This document shows, in pieces, positions 1 to 39,537 of a DNA stretch of 39,537 nucleotides. Source of the stretch: a virus. The position numbers and the translations under genes were made by a program. The notes below the pieces were generated by a model that was given only the letters and a program-made list of their open reading frames with translations, was not told the origin of the DNA and made no database searches. Position 1 is the first letter of the stretch, and each line of letters starts with the position of its first letter. The stretch lies in the IMG/VR virus record IMGVR_UViG_3300047673_000078, positions 1-39,537 of that record, one strand, 5' to 3'.

Positions 1-1
1 G

Positions 2-163
2 ATTTTGTCCATTGTTCCTGAGACGCCGCTTGAGGCATATGCATTGGGCGCATGGTCGAAGGAAAACCTTAAGCCGGCTGGCAATGCTCTGGGATCGTAT
101 GAGGTGAGCAATCTGATTCTCGAATATAGGGGCGACGAACTATTCCCGGCGGTCCTGAAATGA
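2..163 (+). CDS. Conserved small phage protein, 3' part
   Basis: The window opens inside this frame, which gives 53 residues from ILSIVPE to LFPAVLK and then TGA at 161-163. The segment TPLEAYALGAW resembles a small protein of unknown function found in many phages of proteobacteria. The last 47 bases of the window (39491-39537) begin a frame MKAEMSAKGILSIVP that runs into the same seven residues, so the two partial frames are either one gene split by the cut or two related genes. It is the upstream member of a run of overlapping small genes and shares ATGA with the next one. No function is known. Confidence 0.7.
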   Translation: MLSIVPETPLEAYALGAWSKENLKPAGNALGSYEVSNLILEYRGDELFPAVLK

Positions 164-330
164 AAGGCTCAGCCCGCATCCCCACTCTCGCCGAGCAATC
201 CAAAGCAGGAACGCGCGGCGGCAAGAAGAAGCTCGACGCTAACGCCATAGAGGCGCTATGGGACGAAGTTCAAGCAAAGCGCGCGGCTACGTTTCGATGG
301 GTTGCGCCTTCGAATGGAGAAACGAAATGA
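160..330 (+). CDS. Hypothetical protein, 56 aa
   Basis: An ATG overlaps the TGA of the preceding gene (ATGA), and the frame ends in another ATGA overlap with the next gene, so it fits exactly into the chain. The protein starts MKGSARIPTLAEQSK, is rich in Lys and Arg in its middle (GGKKKLD), and has a short predicted helix EALWDEVQAKRAA. No recognisable domain. The overlap pattern is the main evidence that it is translated. Confidence 0.6.
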   Translation: MKGSARIPTLAEQSKAGTRGGKKKLDANAIEALWDEVQAKRAATFRWVAPSNGETK

Positions 331-509
331 TAATGAAAGAGTGCAACAGCGGGTCATGGCTTGCCGAAGTCAAGAAGCGCACGGACAGACTGACGGCATT
401 ACTCGCGGTCGATAGGCTCGATAGCGCACTTGCCGAGGCGCGGGAGCTTGTTGCCGCATCGCAGATTCTGTATGGCGAGATTGTGAACGAGCAAGAGAAG
501 GGAGGGTGA
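327..509 (+). CDS. Hypothetical protein, 60 aa
   Basis: I chose the ATG at 327, which overlaps the preceding TGA and has GGAGA about 8 bases upstream; ATG at 333 is an alternative. The frame stays open upstream, but that part overlaps the preceding gene and lacks a better start. The protein is mostly helical (RTDRLTALLAVDRLDSALAEARELVAASQ) and resembles a short coiled-coil helper. It ends just before the small terminase gene and shares its transcript. Function unknown. Confidence 0.6.
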   Translation: MIMKECNSGSWLAEVKKRTDRLTALLAVDRLDSALAEARELVAASQILYGEIVNEQEKGG

Positions 510-510
510 A

Positions 511-942
511 ATGGGGCGCCCAAGCATGTACACGCAGGAGATTGCAGATTTTATCTGCGAGCGGATTGCTGACGGCGAGAGTTTGCGCAACATCTGTCTT
601 GGCGACGAAATGCCATGCAGATCGAGCGTTTTCAAATGGCTGAATGAGAATAAGTCCTTTTCGGACCAGTACGCACGCGCGCGCGAGGCTCAAGCCGATC
701 ACATGGCTGACGAAATTCTCGCTATCGCCGACGAGACAGACCGCGACACGATCGATACAGAGGGCGGCGAGCGGGCAAATAACGAATGGATCGCCCGATC
801 CCGGCTTCGCGTTGATGCACGTAAATGGCTGGCGTCGAAGATGGCACCTAAGAAGTACGGTGACAAGCTGGATGTGGGTATTGGCGGCATTGAGGGTGCT
901 CCTGAGGTCAAAGTTAAGATCGTGAAGTCGGAGGAGAAGTGA
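511..942 (+). CDS. Terminase small subunit
   Basis: 143 aa. The N-terminus (MGRPSMYTQEIADFICERI, then a GESLRNIC helix and SSVFKWLNEN) is a helix-turn-helix of the type found in terminase small subunits that recognise the pac site and load the large subunit. The middle (DQYARAREAQADHMADEIL and SRLRVDARKWLASKMAPKKYGD) matches the conserved core of this family, and the C-terminus is charged. A strong ribosome site GGGAGG lies 7 bases upstream. It overlaps the following gene by ATGA. The large subunit lies about 12.4 kb downstream at 13332, not next to it as in P22. The pac site is often inside such a gene but I could not identify it. Confidence 0.88.
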   Translation: MGRPSMYTQEIADFICERIADGESLRNICLGDEMPCRSSVFKWLNENKSFSDQYARAREAQADHMADEILAIADETDRDTIDTEGGERANNEWIARSRLRVDARKWLASKMAPKKYGDKLDVGIGGIEGAPEVKVKIVKSEEK

Positions 943-1163
943 GCGCGCTCGAACCTGGATTCATCCCAGAAGGATGGGCGCGCGGCGACGCGGTCCGCAT
1001 TATTAACGGCGACTTCAGATGCGGCGATATGGCTGCAGTCATGCGCACGGCGATTTCCTGGGGAGACTATTCCGATCTGAGTTCGCTCATTGGTATGGTG
1101 CAATTCCACGAGAGCGAACTACATCGCGTCAAGGCGTGGCTTAACTGGTGGAACGAAATCTGA
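939..1163 (+). CDS. Hypothetical protein, 74 aa
   Basis: Starts in an ATGA overlap with the small terminase gene, so translation is probably coupled. The product is acidic to neutral with several Trp (GWARGD, AISWGDYSD, VKAWLNWWNEI). No known motif was recognised. It is the last gene before the first real intergenic gap with a promoter, so it probably closes the early right transcript. Confidence 0.65.
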   Translation: MSALEPGFIPEGWARGDAVRIINGDFRCGDMAAVMRTAISWGDYSDLSSLIGMVQFHESELHRVKAWLNWWNEI

Positions 1164-1187
1164 CGTTTAGACGTCTTCATTCACCAT

Positions 1188-1221
1188 AAACCGTTGAGTT
1201 GTAACGGTTTCGGTATAAAAT
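1188..1221 (+). promoter_or_regulatory. Candidate late promoter with overlapping palindrome
   Basis: The 91-base gap 1164-1254 holds TTGAGT (1194-1199), a 16-base spacer and TAAAAT (1216-1221), a plausible sigma-70 promoter reading into the structural genes. A perfect inverted repeat AAACCGTT-N7-AACGGTTT (1188-1195 and 1203-1210) covers the -35 box, which suggests an operator or activator site. A second short palindrome GACGT-TTAG-ACGTC lies at 1162-1175. That this is the late promoter is inferred from its position. Confidence 0.5.
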
Positions 1222-1254
1222 ACGCAGGAATCCAAACTAATTGCTGAGGTCGTC

Positions 1255-1602
1255 ATGATGCTGGTCGCTCTGTTCAAGTCCCTGCTGCATACGGCCGAAG
1301 GCGATACGGTCTGGGGCAAGCTGAAGCAAAAGGTCGTGGACGCGGCTGAAGCGCCCGCGCACGTGGCTGAAGGGTGGTATGAAAGCGCAGCCGAAGCGCT
1401 CGAAGCGCATGAACTGGCCGTGCTGGAGAAGGAAAACGAGACGCTTCAGGCGCAGATCACGGCTGAGCAGGCCAAGCTGGACGGTCGCACGAAGGCTGCA
1501 CGCGAGGCGAAGGCTAAGTTGGACGCTTCGGCGGCGGCCCCTGTGGTCGATGCTGCGCCTTCCTCGTCAGAGCCGCAGCCTGAAGCACAGAGCGCTTCGT
1601 GA
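1255..1602 (+). CDS. Hypothetical coiled-coil protein, 115 aa
   Basis: First gene after the candidate late promoter. ATGATG at 1255 offers two starts. Residues about 30-90 (EALEAHELAVLEKENETLQAQ and following) form a clear heptad-like coiled coil, followed by an Ala/Pro/Ser-rich tail. No family recognised. Its place just before the gp4-like tail factor suggests a virion-assembly or minor structural role, but nothing in the sequence proves this. Its TGA overlaps the GTG start of the next gene. Confidence 0.7.
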   Translation: MMLVALFKSLLHTAEGDTVWGKLKQKVVDAAEAPAHVAEGWYESAAEALEAHELAVLEKENETLQAQITAEQAKLDGRTKAAREAKAKLDASAAAPVVDAAPSSSEPQPEAQSAS

Positions 1603-2120
1603 AAGCGCCCAAGTCCTACTTCGTCGAGAACGGCCTCGCCGAGCTTGGGCTTAGCGGGGCCGTTTACGATTTCCCGCCCGAGGAAATGGCTCGCATCTGT
1701 GACCGGCTTGACGCGAATCTCGCGGAGCTTGAGACCAAGGGCGCGCGCATCAGCGGTTGGGTATTCGCCGACACGCCTGGCATCGCCAACGCGGCCACGG
1801 TCGTCAATATCCCGAACGGTCTTGTCAACCTTGTCATCCTGTCGGCTGCCATCGTCGCGGCGCCGAGCATCGGCAAGAACCTGTCATCTGTCACGGTGGC
1901 GCAACTGAAGCTGGCGCGGGATAACCTGCTGTTCTTCCGCAAGTCGATCCCGCAGTATCAGCGCCCGATCAACATGCCGGTCGGCAGCGGTAACCAGCGC
2001 TTCGCCGATGGCCCGCAATTCTATCCGCAGCGTCCTCCGCAGCTCGACTCGGGTCCCGACTCGCACATGAGCCCGGATCTGGAACTGTGGGACGGCGACA
2101 ACAGCATCACGGGGATGTGA
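1599..2120 (+). CDS. P22 gp4-like tail accessory factor
   Basis: 173 aa, close to the 166 aa of P22 gp4, the head-completion protein that binds the portal and extends the DNA channel. Shared features are the helical N-terminal half (EEMARICDRLDANLAELETKG), the ISGWVFAD segment after it, and the motif RPINMPVGSGNQRFAD, which parallels the MPTGSGN segment of gp4. The start is GTG at 1599, overlapping the upstream TGA as GTGA, so it is probably translated by coupling. It lies upstream of the gp10-like gene, as gp4 and gp10 do in P22. I see no separate peptidoglycan-hydrolase motif here; the one visible is in the gp16-like protein at 7035. Confidence 0.85.
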   Translation: MKAPKSYFVENGLAELGLSGAVYDFPPEEMARICDRLDANLAELETKGARISGWVFADTPGIANAATVVNIPNGLVNLVILSAAIVAAPSIGKNLSSVTVAQLKLARDNLLFFRKSIPQYQRPINMPVGSGNQRFADGPQFYPQRPPQLDSGPDSHMSPDLELWDGDNSITGM

Positions 2121-2121
2121 C

Positions 2122-2334
2122 ATGGCGACGATCAACGAGCTTTGTTTCGACGATACGCCTGCGCTGAGCGATCAGGTGCCGATCTATTCGCAATCGAGCG
2201 GGACGACGCAGCGCACGTCGCTCAATCAGTTACTGCGCGTGCTGAGTCAGTTGCCTACGGTGCAGCCGGTCGCAGGCTCTGGCGAATTGTGGATCGACAC
2301 GACGGCCGGAAACGTCATCAAGGTAGCTCTCTAG
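2122..2334 (+). CDS. Hypothetical structural-module protein, 70 aa
   Basis: Starts MATINELCFDDTPALSDQVP, followed by IYSQSSGTTQRTSLNQLL. This N-terminus has the same layout as that of the tailspike gene at 19494 (MSTINDLAVTSTAAGSDKLP, then IWKEADGVTRGISVDSLAQ). That suggests a shared small fold used as an attachment module. It ends GELWIDTTAGNVIKVAL, like the closing segment of phage tail proteins that display a labelled strand. Spacing to neighbours is 1 base upstream and 9 downstream. Function unknown; a minor tail or attachment protein is possible. Confidence 0.65.
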   Translation: MATINELCFDDTPALSDQVPIYSQSSGTTQRTSLNQLLRVLSQLPTVQPVAGSGELWIDTTAGNVIKVAL

Positions 2335-2343
2335 GAGTCTGTC

Positions 2344-2571
2344 ATGGCTGCAACGAAGAAGAACCCGCACTGGTCTGAGTTGGCGCCCGCTCCGGCGACG
2401 CTTGCCGATCCGTTCGGCTTTCGGCGCGATATCTCGGTCGTGCTGTCGCAGATCGCCGCGACTGGCAATGTCGTGCAGGCGAAAGCTCTGCGGGACTGGT
2501 TCATCGCTGTGGCGAATCAGGCCGATCTTATCGCGGGCGGGACGGGCTCTGGCGTTGGCGGGGGTGCATGA
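2344..2571 (+). CDS. Hypothetical protein, 75 aa
   Basis: Preceded by AGGAG at a good distance. The protein has a helical middle (FRRDISVVLSQIAATGNVVQAKALRDWFIAV, seen as two helices) and a Gly-rich tail ending GSGVGGGA. No family recognised. It overlaps the next gene by ATGA and sits between the gp4-like and gp10-like genes, so a small virion or assembly protein is a reasonable but unproven guess. Confidence 0.65.
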   Translation: MAATKKNPHWSELAPAPATLADPFGFRRDISVVLSQIAATGNVVQAKALRDWFIAVANQADLIAGGTGSGVGGGA

Positions 2572-2939
2572 TGAACGTGACCGGAATCAGTTCGCTCAAG
2601 AAGTTCCACCTTGTGACGGGCGCATCGACCAATATCAACTCGCTCGCGGCTGTCCCGACTGGCTTCGACGGGATGATCGGTTGGGCGACGGTCACGGCCT
2701 ATCTGAAGCTGTTCGACAAGGCATCCGCGCCGACGCTCGGCACTGATGTGCCTGCGATGACGATCATGCTGCCGGCGAATCAACTGGTGCGCGTGGACTT
2801 CGGCGTCGAGACGTGCGCGTTCAAGTTCGGATTGCAAGTCGCGGTCACGCTGAACCCAGCGGACAACGATACGACCGTGCTGGCCGCGGCGAATACGTCG
2901 GGCGTTGATCTGTTCTACTCGCCGCAGTCAGGAGCATAA
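2568..2939 (+). CDS. Hypothetical structural protein, 123 aa
   Basis: ATGATG at 2568 or 2571 is the start. The product is rich in beta-strand-type residues (GMIGWATVTAYLKLF, PAMTIMLPANQLVRVDFG, CAFKFGLQVAVTL, SGVDLFYSPQSGA) and low in charge, as in decoration or minor tail proteins. It directly precedes the gp10-like gene, which starts on the TAAATG junction. No catalytic motif. I cannot assign a family by eye. Confidence 0.7.
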   Translation: MMNVTGISSLKKFHLVTGASTNINSLAAVPTGFDGMIGWATVTAYLKLFDKASAPTLGTDVPAMTIMLPANQLVRVDFGVETCAFKFGLQVAVTLNPADNDTTVLAAANTSGVDLFYSPQSGA

Positions 2940-4643
2940 ATGGCACGTGTCCCGCTCGCTGACGTTCAACCTTTCCCGGTTCCGCTGATGAGCGGAGGAA
3001 CGGTCGTCACCGATGACGGGAGCGTCCAAGGCGAGTTTGCGGTCAATCTGAAGCTTCGGCAGGTGCCGACGAACCAGAAAGCGGGGACGCCGACCTCGCA
3101 TGGTGGCCTGACGCAGTGGATCGCGTCATCCGTGACTGGAGAATCGACGCGCGGCGGTATCGTCTGGAATGGCGTGATGTACCGCGTGCAGGGGGCGTCG
3201 GTCTATTCTTACGACACGAACGGCGTTCGAACCAAGATCGGCACGGTGGCGAATGATGGTCTGAAATGCCGGCTGGATTACGGCTTCGACTTCCTCATCA
3301 TCGTGTCTGCTGGCCTGCTGTACTACTACGCGCCGACTGGATGGTCGTCGCCGCAGACGATCACGATAGCGACGGGCGGAACTGGCTACGTGCTAGGCGA
3401 CACGATCACGCTGAGCAACACGAACATCGTCCTGCTGGTTGATGGCGTCTCTGCGGGCGCTGTGACGCATGTTACGGTCCAGTTGACGCAGCAGTTGCTG
3501 ACCGAGTTCCTGCCGGCCGATCCGGTCCCGCAAAGCCTATCGAGTGCCGCAGGGACGGGCGCATCGTTCAATATCACGTGGGGATCGCTCGGCAACTTCA
3601 TTCAGGTTGACACGACGAAGAGTTCGCCGATCACGCCGATTGTCGATGCTGCGTTCATGGCCGGCTACGTGATGGTCACGGATGGAACGGACGTGTTCTC
3701 CAGTTCTCTGGTGAACCTGGCATATTTCCCCGGCTACTTTGGCAGCGCTGAATACGACCCTGACGGCGTGAGCGCCATCTACAAGCTGAACAACCAGCTA
3801 TATGTAATGGGCCGCTACACGACGCAGACGATGCAGAATACTGGCGGTAATAATTTCCCATTCACTGTTCAGCAGTCCTATACGTTCGACATCGGTTGTG
3901 TGTCCCGCCAGACGATGTGTTATTTCAATCGCACGCTCGCTTGGATAGGTGGCGGCCGGAACATGCCGAATGGTGTGTGGATGCTCAACGGGAATGCGCC
4001 GGCCAAGATCAGTTCCGCCGCGGTGGACTACGAACTGTCGAAACTGACGCCTGCGCAAACGGCTGTCGTCTCGATGGAGGCGATTTCGTTCGAGGATTCC
4101 GAGCTTCTATATGTGCATCTGCCGGATAAGACGCTCGTGTTCGATGCCACCGCAACGGTATCGGAAGGGATCAAGTTCTGGACGCAACTGAACAGCGGTG
4201 CGACGAAGACAGACTTCTATCAGGCGCGCGATTTCGTGCAGTTCAACGGCATGTGGACGTGCGGGGACGTGTCGGATAACCGCGTTGGGTATCTGGATAG
4301 CACGACGGGCGGGCATTATGGCGTGCCGGTGCTGCATCGTTCGACGGGGCCGATGGCGATGCTGCCGCTTGCGTCTGCAGGTTTGCGCTCGGTGGAACTG
4401 AAGTGCGTGACGGGCCAGTCTGGCGATACGTCGCGTATTGCGATGGAATACTCATCTGACGGCATTCGCTGGTCGCAGATCCGGTATGCATCGGCCACGC
4501 CGCGGGCGGCTTACGACAGGCGCATTCGGTGGCTTCCAGGCGGACTCGCGCGCGACAAGATGCAGATCAGACTGTCGCACGTGACGACGCAGAAGGTGAC
4601 ATGGTTCACGGCTCTGGTTGAGCTTGAGCCGCTGGCGACCTGA
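2940..4643 (+). CDS. P22 gp10-like tail hub / packaged-DNA stabilisation protein
   Basis: 567 aa, longer than P22 gp10 (472 aa). The opening segment (FPVPLMSGGTVVTDDGSVQGEFAVNL split over residues 13-38, then RQVPTNQKAGTPTSHGGL) and the repeated beta-rich blades (GGIVWNGVMYRVQGASVYSYD, VMVTDGTDVFSSSLVNLAYFP) match the beta-propeller-like DNA stabilisation family. In P22 this protein forms the tail hub that joins the gp4 ring to the needle and spikes and keeps packaged DNA inside. Start: GGAG then ATG directly after the upstream TAA. A glycine/serine-rich segment at about residues 140-220 seems to be an insertion relative to P22. No separate gp26-like needle gene was recognised nearby. Confidence 0.85.
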   Translation: MARVPLADVQPFPVPLMSGGTVVTDDGSVQGEFAVNLKLRQVPTNQKAGTPTSHGGLTQWIASSVTGESTRGGIVWNGVMYRVQGASVYSYDTNGVRTKIGTVANDGLKCRLDYGFDFLIIVSAGLLYYYAPTGWSSPQTITIATGGTGYVLGDTITLSNTNIVLLVDGVSAGAVTHVTVQLTQQLLTEFLPADPVPQSLSSAAGTGASFNITWGSLGNFIQVDTTKSSPITPIVDAAFMAGYVMVTDGTDVFSSSLVNLAYFPGYFGSAEYDPDGVSAIYKLNNQLYVMGRYTTQTMQNTGGNNFPFTVQQSYTFDIGCVSRQTMCYFNRTLAWIGGGRNMPNGVWMLNGNAPAKISSAAVDYELSKLTPAQTAVVSMEAISFEDSELLYVHLPDKTLVFDATATVSEGIKFWTQLNSGATKTDFYQARDFVQFNGMWTCGDVSDNRVGYLDSTTGGHYGVPVLHRSTGPMAMLPLASAGLRSVELKCVTGQSGDTSRIAMEYSSDGIRWSQIRYASATPRAAYDRRIRWLPGGLARDKMQIRLSHVTTQKVTWFTALVELEPLAT

Positions 4644-4645
4644 CC

Positions 4646-5059
4646 ATGGCCAATCTGACACGTATCAATCAGATAGCCCTGGCGCAGGCCCTGAACGGCG
4701 ATACGGCAGTAGCTGATGCGATCGGCAACGTGGTGAACGGCAGCGCGATGAATGCATATAGCCCGATCACGTCGAGCGGAACAGCGGTCGGCGTGTGGGC
4801 TTCGATCGGTACATTGATTTATGTGGAAATAACGCTTGTTCTCAAGACGAGCGTGAAGCCCACGGTGACATTACCTTTTACTCACCAAGGATTGAGCGAC
4901 CAGAGGGGAATCATTCCTGGCGCGTCGGCCGCAGGTGTCCTGATTTCAGGCGTAGTCGGTCCTGAATCAGCAGTTATGACATTGAGCCGTTACGACGGCG
5001 CTGCGCTGGATGCAGGGACTTATTTTCTTTCTGGATGCTATGAATCTTCGGTGGGGTGA
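4646..5059 (+). CDS. Hypothetical tail-module protein, 137 aa
   Basis: Lies between the gp10-like hub and the ejection proteins. It opens with a short helix (NLTRINQIALAQALNGDTAVADAI) and continues as a beta-rich domain with few charges (IGTLIYVEITLVLKT, PTVTLPFTHQGLSD, ESAVMTLSRYDGAALDAGTYFLSG). This is typical of small virion or receptor-facing proteins. In P22 the needle (gp26) and gp14 occupy this place, but there is no coiled-coil needle here. No function can be assigned. Confidence 0.65.
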   Translation: MANLTRINQIALAQALNGDTAVADAIGNVVNGSAMNAYSPITSSGTAVGVWASIGTLIYVEITLVLKTSVKPTVTLPFTHQGLSDQRGIIPGASAAGVLISGVVGPESAVMTLSRYDGAALDAGTYFLSGCYESSVG

Positions 5060-5062
5060 TCT

Positions 5063-5689
5063 ATGGTCGCAGCAGCAGTAGGAGCGGTCGCGGTAGCAGG
5101 CGTGGCAAGCTCTGCCATGGCTGCCAATCAGGCGGGGAAGGCCAATGCATCGCAGCAACAGCAGGCGCAAAGCCAACTGGAGCTTGCGCAGCGTCAGTAC
5201 GACACGATGCAGTCGCAGATCTCCCCATACCTTGATGCGGGGAATTCCGGGCTAACAGGGTATCAGGATTTACTTGGCGCGAACGGTGCGGACGCACAGG
5301 GCAACGCCATCAACGATATCAAGACCGGCGCCCAATACCAGGGCGACATGAAAACGGCAAACGAGGCCATACTCGCCAATCAGTCGGCGACCGGTGGGCT
5401 GCGTGGCTCCAACACGAGCAACATCCTCGGCAACACGTCGATTTCAACGCTCAACGGTCTCATTACGCAGAGGCTGGCCGGCTACGGGCAGTTGATGAAT
5501 AACGGTCTGAATTCGATCAGTGCGTCTCAGGCTGCGAGCAACGTATTCCAGAACAACTCGAACCAGGCGACGCAGAATTCCGCGAACGCCAGCTCGCAAT
5601 ACGATGCGGCGCTGTCCAATTCGTTCAAGTCTGGACTTGGCTCCATCACTCAAGGCTTTAACGCATTCGCTGGCGGGGGGATGACCTGA
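5063..5689 (+). CDS. Ejection (internal virion) protein, P22 gp7-like
   Basis: 208 aa against 229 for P22 gp7. It begins with a hydrophobic Ala/Val/Gly segment (residues 2-25, VAAAVGAVAVAGVASSAMAA), followed by a Gln-rich helix (QQQQAQSQLELAQRQYDTMQSQ) and DNA-transfer-protein features such as PYLDAGNSGLTGYQDLLG and SATGGLRGSNT. The family consists of proteins packaged in the capsid and ejected into the cell envelope ahead of the DNA. It is the first of three consecutive ejection genes, with the order gp7-gp20-gp16 conserved. The stop overlaps the next start by one base. Confidence 0.8.
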   Translation: MVAAAVGAVAVAGVASSAMAANQAGKANASQQQQAQSQLELAQRQYDTMQSQISPYLDAGNSGLTGYQDLLGANGADAQGNAINDIKTGAQYQGDMKTANEAILANQSATGGLRGSNTSNILGNTSISTLNGLITQRLAGYGQLMNNGLNSISASQAASNVFQNNSNQATQNSANASSQYDAALSNSFKSGLGSITQGFNAFAGGGMT

Positions 5690-7038
5690 TGTACGACTTC
5701 TCAAACATGGGCTCTGGCATCGATACCGAAATGGGGCAGAACGCCCTCATCGGTCAGCAGATCGGCCGGAACCTGGCGACAGCTAAAGATAGTGTGGCGG
5801 CTACCAACGCGCAGAACCAGGCCGTTACGTCGAATGCAAACCTTCAGATCGGCAACAATCAGCGCCAACAAGCGTTCCAGATGGAATCGGCCGCGCTCTC
5901 GGGCAACCCGAACGCGCAGGCTTCGGACTGGACAGCGCTCGCGCAGAAGTACCCGGAGTTCGCCAACCAGGTCAACGCAAACACCAACCAGCAGCAAGTG
6001 AACTGGGTCAACATCCGGCAGCGTATGTCGTCAGATGCTGTGGCTACGGTCGCAGGTATGCAGGCTCGCTTGCAGGCCAATGATGTGCCTGGTGCGCTCG
6101 ACTTGCTGGAGCAACGCGCGGTGCGTCAGGAGAACGCAGGCGATACGGCCGGCGCTGCCCAGACTCGCTCGTTCGAGAAGCTCATCAATACGAACCCTGA
6201 AGGCGCCAAGCAGCTTGCGTCGAGCATCCTGAACGCAGGCAGCGCGAACTCCGCTGGAGAACTGTATGCGAATCAGGCGAGCCAAGCTGGAGCGGCAGTT
6301 GCGCAGAACACAGTCCCGGCGAAGATCGCAGCGGCAAACGCTGGTGCTTCTCTGGCTGGAACGCAGGCCTCCTATGCGCCGGCGCAAGCACAAGCGGGAA
6401 TCAATGCAACTCAGGCAGGAACGGCGCTGACGCAGGCCAATACCGGGCTCGTCAATCAGCAGATCACCGCGCCTCCTGCTGCCATCGCCGCAGCTCAGCC
6501 AGAATACACGGCAGGCCAGACGAATCAGCAGCTTTCCGAGCAGTCTGGCGAGCTTGCAAATGCGTTCGGCCAGATCGAGAACGGCGGCACGAGCGGTCTG
6601 CTCGGCGCGACGTGGGATCAGGCTGGGCGGCGCTGGACTGGCGATACATCCAAGCTTCAGCAGTTGCGGCAGGAAGCAGCAAGTCTGGTTACGCAGGCTG
6701 AGACCGCAAGCATGGTCAACGGCAACTTCACGGATGCATCGACCGCGCGTGCGGTGCAGAACGTGCCGCAGATCACGGACAGCCCGAAAGCGTGGGCTAC
6801 CTATCTACAGGCGCGTCAGAAGTTCCTCGCGTCGAAAGCGGCATGGTCTAACGCGCGCGGGGATTGGGCGCGCAGCAATAACGGATCGTTCGGCCCTGCA
6901 TATCGGGACATGACGGTGCAGACGCCGAACGGCGCAGCGTTCGTCAAGCAGGGCGATAGCTTCACGCAGTTCAGCAAGAAGGTGGCGCCGAGCTATTACA
7001 CGACGCCGGGTGCAAACTCCTTCGACCCGACGAAATGA
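5689..7038 (+). CDS. Ejection (internal virion) protein, P22 gp20-like
   Basis: 449 aa (P22 gp20 is 471). Composition is dominated by Ala, Gln, Asn, Ser and Gly, with long helical stretches full of AGxAxAQ patterns (residues about 160-270), as in gp20-type DNA-transfer proteins. No catalytic motif. Position as the second of three ejection genes supports the assignment more than direct similarity does. It overlaps the following gene by four bases (ATGA), so stoichiometry may be set by coupled translation. Confidence 0.72.
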   Translation: MYDFSNMGSGIDTEMGQNALIGQQIGRNLATAKDSVAATNAQNQAVTSNANLQIGNNQRQQAFQMESAALSGNPNAQASDWTALAQKYPEFANQVNANTNQQQVNWVNIRQRMSSDAVATVAGMQARLQANDVPGALDLLEQRAVRQENAGDTAGAAQTRSFEKLINTNPEGAKQLASSILNAGSANSAGELYANQASQAGAAVAQNTVPAKIAAANAGASLAGTQASYAPAQAQAGINATQAGTALTQANTGLVNQQITAPPAAIAAAQPEYTAGQTNQQLSEQSGELANAFGQIENGGTSGLLGATWDQAGRRWTGDTSKLQQLRQEAASLVTQAETASMVNGNFTDASTARAVQNVPQITDSPKAWATYLQARQKFLASKAAWSNARGDWARSNNGSFGPAYRDMTVQTPNGAAFVKQGDSFTQFSKKVAPSYYTTPGANSFDPTK

Positions 7039-10000
7039 CGAATCCGACCTTTCCTGTATCGTATCGTGACCCAGTCTATGCGGCGGCCGATCAGGCTGCC
7101 TCGGAGGCGGCCGGCATTCCGCCCGGGCTGCTTACGAGCATCCGCGTGGCCGGCGAGAAGTCGAACGCCAATCAGGTGAGCAGTGCGGGCGCCGCCACGC
7201 CGTACCAGGTGACGCCAACCACGCGCGCGGCGATCATCAAAAAGTACAACATTGACCCATATGCTTCCCCGGAAGCCGCGGCGCTTGGCGCTGCCTATCT
7301 GTTGAAGGAAGGCATGCAGCGGACTGGCAGCGCAGCGGGCGCTGTGACGCAATACATCGGCGGCACGGACCCGGCGAACTGGGGCGGACAGACGCGCGCA
7401 TACACGAATCGCGTGATGTCGCACTTCACGAAGGGCGGCGGACAGGATGCGCCGCAAGCCTCGCCGATACCTGCAGCGCCATTGCCTAGCCCCGCATCGT
7501 ATGGGCTCGATCCGTCCGTCGTGGGGATGGACAACGCGCCCCAACAGATGCCGACGCAGACTGTCGCGCCGAGTACGCCCGCGCTTGCTCCGGGTGCGGG
7601 TGTCACGGCTCAGATCGTGGCGGATTACAATTCCGGACGGCTCTCTCCGCAAGACATGGACGCGGTAGATGCGCGCGTGAAGGCGGGAAAGATCGCGGTC
7701 GATCCGTCGCAACTCATGCGACCGCAGGCGGCGCCCGCCGATAGCGCTAATGCTGGCGCGGCTCAGAGCCAAAGTCAGCCGGGTTCGGTGCCCGCGGCGC
7801 CCGCCAAAACGATCGGCCCGCAGACGCTCGCCGCGCTTCAGGCTGGAACGCTTGCGCCGGATCAACTCGCTATCGTCAAGCAGGGATTGGCAGACGGATC
7901 GCTGGTGATGCCTCAATCGCCGCAGCAACCGCAAGGCAGCGATACGGGTTCATCCATGGGTCTGCTGGCGGGCTCTACGGGCTTGCCGGCCAGTGCCATG
8001 CCGACCGCTCCGCAGAATCCCACGACAGCCGCGCAGAATGGCTCGACGCTCTCTGATATTGCGGAGCGTGGCGTTGGTGGGATCGCAGGCAGTCTGCTGG
8101 ACATCGCCGCCGCCGGTGGCCGGATGGTGGGAGCCAACGACTTCGCCAATCAGGCAGTCGATGCGCGCAACCAGATCAATGAGAAGATCGCGCGCGACAC
8201 GAGCGGTAGTGTTGCCGGTAAGGTAGCTGGAGCCGTTGGATCCGCGGTGCCGTATGTTGCAGCCGGTGGCGCTTCGTTGCCGACTGCCGTTGCGGGTGGA
8301 GCAGTCGCAGGCGCGGTCCCGTCGATCGCCGATAACAAATCCGGCGCTGAGATCGCGCGCGATGCTGCTGTTGGTGCGGGCGCAGGTGCTGCGGGGTTCG
8401 GCGTAGGCAAAGCGTTAGGAGCGGGGCTATCGGCATTGGCTGAGAATCCGACCATTGCGAAGGGCATCGCGAAGGCGCAGGGTCTGTTTGGCAAGTCGCC
8501 GTCAGAGGCGACGAAGATTTCCGCTGCAGGAAACGCTGCGGATGCGCACGTCGCAGCGGACATCGCGCACGCTTCGGGAAACACGCCTGACCAGCTCGCC
8601 ACGAAGCTTGAGCAGGCGCCCACGCCTCAAACTCCTGGCTACACACCGACTGCGGCTGAACTGGCGAACGACGCGAACGTGACGACCGTGCAGAAGGCCA
8701 GCACGAACGCCAATCCTTCAGTGTTTGCCAATGCGAGCGCTGAGAATGACGCGGCGATCTCCAATGAGCTTGCGCAGCGCGGTACGCCTAACAATCCGGG
8801 TGCGCCAGCTAATCCGCAAGCAGTCGATCAGGCAGCAGAGGCCGCGGCACAGCGCAGCGATGCACTGGCGGCCCAAGGTCAGGCAGAAGTAAAGCCGATC
8901 GCGCCGGATGTAGCGCAGAAGCTCCAGACGCCGCAGTTCGATGCGCCGGTCAAGCTCGCGCAGCGCATGGCGCGCGATGAGGGATCGACGGTGTTCGATG
9001 ACTTGCAGAAGTCTCGGCAGGCTGACGCAGGCAATACGCTGAAGCAGATCATCGGCACGCCCGAGCAGTTGGACAGCATGAAGGCGGCCCGCAGCGCGCA
9101 GGCTACCGACGACCTGAAGCAGATCTTCGAGAACGCGAAGCCCGCCAATCCAGCGCCAGTGCTGAATACGATCGACAGCATTCTCGCTGGCCCGAGCGGC
9201 AAGCGTCCTGCAGTCGCGCAGTCGCTCAACAGCCTGCGGAACATCATCGACAACGACGGCGCACCGATCACCGACGCACAGACGCTGTATGACTCGGTGC
9301 GCAAGGGCATCGACGATATGGTTGATCCGAAGATGGCGACGGCCAACCCTGCGGGTGTTCAGGCATCGCGGGAACTGTTGCGCGTCAAGGAAGTGCTAGA
9401 CAAACAGCTTGAAAAGTCCGCGCCTGGCTTTCAAGGGTATCTAGACAAGTTCAAGCAGGCATCCGAGCCGATCGACGCAATGCAGTCGGTCCAGAGTCGC
9501 CTATATAGCGCGGTCGATCCTGTAAGCGGCGAAGTGGATCCGGGCAAGTTGGTGAACGCCATCAACAGCGTCAAGACCGAGCAGATGAAGCCTGGCGCAC
9601 GTGCTGCCGACAAGGTGCCGCAAGACACACTCGATGCGCTGACCGAACTCGCGCGGCATCTGCAGAACAAGAACGATCTGACCGGCCTTCCTGCGCAGGG
9701 ACAGGAGTACATTCGACGCGCGCTCGCATCAAGCGACAAGCATGCGGCGGCTCAGGCAGAGTTTCGTAAAGTGCTGGATAGCCAGTCTCCGGCGTATAAG
9801 GAATTGCACGGCGCGCACGCACAGAACGTCTCTGCGATCCAGTCGCAGCAGACGAGCCAGTCGGCGCTTGCTGCCGCACAGGAAGCGATCCAAAACGCGG
9901 ATTCGCCGTCCGGTCTGCGCAGCATCGAGAAGATGCTCCCGGACATGGAAGCGGCAGACCGGGCAAAGGCTATCGCATTGCGGCAGCAACGCGCGCGGGA

Positions 10001-10565
10001 ATTGGCACTCGGCGAGGCTCAGGAGCGCAACCTGAACGCGGCCGGCAAGACTGAATTTAACCGCGGCACGTTCAAGACGATCTCCGACAAGTACACGCCT
10101 TATATGTCAGCGTCAGACGCACGGCAGTTTGCCAACGTCTCGGACGACCTGTTGCGGCAGACCGCGAGCTATGCCAAGACAGGCAAGATTGCCGGCAGCG
10201 ACACCGCGCAGAATCAGAGTGCGGTGAGAAGGTTCGGGAGCAATCTCGGTTCTGCCCTGAAGGATTCCGCGGTGCAGGGGCTGATTACGGGCGGCGTCGG
10301 ATCTGCGTTCGGCCCGGTTGGTGCAGTGGGCGGCATGGCGGCTGGCGCGATCACTGGCGCTCTCACTCGAACAGTCACGCAAAAAGTATCGTCAATCACG
10401 ACTGAAAACGCGGCGAAACTGCTGTCTAACGGTAAACTTCTGGCATCCGCGCTGCGCAACTATGAATCTCTGGCCGCGCGACAGCTTTTCGTTCAGCAGC
10501 TTGCGGCAAAAGTCGGGTTCGTAGGTGGCGCCGCAGCCGCAAATCAGTTTAACAGTCGTCGTTAG
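7035..10565 (+). CDS. Ejection protein, gp16-like, with N-terminal lytic transglycosylase domain
   Basis: 1176 aa, nearly twice the 609 aa of P22 gp16. Residues about 13-130 form an SLT-type lysozyme domain: the catalytic Glu is E41 in AGEKSNANQVSSAGA, followed by the PYQVTP strand and the AALGAAYLLKEG and VTQYIGG helices. This domain should open peptidoglycan during DNA entry. A Pro/Ala/Gln-rich linker follows, then a Gly/Ala-rich hydrophobic region (about 385-480), a long helical region, and a second Gly/Ala hydrophobic segment near the C-terminus (QGLITGGVGSAFGPVGAVGG). The hydrophobic segments fit insertion into the host inner membrane. It is the last ejection gene and the largest protein in the window. 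Confidence 0.85.
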   Translation: MTNPTFPVSYRDPVYAAADQAASEAAGIPPGLLTSIRVAGEKSNANQVSSAGAATPYQVTPTTRAAIIKKYNIDPYASPEAAALGAAYLLKEGMQRTGSAAGAVTQYIGGTDPANWGGQTRAYTNRVMSHFTKGGGQDAPQASPIPAAPLPSPASYGLDPSVVGMDNAPQQMPTQTVAPSTPALAPGAGVTAQIVADYNSGRLSPQDMDAVDARVKAGKIAVDPSQLMRPQAAPADSANAGAAQSQSQPGSVPAAPAKTIGPQTLAALQAGTLAPDQLAIVKQGLADGSLVMPQSPQQPQGSDTGSSMGLLAGSTGLPASAMPTAPQNPTTAAQNGSTLSDIAERGVGGIAGSLLDIAAAGGRMVGANDFANQAVDARNQINEKIARDTSGSVAGKVAGAVGSAVPYVAAGGASLPTAVAGGAVAGAVPSIADNKSGAEIARDAAVGAGAGAAGFGVGKALGAGLSALAENPTIAKGIAKAQGLFGKSPSEATKISAAGNAADAHVAADIAHASGNTPDQLATKLEQAPTPQTPGYTPTAAELANDANVTTVQKASTNANPSVFANASAENDAAISNELAQRGTPNNPGAPANPQAVDQAAEAAAQRSDALAAQGQAEVKPIAPDVAQKLQTPQFDAPVKLAQRMARDEGSTVFDDLQKSRQADAGNTLKQIIGTPEQLDSMKAARSAQATDDLKQIFENAKPANPAPVLNTIDSILAGPSGKRPAVAQSLNSLRNIIDNDGAPITDAQTLYDSVRKGIDDMVDPKMATANPAGVQASRELLRVKEVLDKQLEKSAPGFQGYLDKFKQASEPIDAMQSVQSRLYSAVDPVSGEVDPGKLVNAINSVKTEQMKPGARAADKVPQDTLDALTELARHLQNKNDLTGLPAQGQEYIRRALASSDKHAAAQAEFRKVLDSQSPAYKELHGAHAQNVSAIQSQQTSQSALAAAQEAIQNADSPSGLRSIEKMLPDMEAADRAKAIALRQQRARELALGEAQERNLNAAGKTEFNRGTFKTISDKYTPYMSASDARQFANVSDDLLRQTASYAKTGKIAGSDTAQNQSAVRRFGSNLGSALKDSAVQGLITGGVGSAFGPVGAVGGMAAGAITGALTRTVTQKVSSITTENAAKLLSNGKLLASALRNYESLAARQLFVQQLAAKVGFVGGAAAANQFNSRR

Positions 10566-10573
10566 GACTCCAT

Positions 10574-11032
10574 ATGAGAAAGCCTGCCTTCGCAGTCGAG
10601 CGCTTTCAGGACGTGTATGCGGAACTTCTCCCGCTTTTGCACGAGCACTATGACGAGATCAGCCTGCATAAGCATATGGGCTATGACCTGAAGCCGAATG
10701 TCGCGCTATACCAGGCGATGCAGGACGCCGACCAGCTCATGATGATGATCGGCAGGCTTGAAGGTCGCATCGTTGCCTACTTCGTCGCGTTCGTGCGGCC
10801 GAGCATCCATTACATGGGCTGCATGGAAGCGGCCGGTGACATTTTCTACTGCGCGCCCGACCGCCGCGGCGCAATGATCGGTCTGCAGCTTTTCGAAGCG
10901 GCCGAGCAGGAACTGAAACGGCGAGGCGTGAAATGCTTCATGGCCGGCGAGAAGATTGCGTACCCGGCTGGCCCGCTCTTTGAGCGCCGCGGCTTTGAAC
11001 CTATCGAACGGAAGTGGTGCAAATGGCTATAA
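10574..11032 (+). CDS. GNAT-like acetyltransferase
   Basis: 152 aa. The fold order fits a GNAT N-acetyltransferase: a beta strand RIVAYFVAFVRPS, an acidic strand AAGDIFYCAP, and the acetyl-CoA loop and helix DRRGAMIGLQLFEAAEQELKRRG (about residues 96-118), ending with PLFERRGFEPIERKW, the usual last strand pair. Genes of this type recur beside the portal in podovirus genomes; substrate and role are unknown. It has AGGA ahead of its ATG and overlaps the portal gene by 10 bases. Whether it is catalytically active cannot be told from sequence. Confidence 0.75.
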   Translation: MRKPAFAVERFQDVYAELLPLLHEHYDEISLHKHMGYDLKPNVALYQAMQDADQLMMMIGRLEGRIVAYFVAFVRPSIHYMGCMEAAGDIFYCAPDRRGAMIGLQLFEAAEQELKRRGVKCFMAGEKIAYPAGPLFERRGFEPIERKWCKWL

Positions 11033-13335
11033 CCAAAGAAGAACGCCTGGGGAAGGTCTGGGAGCGTGCGACATCGCGGTTTGACCGCGCTTATGGTCCG
11101 CAACAGCAAGTTCGCCTCGCTGCATTGGAAGATCGACGCTTCGCGTATGTAGACGGCGCGCAATGGGAAGGCGGTCTGGGTGAGCAATTCCAGAATCGGC
11201 CTCGCTTTGTCGTCAACAAGGTGCAGAAGGCCGTGCGTCGGATCGCATCGGAATATCGGGCTAACGCCATGACGGTGAATTTCCGTTCGGGCGACGATGA
11301 TTCGCGAAACGACGATATGAACGCGTTGCGGACGGTGTATCGCTCCGACGAGCAATACAGCAAGGCGCAGGATTCATACGTTTCCGCTTTCGACGAGGCG
11401 GCATGTGGCGGCATGGGTGCTTGGCGCCTGACGAATGACTATGATGTGCGCGTGGAGGTCGATTACGACGATGACGCACCGCAACGCATTCTTTTCGAGC
11501 CGATCAGCGACGCCGATATTAGCGTATTTTTTGACCCGAACAGCAAGAAGCTTGACAAGTCTGATGCCAAATGGTGCGTCGTGCTTAACCCGATCAGTTG
11601 GGATACCTACACGTCGGAATATCTGGATAGCGCTGAAGTCGAGATCCATGAACGGCCAACCAGTTTCAAGATGGTTCGATCGCTAAAGCAGTTCGACTGG
11701 TTCACGAACGATTCCGTCTACATCGGTGAATACTACGAGGTCGAGCAAAAGACCGAAGAGTTCTCTGTTTGGCGCGAGCCGAATTCGGGTGTCGAGCAGA
11801 AAATATATGCGGGCATGGACGCGGAAGAGCGCGAGCGGGCTGCCGAGCAGGCGGAAAAATATAGGTCTATCGGGTACATCAAAGTCAGATCCGGCAAAAG
11901 AAACAGGAAGCGTGTGCGCAAATACTTCCTCGACGGGTCAGGCATCCTGAAGGACTGCGGCTACATCGCCGGAACTGAGATACCGATTGTAGTTGTGCTG
12001 GGCATCCGCCAGATCATTGACGGCATCGAGCGATTCCAGGGATCTGTGCGCCTCGCTAAGGATTCACAGCGTCTGTACAACATGCAGATCAGCACGCTCG
12101 GTGACATCACCGCATTCACGCCGCGCGAGAAGCCTATTTTCACGCCAGAGCAGATTGCGGGTCATGAGTTGACGTGGGCTAACGACCTAGTTGCGAATAA
12201 CCCTTATCTGCTTATCAACCCGATCACTGGCGCTGACGGGTCATCTACGGTTTCAGGCCCAGTTGGCTATATCAAGCAGCCGGACGTGCCGCCAGCATTG
12301 GCTGGGCTGATTCAGATCACGGCAGCCGACATGATGGACGTGACGGGTGGAGATCTGGCCGCCGGAGAAGTGGTCGCTAATACGTCGGATGCATTGGTGA
12401 GCCGTGTCCAGGCGCATCAAGACATGCAGGTATATATCTTCATTGACGGCATGAAACGCGCGATGCTGCGATGTGGTGAAATCTACCTGTCGATGGCTTG
12501 CGACATATACACCGAAGAAAATCGGAAGTTCACCGCGATCAACGAAGATGACAAAAACAATAGCCAAGAATCAGTAGTGATCAATGTGCCTTCGCTAGAC
12601 GGTGAAGGAAGACCGATCATCACCAAGTCGTTTAACCGCGGAATGGATGTGTTCGTTGATGTTGGCCCTGCATTCAACAGCCGGAAGGATGCGACCGTGA
12701 ACGCGCTGGCTAAGATAATCCCAGGCGTGACAGATCAGCAGCTCCAGCAATTGATGCTGATGACAATGGTCAAGAACCTCGACGGGGAGGGTATGGATGA
12801 CCTTGCCCAGTTTGCTCGCAAGCAACTCGTGAAGGCCGGCGTAGTCAAGCCGACGCAGGAGGAAGAGGACGAACTGGCGAAAGAGCAGGAAGCAGCAGCC
12901 AACGCACCGCCCGACGCCGCAACGGTTGCATTGCTGGCGCAAGCGCGCGAATCGGATGCGAATTCCACGAAGTCTCAGGCCGCGGCCGTTCAGTCGCTAT
13001 CTGCTGCCGAACTCAACCAGGCCAAGGCGGCGCAAGCTGTATCGCAGACCAACGCCTCGCAGCTTGCGACGATCATCAACATGTTGCAAGGCATGCAGGG
13101 CAACATACAGGGCACTGCCGAACAGATCAGCGCAAGCCAGCCGCAGCATCCGTCCGACGCCAAGGTAGACGCAGCATTGGCGAGCGGGAACGCCGCACCG
13201 TCGCCAGGCATCAATCCTTTGCACGGCGCCCAGGTCGTCCCCGACCCGACAGCGCAGGATCTGACGGCCGGTAACGTGGCTGCGCCGCCGCAAGCGCCTA
13301 TCCATGCGTCTAACCGGCCGGCAGTGGGCAGATGA
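11023..13335 (+). CDS. Portal protein, P22-like
   Basis: 770 aa (P22 portal, 725 aa). I chose ATG at 11023 (MAITKEERLGKVWERATSRF) with GGAAG about 8 bases upstream, rather than the upstream in-frame GTGs at 11014 and 11017. Recognisable elements are the N-terminal DRAYGPQQQVRLAALEDRRF region, the VNKVQKAVRRIASEYR helix, the acidic SGDDDSRNDD segment and the Ala/Gln-rich C-terminal coiled coil, which corresponds to the P22 barrel. The dodecameric portal is the DNA gate at the capsid vertex and docks TerL and gp4. The gene overlaps TerL by ATGA, as expected for partners in packaging. Confidence 0.9.
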   Translation: MAITKEERLGKVWERATSRFDRAYGPQQQVRLAALEDRRFAYVDGAQWEGGLGEQFQNRPRFVVNKVQKAVRRIASEYRANAMTVNFRSGDDDSRNDDMNALRTVYRSDEQYSKAQDSYVSAFDEAACGGMGAWRLTNDYDVRVEVDYDDDAPQRILFEPISDADISVFFDPNSKKLDKSDAKWCVVLNPISWDTYTSEYLDSAEVEIHERPTSFKMVRSLKQFDWFTNDSVYIGEYYEVEQKTEEFSVWREPNSGVEQKIYAGMDAEERERAAEQAEKYRSIGYIKVRSGKRNRKRVRKYFLDGSGILKDCGYIAGTEIPIVVVLGIRQIIDGIERFQGSVRLAKDSQRLYNMQISTLGDITAFTPREKPIFTPEQIAGHELTWANDLVANNPYLLINPITGADGSSTVSGPVGYIKQPDVPPALAGLIQITAADMMDVTGGDLAAGEVVANTSDALVSRVQAHQDMQVYIFIDGMKRAMLRCGEIYLSMACDIYTEENRKFTAINEDDKNNSQESVVINVPSLDGEGRPIITKSFNRGMDVFVDVGPAFNSRKDATVNALAKIIPGVTDQQLQQLMLMTMVKNLDGEGMDDLAQFARKQLVKAGVVKPTQEEEDELAKEQEAAANAPPDAATVALLAQARESDANSTKSQAAAVQSLSAAELNQAKAAQAVSQTNASQLATIINMLQGMQGNIQGTAEQISASQPQHPSDAKVDAALASGNAAPSPGINPLHGAQVVPDPTAQDLTAGNVAAPPQAPIHASNRPAVGR

Positions 13336-14615
13336 GCGACGTATCGCTTCCTGACTGGGCTGAATGCCTGCTGACACAGGGGCCGCGGTACACCATTCTG
13401 CACGGTGGCCGCGGTTCGGCAAAATCGATGTCAGTTGGCACCGCACTTCCTATCCGAGCTGCTGCCGAGCCGTTACGCGTATTGTGCTGTCGAGAGATTC
13501 AGCAGTCCATTCAGGAATCCGTGAAGTCAATGCTTGAGTCGCGGATGCGTGCGATGGACCTTGCTGGATCGTTCTACGACATTCAGAAGTCAGAGATCAA
13601 TGGCGCGAACGGCAGCAAGTTTATCTTTCGTGGCCTGAGCGACATCACGGCTGACTCCATCAAGTCGCTAGACGACATTGATATCGTGTGGGTAGAAGAG
13701 GCGCAGGTGCTGTCTCAGAGATCGCTTGATCTGCTGCTTCCGACAATCCGTAAGGAAACGTCAGAGATCTGGATGACGCTTAATCCCGAACTCGACACTG
13801 ATCCGGTCTATACGACCTTTATTGAGAAGCCGCCCGCTAACGCGCGCGTGATTCAGGTCAACTGGAATCGGAACCCGTTCTGGAACAGCGCGCTCGAAGC
13901 GGAACGTCTGCGCTCACAGGCAGACGACCCAGAGCGCTATGACCACATATGGGAAGGCGTGCCGCTCTCGGCGGCATCCGGCGCGATCTATCGGGTTGAA
14001 ATGCACGCGCTGTCGGTAAACAACCGTATTAGGCCGATTGCGGAAGATCCGGCTCTGACGACCCATGCGGTGTTTGACCTTGGTGTAGCCGATCTCACGT
14101 CTATCACCATTGCGCAGGCAGACATTAGCGGATTGCGCGTGCTGGCGTTCCACGAGGATCACGGCCTGGCACTCAAGGACTACAGCGACTGGCTACGACA
14201 GAATGGATGGGGACATTGCACGATCTGGCTGCCGCACGACGGCCGCGCGCGCTCTCTGCATACCGGCATGTCGTCGGAATCGCTTATGAAGTCGTATGGG
14301 TGGAACGTGCAGATTGTGCCTTCACTGCCTGTCGAGACAGGCATCCAGAACGCGCGAGCGGCACTGAAAAACGCGTTTGTCTCTGACGATAATGGCTGTG
14401 GTGTGCTGTTAGAGCATCTGCGTCGCTACACACGCAATAAGGCAGGGCACCCGCAGCACGACGAACATTCACACGCTGCTGACAGCTTCCGCTACACGGC
14501 GATCGCAATGGGGCATTTCAAGGCCGCAGCGGAGCGCGTGGCGAAGCAAGCCGACCTCGCCGCGCGCGTGAAGGTTATTCCGACCGTGAACCATTGGGGC
14601 AGTGTAAATCGATGA
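13332..14615 (+). CDS. Terminase large subunit (packaging ATPase/nuclease)
   Basis: 427 aa. Walker A is GGRGSAKS at residues 25-32, Walker B with its catalytic Glu is IVWVEEA at 118-124, and the coupling motif TLNP is at 149-152. The C-terminal RNase H-like nuclease shows its first acidic residues at D249 and D254 (FDLGVADLTS) and the last one in HAADSFRY near residue 385. The architecture is Terminase_3/PBSX-type, used by headful-packaging phages. It pumps DNA through the portal and cuts it. The last 41 bases overlap, on the opposite strand, the end of the hydroxylase gene at 14575. Confidence 0.93.
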   Translation: MSDVSLPDWAECLLTQGPRYTILHGGRGSAKSMSVGTALPIRAAAEPLRVLCCREIQQSIQESVKSMLESRMRAMDLAGSFYDIQKSEINGANGSKFIFRGLSDITADSIKSLDDIDIVWVEEAQVLSQRSLDLLLPTIRKETSEIWMTLNPELDTDPVYTTFIEKPPANARVIQVNWNRNPFWNSALEAERLRSQADDPERYDHIWEGVPLSAASGAIYRVEMHALSVNNRIRPIAEDPALTTHAVFDLGVADLTSITIAQADISGLRVLAFHEDHGLALKDYSDWLRQNGWGHCTIWLPHDGRARSLHTGMSSESLMKSYGWNVQIVPSLPVETGIQNARAALKNAFVSDDNGCGVLLEHLRRYTRNKAGHPQHDEHSHAADSFRYTAIAMGHFKAAAERVAKQADLAARVKVIPTVNHWGSVNR

Positions 14616-15192
14616 CCATGCTGATGCGGTCAACAGACGATTCGTTGCGCACCTCGTGCTCCAGTTCATTGCGGAACCAGAACAGGCGGCCGGTCAGCAT
14701 CTGCAAAGCCTCATCCTTGCTGCCGTCGCTTTCCTCACCGCAGTAAATCACGGCGCCAGGCTGCCCCTGAATCACCAGGTGAAAGCGACGCCAATACCTG
14801 ACGTGTTCCGGCGTATCAGCATGGCGGAAGATCCGGCCGCCCGGGCGAATCCGGTTGATCATCACACGGCCAATGCGAGTCGCCCGCGTGAAGCGCGCCA
14901 GATCAAACACGAAGTCGTGCGCCTGCGTAATCTGGTCCCATGCCGGGCGGCAGATGGATTCATGCTGGTCATAGCCCGGCAGCATATTCTGCTTGTATAG
15001 CTCGATCTGCTCGTCGGTCAGTCCAGTAGCAATCTCCGGGAAGCGGAGCATGATCGTATCGGTATCGCCGAACGGGCCCTGCGGATATTTGCGCAGGAAG
15101 TCGTCAGCCTGCCATCGTGCGGGGTCAATCGACACGGCCAGCGCGAGAGCGGACACGTCCATGCCGTCCTTGATGATGTGGAAATTTCGCAT
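14575..15192 (-). CDS. 2OG-Fe(II) aspartyl/asparaginyl beta-hydroxylase-like protein
   Basis: 205 aa, read against the surrounding late genes. The double-stranded beta-helix signature is complete: H124 and D126 (FRHADTPEH) as the first iron ligands, FHLVIQGQPG with H138, then FWFRNELEHEVRN supplying the distal His (H179), and R189 in DRISMVIDL as the 2-oxoglutarate anchor. This is the order of Asp/Asn hydroxylases that act on proteins. Substrate unknown. It is the third gene of a divergent cassette (RHH, membrane protein, hydroxylase). No strong ribosome site precedes its ATG, which lies just past the stop of the membrane gene, so it may depend on coupled translation. Confidence 0.82.
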   Translation of the reverse strand: MRNFHIIKDGMDVSALALAVSIDPARWQADDFLRKYPQGPFGDTDTIMLRFPEIATGLTDEQIELYKQNMLPGYDQHESICRPAWDQITQAHDFVFDLARFTRATRIGRVMINRIRPGGRIFRHADTPEHVRYWRRFHLVIQGQPGAVIYCGEESDGSKDEALQMLTGRLFWFRNELEHEVRNESSVDRISMVIDLHCPNGSRSE

Positions 15193-15193
15193 G

Positions 15194-15472
15194 TCAGAAA
15201 GGTATTTGAAAAACTACGATAGCCGTCATGAGCGCCGCGACCGCAGTACCCCATCCGAGGACTGTCTTGATGACGCCAAGGCCGTTGCGTCGCACATCGC
15301 TAGCGATCTTGCGCGTTTCACCGATAGCCTCGGCGCCAACCTCGATCAGTGACACATGAGTCAGAAAGAGGATGCGCCCTAGCGCCAAGCTGAAGCACAA
15401 CCCCATCGTGAATGCTGGCGGCATCAGAAAGGCGCTCGCGATGCAAAGCCACACAGAGAAAATCAGCCACAT
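15194..15472 (-). CDS. Small integral membrane protein, 92 aa
   Basis: Two hydrophobic N-terminal segments (residues about 2-20, LIFSVWLCIASAFLMPPAF, and 22-40, MGLCFSLALGRILFLTHVS) and one C-terminal segment (about 73-90, WGTAVAALMTAIVVFQIPF) flank a polar middle with VGAEAIGETRKIASDVRRN. This implies three membrane spans with a helix between. No family recognised. The gene overlaps the RHH gene by 10 bases and ends one base before the hydroxylase start, so the three are co-translated. Superinfection exclusion or a membrane partner of the hydroxylase are possibilities, not conclusions. Confidence 0.65.
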   Translation of the reverse strand: MWLIFSVWLCIASAFLMPPAFTMGLCFSLALGRILFLTHVSLIEVGAEAIGETRKIASDVRRNGLGVIKTVLGWGTAVAALMTAIVVFQIPF

Positions 15473-15624
15473 TCTTTCTTGCTCCGGTCGTCCTCTTCAA
15501 TCTGCTTTTGTAGCATCGAGCGGATGATCTCAGCCACTGAATAATCGCGTTCCTTTGCGATTTCTTCCAGTCGCTTTAGCATCGGCTCCGGCAGGTGTGT
15601 TTGAAAGCGTTTCATCGTGTGCAT
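15463..15624 (-). CDS. Ribbon-helix-helix (CopG/Arc-like) protein
   Basis: 53 aa from ATG at 15624 (a second ATG at 15615 is possible). The layout is classic RHH: a short strand KRFQTHLPEP, helix one MLKRLEEIAKERD, turn, and helix two SVAEIIRSMLQKQIEE. Such proteins bind DNA as dimers and usually repress their own operon. It leads a three-gene antisense cassette. The frame extends further upstream but that part is the promoter region and is not RHH-like. Palindromes that could be its operator lie in the gap toward 15705. Confidence 0.72.
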   Translation of the reverse strand: MHTMKRFQTHLPEPMLKRLEEIAKERDYSVAEIIRSMLQKQIEEDDRSKKECG

Positions 15625-15704
15625 GATAGACGTATTTCGCACTACCAGGTGAGGGTTTAGCCGTATACTTCTGATGTCGCAAATTTCCACCAAAAGGTGA
15701 GTCC
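15625..15704. promoter_or_regulatory. Divergent regulatory region with two GGTG/CACC palindromes
   Basis: The 80 bases between the divergent RHH and scaffold genes contain CACCAAAAGGTG (15688-15699), and a related CAC-TACCAG-GTG (15640-15651), both followed by AG. The pair looks like an operator for the RHH protein. The first palindrome also overlaps the scaffold ribosome site. A TATACT box at 15664-15669 could be a -10 element reading right; I found no convincing -35. Confidence 0.4.
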
Positions 15705-16565
15705 ATGGAACAGCTAGACGAGACGCAAACGCCGCTTGAAGAGGTAAACCCACCTGCCGCCACCTCGGCTCCTGTGCTGTTTGACGAAGCGGACGACCTT
15801 GAATCCGGCGTTGAAGGCGAGGGCAGCCAGCCGGATAACGAAACTGCAGAAGTAATCCCGCAAGGCGAAGCGCCCGAGCAGAACGAAAGCCGCACTTTCC
15901 GCAAGCTGCGCGAAATCAGCAATGCTGCGCTGAAAGACAAGCGCCGTCTTGAGCGCGAACTGGAAGAGATTCGCGCCAAGCTGCCCAAGCCAGAGCCGAC
16001 CCTTGGCCCGAAGCCGACGCTTGATCAGTTCGACTACGACGAAGCGAAGTACGAAGAAGCGTTCGCCGGTTGGATGGCGCGGAAAGCGGCCGCGGATGAT
16101 GAGGACCGCAAGAAGCTGGATGCGCAGCGTCGCGAACAGGAAGAAGTCGAGAACTTCAAGAAGTCGTACAAGGCGCGCGCCGATTCTTTGGGCGTCGATG
16201 ACTTTCAGGAAGCAGAATCAGAAGTCGGCACCATGCTGAACCAGACGCAAAGCGGCCTCCTGATGCGTGGTGCCGATGATCCGGCCGCGCTCGTCTATGC
16301 ACTGTCCAAGTCGCCCACGAAACTGATCGAACTTTCGCGCATCACCGACCCGGTTAAATTCACCGTCGCCGTTGCCAAACTGGAGATGAACTTGACGTCA
16401 CGCAAACCCAACCGGCCGGCGCCAGAGCCGCGCATTTCCTCCGAACGCAGCGCGACGGGTCATAGCGCATCGTCGTCGCAACTGGAAAAGCTTCGTGACG
16501 AAGCAGCGCGCACCGGCGACTACAGCAAGGTCGTCGCCTACAAGAAGCAAAACGGCCTTAAGTAG
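15705..16565 (+). CDS. Head scaffolding protein
   Basis: 286 aa, very acidic N-terminal third (residues 1-60, poor in order-promoting residues), then long charged helices (LRE...ALKDKRRLERELEEIRAKL, DDEDRKKLDAQRREQEEVENF) and a basic, Ser-rich C-terminus ending AYKKQNGLK. This composition and its place directly before the coat gene fit a scaffold, where the C-terminal basic helices bind coat protein. P22 scaffold is 303 aa. AGGTGAG precedes the ATG. No protease domain is visible, so scaffold is probably released intact as in P22. Confidence 0.82.
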   Translation: MEQLDETQTPLEEVNPPAATSAPVLFDEADDLESGVEGEGSQPDNETAEVIPQGEAPEQNESRTFRKLREISNAALKDKRRLERELEEIRAKLPKPEPTLGPKPTLDQFDYDEAKYEEAFAGWMARKAAADDEDRKKLDAQRREQEEVENFKKSYKARADSLGVDDFQEAESEVGTMLNQTQSGLLMRGADDPAALVYALSKSPTKLIELSRITDPVKFTVAVAKLEMNLTSRKPNRPAPEPRISSERSATGHSASSSQLEKLRDEAARTGDYSKVVAYKKQNGLK

Positions 16566-16780
16566 GCGACTATTGCTTAGCACTACTTGATTAACATAAT
16601 CGATAGTAGTAGCATTATCGCAATTGCTGGTCGGGGCGCATAAGAGCCAATTCCTTACGCGCTCCGGCAGCTAGCTTCACGTATCTCATCACATCGGCGC
16701 TATGGCGTCAGTCCTGGTGGATGCGAAATCTGTGGCCTTTAGGCCATTCATTTTTCGTCTCTTATTTAGGATTGCAAATC
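16566..16780 (+). promoter_or_regulatory. Intergenic leader before the coat gene with candidate promoter
   Basis: 215 bases without a gene. TTGATT (16587-16592), a 17-base spacer and TAGCAT (16610-16615) make a weak promoter candidate, flanked by a CTACT...AGTAG inverted repeat (16584-16588 and 16604-16608). A terminator-like hairpin follows at 16733. No open frame with a ribosome site was seen. A long leader directly upstream of the most highly expressed gene suggests separate control of coat expression. Confidence 0.4.
16733..16755 (+). terminator. Terminator-like hairpin in the coat leader
   Basis: TGGCC-TTTA-GGCCA (16733-16746), followed by TTCATTTTT. The stem is only five base pairs, so it may be a weak terminator, an attenuator or an mRNA-stability hairpin. 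It lies 35 bases ahead of the coat start codon. Confidence 0.4.
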
Positions 16781-18097
16781 ATGGCTACGCCTCCGGCAGC
16801 ACCTTTTATCCCGACGACCAACGCTTTTTCGAAGGAAGAGCGCGTGGCGTTCGAACGCCTTCTGGAAGGCTTTCATGACCAGTTGGTCATGTCGAAGTCG
16901 GTCACCGTGTTCCAGAACGATCAGACGATGATGGCCCGCGCAGGCGACATCATCCGTCGCCCGATGCCGTACATCGCGCGCTCGTTCACCGGCCTTGACC
17001 AGACCGCGAACTTCAACGCCAAGACCCAATTGACGGTTCCGGCCGCGCTCGACACGATCCGTAGCTCGCCGTGGGTGATGGACGCGACCGAACTCCGCGA
17101 CGCGCTGCAGGAAAACCGCCTCGGCATGGCCGCCAAGCAGAAGATCGCTTCTGACATCAACGTCGATGTGGTGAACGCCGTTTCGACGCTCGGCTCGTTG
17201 GTGGTCAAGCGCACCGTCGCGGCAACCGGTTTCGATGATCTGGCCCAGGCTGATGCGCTGATGAACGAATCGGGTATCGACTACGACGGTCGTTATTCGG
17301 TGTTTGGCTCGCGCGATTACAACGCGATGGCCGGCAACCTCGCAAGCCGCGCATATCTTGTCGAAGGCCAGAAAGCCGCGGACGCCTACGAAATGGCGAC
17401 GGTTGGTCGTCAGGTCGCAGGCTTCGAACGCGTTCTTAAGGCCGACTATATCTCTCGTCTGACGGCTGCCGCAGGCGTGACGGTCACGGTCAACGGCGCG
17501 AACCAGTACACGGTCCCGAAGGCTCTTTCCGCTTCGCCGAGCGGCCCGCTGCAATCGAACGTGGACAACCGCATTCAGGCGTTGGCGATCACGGTCACGT
17601 CGGGCACGGTCAAGGTCGGCGATGCGTTCACGATCGCGGGCGTGAACAACGTTCACCCGATCACGAAGATTGATACGGGTTTGCCGAAAACCTTCCGCGT
17701 GGTCGGAATCGTCTCGGGCGCGGGCGGCACCGGCACGATCAACATCACGCCGGCAATCATCAGCGGTACGGGTGGCACCGACGCGGAACTGTCGTACAAG
17801 AACTGCACGGCAGCCCCGGCGTCGGGTGCGGCGATCACGTGGCTGAACACCGTCACGGCTGGCGTGAACTGCTTCTGGAAGAAGGAAGCGGTTGAAATCC
17901 TCCCGGGCCGCCTCGCGGTTCCTGCCGATCAGGGTCTCGCAGTGATGCGCGGCACGACCGACCAAGGCATCGAAATCGTGATGACCAAGCAGGCGCACAT
18001 CGAAACGTACAAGTCCTTGTACCGGATCGACGCCTTCTACGGTGTGAGCGTCACGAACACCGAAATGGCCGGCATCATGCTCTTCAACCAGACGTAA
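16781..18097 (+). CDS. Major capsid protein, P22 gp5-like
   Basis: 438 aa (P22 coat, 430 aa). The start is ATG at 16781 with TTTAGGA 10 bases upstream; an in-frame ATG at 16721 would add 20 residues encoded across the hairpin and is unlikely. The protein has the HK97-fold order of P22 coat: N-arm (FSKEERVAFERLLEGFHDQ), E-loop region (RRPMPYIARSFTGLDQTANF), the spine and A-domain, and an inserted Ig-like/telokin-like I-domain at about residues 230-350 (ITVTSGTVKVGDAFTIAGVNNVHPI split here, FRVVGIVSGAGGTGTINITP). The C-terminus (YRIDAFYGVSVTNTEMAGIML) also parallels P22. Forms the T=7 shell. Confidence 0.9.
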   Translation: MATPPAAPFIPTTNAFSKEERVAFERLLEGFHDQLVMSKSVTVFQNDQTMMARAGDIIRRPMPYIARSFTGLDQTANFNAKTQLTVPAALDTIRSSPWVMDATELRDALQENRLGMAAKQKIASDINVDVVNAVSTLGSLVVKRTVAATGFDDLAQADALMNESGIDYDGRYSVFGSRDYNAMAGNLASRAYLVEGQKAADAYEMATVGRQVAGFERVLKADYISRLTAAAGVTVTVNGANQYTVPKALSASPSGPLQSNVDNRIQALAITVTSGTVKVGDAFTIAGVNNVHPITKIDTGLPKTFRVVGIVSGAGGTGTINITPAIISGTGGTDAELSYKNCTAAPASGAAITWLNTVTAGVNCFWKKEAVEILPGRLAVPADQGLAVMRGTTDQGIEIVMTKQAHIETYKSLYRIDAFYGVSVTNTEMAGIMLFNQT

Positions 18098-18110
18098 GCA
18101 AGCCGATCCT

Positions 18111-18140
18111 GGGCGTCCTGCGGGGCGCCCTGCTTACTTT
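18111..18140 (+). terminator. Hairpin after the coat gene
   Basis: GGGCGTCC-TGCG-GGGCGCCC (18111-18130), an 8-bp stem with one G-T pair, followed by TGCTTACTTT. The T tract is interrupted, so it may be a partial terminator or an mRNA 3' end that protects the coat message. It fills most of the gap before the next gene. Confidence 0.5.
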
Positions 18141-18151
18141 GGGGGAACGCT

Positions 18152-19360
18152 ATGGCGACCATCAGCGAGGCGCGTGCGCTTCCATATTTCACGGATACCT
18201 TTGGGCAGCCACTGGAGTCCGGGTTTATCTATATCGGGCAGGCGGGGCTTGATCCCGTTGCCTATCCCGCGACCGTTACTTCTGACGCGTCGGGAACGAC
18301 TGTCGTCACGCAACCCATCCGCACCACACACGGCCATGCTGCCGCGGCTGGCGCGCTGATCCATCTTTTCTGTCCGATCCCGTATTCCATCACCGTTCTC
18401 GATGCAGCGGGCCGCACGTGCTATGCGTCACTGAACGAGACCGATCCGATTGCCATTGCTGTCGGCACGTCTAGCGTTCAAAGCGCGGCATCGTTGAACG
18501 AACTGCGCGCACGATCGAAGGGCGCTACGAATCAGGTATGGGTGAACAACTATGGCATGTACACGTATGTGCCGACAGATACCACGAGCCCCGAATCTGT
18601 CCCAACGATCATCGTTGCGAGCGACGGCGGCCGTTATTACCTGAACACGCTTTACACGACGACTGCGCCGACAGACGACAACTCAAACCTGGTCGCTACG
18701 ACTGGTTGGTCGCAAACGAACATGCCGGCGCGCGTGAACACGATCTGCCGGTATGGCTCGCTAGGGGCTGCGAAGACGCTTGCTCGAGTCGATTGCGGAT
18801 ACCAATACAACCTGAGCGGCACAGCGTTCGTTGTGACGTTGCCAACTCCTGTGACCGCTGGTGCAGGCTGCTGCGTGGCATTTGTCAACACGACCGGTAA
18901 TGCCTACAGCATCGTGACGCCGACCGGCTCCATCTTCAGCCGGCTTGGCAATCTCGGGACGACCATCGTCAGCTCGAAAATCTATCAGTTCCTGATGCTT
19001 CGCACTGACGGCGTGAGCTGGTTTGTTAGCGACAGCCTCGGGTATGAGCCAGTGCAGCAGGGCACCGGCATGAATCAGAGTTCCTCTGACGTGAAGATCG
19101 GATGGGACAACATCAACAGCCTGCTGTGCTCGATCAATGCGAACGCTATCAACATGGCGATCCTGACGAGCGTCAGCGCATATAACGCCAATGCCATCGG
19201 GTGCATCGCCGTGACGAACGGTGTGGCAAATCCGCCTAATGGCCCGGTGGGGTCTGTCTGGACGGTATGCCCTGGATACACATCGGGCGGCGTCAATGCA
19301 AGCCAGGCGCAGTCCGGATCTGGCGGCTTCAATATTTCTATCTGGGTGAGAACGACATGA
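18152..19360 (+). CDS. Tailspike/tail fibre protein with P22-type head-binding domain
   Basis: 402 aa. Residues about 10-95 match the P22 tailspike head-binding domain: a PYFTDTFGQPLESGFIYIGQ strand set, then DPVAYPATVTSDASG, VVTQPIRT and ITVLDAAGRTCYAS. The rest is beta-rich and ends with a small Cys-containing C-terminal domain (PNGPVGSVWTVCPGYTSGG). It lacks the DFGAVGDG beta-helix start found in the second spike gene, so it may be an adaptor or a non-enzymatic receptor-binding protein. GGGGG 6-10 bases upstream serves as ribosome site. Its stop overlaps the 46-aa gene. Confidence 0.8.
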   Translation: MATISEARALPYFTDTFGQPLESGFIYIGQAGLDPVAYPATVTSDASGTTVVTQPIRTTHGHAAAAGALIHLFCPIPYSITVLDAAGRTCYASLNETDPIAIAVGTSSVQSAASLNELRARSKGATNQVWVNNYGMYTYVPTDTTSPESVPTIIVASDGGRYYLNTLYTTTAPTDDNSNLVATTGWSQTNMPARVNTICRYGSLGAAKTLARVDCGYQYNLSGTAFVVTLPTPVTAGAGCCVAFVNTTGNAYSIVTPTGSIFSRLGNLGTTIVSSKIYQFLMLRTDGVSWFVSDSLGYEPVQQGTGMNQSSSDVKIGWDNINSLLCSINANAINMAILTSVSAYNANAIGCIAVTNGVANPPNGPVGSVWTVCPGYTSGGVNASQAQSGSGGFNISIWVRTT

Positions 19361-19497
19361 CCGCCGGTTACTTCGTTACGACTGAAAGCGGCAGCTCGTC
19401 AGAATTCTTTAGCAGTGCTGACGAGGCTATTGCCTGGGCTACCAATCAGAATCTCGCGGCCGGTACGTGGTCGCTTCACTACAAGGTTCCGGCATGA
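19357..19497 (+). CDS. Small protein between tailspike genes, 46 aa
   Basis: Begins in an ATGA overlap with the upstream spike gene and ends in an ATGA overlap with the next one. The translation has a strand-helix pattern (GYFVTTESGSSSEFFSSADE, AIAWATNQNLAAGTW, SLHYKVPA). The precise overlaps at both ends argue for a real gene. No family recognised; a small tail assembly or chaperone role is only a positional guess. Confidence 0.6.
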   Translation: MTAGYFVTTESGSSSEFFSSADEAIAWATNQNLAAGTWSLHYKVPA

Positions 19498-21965
19498 GCA
19501 CGATCAACGATCTGGCAGTCACAAGCACTGCGGCAGGTTCAGACAAGCTTCCTATCTGGAAGGAAGCCGATGGAGTGACGCGGGGAATCTCCGTTGACAG
19601 CCTGGCTCAGAGCGCCCCGTTCTCGTCGATCTACCCGTCGCTCGACTCGCCGCAGTTCACCGGGCAGCCGCGTGTTCCGACCGCTCCCGAAGGCGATAGC
19701 TCAACGATTATTGCCAACACGCAATTCGTTGACCGTGCCGTTAGCGATGCGGTCAAGGCTGGCTCCTATGTCGTCGGCGGTGGCACTGCGAATGCCATTA
19801 CCGGAGCGTTTCCGCAGCCTCCTGGAGCATACACGGCCGGTCTTCGTGCGGTCGTCAAGGTCGCTGCGACGAATACCGGTGCAACGACGATTAACCTCAA
19901 CGGTCTGGGCGCTGTCGCAGTGGTGCGCGCGCCGAATCTACCGCTGACAGCCAATACGCTGATTGCTGGCGGCGTCTATACGATGGTGTATGACGGAACG
20001 AATTTCCAGGTGCAGACAAGCGATGCACTCGGGCCGTTCTACGCAGTAGATACCGGCGCGGCCAATTCTCTTGTGGCGACGATTTCCCCGACGCCGGCCG
20101 CCTATGTGACCGGTATGCGGGTGAGCGTAAAAGCCATTGCCAGCAACACCGGAGCGACGACCGTCAACCTTAATGGCCTTGGCATTGTGCCGGTCGTGGA
20201 TGCGGCCGGGAACGCCCTGAAAAGCGGGATGATCGCGGCTAATGGTGTCTACGAACTTGAGTTCGACGGCACGTATTTCCGCCTGTCCAATGCGACGCAG
20301 GTTAAAAAGAACATCCGTGACTTCGGAGCGGTTGGCGATGGTGTGACCGACAACACGGCTGCATTCAATGCAGCGCTCACCGCGGCAATCGCGGAGAGTT
20401 CGGGACATATCCATATCGTCATCCCTGCGGGCACGTTCTACTTCGTCAACCCGCTCACCTACAGCTTCCCGGCAAGCCCTGTCATCGCGTCGATCACGAT
20501 CAGTGGTGCAGGACAGGATGTGACGCAATTGCTGTTTGCCGCCTCGGTGAACGGCATGAACATCACGTTGCAGAACCAGTTCAACACCTTCCACATTCGC
20601 GAAATGACGCTTTCGACGAATGGGCAAGGTCCGACGAACTGCTACGGGATCAACATCGTCCAGTCCGCGTCGAGCATTCCGAACCCGGCCAACACTCCGC
20701 AATCGGACATCACGAACGTTACCCTGCGTGGCTCTGACGGCTATCAGGTCGGCAACTACTGGGCTCGCGGCGTAAGCGTCCTGTCCGCATCGAATGTCGC
20801 GTTCACCGGCGTCTATGTTGCCGGGTACGGCTTCAATACAGACGGCGTTTATCTGGTTGGAGGCTCGGCTGCCCTGGTGCCGGCGCCGTTCAACTTCACG
20901 AATTGCACGTTCAATTTCTGCCGCGCCGGTATCAACTATGGGGCGTGGGTGCAGGGCGTCTCCGTCAACCAGAGCAACTTCACCGGCAACCAGTACGGCA
21001 TTTACGCCGCGGCCGGCGAATCCGGTCTCGATCAGCTCAGCGTCAATGGCTGCCAGTTCAATTGCACGATCGCGGGCATCGGGCTTTTCTCCCCGATGGG
21101 GGCTCTGACCGTCACGAACAACTTCTTCCTCGTGCAGAACAACTCGTGGGGGATTTCGCTTGATCAGACCTATGACGGAGCAATTCTAGGTAATGCTTTC
21201 AACCCTGCTGTCGGATCGCCAACAGGAACTGTCGCGGTCAAGATCGGTACATGGCTGGGGGCTTCGCTCGTCGTCAGTACGAACTCGATTCTCAATCTGA
21301 ATACGGGCCTCATCCTGACCGCAGGAGCGAAGAACGTATCTATCGGCCTGAACACTTTTGCGGGTACTGCTCTGCCTATCAATGATTCTGGTACGGGGAC
21401 CATTTACGGCGCCACGGTAACGGATATCACGGGCGGAACTCGGGCAGGATCGTTCACGACACTGGTCTCGTCCGGTGCGGCCAACGTCAACAGCCTGACG
21501 GCCGGCGCGACTTCGATCACCGGTCCGCTGACGGTATCGCAAACAAACGGCATCGTCGGCACGACGACCAACAACAACGCGAACGCGGGTGCGGTTGGCG
21601 AGTATGTGACCGCGAGTGCAACGTCTGTCGCAATCACGACCGCGGTCTCGACCAACATCACGAGTATCAGCCTCACTGCAGGCGACTGGGACGTTTCCGG
21701 CGTCATGCAGGTCTCCCCGGCAGGCGGAACGATCGTTGGTGGCGAGCAGGTTGGCATCAGCACAACCTCGGCAACTCTCGGCGCTCTCGGCACTGTTGCA
21801 TTCATTGGCGCCACAAAGGCAACCGGGCAGGCGGACATCATCCCGACTCCGGTTGTGCGCCTGAGTCTGGCAGGAACGACGACGGTGTATCTCGTCGGCA
21901 ATGTGAGCTACACGACCAGCACGTTGACAGTAAGCGGCCTGATCCGCGCGCGGCGTGTTCGGTAA
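19494..21965 (+). CDS. Tailspike with pectate-lyase-type beta-helix (candidate depolymerase)
   Basis: 823 aa from ATG at 19494, which overlaps the upstream stop. Residues 1-40 form the small TIND-type attachment module also seen at 2122. Residues about 92-174 and 183-264 are two related copies of an 80-residue domain (GATTINLNGLG in one, GATTVNLNGLG in the other). DFGAVGDG at 276-283 opens a right-handed beta-helix (Pectate_lyase_3 type), the scaffold of most phage polysaccharide depolymerases. A C-terminal trimer/receptor domain ends IRARRVR, a common tail-fibre ending. It probably cleaves or binds host surface glycan; active-site residues cannot be read by eye. Confidence 0.86.
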   Translation: MSTINDLAVTSTAAGSDKLPIWKEADGVTRGISVDSLAQSAPFSSIYPSLDSPQFTGQPRVPTAPEGDSSTIIANTQFVDRAVSDAVKAGSYVVGGGTANAITGAFPQPPGAYTAGLRAVVKVAATNTGATTINLNGLGAVAVVRAPNLPLTANTLIAGGVYTMVYDGTNFQVQTSDALGPFYAVDTGAANSLVATISPTPAAYVTGMRVSVKAIASNTGATTVNLNGLGIVPVVDAAGNALKSGMIAANGVYELEFDGTYFRLSNATQVKKNIRDFGAVGDGVTDNTAAFNAALTAAIAESSGHIHIVIPAGTFYFVNPLTYSFPASPVIASITISGAGQDVTQLLFAASVNGMNITLQNQFNTFHIREMTLSTNGQGPTNCYGINIVQSASSIPNPANTPQSDITNVTLRGSDGYQVGNYWARGVSVLSASNVAFTGVYVAGYGFNTDGVYLVGGSAALVPAPFNFTNCTFNFCRAGINYGAWVQGVSVNQSNFTGNQYGIYAAAGESGLDQLSVNGCQFNCTIAGIGLFSPMGALTVTNNFFLVQNNSWGISLDQTYDGAILGNAFNPAVGSPTGTVAVKIGTWLGASLVVSTNSILNLNTGLILTAGAKNVSIGLNTFAGTALPINDSGTGTIYGATVTDITGGTRAGSFTTLVSSGAANVNSLTAGATSITGPLTVSQTNGIVGTTTNNNANAGAVGEYVTASATSVAITTAVSTNITSISLTAGDWDVSGVMQVSPAGGTIVGGEQVGISTTSATLGALGTVAFIGATKATGQADIIPTPVVRLSLAGTTTVYLVGNVSYTTSTLTVSGLIRARRVR

Positions 21966-21990
21966 AGCAGTTTGATAACGGGGAGAAATC

Positions 21991-22227
21991 ATGCTGAATT
22001 TCCTTCTGCGATACACGATGAACTGGCTGTTGCTGCTTGATCGTGCGCTCAATGTGGCGGCCGGTGGCGCAAGCGATGAAACGCTCAGCAGCCGCGCGGG
22101 GAAGGGTATGCGGGAAGGCAAGCGTTGGGCTTGCGTGCTCTGCAAATTTCTGAACCTGTTCCAGAAGGATCACTGCCTGAAGTCGATCGACGCAGACGAT
22201 GGCAAAAATGCCACGATCCCGGATTGA
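21991..22227 (+). CDS. Conserved small phage protein of the lysis region, 78 aa
   Basis: Preceded by GGGGAG. Contains an N-terminal hydrophobic segment (FLLRYTMNWLLLLDRAL) and a conserved-looking block GKRWACVLCKFLNLFQKDHC with three Cys. I believe small proteins with this RWACVLC/QKDHC block occur next to lysis genes in other phages, but their role is unknown. Membrane association through the N-terminus is likely. It ends 4 bases before the holin-like gene. Confidence 0.65.
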   Translation: MLNFLLRYTMNWLLLLDRALNVAAGGASDETLSSRAGKGMREGKRWACVLCKFLNLFQKDHCLKSIDADDGKNATIPD

Positions 22228-22231
22228 CGCC

Positions 22232-22411
22232 ATGGACCACTACAAAGAAGCCGCCATTGCAGCGGCCAAAGCTTCACCAGCATGGCTCGGGGTCTACATC
22301 ACGCATGCCGCCGACAATCTCACGATCTCCGGCGTTGCAGCTTTCACCGCGACGGTCTACAGCATCGTGCAGACCTATATCTCGATTCAGAGATACCGGA
22401 GGGGAAAGTGA
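22232..22411 (+). CDS. Small holin-like membrane protein, 59 aa
   Basis: MDHYKEAAIAAAKASPAWLG followed by two predicted membrane segments (about residues 16-31, PAWLGVYITHAADNL, and 34-54, SGVAAFTATVYSIVQTYISI) and a basic tail QRYRRGK. Two spans with a charged C-terminus directly before an endolysin is the class II holin pattern. ATG at 22232 lacks a strong ribosome site; an in-frame ATG at 22199 lies inside the upstream gene. The stop overlaps the endolysin start as GTGA, so the two should be translated together. Confidence 0.65.
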   Translation: MDHYKEAAIAAAKASPAWLGVYITHAADNLTISGVAAFTATVYSIVQTYISIQRYRRGK

Positions 22412-22854
22412 ACCCCGACAACGAGCTGCTTCTCATCGGTGAACTGCGCCGTGACGAAGGTGTGCGATACGTGCCCTACAGCGATACGAAGGGCATTCCG
22501 ACAGTCGGGGTAGGGCATAACATTCAAGCCTCACCTTTGCCGGCAGGTTGGTCATACCCGCTCACGGATGACCAGGTGAATAAGTTGCTCGATGCCGATT
22601 TGCAGAATGTCTATCACGACCTCGACCGCGATCTTCCGTGGTGGACTGACCTGAACGATGTTCGTCAGCGCGTGCTCTGCAATATGTGCTTCAACCTCGG
22701 CATGAGTAAGCTGAGCGGATTCAAGAACACTTTAGCTGCCATGCGGCAGGGTCGGTATGACGCAGCAGCAGACGGGATGCTCAATTCGGCATGGGCATCG
22801 CAGGTTAAAGGCCGTGCGATCCGGCTCGCCGACATGATGCGCAACGGAGTGTGA
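22408..22854 (+). CDS. Endolysin, GH24 lysozyme
   Basis: 148 aa starting with GTG at 22408 behind AGGGGAAA. The T4-lysozyme catalytic triad is present with exact spacing: E17 in RRDEGVRY, D26 in YSDTKG and T32 in PTVGVGHN (T4: E11, D20, T26). The C-terminal helical lobe (VRQRVLCNMCFNLGMSKLSGF, then TLAAMRQGRYDAAADGM) is typical of GH24. There is no signal peptide or SAR segment at the N-terminus, so it should need a true holin to reach peptidoglycan. It cuts the MurNAc-GlcNAc bond at lysis. Confidence 0.92.
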   Translation: MNPDNELLLIGELRRDEGVRYVPYSDTKGIPTVGVGHNIQASPLPAGWSYPLTDDQVNKLLDADLQNVYHDLDRDLPWWTDLNDVRQRVLCNMCFNLGMSKLSGFKNTLAAMRQGRYDAAADGMLNSAWASQVKGRAIRLADMMRNGV

Positions 22855-22855
22855 T

Positions 22856-23290
22856 ATGGGGCTGCTAGACATCACCGGAATCGGCTCGGTGCTTGATTTC
22901 GGATCGAAGATCATCGATCGCGTATGGCCTGATCCCACTCAGGCGGCCGCGGCCAAGCTCGAGCTTTTCAAGGCGCAGCAGGCCGGCGAGTTCAAGGAAA
23001 TGGATCAGGCTTTCGAAATCGCCAAGGCCCAAATCGGCGTGAACCAGACGGAGGCGTCGAATCAGTCAACCTTCGTTGCAGGCTGGCGCCCCTTCATCGG
23101 TTGGGTATGTGGTTTCGCTCTCGCCTATCAGTATCTGGTCCGCCCGGTTGCCACATGGGCCGCGCTTTCATTCGGGCACAACCTGCCGTCAATGCCGGGT
23201 CTCGATGACAACCTGTGGCAATTGATGATGGGTATGCTCGGAATGGGCGGCCTACGCACCTATGAGAAGGTCAAGGGAACGGCGAAGTGA
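22856..23290 (+). CDS. Holin of the 3TM family (GTA_holin_3TM type)
   Basis: 144 aa. The N-terminal half has an amphipathic region (SKIIDRVWPDPTQAAAAKLE) and charged helix (QQAGEFKEMDQAFEIAKAQ). The conserved block FVAGWRPFIGWVCGFALAYQYLVRP is the hallmark of this family and contains the first membrane span. A second span follows (WAALSFG) and the C-terminus has LMMGMLGMGGLRTYEKVKG. Placed directly after the endolysin with GGAG upstream. With the small two-span protein at 22232 the phage appears to have two holin-type genes. Confidence 0.8.
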   Translation: MGLLDITGIGSVLDFGSKIIDRVWPDPTQAAAAKLELFKAQQAGEFKEMDQAFEIAKAQIGVNQTEASNQSTFVAGWRPFIGWVCGFALAYQYLVRPVATWAALSFGHNLPSMPGLDDNLWQLMMGMLGMGGLRTYEKVKGTAK

Positions 23291-23292
23291 AA

Positions 23293-23397
23293 TCAGAGAC
23301 CGCCTGCGCCCCTGGCAATCATGAAAAGCAATGCGGAATACATCGCAGCAAGGATTGCAAGTCCGAAAGTTCGAGTGGGTAAGCGTAGGTTGGTCAT
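23293..23397 (-). CDS. Tiny membrane protein, antisense, 34 aa
   Basis: On the minus strand an ATG frame gives MTNLRLPTRTFGLAILAAMY, then SALLFMIARGAGGL and TGA. It has one clear membrane span flanked by basic and glycine residues. It lies in the 174-base gap between the 3TM holin and the glycosyltransferase, which otherwise holds no gene. The ribosome site is weak (AGG about 10 bases upstream). No promoter was seen. It may be real because the hydrophobic pattern is so clean, but coding evidence is limited. Confidence 0.42.
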   Translation of the reverse strand: MTNLRLPTRTFGLAILAAMYSALLFMIARGAGGL

Positions 23398-23464
23398 GGT
23401 CTGCCTGTTTTAATGTGTAGCGCGTGCGGTATCATCCCGCTTCCTCAGCCGGATTTCAACCGCA
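23398..23464 (+). promoter_or_regulatory. Gap before glycosyltransferase gene with weak promoter candidate
   Basis: TATCAT at 23430-23435 could serve as a -10 box with a poor -35 (TGTTTT, 18 bases upstream). A separate promoter would let the glycosyltransferase be expressed in the lysogen, as expected of a conversion gene, but the boxes are weak. No terminator was recognised after the lysis genes. Confidence 0.25.
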
Positions 23465-25234
23465 ATGTCAACCTACGCCAAGCGATTTTTAACTTTCCGA
23501 TGGTTATTCGTCGGCGCCCTTGTGATACTCGGGGCCATCTACGTTTCACAAACGTGGTCCCCATCATCATATGGGCTGGTGCTGCAGCAATTAGAAGCGA
23601 AGAATACGGGGTTGGTTGTGGGCGAGCCGAAGCCGGTCAGAGCTGATGAGTGGGCAGTGATTACGTCGCTTACCGCGGCGTCCGTCAATAACCATTTCGA
23701 GCGCTATAACAAAACGTCGCCCTATAACGACGATCTGCGCATTGCATTCGGCATTCCGATTGATGACTGGGGCTATTTCTTCAAGCCGACGATGCTGCTT
23801 TATAAGTTGGTCAATCCGGCATACGCGTTCTCATTCCATTACTTTGCGGTCTTCGCGTTATTCATCGCAGGCTATACGGTCCTGTTCATGGTGACCGGCG
23901 CAACGCGCACGCAGGCTGTGCTACTTGCTTTCTGCGCGTATTTCACCGGTTACTCGCAGTTCTGGTGGACCGACAAGGGGGTGCTGTTCGCACTTTACGG
24001 CGCCGCGATGGCCGCTCTGTTCCTGCGCGTTCCGAAGTGGACCCGGCTGCTGCTGTTTTACTGGCTGCTGACCGGGATGATGATCGAAATGTTCTATCCG
24101 CCGTACATTGTCTCGCTCGCTTTCGTGAGCATGGCCTTTGTCCTGGCCTATGGTCGCGAGTGGCTGCGTCCAGTTCCTCTCGCCAGCCTAGTGCTATCTG
24201 CCGGAGCTGCAGCCGCGACAACCGTCCTTTACCTGAAAGACTACCTGCTCGCCACGACGAAGACGCTGTATCCAGGTGGCCGAAGCGTCATGGGCGGCGG
24301 TGTCGGCATGCGCCAACTGGCATCGCAACTCTTCCCGTTCTCGACGTTCGACGGCAAGTTTCACGAGCTGCTGCCCAACTCCAATATCTGCGAATCAGGC
24401 ACGTTCGGGGTGTTCTTCGTGCTTATCGCGTTGTGCTTCGCGAATTACCGGAACGTCACGGCTGCGTTCAAAGATCGAGACTTCACGCGCCGCACCCTGA
24501 TTCTTGGCGTCGCGCTCCTGATGATGCTGGCGTGGGAGCTTCTCCCGATCCCGGCCACAGTCGGCCGGTTCCTGCTCTGGAACAGCGTCCAGCCAAGCCG
24601 CATGCAGTATGCGCAGGGCGTCCTGCTCCTGTTTTTCGTGGTCAATATGGTCAGCCGGATCGGACTGACTGTCTCGCCGACGCGGATCGTCACGTTCGTC
24701 GCGGTGGTGGTGTTCGGTTGGATGATGCTGAAGGCGGCTTCGGAAGTCCCATTCTGGGAGAACACAATCGATATGCTGATCATCCCGTTTGCGATCGTTG
24801 CCTACCTGATCGCGCGCCACACGAAGATTGACCCGGCCGTTCCGATGCTCGCCGCGTCGGTACTCACTGCCGGCCTCGTGATCGGGCGCTTCAACCCGTT
24901 GCAACAGGCATGGCCTATCTTCAACCGCGAAGACACGCGAGTCATGGCAAAAATGCGGGCTGCGGTCGATCCAAAGACCGGCTACCTCGTGCAGCAATTC
25001 CTGCCTGAGTCGGTGCAGAACGGTCTCGGGTTCAAGTCTATTGCATACACGACCGCTGTCCCGCAGTGGCACTTCTGGAATCAGTTCCGCGACAAAGTCG
25101 ATGCCCAGACATTTGAAACGTCGTTCAATCGATACTCTAATATCTGGGTGACGAACGTCAGCAAACCGACAAATCCATCTCCCGACGCCGTGATTGTCCC
25201 GAAGTCATGGTTTGACGCCTCCGGTCAGCGGTAA
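23465..25234 (+). CDS. Multi-pass membrane glycosyltransferase, GT-C type (candidate surface-conversion gene)
   Basis: 589 aa with about ten to twelve hydrophobic segments, starting with residues 12-28 (RWLFVGALVILGAIYV). After the first span comes the periplasmic loop with VRADEWAV, an acidic pair of the kind used as catalytic residues in GT-C enzymes, then TSPYNDDLRIAFG. Further spans include AFCAYFTGYSQFWWTDKGVL and LLLFYWLLTGMMIEMFYPPY. The soluble C-terminus is about 110 aa. By analogy with GtrC-type prophage genes that change O-antigen and block superinfection, and given its place next to attP and int, it probably modifies the lysogen surface. No gtrA or gtrB partner is present. Substrate unknown. 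Confidence 0.72.
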   Translation: MSTYAKRFLTFRWLFVGALVILGAIYVSQTWSPSSYGLVLQQLEAKNTGLVVGEPKPVRADEWAVITSLTAASVNNHFERYNKTSPYNDDLRIAFGIPIDDWGYFFKPTMLLYKLVNPAYAFSFHYFAVFALFIAGYTVLFMVTGATRTQAVLLAFCAYFTGYSQFWWTDKGVLFALYGAAMAALFLRVPKWTRLLLFYWLLTGMMIEMFYPPYIVSLAFVSMAFVLAYGREWLRPVPLASLVLSAGAAAATTVLYLKDYLLATTKTLYPGGRSVMGGGVGMRQLASQLFPFSTFDGKFHELLPNSNICESGTFGVFFVLIALCFANYRNVTAAFKDRDFTRRTLILGVALLMMLAWELLPIPATVGRFLLWNSVQPSRMQYAQGVLLLFFVVNMVSRIGLTVSPTRIVTFVAVVVFGWMMLKAASEVPFWENTIDMLIIPFAIVAYLIARHTKIDPAVPMLAASVLTAGLVIGRFNPLQQAWPIFNREDTRVMAKMRAAVDPKTGYLVQQFLPESVQNGLGFKSIAYTTAVPQWHFWNQFRDKVDAQTFETSFNRYSNIWVTNVSKPTNPSPDAVIVPKSWFDASGQR

Positions 25235-25440
25235 CTGCGTCGCTCGCGCCGATCGACGGACACTTCATCGTCCGATCCGATGGCGCGAACCCAATGCACG
25301 CAGCCGCGATCCGGCATCGCCTGCACATATGGCCTGCCCTCATGCATGCAAAGGATGACCGCACCGCCCGAGCGCCATTCGGCGAAGTGCTCGCAGCCGA
25401 GGCAATGGCGATCCGTGCCTTGTTCGTTGAAGAGGCCCAC
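25225..25440 (-). CDS. Cys-rich small protein, possible zinc binder, 71 aa
   Basis: GTG start at 25440. The protein has CLGCEHFAEW, then VILCMHEGRP and RGCVHWVRAIGSDDE; two Cys-x-x-Cys-like pairs spaced about 18 residues apart could bind one zinc ion. Similar short proteins with a final WVR-GSDDE block are, to my recollection, found in other phages of this host group. No strong ribosome site. It converges with the glycosyltransferase and overlaps its last 10 bases. Placement between the conversion gene and attP is typical of lysogeny-expressed small genes. Confidence 0.55.
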   Translation of the reverse strand: MGLFNEQGTDRHCLGCEHFAEWRSGGAVILCMHEGRPYVQAMPDRGCVHWVRAIGSDDEVSVDRRERRSYR

Positions 25441-25679
25441 GGCGGAATTCCCAGTCTACAAATGCTCTGTAACTCGTTGATTTCATTTGTTCGGCGTTGT
25501 GCGCAGATATGCGAGCACAGACCGCCTGAAATCTCTCTTAAGTTATTGATTGTAACGGACAATCGACCGTTTTAACGGTCTTACATGCAATGTAATTGGC
25601 GAACCTCCGGAACGCCGCGTCCACAGGGTTTTCAGAACATCCGTCTACAATTCGTCTACATTTTTTCTACAATTACGGC
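25441..25679. other. Candidate attP region
   Basis: About 240 bases without a gene, between the distal end of the lambda-type integrase gene and the conversion gene; in lambda, attP also abuts the 3' end of int. It is AT-rich relative to the rest of the window and contains three TCTACA boxes in phase (25644-25671), a single one at 25455-25460 and a palindrome GACCGT-TTTA-ACGGTC (25565-25580). The crossover core cannot be fixed without the attL and attR sequences. Confidence 0.55.
25644..25671. repeat. Three TCTACA boxes, 11 bp apart
   Basis: TCTACA occurs at 25644-25649, 25655-25660 and 25666-25671, exactly 11 bases apart, so all three face the same side of the helix. Lambda attP has three adjacent arm-type integrase sites (P'1-P'3) on the same side of its core, so these are probable arm sites. 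Confidence 0.55.
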
Positions 25680-26795
25680 CTAGCCTGCCTTGATCTCGAC
25701 CCACTCAGAGCCGCGAGAGTCCCGGTACATTTCCGTCATGCTCGCGGTCTTGTGACCGAGAATCGCCTGCGCAAATGCCGACCCGTATTGCTCCGTGTAG
25801 AGCCGCGCTGCCAAGCTTCGAATCTCGTGAAATGTTGCGGGCGTCTTACCTTCCTCCCACGTGATTTCTGCCTTATCTCGCGCCAGCATAAAAGCACGCG
25901 TTATGGAGTCGATACCGATGGCGTCGCCTGGCCTGACCTTACCGTTTGTCCGGATGTGGTGGAGCATGGATTTGGATACTACGGCGTCACGGCATCGCTT
26001 CACCACGTCATCGACCGACAGCCCCAAGGCATCCAGCCTGAGCGATACAGGAATTCGCAGCTTTGCCCCCGTCTTGGACTGCGTGACCAGGAGAAAGCCG
26101 TCCTGCACGTTCGCAAACTTCATCTTTGCCACATCATCGCGACGCTGGGCCGTCACGATAGCCAGTTCCATGCTGCGGGCTACCCATGGATCGAACTCCG
26201 ACGCCGCCGCGTAGATTGCCTGGAATCGCTCCAAGGTCAGGCGCGCACGGCCCACCTCAATGTTGGGCTTCCGGGTGACCGTGACCGGATTTTTCCCCGT
26301 CTCAATGAGCCCCTTCGTTTCGGCCTCGCGAAACATATCGCCCAGGGTCTTGCGCATGAGTGCCGCCATGCTGGCACCGCGCGTACTCGTGGCCTCTTCG
26401 ATGAACTTCGAGACTTGCGCCGTCGTGATCTTTTTCAGGTGCATGTCAATGAACGGAGCCGAGCGGACAGCGCGCACGCCGGCCTTCATGGTTTTCACGC
26501 TGGATGGCGATTTAGTGCGTGTTGCCTCGTAGATACGCTCGTAGTCGGTGGCCCACTCCGCAAGCGGCTTCCCCTCTGGCTCCATGATCTTCTGGGCGAG
26601 GCTCGTATGACCACGTTTTTGCGCAATCGCCATATTCGCCGCTCGCGCCTCTGCGAATGCCTTAGCCTGGTCTCGACCTAGCCCGTGATTCTCTTTTGTT
26701 TCCGGGTTGCGCCAATAGAAGTAACCAGCCCCGTTCTTATACAAATGCAGGGGCCAGTTACGACGCGCTGCTTCCCGACGCCTAGCGGCTGCCAT
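25680..26795 (-). CDS. int: Tyrosine-recombinase integrase, lambda Int type
   Basis: 371 aa (lambda Int, 356). The N-terminal arm-binding domain resembles lambda Int: a basic RRREAARRNWP stretch, LYKNGAGYFYWRNPET and GLGRDQAKAFAEARAAN. The catalytic residues are all visible: R218 (TAQRRDDV), K241 (SKTG), H323 and R326 (FHEIRSL), H348 (LGHKT) and Y357 (MYRDSRG). It catalyses integration and excision at attP/attB and acts with IHF and excisionase. It is the last gene of the leftward operon and overlaps the excisionase gene by 14 bases. Expression would therefore follow PL, as in lambda excision. Confidence 0.95.
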   Translation of the reverse strand: MAAARRREAARRNWPLHLYKNGAGYFYWRNPETKENHGLGRDQAKAFAEARAANMAIAQKRGHTSLAQKIMEPEGKPLAEWATDYERIYEATRTKSPSSVKTMKAGVRAVRSAPFIDMHLKKITTAQVSKFIEEATSTRGASMAALMRKTLGDMFREAETKGLIETGKNPVTVTRKPNIEVGRARLTLERFQAIYAAASEFDPWVARSMELAIVTAQRRDDVAKMKFANVQDGFLLVTQSKTGAKLRIPVSLRLDALGLSVDDVVKRCRDAVVSKSMLHHIRTNGKVRPGDAIGIDSITRAFMLARDKAEITWEEGKTPATFHEIRSLAARLYTEQYGSAFAQAILGHKTASMTEMYRDSRGSEWVEIKAG

Positions 26796-27006
26796 TTCCT
26801 ATCCTCCGGGCCATTTCCCCGTCACTGTCAGCATATACTGCGTTGGGCTCAACAAAATATCGGCTGCCGATCTTGATCGGTGCCGGCACGATCCAGCCAA
26901 ACCGGCGCCAATTGTAGAGCGTGTTTCTATGCGGCCTGGCTTCGCCGAACATGCGCTCAGCCCATTCTTCCAGCGTCACCAATTTAGGCAAATCGATCAC
27001 GTTCAT
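26782..27006 (-). CDS. Excisionase-like DNA-binding protein
   Basis: 74 aa from ATG at 27006, chosen because GGGGTG lies 6-11 bases before it; ATG at 27018 is possible. VTLEEWAERMFGEARPHRNT and LYNWRRFGWIVPAPIKIGSR form the winged-helix of the excisionase-like family, with YFVEPNAVYAD as the final strand. It should bend DNA and direct the integrase to excise. Directly upstream of, and overlapping, int. Confidence 0.82.
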   Translation of the reverse strand: MNVIDLPKLVTLEEWAERMFGEARPHRNTLYNWRRFGWIVPAPIKIGSRYFVEPNAVYADSDGEMARRIGNGSR

Positions 27007-27062
27007 TTCACACCCCATGCGTTCTTCGTGGTTTCAACCATGCGTTGTGCTGCGTCTGCCAT
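27003..27062 (-). CDS. Possible 19-aa coupling peptide
   Basis: MADAAQRMVETTKNAWGVK fills the space between the upstream gene (whose TAA directly precedes its ATG) and the excisionase (whose ATG overlaps its TGA). Stop-start contact at both ends suggests translation passes through it and couples excisionase to upstream genes. The peptide itself may have no function. Confidence 0.35.
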   Translation of the reverse strand: MADAAQRMVETTKNAWGVK

Positions 27063-27464
27063 TTACTGCTGCTCTCCCGCTTTCTGTGACAGGGCGGCGT
27101 CAATGGCCCGCTGAACCACCGTGGCGAACTCGGCTTCGGTCGGTGGCACACCCACGCACCTGAGCGACAGATACGATTCTTCGCTTGTCACGATGTTCTG
27201 CTGCATCAGCACTTCGTAAAGCTTCAGCAGCCACGCATCCCGCCCGTCTCCATTCTCAAGAGCGGCGGTGGGAGCGGTGTATCCGATCTGCTCGTATGCC
27301 TTGGCAATGACCTCGTGTGCCTTACCGCGAGCCTTGGAATCAGCCAGGGTCGAAGGCGTTTTTGTGAAGTGCAGCACCATCATTTGCAGCGTTTCGAGCA
27401 ACTCACGGGTCAAGGCGTCAGCCGATTGCGCGCGCGCGGCGATCTGGGTAGTTGGGGCAGTCAT
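27063..27464 (-). CDS. Hypothetical protein, 133 aa
   Basis: Mostly helical and mildly acidic. Segments such as ALTRELLETLQMMVLHFTKT, SKARGKAHEVIAKAYEQIGY and EAEFATVVQRAIDAALSQKA are helices without any recognised motif. It begins in an ATGA overlap with the upstream gene, so it belongs to the PL transcript. No family could be assigned. Confidence 0.65.
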   Translation of the reverse strand: MTAPTTQIAARAQSADALTRELLETLQMMVLHFTKTPSTLADSKARGKAHEVIAKAYEQIGYTAPTAALENGDGRDAWLLKLYEVLMQQNIVTSEESYLSLRCVGVPPTEAEFATVVQRAIDAALSQKAGEQQ

Positions 27465-27796
27465 TTAGGCTCCTTGTCTAACATGCTTTTCAGCGCAGCC
27501 ATTTCCGCCGCATCCCGGCGCTCGTTCTGCATGCGGATCGTTTCGTGAATGTCCAGAAACTCTTGATCGACCCGTGCGCGTTGTAGCGTGTAGCCCCTGC
27601 GCGCCATCCACCAGAGGAAAATGTCGATCACGTAGACCTGACCGACGGGCCAACTGACATCCTTCGCCATGTCGTTTTTGCGAACGTCGATGGTTTGGTG
27701 GATGGCCTTGAACAGGTCTTTTTGATCATGGAAGTCGCGCATGTAACTCGGTAGGTAGCGGCCTTCCTTCAGCCATCGCTCCAGTTTTTCGCTCAT
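27461..27796 (-). CDS. Hypothetical protein, 111 aa
   Basis: Starts MSEKLERWLKEGRYLPSYMRDFHDQKDLFK and contains a Trp-rich middle (SWPVGQVYVIDIFLWWMARRG) and a charged helical tail. Phage proteins with the pattern LPSYMRDFHDQKD-FK are, to my recollection, common accessory genes of unknown role. GGAG lies 6 bases before the ATG inside the 17-bp junction repeat described in the findings. Confidence 0.68.
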   Translation of the reverse strand: MSEKLERWLKEGRYLPSYMRDFHDQKDLFKAIHQTIDVRKNDMAKDVSWPVGQVYVIDIFLWWMARRGYTLQRARVDQEFLDIHETIRMQNERRDAAEMAALKSMLDKEPK

Positions 27797-28263
27797 GCCT
27801 GATCTCCGGCAGATGCAGCGGCGCGGTCAATACGCTCGATCTCTGCGATGATCAGCGCGCCGGCCTTGACGAGATCGCGGCGCGGCGTTGTGGGCTTCCA
27901 CCATTCTCGGTCCCACGGCCAGATGTTCAGGCGGCTCTGAAGGCGGAATCCGGTAGCGTTGGCCGCATAGCATGCAGCGGCTCGGGCAAGCTCGCCAATC
28001 TCGTGCTCGTCGTCGTGTTCCGGCGTCCATCCCTCGACCGACATCTGACGCTGACGCTCGATGATCACGTCGCGCGCTGCATCGCCAAGATCATTCGCCA
28101 CCGCCTCTTTCCCTGCTGCCGCGAGTAGAGCGTCGCGCTCGGACTCAAGGGCGGTTAGGCGGGCGGCTTGCTGCTCGATCAGGTCGGCGGCGTCGTTGCG
28201 CAAGCCGTGGCCGGGTTCTTCCTCGACCGTGTCGCGCAGCCGCTTAATCAGGTCTTCAACCAT
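27793..28263 (-). CDS. Conserved phage protein with DVIIERQRQ / WKPTTPRRDLVKAGALI block, 156 aa
   Basis: N-terminal third is a helical region (LIKRLRDTVEEEPGHGLRND, ADLIEQQAARLTALESERDAL) of the type attached to many phage accessory proteins. Residues about 65-150 (IIERQRQMSVEGWTPEHDDE, then WPWDREWWKPTTPRRDLVKAG) form a domain very common in early accessory regions of phages. Function unknown. It may be a fusion of two modules. The last residues ASAGDQA overlap the junction repeat shared with the gene at 28893. Confidence 0.72.
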   Translation of the reverse strand: MVEDLIKRLRDTVEEEPGHGLRNDAADLIEQQAARLTALESERDALLAAAGKEAVANDLGDAARDVIIERQRQMSVEGWTPEHDDEHEIGELARAAACYAANATGFRLQSRLNIWPWDREWWKPTTPRRDLVKAGALIIAEIERIDRAAASAGDQA

Positions 28264-28528
28264 TATTTGTCTCCGTGGCGAGTTGGCTTATTTCGGCGGC
28301 TAGTCGATGGCATGTTCCGTTGACATAGAACTGGACATGCTTCGTCGGCTCGGGCGACCATTTGACGCCAGCGAGGCATACGGTATGCGCTTCCTCAAGC
28401 GCCGCGCGGCGGGATGCTTGCCATGCATCGATCATCAGAGTCATAACCATAGACTCGTGATATTTCGTGCGACGCCCATCATCTCCCTTGGGATACTCCC
28501 GATCGAACCATGTGTCGAAATCGCTCAC
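28256..28528 (-). CDS. Hypothetical protein, 90 aa
   Basis: Starts MSDFDTWFDREYPKGDDGRR; the middle has MIDAWQASRRAALEEAH, a motif of the type (x-AW-A-(R/S)RAAL-E) that recurs in short phage proteins. A C-terminal part VQFYVNGTCHRLAAEI follows. It overlaps the gene upstream by four bases and the gene downstream by eight. No known function. Confidence 0.65.
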   Translation of the reverse strand: MSDFDTWFDREYPKGDDGRRTKYHESMVMTLMIDAWQASRRAALEEAHTVCLAGVKWSPEPTKHVQFYVNGTCHRLAAEISQLATETNNG

Positions 28529-28896
28529 GATTTCCCTCCGCTCACAGGTTGCGCGGCGAGAATGGCGCGTAGGTCACTGACAAATCCGTCGATGTTCTTG
28601 CACGAGATAGCCTCCCCGAGTTCAGTCGTCCACTCGGACCAGCATAGAAACAATTCTTCAACGTCGCGCCCGGAAAGAAACGCTGCCCGCTCGTCCTGCT
28701 CGGCAGATTGCGCGGGCTGTTGTGGGGCGGCGTCACGAAGTGGCGAGCCAGCTAGACCTTTGCGCTGCAGGTAGTCCATCGCCATAGTCGCCATGTTGTT
28801 GTCTGGCGAAGCTTTGCGGACGTGACGGACGAGTTTTCGAACCAGCATTGCCAATTCGTCCACCACCGGCTCCGGTAGGTGTTTGACTGTGGTCAT
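28525..28896 (-). CDS. Hypothetical protein, 123 aa
   Basis: N-terminal helical domain (MTTVKHLPEPVVDELAMLVR, KLVRHVRKASPDNNMATMAM), a Pro/Gln linker with AAPQQPAQSAEQDERAAF, and a C-terminal acidic helix set with FLCWSEWTTELGE. The linker AEQDERAAF resembles one found in modular phage accessory proteins. It starts in an ATGA overlap inside the 17-bp repeat CCGGAGATCAGGCATGA. Function unknown. Confidence 0.65.
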   Translation of the reverse strand: MTTVKHLPEPVVDELAMLVRKLVRHVRKASPDNNMATMAMDYLQRKGLAGSPLRDAAPQQPAQSAEQDERAAFLSGRDVEELFLCWSEWTTELGEAISCKNIDGFVSDLRAILAAQPVSGGKS

Positions 28897-29465
28897 GCCT
28901 GATCTCCGGTGGATGAAGCGCGGGCCACGATCAGTTTCACAGCCTGAAACAGTAATGGCGCCAGCGCTTTGGTTTCGTCGATTGAAAGGCCGCTAAGAAG
29001 TACGCCTCGCGTACCTACGATTAGCTCCATGTCGCCGATTCCCGACTCGTCAATACCGACGTTGACTAGCTCGCCGTTCAAAATGAGCTTTCCTGGCGTA
29101 TCCACCTGCACTGCGTCTGCTTGCTCGGCGTCACCGCACGATTGCGCGGGAGCGGTGGGGGAACGAATTGCAAGCGCATCCGCGTAACCAAGGTCATAGC
29201 CGAAAGACCAAGCTTCATGCATACCCGGTGGCGTGCACATGACGCCGTTCGGATCAAGGCAGTAACCTTGCGGCCACTTGATATTCTTTGAGTACTGGGG
29301 CACGGCAGGCTTTCTTGCAAGCAGGGCGCGGGCGAACGCTTCCGTCAATCGCGTATCCATTTCGATGCCAGAAGTTTCCGGCGCGCACCAGCAGCGCGCA
29401 GCAATTTCACGTGCTTCCTCGATAGTCATAGCCTCTCCAGCGATCTTGGTAGTGGTGGTATTCAT
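28893..29465 (-). CDS. Hypothetical modular protein, 190 aa
   Basis: Residues 12-55 (EAMTIEEAREIAARCWCAPE, LTEAFARALLARK) are typical of phage accessory proteins. The middle has KWPQGYCLDPNGVMCTPPGM and GYDLGYADALAI, and the C-terminal third is beta-rich (GKLILNGELVNVGIDESGIG, MELIVGTRGVLLSGL). The three parts look like separate modules joined by recombination. Ends ASSTGDQA, nearly the same as the 27793 gene. No function assigned. Confidence 0.65.
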   Translation of the reverse strand: MNTTTTKIAGEAMTIEEAREIAARCWCAPETSGIEMDTRLTEAFARALLARKPAVPQYSKNIKWPQGYCLDPNGVMCTPPGMHEAWSFGYDLGYADALAIRSPTAPAQSCGDAEQADAVQVDTPGKLILNGELVNVGIDESGIGDMELIVGTRGVLLSGLSIDETKALAPLLFQAVKLIVARASSTGDQA

Positions 29466-29857
29466 GGGCGGTTATCTGCTCCGCAGTGCGGACAGTCCTG
29501 TGAGTAGCGGTCAATGTCGCGCACGAATCGTCCACATCCCGAGCAGTTGATCGTGTCTGGGCGCGTCTTGCGCGGCTTTGCCAGAGCAATGCCTGCGGCG
29601 GCGACCGCGACCTTGCTGAGATACTGGAAGTCCACAGCCGGACGGGTCTTGCCGTCGATGTACTGTTTCGGCCAAGGAATGTCGCTCTCGCGAGCGTTGT
29701 GCATGGCTTGTGCCTCTTCCCGCGTATAAGCCTGTGCGTTACGCAGATCCGTCGTGTAGCCGTTTCCGCCGAGAGCCCACCACATCACGTCGTTGCCCAC
29801 GTAGCTGCGGCTGTCTTGCAGATAGAACAGGTCGCTGTCGTCTGTATCGGTATTCAT
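29462..29857 (-). CDS. Hypothetical protein with C-terminal zinc ribbon, 131 aa
   Basis: Residues 1-60 include YVGNDVMWWALGGNGYTTDL and RNAQAYTREEAQAMHNARES, a fold-like block seen in small phage proteins that start with D-FYLQDSRSYVGN. The last 30 residues have CSGCGRFVRDI and CPHCGADNRP, a CxxC-CxxC zinc ribbon. AAGGA precedes the ATG. The zinc ribbon suggests binding to nucleic acid or protein; no more can be said. Confidence 0.7.
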   Translation of the reverse strand: MNTDTDDSDLFYLQDSRSYVGNDVMWWALGGNGYTTDLRNAQAYTREEAQAMHNARESDIPWPKQYIDGKTRPAVDFQYLSKVAVAAAGIALAKPRKTRPDTINCSGCGRFVRDIDRYSQDCPHCGADNRP

Positions 29858-29902
29858 GTCGGGTTCCTTGCGGGTGGGTCAGGCGAGTTCGAGGCCGGTC
29901 AT

Positions 29903-30553
29903 TCACTCGTCCTCATCCGCAGACGGTTCGCGACCAGTCACGTCAAACGCAAACGCTCGCCACTTCGCCTTCTGTTCGTCGGACTGGCTTCCCCAATTCG
30001 GAGCAATATCGCTGGCAACGACTAAGCCGTCTTTCAGGCTGTAGCTGCCGCAGTTGCTGCCGATGTCCTCGTCGGCGTACTGCACTTCAATGGTGTCTTC
30101 GGGGAAGCGCTTCGACAGTGCTTCAAGCACAGGCTTTGGGCAGCTCCAAGCGGTATCGAACTTGGCGGCGCCGGCTGCCACGTCGACAGACTGCGAGTAA
30201 GCGTTCCACTTGGTGCCCCAGTTCTGTCGGGCGAAGTCCATATGGTGGAAAACATCGCATTTGCGGTAGTTGCGAAGCATCTGCACGAACTGCTCAAACG
30301 TGATGTCGCTCATTTGCTTGATGCTGGCGCGCGCTCGATTTGCCTGTTGAAGCGCCGCGATCAACGGATGGTCATCTACCCCTTTCCCCGTTACCATTTC
30401 CGCCATCTGTTCCGCGTCCATCGAGACGTCGTCCCACGGAAATTCGCCATCGAACTTGATGATGCGGTTGAAGTCGACGTTACCTTCGTCGTTCAGCAGG
30501 GCGGCAATAACATGGCTCGGTGCTTTGATCTTGTTCGTTACGTGGGTCGGCAT
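29903..30553 (-). CDS. YubB/Api92-like protein with ferredoxin-like domain
   Basis: 216 aa. It starts MPTHVTNKIKAPSHVIAALL, the standard opening of the Api92/YubB family, and contains PDWG-like segments (ARQNWGTKWNAYSQSV, DTAWSCPKPVLEALSKRFPE, EVQYADEDIGSNCGSY) that form the ferredoxin-like domain. The family is common on plasmids and phages, of unknown biochemical role. An acidic tail PSADEDE ends the protein. Separated from NinB by a 100-base gap, so its expression may depend on read-through. Confidence 0.78.
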   Translation of the reverse strand: MPTHVTNKIKAPSHVIAALLNDEGNVDFNRIIKFDGEFPWDDVSMDAEQMAEMVTGKGVDDHPLIAALQQANRARASIKQMSDITFEQFVQMLRNYRKCDVFHHMDFARQNWGTKWNAYSQSVDVAAGAAKFDTAWSCPKPVLEALSKRFPEDTIEVQYADEDIGSNCGSYSLKDGLVVASDIAPNWGSQSDEQKAKWRAFAFDVTGREPSADEDE

Positions 30554-30598
30554 CTCAGGTGTCCAGAAAAGGGTGGATCGGTTATCTGCCAGACTAAC

Positions 30599-30620
30599 GG
30601 GCGCTAGTTACTAGCCGCCC
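30599..30620 (-). other. Hairpin in the 100-base gap before the YubB-like gene
   Basis: GGGCG-CTAGT-T-ACTAG-C-CGCCC forms a ten-pair stem with one bulged base. No T tract follows on the minus strand, so it is not a standard terminator. It may stabilise or attenuate the PL message. Otherwise the gap 30554-30653 holds nothing recognisable. Confidence 0.4.
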
Positions 30621-30653
30621 TAAGCACGCCGCGCTGTCTGCGCGGTTCGGGGG

Positions 30654-31040
30654 TTACACTTCCAGAAGTTCCACGCCCAGCGTCTGCACCGCGGCGACTT
30701 CTACGCGCGTCATGAAGTCGGCGAACTGCTGCTTGGTCATCTGGGTAGTGCTGACTGCGACGAGACCGTTAGGGCCTTCCTGCTTCGGCGCAAACTGGCC
30801 TTTGAAATACTCAAACCACGCTTCCTTGCTGAAGCGCTTGCCATCCACGACAGCCTGCTCAGCGACATCGCTCAAAATTGCCCAGAGCCTGCGGTTCTGC
30901 TCGCCCGATCTCTTGGCCTGGTACGCCTCCACCGTGACGACCAGCGGCTGCCCGATGCGCGCCTGTTCGCCTGCGTTGTCCTTGATGAAGGCGATCATCT
31001 TGCGGGCGTGTTCCGGGTCGCGAAGTGTGAATGTCGGCAT
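30654..31040 (-). CDS. ninB: NinB-like recombination protein (lambda Orf family)
   Basis: 128 aa (lambda NinB/Orf, 146). The N-terminal TFTLRDPEHARKMIAFIKDN and especially KRSGEQNRRLWAILSDVAEQ and WFEYFKGQFAP match NinB, a recombination mediator that binds SSB and single-stranded DNA and can replace RecFOR in the lambda Red pathway. Good ribosome site GGGGAGG. It lies two genes below the Rad52-like annealing protein, so the two make a recombination module. Confidence 0.8.
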   Translation of the reverse strand: MPTFTLRDPEHARKMIAFIKDNAGEQARIGQPLVVTVEAYQAKRSGEQNRRLWAILSDVAEQAVVDGKRFSKEAWFEYFKGQFAPKQEGPNGLVAVSTTQMTKQQFADFMTRVEVAAVQTLGVELLEV

Positions 31041-31041
31041 G

Positions 31042-31317
31042 TCAACCTCCCCAAGCGGGCGGATAAAGTTCGTTCTTCTGCGCGAGAAGATCGTCGGCTT
31101 CCTCGATCATCCCGGCCAGAATGTCGATGGCCATTTCGGCCTGGGCGATATGGTTCTTGCGGTTGATCTCGTCCTGCAAAGCCATACGGATCAAATCGCA
31201 TGCTTTCTGCGCCGACTTCTGCATGGCTTCCATCGTGTCCTTGTAGGCACCATTGACGGTCGCGTACTTGCCGCGCGCCTCTATAAGCGAAGGATCTACT
31301 TTGGCGAGGTCCATCAT
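31042..31317 (-). CDS. Hypothetical helical protein, 91 aa
   Basis: ATGATG offers starts at 31317 and 31314. The protein is almost wholly helical (SLIEARGKYATVNGAYKDTM, EAMQKSAQKACDLIRMALQD, EMAIDILAGMIEEADDLLAQ) and ends YPPAWGG. Sandwiched between the annealing protein and NinB with overlapping or touching ends, it may work with them, perhaps as a partner of the annealase. No family recognised. Confidence 0.65.
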   Translation of the reverse strand: MMDLAKVDPSLIEARGKYATVNGAYKDTMEAMQKSAQKACDLIRMALQDEINRKNHIAQAEMAIDILAGMIEEADDLLAQKNELYPPAWGG

Positions 31318-31955
31318 GCGGCCACCAGGTTCTTGATCTCTCTCTTACGCTTGCTGTACACTGCAGCGATTTCCGCGCGCTGCAATTCAGAAAGAGGTTT
31401 CGCCCCGATCACATCGCCCGTTGCAAGAAGGTCTTCGATCGTCGCGCACTTGTTGATGTCGGCAACGAAGCCTTCCATATGCTGCTTCGTGATTTCCTCG
31501 GGTTGCTCGGGCTCTTCGTCCTTGTGCAGATCGCCCTTGTGCCAGAGGTCCAGTGCGGCCCCAAAGCGCATTGCAGCGTTCCGTAGCGCGTCGCCAATAC
31601 GTTCCTTCATGGCGTCCGGTCCGGTCTTGCCTTGAGCATCGCCGTACCCTAGACGAGTCACGCCGCAGACCGTCAGGCGAATCCACATGCCGCCGAACTG
31701 GTCGAGCAATGGCAAGCCGTCAGCGCCGAACGCGACAGGCTCCCATGTCCAGTTTTCGTCGCAGTCGAGCAGACGATCCGTGAGAGCGGCATGGCCGACG
31801 TAATCCAGATGAACGGCCGGCTGTCCGTGAAAGCCGCCGCAGATGTTGCATTTACTCTTCGGCGAATCCTTTTTGTATGGCTTCGGAAGCGTGCTGATCT
31901 GATGCGGCGGAAAAGGCTCGCGCAGTTTCTGAAGGCCTGTCTTTTGCGTTTCCAT
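31314..31955 (-). CDS. Rad52/DdrA-like single-strand annealing protein
   Basis: 213 aa. A conserved-looking opening (LQKLREPFPPHQISTLPKP) and a zinc-knuckle-like CNICGGFHG precede the core NWTWEPVAFGADGLPLLDQF, WIRLTVCGVTRLGYGDA and DAMKERIGDALRNAAMRFGA. The last helix is the Rad52-type (E/D)A-(S/T/G)DALKRA-R-FG signature. These proteins anneal complementary strands during phage recombination. A C-terminal acidic and helical tail (about 145-213) may bind host SSB or partners. The gene start overlaps the upstream 62-aa frame by 104 bases, which is unusual. Confidence 0.78.
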   Translation of the reverse strand: METQKTGLQKLREPFPPHQISTLPKPYKKDSPKSKCNICGGFHGQPAVHLDYVGHAALTDRLLDCDENWTWEPVAFGADGLPLLDQFGGMWIRLTVCGVTRLGYGDAQGKTGPDAMKERIGDALRNAAMRFGAALDLWHKGDLHKDEEPEQPEEITKQHMEGFVADINKCATIEDLLATGDVIGAKPLSELQRAEIAAVYSKRKREIKNLVAA

Positions 31956-32040
31956 TTCGTGCTCCGTTTCGTTGTTCGTGCCACCATAATTCTTCTAAAA
32001 CCTGCTCCTGCATCCACCAGTCGGGCCCGTCGTCTATCAC
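31852..32040 (-). CDS. Small Trp-rich protein, 62 aa, overlapping the annealase
   Basis: GTG start at 32040 behind a very strong ribosome site GGGAGGG, and the GTG overlaps the stop of the upstream gene. The N-terminus (IDDGPDWWMQEQVLEELWWHE) has the look of a conserved small phage protein. The remaining part overlaps the start of the annealase for 104 bases and may be less constrained. The strong ribosome site and coupling favour a real gene. Confidence 0.55.
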   Translation of the reverse strand: MIDDGPDWWMQEQVLEELWWHEQRNGARNGNAKDRPSETARAFSAASDQHASEAIQKGFAEE

Positions 32041-32174
32041 GTCACCCTCCCGTGCATCGCCGCGTCCACACTTGGAGGGTCATCGGGCACTGCGAGGACT
32101 GCCGCCGATAACACAACGCCAAGCAGAATCCAGAGGCCGACGAGCTGCGCGATGTTTTTAGCCAGGCGTTTCAC
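32037..32174 (-). CDS. Tiny membrane protein, 45 aa
   Basis: GTG start at 32174 in a GTGA overlap with the upstream stop. VKRLAKNIAQLVGLWILLGV, then VLSAAVLAVPDDPPSVDAAM: a basic N-terminus, one membrane span of about 20 residues, and an acidic, Pro-rich tail. The GTGA joins at both ends support translation. One of four very small membrane proteins within 800 bases. Confidence 0.55.
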   Translation of the reverse strand: MKRLAKNIAQLVGLWILLGVVLSAAVLAVPDDPPSVDAAMHGRVT

Positions 32175-32518
32175 TTAGATTCTCCGCACGTGCTGCATCC
32201 GAGCTTGGCGCACGCAATTGCCTCCCATGCCGCGCTTTCAAGCGTCGGATATGAAGCGGTGTCCCAACATGCCGGGTAGTGCAGAGCACGCGCGATTCGC
32301 TCGCACACCGCCACCGCACCCTGCGCCACATTGGCGGAAGTTGATGCGGCGTGGGCCATCCAGCCTTCCCACTCCGATTGAACCCATGTAGTCGGATACA
32401 GTCCAACGCTATTTCGGTGCAAACACAGAAAGGCGTATTCCTCGCTTTCGCACTTGTCGCGAATGTGTGCTTCAAACGCCCCGCGCTCGCCCTGCTCGAC
32501 TTTCTTCTCTTCACTCAT
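32171..32518 (-). CDS. Hypothetical protein, 115 aa
   Basis: Contains FEAHIRDKCESEEYAFLCLH and WVQSEWEGWMAHAAS, a layout of charged helix followed by a W-x-x-W-x-x-W segment that is common in short phage accessory proteins. The end has a CSTCGESK Cys pair. It lies between tiny membrane proteins in the same operon. Function unknown. Confidence 0.68.
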   Translation of the reverse strand: MSEEKKVEQGERGAFEAHIRDKCESEEYAFLCLHRNSVGLYPTTWVQSEWEGWMAHAASTSANVAQGAVAVCERIARALHYPACWDTASYPTLESAAWEAIACAKLGCSTCGESK

Positions 32519-32519
32519 T

Positions 32520-32597
32520 TCAAAGCCCCTGTGCTGCCATCCATCCGAGCAGCAGCCCGAATGCGATCGCTATCGACCAGTCAATCGCAGCGCGCAT
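32520..32597 (-). CDS. Tiny membrane protein, 25 aa
   Basis: MRAAIDWSIAIAFGLLLGWM then AAQGL and TGA. One membrane span makes up nearly the whole protein. GGAGG sits at good distance before the ATG, inside the last codons of the upstream 44-aa gene. The next gene begins immediately after. Confidence 0.5.
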   Translation of the reverse strand: MRAAIDWSIAIAFGLLLGWMAAQGL

Positions 32598-32599
32598 GA

Positions 32600-32734
32600 C
32601 TACCTCCAGATCGTGACGAGTAACAAAGCCAGAAGCGCCGCTGTCCAGAAACCCGCGCTGTACGCCAGCGTCAGATCCGAAAAGGTCGGTTCGCTGCGCT
32701 CGCGCCTTTCGCGCTTACGATGTAGCGTTATCAC
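32600..32734 (-). CDS. Tiny membrane protein, 44 aa
   Basis: GTG start overlapping the upstream TGA. A very basic N-terminus (ITLHRKRERRERSEPTF) is followed by one membrane span (LAYSAGFWTAALLALLLVTI) and WR. The positive-inside rule puts the N-terminus in the cytoplasm. Coupled to its neighbours on both sides. Confidence 0.52.
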   Translation of the reverse strand: MITLHRKRERRERSEPTFSDLTLAYSAGFWTAALLALLLVTIWR

Positions 32735-32808
32735 CCTGCACCTCCGACACGAAAGAACGTCCAGCACGCGAGCTGCACAGCCAGAACTACGATTCCGAAG
32801 GCGATCAT
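32731..32808 (-). CDS. Tiny membrane protein, 25 aa
   Basis: MIAFGIVVLAVQLACWTFFR then VGGAG and TGA. Starts in an ATGA overlap at the repeated junction (AGGAGCCAATCATGA) and carries its own GGAG. A single span with a short basic-glycine tail. It is the first of the tiny membrane proteins of this cluster. Confidence 0.5.
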   Translation of the reverse strand: MIAFGIVVLAVQLACWTFFRVGGAG

Positions 32809-33098
32809 GATTGGCTCCTGGCGCGGATCATGGCATCGGCGATTGCGTATGCGACCTTCGCAGCGCTGTCCAGATACTCTGTTCCAGACAGCGAGCCTTC
32901 ACCTTGCATGTAGCACTCCATCGGGTTTATACAGAGCGCTTGGTCCATTACCTTCGCGGCGAAATAGTCACGCATGGTCAGTCCGCCGAACTGCCAAGTG
33001 TCGTAGTCGTCCTGATGCCCATACGCGCCCTCATGGGGCTCGCCTGCCGACCGAGTGCTTACCGGAAACGCCGGCCCACCGTCTTTGATCTCGCTCAT
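32805..33098 (-). CDS. Conserved phage accessory protein, 97 aa
   Basis: It has GGPAFPVSTRSAGEPHEGAY and QFGGLTMRDYFAAKVMDQAL, the signature GGPAFP...G(M/L)T-RDYFA-KA layout found in many phage early regions. The C-terminus DSAAKVAYAIADAMIRA is also usual. Function unknown. First residues MSEIK and the nucleotides around start and stop are shared with the 33095 gene. Confidence 0.75.
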   Translation of the reverse strand: MSEIKDGGPAFPVSTRSAGEPHEGAYGHQDDYDTWQFGGLTMRDYFAAKVMDQALCINPMECYMQGEGSLSGTEYLDSAAKVAYAIADAMIRARSQS

Positions 33099-33394
33099 GA
33101 TTGGCTCCCGGTGGCTTTGGCGATTGCACGTTTCGCAGCATCAGTCGTGTCGTTATCGGGATATGGATAGATCGCGAGCATCGCTTCAAGCGCCTCAAGT
33201 AGTTCCGGCGCGGCAGCCATAAGTCGGGCATTGGCAACTTCTACGGGGTTATCCTCCGCGCCACCAATGAACCCTGAGGCGCATGCGTCGCCAATCTGTT
33301 CTCCGCCGTATTCAAACTCGGATGTACGAATCTCCCAAAAACAGCAGTTCTCTATGGCGAACCACGGCCCCGGCGTATGCTTGATCTCGCTCAT
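33095..33394 (-). CDS. Conserved phage accessory protein (HTPGPW / AAPELLEAL), 99 aa
   Basis: I chose the ATG at 33394 (GGGAG upstream) over the longer frame to 33475. HTPGPWFAIENCCFWEIRTS at the start and ANARLMAAAPELLEALEAML near the end are the two hallmark blocks of a very widespread phage accessory family. Its molecular role is unknown. It ends AKATGSQS in the junction repeat. Confidence 0.8.
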   Translation of the reverse strand: MSEIKHTPGPWFAIENCCFWEIRTSEFEYGGEQIGDACASGFIGGAEDNPVEVANARLMAAAPELLEALEAMLAIYPYPDNDTTDAAKRAIAKATGSQS

Positions 33395-33588
33395 TGCAGT
33401 GCTCCCGTAACTTGTGCGTTCTGAAGGTCTGCCATGTGCATCGCTGCACGAAGCGCGGCAGCAGACTTGATGCACTCCGCTGCAAGCATCACTGCAACCT
33501 GATCTTCGCCATGCGTTTTAATCAGGTGATCTGCAGTCACGTTGAGCGCGGACATGGCTTCGATGACCTTGCTTAGGCTGATTTCCAT
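33391..33588 (-). CDS. Hypothetical helical protein, 65 aa
   Basis: Two starts are close together (GTG 33591, ATG 33588); I chose ATG because GGGGTGAG is well placed. The product is helical (SLSKVIEAMSALNVTADHLI, EDQVAVMLAAECIKSAAALR, AAMHMADLQNA) without known motif. Touches the gene on either side. Confidence 0.6.
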   Translation of the reverse strand: MEISLSKVIEAMSALNVTADHLIKTHGEDQVAVMLAAECIKSAAALRAAMHMADLQNAQVTGALQ

Positions 33589-33591
33589 CAC

Positions 33592-33891
33592 TCACCCCCC
33601 CGCGAGCCGGCGCTCGACAATCCGCTCGAAAGCCTGATCGACCAGTACATACATGACGTGCTTGCCAGGTGTCATTCCGTTCCGATAGCCCTTCATGAAC
33701 TCTTCGCCGCGCGGCTCAGTGAACTCGGCCAGTTCTTCGATCAGGTCCCGGAACGTCACCGCGGCAGCTATTTCGTTGCGCCGATCTTCTGAGGCGCATG
33801 CTGCGTTATCTCGGGCTTCTAGTTCCCGATCCCAAAGCCAGTCAGCATTGCGAAGCATGCGGCGGCCGGATACGAGGGTAGGTGTGCTCAT
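33592..33891 (-). CDS. Hypothetical protein, 99 aa
   Basis: ATG at 33891, overlapping the upstream stop by ATGA. The longer frame to 34122 would cover the upstream gene and is not used. Residues 1-60 are charged (SGRRMLRNADWLWDRELEAR) and the C-terminal part has EEFMKGYRNGMTPGKHVMYV. A run of G at the stop codon lies inside the ribosome site of the next gene. No family recognised. Confidence 0.62.
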   Translation of the reverse strand: MSTPTLVSGRRMLRNADWLWDRELEARDNAACASEDRRNEIAAAVTFRDLIEELAEFTEPRGEEFMKGYRNGMTPGKHVMYVLVDQAFERIVERRLAGG

Positions 33892-34127
33892 GTCAGATCT
33901 CCTGACTTCTCTCCGCAGAAGGGGCAAAAGTTGAAAAACATGTTCGTGTCTTTCCCTTTCTTCCAACCCGTCTTGTCGGCGCGTACCGTATAAACGATGA
34001 AGGGGCGTTCTCCACCATCCAGCGTGAAAGCGATGTTCTTCGCCGATGCTTCTGCGGCAGTTCCAAGGCGCTCGCTGTAGTGCTTGGCAATTCGCGCTTC
34101 GTTGTCGCGCACACAAGTACAAGTCAT
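33888..34127 (-). CDS. Hypothetical protein with terminal zinc ribbon, 79 aa
   Basis: ATG at 34127 behind GAGGAG. CTCVRDNEARIAKHYSERLG at the start and NFCPFCGEKS at the end give a CxC and a CxxC that could bind zinc. A typical small phage protein with a CPFCG tail. No function assigned. Confidence 0.65.
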   Translation of the reverse strand: MTCTCVRDNEARIAKHYSERLGTAAEASAKNIAFTLDGGERPFIVYTVRADKTGWKKGKDTNMFFNFCPFCGEKSGDLT

Positions 34128-34137
34128 GTTGTTCTCC

Positions 34138-34266
34138 TCAGCCCCAGCAAATGTCGTCGTAAAAGATCGTCGTGAAGTAGCAATGCACCAGGTGCCCATT
34201 GCGGCAGCGGTAATCGGAGCTGTGCAAGACTCCGTGCCGCAGATTGACGTACGAGTGGGTTTGCAT
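34138..34266 (-). CDS. Hypothetical protein, 42 aa
   Basis: MQTHSYVNLRHGVLHSSDYR then CRNGHLVHCYFTTIFYDDIC WG (split). Two Cys and several His suggest possible metal binding. It ends just before the ribosome site of the next gene, filling a gap that would otherwise be empty. The larger frame on the same strand (34124-34402) has shadow-like composition and overlaps two real genes, so I prefer this one. Confidence 0.5.
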   Translation of the reverse strand: MQTHSYVNLRHGVLHSSDYRCRNGHLVHCYFTTIFYDDICWG

Positions 34267-34277
34267 GGTCGGGCCTC

Positions 34278-34496
34278 TCAGTGAGCCAGGGTAAGGCTGT
34301 CGCGATGAATGCAGATGCTGCGGTCTGTACGCTGTCCCTTGGCGCGGACCAGCACGTAGACGAGCGTGTCGTATTCGAAGTCAACCGTTCCCGTGAGGCC
34401 AATGTACTTGTGATGGTTGATGCAAGACATCTGGCCGATCACGACCTTTTCGCCGCCTTGCCACTTGCGCGTTGCTGCGTTGATTTCTGAGTTCAT
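34278..34496 (-). CDS. First gene of the leftward operon, 72 aa
   Basis: ATG at 34496 with GAGG upstream (34508 is possible). The fold is beta-rich: KWQGGEKVVIGQMSCINHHK, GLTGTVDFEYDTLVYVLVRA, RSICIHRDSLTLAH, resembling a small KOW/SH3-like barrel. Being the first PL gene, as lambda N is, it is a candidate regulator, for example an RNA-binding or antitermination factor, but no Arg-rich motif is visible. Assignment is positional only. Confidence 0.6.
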   Translation of the reverse strand: MNSEINAATRKWQGGEKVVIGQMSCINHHKYIGLTGTVDFEYDTLVYVLVRAKGQRTDRSICIHRDSLTLAH

Positions 34497-34538
34497 GACG
34501 TGCCTCACAGGGTTTGTTTGTGTGCTGCTGTGAGTAGA

Positions 34539-34567
34539 ATCTTAGGCGCACCTAAATCTAACGTCAA
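34539..34567 (-). promoter_or_regulatory. Leftward promoter PL
   Basis: On the minus strand TTGACG (34567-34562), a 17-base spacer and TAAGAT (34544-34539): a strong sigma-70 promoter about 36 bases before the first leftward gene. The operator TTAGGCGCACCTAA occupies the spacer and the first three bases of the -10 box. Confidence 0.82.
34542..34555. promoter_or_regulatory. Operator OL, TTAGG-N4-CCTAA
   Basis: Perfect 5-bp inverted repeat TTAGG-CGCA-CCTAA. The same arms and spacing occur at PR (35326-35339). Presumed target of the repressor at 34793 and of the Cro-like protein. Confidence 0.75.
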
Positions 34568-34575
34568 GGAGTTTT

Positions 34576-34594
34576 TAGGTATGGCGAATACCTA
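34576..34594. promoter_or_regulatory. Second palindrome upstream of PL
   Basis: TAGGTAT-GGCGA-ATACCTA, arms of seven. Its left side TTAGGTATGGC recurs at 35303-35313 next to the PR -35 box. Possibly a second operator with a different spacing of half-sites. Confidence 0.5.
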
Positions 34595-34600
34595 GACGAC

Positions 34601-34623
34601 AAAAAAGCCCGCGCGAGGCGGGC
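34601..34623 (-). terminator. Rho-independent terminator of the repressor operon
   Basis: Read on the minus strand: GCCCGC-CTCGC-GCGGGC followed by TTTTTT. Perfect six-pair GC stem and six T. It ends the repressor transcript just before PL, so the two leftward units stay separate. Confidence 0.88.
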
Positions 34624-34644
34624 CGGTGGGGCGGGACTTGTTGG

Positions 34645-34830
34645 TCAGTTCTTGCGGGCCGTGATGACGCGTACAGCCATCAACAGGTGTCGGGCGACTT
34701 CATTGAGTGCTTCTTCTGCGTCCTTAGGGGTGGGTAGCGCTTCCCGAATATGTATTGGTACCCGCACTCGCCGGGTGCGGTAGGCGTCTAGGTCAATAAT
34801 GTCTTTTGGGTTTGTGATCTCGCTTCGCAT
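34645..34830 (-). CDS. Hypothetical protein co-transcribed with the repressor, 61 aa
   Basis: Starts inside the last 38 bases of the repressor gene. TNPKDIIDLDAYRTRRVRVP is followed by a charged helix (EEALNEVARHLLMAVRVITA). Lies between repressor and its terminator, so it should be expressed in the lysogen. No family recognised. A repressor partner or a superinfection function would fit the place, but nothing in the sequence shows it. Confidence 0.6.
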   Translation of the reverse strand: MRSEITNPKDIIDLDAYRTRRVRVPIHIREALPTPKDAEEALNEVARHLLMAVRVITARKN

Positions 34831-35278
34831 GTCTTTGGCCCCTCAGTGGATCGACGTGGGACGCCAGTTTCTGCTCCTCAATATGCAGTTCGCGTACCAC
34901 TTCAGCATCGTGCATTCCCAGCATCTGCTCCGCAAGCATTAGTAAGGAAGTGTGGTGCGCAAACATTTGCGAGGCCATCGCGCCAAGCCCGTCCAGGTGC
35001 GCGACACACTGAATTAACAATTGTGCTTCATCGCTCAGAGGGTTGTTTTCCTCTCTTATCGGAGGATTGACGCGGGGCTTCCCGGCAAGAACTTCCCAAG
35101 GATCCAGGGCCAAGGCGTCACATATTTTCAGAAGTTTTGGGCCGCTAAGCTCCTTTATGTCCCCGTTTTCCCAGTCGTTGACGGTCGGCGCCGACACGCC
35201 GCAGCGCCGCGCAAATTCCGCTTTCGACAGACCCAATTCTTCGCGCCGGGCGGCGACTCGTTTGTTCCACGTATCCAT
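34793..35278 (-). CDS. cI-like repressor with XRE helix-turn-helix, no peptidase domain
   Basis: 161 aa. Residues 4-62 form an HTH_3 domain (KRVAARREELGLSKAEFARR, GVSAPTVNDWENG, LLKICDALALDPWEVLAG). The rest is helical with AQLLIQCVAHLDGLGAM and no S24 signature: no Ala-Gly cleavage site, no Ser/Lys dyad. So it cannot be cleaved by the LexA-like route, and induction must use another mechanism. It is divergent from the Cro-like gene with operators between. Likely binds TTAGG-N4-CCTAA. Confidence 0.82.
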   Translation of the reverse strand: MDTWNKRVAARREELGLSKAEFARRCGVSAPTVNDWENGDIKELSGPKLLKICDALALDPWEVLAGKPRVNPPIREENNPLSDEAQLLIQCVAHLDGLGAMASQMFAHHTSLLMLAEQMLGMHDAEVVRELHIEEQKLASHVDPLRGQRHAKRDHKPKRHY

Positions 35279-35302
35279 GAGGTAAGCCTAATGTTTTTAA
35301 GG

Positions 35303-35342
35303 TTAGGTATGGCTTGCTTTTGGAATTAGGTCGGCCTAAAAT
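35303..35342 (+). promoter_or_regulatory. Rightward promoter PR with operator OR
   Basis: TTGCTT (35314-35319), 17-base spacer, TAAAAT (35337-35342). The operator TTAGG-TCGG-CCTAA (35326-35339) overlaps the -10 box by three bases, exactly as at PL. A further half-site TTAGGTATGGC (35303-35313) touches the -35 box, and CCTAA lies at 35287-35291. The repressor promoter should read left from here; I could not fix its boxes. Confidence 0.8.
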
Positions 35343-35370
35343 AAAACGGAATTCGACTAAGAGGCCTTCC

Positions 35371-35577
35371 ATGAACCAATTTGCCAACACAGTCATCGAT
35401 CTGCTTGGCGGCACCAACGCAGTCGCTGAGCTGTGCGAATGCAAGCCGCCGTCTGTCAGCCAGTGGCGCACTGAGGGCATCCCGAAATACCGTCTCCAAT
35501 TTCTGCGGCTTGCTCGGCCGGATGTCTTCGAAGGTCTTGAAGAACACCCGGCGCCTGAGAAAGCGTCTGCGGCATAA
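35371..35577 (+). CDS. Cro/YdaS-like DNA-binding protein
   Basis: 68 aa from ATG at 35371 (GAGG upstream). NTVIDLLGGTNAVAELCECK, PPSVSQWRTEGIP and YRLQFLRLARPDVF make the YdaS/Cro-like helix-turn-helix, in which a short protein consisting only of the DNA-binding domain opposes the repressor. First gene under PR, the usual place of cro. It should turn down both promoters late in the early phase. Confidence 0.8.
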   Translation: MNQFANTVIDLLGGTNAVAELCECKPPSVSQWRTEGIPKYRLQFLRLARPDVFEGLEEHPAPEKASAA

Positions 35578-35597
35578 CCAATAACGAGGTCTTACAC

Positions 35598-35825
35598 ATG
35601 GCACGCCGTGCTGAATATCGGAACGAAGTCAAAACGCGACTGCGGGATGAGGTCTACACGCGCTTGCAGGACTTCAAGCAGCTCAACTTCATCGACAGCG
35701 ATTCGGCGGCGCTCGCGCGTCTCGCAGAAATGCTGTTGTGTGGAATTGTTCCTTCTGCCCGCTCGGGCGTCAGTGACGATTCCGGCAGTCGGTCCCCACT
35801 TGGGACGATTCGGGACGCAGCATGA
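35598..35825 (+). CDS. Hypothetical small regulator, 75 aa
   Basis: Second gene from PR, where lambda has cII. EYRNEVKTRLRDEVYTRLQD and FIDSDSAALARLAEMLLCGI suggest a strand-helix-helix, possibly RHH-like, with a Ser-rich tail. GAGG precedes the ATG. Overlaps the next gene by ATGA. A transcription regulator is plausible but unproved. Confidence 0.6.
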   Translation: MARRAEYRNEVKTRLRDEVYTRLQDFKQLNFIDSDSAALARLAEMLLCGIVPSARSGVSDDSGSRSPLGTIRDAA

Positions 35826-36016
35826 GCGACGACAAAAAGCAGTACACGGTTGAATTTCCCGCGGGGGAAGCAGAGCAGATCGAGCAAGGGGCAGCGGAGC
35901 AGGGCATTTCGACGCCTGACTTCGTGATTTATTGCACGCGCGCCTTCTCTTTCGGCATCAGTTACGCCATTCGGATGCTCCCCAGGCAGGGACAAACTGG
36001 GCCGCACGAGGACTGA
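35822..36016 (+). CDS. Hypothetical small protein, possibly RHH, 64 aa
   Basis: KKQYTVEFPAGEAEQIEQGA and EQGISTPDFVIYCTRAFSFG follow the pattern of a short strand and two helices seen in ribbon-helix-helix proteins. ATGA overlap with the preceding gene suggests they may act as a pair. Function unknown. Confidence 0.58.
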   Translation: MSDDKKQYTVEFPAGEAEQIEQGAAEQGISTPDFVIYCTRAFSFGISYAIRMLPRQGQTGPHED

Positions 36017-36017
36017 T

Positions 36018-36098
36018 ATGGACGCCGGCGATCTGCTGTCTATCGGAATGCTTATCGTGATCGCCTTAGCGGTGATCGGCGCATGGAGGTCGATGTAA
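36018..36098 (+). CDS. Tiny membrane protein, 26 aa
   Basis: MDAGDLLSIGMLIVIALAVI then GAWRSM and TAA. One membrane span fills the protein. Its TAA overlaps the ATG of the HNH gene (TAATG), and GGAGG of that gene lies in its last codons. The fit into the gap supports a real gene. Confidence 0.5.
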   Translation: MDAGDLLSIGMLIVIALAVIGAWRSM

Positions 36099-36550
36099 TG
36101 GCGACGTATTCAGAGAAATTGCGTGATCCGCGCTGGCAGAGGATGCGGCTCGAGGTTCTTGAGTGCGCAGGTTGGGCATGTCAATCCTGTCAATCATCTA
36201 CGAAAACCCTGCATGTTCATCACAAGCAGTACATCAAAGGTCGAGAGCCCTGGGAATACGAGCGCACCAACTTTGAGGCTCTCTGCGAAGACTGCCACCA
36301 GGAATCTCACGTTGATAAGGATCTGATCAACGAGATTCTTGCCGCAATGCCGTCTTTGATGTGGCAGCGTGTGGCCAGCCTTCTCGCTGGCTATGCCTAC
36401 GAACACGTTTCCGATGACGTGCTCTCAAGGACTTATTCGGCCCACGACTACGAAGCTGGGAAGCTATCTGCAGCCCTATCTGATCTGGAACTTTCTAAGT
36501 TCCCGATGTTGCACGAGAAGTTTGCCGAACTGATGCGGGAACCGTCCTAG
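36098..36550 (+). CDS. HNH endonuclease
   Basis: 150 aa. CQSC at residues 28-31, HVHH at 39-42, and NFEALCEDCH after residue 60 give the zinc-binding HNH/beta-beta-alpha-metal site. The C-terminal half is helical. ATG at 36098 with GGAGG. Position in the early right operon, before the replication genes, suggests a role in replication or recombination rather than in packaging, where HNH genes stand near terminase. A homing endonuclease is less likely since the frame is part of a tight operon. Confidence 0.82.
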   Translation: MATYSEKLRDPRWQRMRLEVLECAGWACQSCQSSTKTLHVHHKQYIKGREPWEYERTNFEALCEDCHQESHVDKDLINEILAAMPSLMWQRVASLLAGYAYEHVSDDVLSRTYSAHDYEAGKLSAALSDLELSKFPMLHEKFAELMREPS

Positions 36551-36558
36551 GAATTGGC

Positions 36559-37347
36559 ATGAATTACTACGAGCACCACATTGGTGACTTTCGATCCGGG
36601 ACGGTCAACATGACGCGCCTCGAGCGCTGGATATATCGCGATCTGATCGAGGTGTATTACGACACAGAAAGACCGTTGACGGTCGATGTGGAGAAGCTCT
36701 GCAAAGACATTGGCGCCCGGTCTGAGGAAGAAAAAGAGGTCGTTCGTGAACTGCTTGTCTACAAGTTCACCCTGACCGGTGATGGCTACGTGCACGAGCG
36801 ATGCCAAGCCATTATCGAGTCGTATCACTCTCGAGCAGACACGGCCCGTGAGAACGGAAAGAAAGGTGGTCGTCCTCCTAAGAGCCGAGATGGTAACCGA
36901 GAAAAACCCACTGGGTTTAATCAGGAAACCAAAGATAACCAACCTGAAACCGGATCGCAAACTAACCAGAAACCAGTAACCAATAACCATCAACCAGAAG
37001 AAAAGACAAAGGCCCCGCGCGCCAAGCGCGCTACGCGTCCTACCAAGACGTCATTGCCTGTTGATTTTTCTGTCAGTGATCGGGTTCGGTACTGGGCAGC
37101 CGAGAACGGGCATGTACGACTCGATGAACATTTCGATTCGTTCGTCCGAAAAGCTCGAGCAAAGGGCTATGAGTACGCGAGTTGGGATGATGCCTTCATG
37201 GAGGCAATTCGGGCCGACTGGGCCGGATTGAAAAAGCAGCAGGGCCCACCTAGAGCGCTTAGCTGGTCCGAAAAGAACGACGAAGTAATCGCGCAGCTAA
37301 CCGGCCGGAGCCGATATGAACCAGATGACCGAACCATCGACATTTGA
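36559..37347 (+). CDS. Replication protein with DUF1376 domain (YdaU-like, O-like initiator)
   Basis: 262 aa. Residues 1-90 (YYEHHIGDFRSGTVNMTRLE, RWIYRDLIEVYYDTERPL) are DUF1376, a winged-helix domain found at the position of lambda O. Residues about 95-150 are a disordered linker rich in Asn, Gln, Thr and Lys that is encoded by the iteron array. The C-terminal domain (RVRYWAAENGHVRLDEHFDS, ASWDDAFMEAIRADWAG) resembles the C-terminal part of other phage initiators. It should bind the origin inside its own gene and recruit the P-like loader, whose gene it overlaps by 32 bases. Confidence 0.8.
   Translation: MNYYEHHIGDFRSGTVNMTRLERWIYRDLIEVYYDTERPLTVDVEKLCKDIGARSEEEKEVVRELLVYKFTLTGDGYVHERCQAIIESYHSRADTARENGKKGGRPPKSRDGNREKPTGFNQETKDNQPETGSQTNQKPVTNNHQPEEKTKAPRAKRATRPTKTSLPVDFSVSDRVRYWAAENGHVRLDEHFDSFVRKARAKGYEYASWDDAFMEAIRADWAGLKKQQGPPRALSWSEKNDEVIAQLTGRSRYEPDDRTIDI
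36964..36996 (+). repeat. Five AACCANN iterons, 7-bp period (candidate origin)
   Basis: AACCA starts at 36964, 36971, 36978, 36985 and 36992, exactly 7 bases apart. Two more lie upstream at 36927 and 36937. They sit in the linker region of the initiator gene, as the lambda ori iterons lie within gene O. The surrounding 36900-37015 is rich in A and C on this strand. Confidence 0.7.
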
Positions 37348-37939
37348 CGGGCCAGGGCGCCCTGAATGGCCGCTGAATGCCCTGTCGAAGCGAGCGATCG
37401 AAATGCTGTTCTCTAAGATGAGCGCCTTCTACGGCGACAAGTTCGCGATGATGTGGCGCGGCTCGAAGATCGACGAAGTGCAGAAGGCATGGGCTATTGA
37501 ACTGGCGAAGCTCTCGCGTGAGCAGTTGAAGGCCGGTAGCGAGTCCATGACGGCCCTGCCGAAGCCGCCGACGCTGCCTGAGTTCATCAATCTCTGCCGT
37601 CAATCCCGGCTGGAGCAGGCCGCTTTCCAGGCGCCGCGTCTTGAGCATGTGACGCCAGCCGATCAGAAGATCATCGACGCCAATCTCGCCAAAATCCGGC
37701 ACTTCAGCAAGCCCAAGCGGCTGTCTGCTGCAAATCCGGGATGGGCATACGACTTCTTCATTCGCGGCGCCGCGCTGAACGCTCAGCCGACTTCCGTAGA
37801 GGTCGCCAGGAATTGCCGCCAGGCGATTCTGTCGCAGGTCGGTCGGGAGTACCCGTCTACGCAGGAAGGCGAGCGCGCGCAGCAGTGCGCGGAGATTCTG
37901 CGGAGTGTCGTGAAAGAACACGTTGAGGCCCAATCATGA
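37316..37939 (+). CDS. Replication protein P-like helicase loader
   Basis: 207 aa (lambda P, 233). NALSKRAIEMLFSKMSAFYG, MMWRGSKIDEVQKAWAIELA, KLSREQLKAGSESM and PPTLPEFINLCRQS follow the family pattern of the lambda P-like helicase loader, which brings host DnaB to the initiator at the origin. Directly follows and overlaps the initiator gene. GGAG precedes ATG 37316; ATG at 37325 is a second choice. Confidence 0.78.
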   Translation: MNQMTEPSTFDGPGRPEWPLNALSKRAIEMLFSKMSAFYGDKFAMMWRGSKIDEVQKAWAIELAKLSREQLKAGSESMTALPKPPTLPEFINLCRQSRLEQAAFQAPRLEHVTPADQKIIDANLAKIRHFSKPKRLSAANPGWAYDFFIRGAALNAQPTSVEVARNCRQAILSQVGREYPSTQEGERAQQCAEILRSVVKEHVEAQS

Positions 37940-38502
37940 ACGGAAACAGACACCTCGAATCGACATCGCGCAAGGAAATCTTCGAGCTGCTGAAGCGCTG
38001 CGGCCCGTTGACGGTCGTCCAGATCGACAAGATCCGTCGCAAGACGCGCTCCAACTTTGGCGTGCGCTGGCTGCTTCGCAACGGCTACTTGGGAATGTTG
38101 CCCACATACCCCGCCAAGTTCGTCGTCGGCAGCCTGGAATACATCGCATCAGAAGTGCCTGAAGGGATGCGCTGCGTGCTTGACGCTCTGGAGACTTACG
38201 GCCCTGCCACGTCGCTTGAGATCGGTGAGCGGATCGGCAAGACACGCGAATGCATCGATGTTCAATTGCGAATCGCTCGCGCCAACGGAACGGCGCATCG
38301 GAGCGGAGAAAAGAGACTGGCCGGCAACATGACCGCATACGTTTGGAGCTTTGGCCCAGGTGCGAACTATGTTCGCGACTCCAAGCGCCAACAGAAGTTG
38401 CGCCAGCGTGCGGAAGAGACGAGGCCAGTGCGGATCGTTAAATCGTCCGTCAACGTCCACCGCGACCCGCTGGTCGAAGCATTTTTCGGTCAGGCAGCCT
38501 AG
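37936..38502 (+). CDS. Protein with two winged-helix-like domains, 188 aa
   Basis: Residues 8-60 (RKEIFELLKRCGPLTVVQID, KIRRKTRSNFGVRWLLRNGY) and 78-130 (MRCVLDALETYGPATSLEIG, ERIGKTRECIDVQLRIARAN) are similar helix-turn-helix domains, probably a duplication. A basic tail (RDSKRQQKLRQRAEE) follows. Likely DNA-binding. Overlap with the P-like gene suggests a role in early control or replication. No precise family. Confidence 0.65.
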   Translation: MNGNRHLESTSRKEIFELLKRCGPLTVVQIDKIRRKTRSNFGVRWLLRNGYLGMLPTYPAKFVVGSLEYIASEVPEGMRCVLDALETYGPATSLEIGERIGKTRECIDVQLRIARANGTAHRSGEKRLAGNMTAYVWSFGPGANYVRDSKRQQKLRQRAEETRPVRIVKSSVNVHRDPLVEAFFGQAA

Positions 38503-38504
38503 CC

Positions 38505-38777
38505 ATGCAGAGCAAGAACAAACGCGCCCCTGACACGCACGAGCGCGCCCACATTGCCGCGATCAAGGAAATGGATTGCGGCGTATGCGGAGCGGCCGGC
38601 CCGAGCGACGCGCACGAACTGAAGCAGGGACAGTGGTTCACGGCTATTCCGCTATGCAAGGACTGCCATCAAGGGTCTTTCAACGGTATCCACGGCCAGC
38701 AGCGCATCTGGAAGGTGCTGAAGAAGGATGAGTTGTCGGTGCTGAACGAGACGATAGAGCGGGTGGTGTACGGATGA
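38505..38777 (+). CDS. HNH-type recombination nuclease, Ref-like
   Basis: 90 aa. MDCGVCGAAGPSDAHELKQG, IPLCKDCHQGSFNGIHGQQR and IWKVLKKDELSVL keep the pattern of phage Ref (RecA-dependent) nucleases: CxxC, a His after the first loop, IPLC-x-x-CH and the final helix. Shorter than P1 Ref (186 aa), so it is the core only. Position in the Nin-like region supports a role in recombination. Confidence 0.72.
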   Translation: MQSKNKRAPDTHERAHIAAIKEMDCGVCGAAGPSDAHELKQGQWFTAIPLCKDCHQGSFNGIHGQQRIWKVLKKDELSVLNETIERVVYG

Positions 38778-39064
38778 AATACGCCGCCAAAGCCGATCGC
38801 AACCAACCGGAGATCGTGGCCGCCCTGCGGTCCATCGGCGCGCGCGTGGTGCCGACTCACACGGTTGGTCAGGGATTTCCTGATCTGGTGGTGGCGATCG
38901 GCCAGCGAACGATCCTGATCGAGATCAAGGACGGCCAGAAGGTAAAGAGCAAACGCCGCCTCACGCCGCAGCAGGAAGAATTTCACGCCGCATGGACTGG
39001 CGAAATCTACGTTGTCGAGACCATCGAAGAAGCATTGGCCGCGGCGAAAGGAGAGGGCAAATGA
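38774..39064 (+). CDS. VRR-NUC domain nuclease
   Basis: 96 aa, the stand-alone form common in phages. The PD-(D/E)xK site is visible: E13, D37 in GFPDLVVAI and E50-x-K52 in ILIEIKDG. The family includes Holliday-junction and flap nucleases. Phage members are thought to resolve junctions before packaging, the role of lambda Rap or RusA. Overlaps its neighbours by ATGA. Confidence 0.87.
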   Translation: MKYAAKADRNQPEIVAALRSIGARVVPTHTVGQGFPDLVVAIGQRTILIEIKDGQKVKSKRRLTPQQEEFHAAWTGEIYVVETIEEALAAAKGEGK

Positions 39065-39282
39065 AAAAGACTGAATGGTTCGACGGTGAAATTACCCCGG
39101 TGCGGATCGGATTTTACGAAGTTACTGAACCGAAGGGGCACTCATCCCATGGGAGATGGCGTGGCTTCCAATACTGGAACGGCGATCACTGGGAACAATT
39201 GACGTTCTATGCGGTGCCATCTGGGGGGAAATCGATCTACCAAAACCATTGCTGGCGTGGCCTTACCGAGAAAGCATCATGA
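39061..39282 (+). CDS. Hypothetical protein, 73 aa (paralogue of next gene)
   Basis: TEWFDGEITPVRIGFYEVTE, WRGFQYWNGDHWEQL and HCWRGLTEKAS share layout with the following protein (WIPCKTPPVRDGWYDLE, RFANGEWDR, YWRGVTEESK). Small beta-rich fold with many Trp. ATGA overlap at both ends. The family is common in phage early regions, function unknown. Confidence 0.65.
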   Translation: MKKTEWFDGEITPVRIGFYEVTEPKGHSSHGRWRGFQYWNGDHWEQLTFYAVPSGGKSIYQNHCWRGLTEKAS

Positions 39283-39491
39283 CTCTAACCGACTGGATCC
39301 CCTGCAAAACTCCCCCGGTTCGTGACGGGTGGTACGACCTGGAGCGCCGGCTGAACGACGGCAGCGTAATTCAGGCTGCAGAGCGCGTGCGTTTCGCTAA
39401 CGGTGAATGGGACCGTCATTCGAGCAAATCGGAGATTGGCGTGTGGGTAGGGACGGACTACTGGCGCGGCGTGACTGAGGAGAGCAAGTGA
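39279..39491 (+). CDS. Hypothetical protein, 70 aa (DUF551-like layout)
   Basis: LTDWIPCKTPPVRDGWYDLE and ERVRFANGEWDRHSS resemble the W-P--K-P---GWY pattern of phage DUF551-like proteins. GVWVGTDYWRGVTEESK closes it. Tandem with a related gene, so one likely arose by duplication. Function unknown. Confidence 0.65.
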   Translation: MTLTDWIPCKTPPVRDGWYDLERRLNDGSVIQAAERVRFANGEWDRHSSKSEIGVWVGTDYWRGVTEESK

Positions 39492-39537
39492 TGAAAGCAG
39501 AAATGAGCGCCAAGGGGATTTTGTCAATTGTTCCGGA
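39491..39537 (+). CDS. 5' part of a gene cut by the window end
   Basis: Starts MKAEMSAKGILSIVP and runs off the end. The last seven codons repeat, with two silent differences, the first seven codons of the frame at 2-163. Joined end to start, the reading frame stays open through both copies. Confidence 0.6.
   Translation, partial: MKAEMSAKGILSIVP

Follow-up and report, generated by a model that had tools for sequence, protein, structure and literature searches.

A conserved phage hydroxylase gene lying antisense between terminase and scaffold, and its acetyltransferase neighbour beside the ejection-protein genes

The PF05118 family, represented by human AspH, L-proline cis-4-hydroxylase and LpxO, is characterized by a double-stranded beta-helix fold, which the phage protein studied here (HYD) has in common with these enzymes. 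In our phage, the HYD gene follows genes for a ribbon-helix-helix protein (RHH) and a small membrane protein (MEM), and the immI region of P22, with its Arc and Mnt repressors and SieA, offers a parallel, as it also joins an RHH repressor and a membrane protein in the late region of a P22-type phage. The likeness is one of description; immI is not known to contain a hydroxylase, and the cassette described here differs by lying between TerL and scaffold. Phage hydroxylases of the HYD kind have already been annotated, as two articles document (PMC12195039, PMC3037559). The Asp/Asn beta-hydroxylase ORF8 of Limnohabitans phage DC33 is a distant homologue of HYD (25% identity) whose annotation goes no further than a possible metabolic role, and the text consulted makes no remark on the GNAT acetyltransferase next to it (PMC12195039); we find this ORF directly upstream of the GNAT gene and in sense orientation, unlike HYD in our phage. 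Phage GNATs beside internal virion proteins (phrog_1249) are represented in Cobaviruses, where such a GNAT has been proposed as the counterpart of T7 gp13, for which a part in virion morphogenesis is suggested (PMC6775973). It resembles the GNAT of our phage in adjoining ejection or internal virion genes; ours belongs to a type that is paired with a hydroxylase, whereas the text consulted of that report mentions none. A search of open-access literature brought up no description of the near-constant HYD-GNAT pair beside ejection genes, nor of its one-time break; the enzyme families themselves are already known. Phage 2OG hydroxylases often appear in lists of metabolic genes that lack an explanation; the pairing places them in a concrete, testable context, together with an acetyltransferase and the ejection proteins.

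The window, by which we mean the whole stretch of 39,537 nucleotides analysed, belongs to a P22-like temperate podophage. It encodes a P22-type portal and coat, a phage scaffold, a Terminase_3 TerL, an Sf6-type TerS, a gp7-like ejection protein and a lambda-type integrase, and Rfam and tRNA searches of it gave no match. Its close relatives are IMG/VR contigs and prophages of Paraburkholderia, Burkholderia/Caballeronia and Robbsia, and the integrase together with the prophages in Burkholderiales chromosomes marks the lineage as temperate. The three ORFs that a sequence-only reading had placed on the minus strand between TerL and scaffold are indeed found there (Table 1). They are tightly packed, with RHH and MEM overlapping by 10 nt and HYD starting 1 nt after MEM, and at their 3' ends HYD and TerL overlap by 41 nt, stops included. 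RHH, MEM and HYD are real genes and not chance ORFs, since relatives conserve their proteins and dN/dS stays far below 1 (about 0.11 for HYD, 0.17 for RHH and 0.33 for MEM in homologue comparisons, with 0.12 for GNAT); by this measure HYD and GNAT evolve slowly and MEM evolves fast.

Table 1. Genes and candidate control signals of the window discussed in the text
Feature	Position	Strand	Basis or remark
Ejection protein 1, P22 gp7-like	5063..5689	+	PF25688 E 4e-6, just under cut-off
Ejection protein 2 (gp20 position)	5689..7038	+	homologues in HYD-GNAT operons of other phages; no Pfam match
Ejection protein 3, 1176 aa (gp16 position)	7035..10565	+	homologues in HYD-GNAT operons
GNAT acetyltransferase, presumed former operon neighbour of HYD	10574..11032	+	PF00583 E 1e-5; phrog_1249
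TerL, convergent with HYD	13332..14615	+	PF04466 E 5e-30
HYD, PF05118 2OG-Fe(II) hydroxylase, 205 aa	14575..15192	-	core gene of lineage
MEM, small membrane protein, 92 aa	15194..15472	-	homologue alignment, hydropathy
RHH, ribbon-helix-helix (CopG/Arc-like) DNA-binding protein, 50 aa from likelier start	15463..15615	-	PF01402
TATCAT, conserved -10-like hexamer just upstream of RHH	15623..15628	-	gap alignment, 20 loci
TATACT, candidate -10 toward scaffold; also in loci without RHH	15664..15669	+	gap alignment
Scaffolding protein, divergent from cassette	15705..16565	+	phrog_648 E 3e-37

HYD scores 35.7 bits against PF05118 (E 1e-8), above the curated cut-off of 22.6 bits, and has the Fe(II)/2OG ligand set of the family (HxD...H plus Arg) in H124, D126, H179 and R189. 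These four residues, together with R136 and H138, are unvaried in 34 HYD homologues, and N113 is also invariant. We take H124, D126 and H179 to bind the metal and, following the alignment with AspH, R189, R136 and H138 to lie on the co-substrate side; all are kept in the 34 aligned homologues, and the intact active site claimed from the sequence alone is thereby borne out. The AlphaFold model of HYD (pLDDT 89.6, pTM 0.87) finds its closest PDB structures in proline cis-4-hydroxylase, proline 3-hydroxylase, AspH, a nucleoside-antibiotic hydroxylase and PHD2-type enzymes. HYD is thus probably an active Fe(II)/2-oxoglutarate hydroxylase, as far as residues and predicted fold indicate. AspH H679, H725, R735, R688 and H690 correspond to HYD H124, H179, R189, R136 and H138, whereas the facial-triad aspartate D126 of HYD has no equivalent in AspH, and AspH K666 and S668 are replaced by M111 and N113, so that the substrate-site lysine K666 of this EGF-domain hydroxylase is missing from HYD. 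Profile searches also match AspH and the proline hydroxylases by sequence, via the C-terminal half of HYD only; the N-terminal half of this phage protein, with its RxYPQGPF and DQHE motifs, is distinct from AspH, there is no room for the AspH TPR domain, and HYD carries no membrane anchor. In PADLOC, only a generic 2OG model matched.

HYD belongs to the core genes of the lineage, as it is present in antisense orientation in all 34 relatives that span TerL to scaffold and that were chosen by coat protein and not by HYD; the same count led us to reject HYD as an optional cargo gene in the window lineage. When all distinct spanning loci are considered (n=37), antisense HYD occurs in 37, MEM in 34 and RHH in 26; MEM and RHH also diverge quickly. 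The Robbsia-type phages (L025, L026, L030 and L037) lack both RHH and MEM and keep HYD, and an obligate RHH-MEM-HYD trio was rejected on this ground. Looking for the three-gene set elsewhere, as the sequence-only reading had proposed, showed it to be frequent within the lineage and not beyond it: in the outgroup loci examined, neither RHH nor MEM was seen beside HYD. That HYD outlasts both genes, and that neither adjoins it outside the lineage, speaks against a self-contained system of hydroxylase, repressor and membrane partner. Further small genes occur in the same region. One relative (L005:659-1111) has a 150-aa ORF resembling an RHH-HNH fusion in the same slot upstream of RHH-MEM-HYD, and differing small ORFs lie between MEM and HYD in three others (L007:4727-5008, L018:4702-5004, L028:2128-2343); there are hints that the TerL-scaffold gap collects small mobile or early-type genes.

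Outside the lineage, the constant neighbour of HYD is the GNAT by the ejection genes, which the sequence-only reading, taking RHH and MEM for the partners of HYD, had left unconnected. The window GNAT scores 25.8 bits against PF00583, above the cut-off of 20.7, and so has a GNAT domain. In other phages, including Pseudomonas phage PfAn1 and DC33, HYD lies in sense orientation and is followed immediately by GNAT and then, as a rule, by ejection-protein genes. To avoid selection on HYD, a viral collection was scanned with GNAT alone. HYD lies directly upstream in 49/49 loci outside the window lineage among the best 80 of a first scan, and in 52 of the 53 loci with upstream sequence in a second scan with divergent queries, where the sole exception (L399) is the most divergent, both counts being of contigs among top-ranked matches and not of independent species. 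The HYD stop and the GNAT start are mostly -4 to +4 nt apart, as in translational coupling, and ejection-protein genes directly follow GNAT in nearly all HYD-GNAT loci; homologues of ejection protein 1 of the window hold this position in other phages. Ejection protein 3 contains a weak transglycosylase domain (PF01464, E 0.002, below cut-off). Judging by this gene order, HYD and GNAT are very probably functional partners that form a two-enzyme module.

Trees were built from 84 paired HYDs and GNATs. The members of the antisense lineage form one clade in each (SH-aLRT 99 for HYD and 98 for GNAT), and L091, which has a sense HYD-GNAT pair, is the sister of this clade in both. A single clade with the same sister in both trees means by parsimony that the pair was broken once, and that the antisense position of HYD is derived. 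The window GNAT still adjoins the ejection genes (5063-10565), where it stayed, and HYD became an antisense unit between TerL and scaffold. Visible neighbours such as RHH and MEM can mislead once the true partner gene has separated.

More distant GNATs extend this picture. GNATs from Zobellviridae and from MW202796-type phages, which share about 26-35% identity with the query, lie, as a rule, directly before genes for small and large internal proteins, and a profile search detected HYD near them in 0/10 database phages and 0/14 contigs. Because these GNATs adjoin ejection genes without HYD, the GNAT-ejection arrangement is wider and probably older than the pair, and HYD would have joined later. 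It is possible that a GNAT before internal virion genes is a general counterpart of T7 gp13. An hhalign comparison of GNAT against the single T7 gp13 sequence (Phage_T7_Gp13, phrog_308) gave no match, and only the position of the gene agrees. In the very distant podophages without HYD (L321-L330, L332-L345), the place of GNAT directly before internal virion protein genes is conserved, and T7 gp13 itself (T7 gene 13, L331:508-921) resembles a worn-down GNAT by eye, the profile comparison being negative.

What might such a module do? The linkage of HYD and GNAT comes from gene context; activity, substrate and timing are what we infer. HYD would hydroxylate, and GNAT would acetylate, phage proteins during virion assembly, most likely the ejection proteins, which in the case of GNAT are encoded by the adjoining genes, and the modification would precede the entry of these proteins into the head. 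We give this proposal as a whole, covalent modification of phage (most likely ejection) proteins by the two enzymes during assembly, a probability of roughly 0.45. Among the targets suggested from the sequence alone, virion proteins fit the context best, and a block of superinfection has found no positive evidence. Several points count against ejection proteins as substrates. Gene context shows partnership and not substrate, and late-operon neighbours can act on the host; HYD, being antisense in the window lineage, may not be expressed late; and since many phages have ejection proteins without HYD, any modification is not generally required. A gp7 N-terminal signature of HYD-bearing phages was considered and rejected, as Ala/Gly/Val-rich starts also occur without HYD and point to no substrate. 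A wider version, tentative and rather doubtful, makes this a widespread maturation step of podophages: ejection proteins would be modified covalently before packaging by an acetyltransferase and an O2-dependent hydroxylase, and one lineage would have shifted its hydroxylase to separate antisense control. If ejection proteins are indeed modified, a new layer would be added to the assembly of the DNA-injection apparatus in short-tailed phages, and virion quality would become tied to oxygen and 2-oxoglutarate.

The main rival to this assembly-stage modification is that HYD and GNAT modify host proteins late in infection, with proteases, RNA polymerase and ribosomal proteins as examples of possible targets. 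In bacteria, ribosomal proteins are modified by hydroxylases and by GNATs alike, and the HYD fold matches those of protein hydroxylases (AspH, PHD2) and also those of enzymes acting on free proline. The phage GNAT Rac, for its part, has been reported to act on Pseudomonas transcription through host proteins (PMC7552054). However, the module is tightly linked to ejection genes and not to early takeover genes, and the GNAT-ejection synteny is kept even without HYD, which makes host targets unlikely on balance.

A different kind of explanation leaves GNAT aside and takes RHH, MEM and HYD for a unit complete in itself, which would be active in the lysogen and would alter the host surface or block superinfection. 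Its location resembles that of antisense cargo genes in temperate phages, the lineage is temperate, the unit has promoter-like sequence of its own, and MEM is seen solely adjoining HYD (31/31 loci). The persistence of HYD after the loss of both companions, their absence beside HYD in other lineages, its core status (34/34), unlike that of optional cargo, and a PADLOC search without a match beyond a generic 2OG model all argue the other way, and we regard such a unit as improbable. RHH and MEM are better described as companions of HYD that are specific to the lineage, RHH probably as an autoregulator and MEM probably as an accessory membrane protein. RHH scores 31.2 bits against PF01402 (RHH_1; E 2e-7), above the cut-off of 20.5. 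In a type II toxin-antitoxin module a toxin gene would adjoin RHH; the adjoining MEM gave no match to a toxin family. MEM matched no family in Pfam, PHROG and further family searches, and an alignment of 23 homologues shows an invariant D-x-R-R-N-G motif between hydrophobic segments. Its description as a three-span protein holds for the window copy by hydropathy, but not for the family, in which many homologues lack the first span and the core has two. A structure prediction for MEM was poor (pLDDT 66.6, pTM 0.31) and was set aside.

It is also conceivable that the two enzymes form a metabolic pair, in which HYD hydroxylates a free amino acid or another small molecule and GNAT N-acetylates the product. 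Consecutive enzymes are often encoded by adjacent genes, and the best structural match of the HYD model is free L-proline cis-4-hydroxylase (4p7w) in Foldseek and proline 3-hydroxylase (1e5r) in VIA-align. However, protein hydroxylases score almost equally, with differences below 1 Z, so that these near-tied scores do not tell a peptide from a free amino acid as substrate; HYD is also shorter than the matched proline hydroxylases (205 vs 290-292 aa), and a metabolic pair would have no reason to track ejection genes, which leaves this pathway quite improbable. An LpxO-like hydroxylation of lipid A, for which MEM would hold HYD at the inner membrane, is highly improbable: proteins resembling LpxO share the Pfam family of HYD and are present in 2/6 host genomes examined, but the HYD profile scores only about 25 bits on them against more than 300 on phage HYDs, MEM does not accompany HYD outside the lineage, and HYD as an LpxO was itself rejected, having 205 aa and no anchors of its own where LpxO has about 300 aa with terminal anchors. 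As an observation apart from these readings, DC33 (L032, PQ492659.1) is filed under Inoviridae in GenBank despite its 39-kb genome with terminase- and portal-like genes.

Control of the antisense unit would lie in the divergent gap between RHH and scaffold. For RHH, the ATG at 15615 is the likelier start, since the one upstream falls within the conserved TATCAT hexamer, from which a transcript would be leaderless or nearly so. The unit would have its own promoter, the gap itself offering promoter-like sequence; an automatic sigma-70 scan of 14400-16000 returned no full promoter, and its terminator matches fell inside the scaffold gene and were near chance. The operator-like palindromes for RHH that had been read into this gap find no good support in the comparison across relatives. 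The clearest of them, CACC..GGTG at 15688-15699, overlaps the scaffold Shine-Dalgarno sequence and is retained, whole or in part, in relatives without RHH, and no palindrome specific to RHH-bearing loci was recognized in the gap alignment. As it holds the scaffold ribosome-binding site and persists without RHH, this palindrome more likely concerns scaffold translation than RHH binding. The sequence can be drawn as a hairpin, CCACC-AAAA-GGTGA (15687-15701), whose 3' arm contains the scaffold Shine-Dalgarno sequence and whose arms are kept across most of the lineage with a variable loop; such a hairpin could regulate translation of the scaffold.
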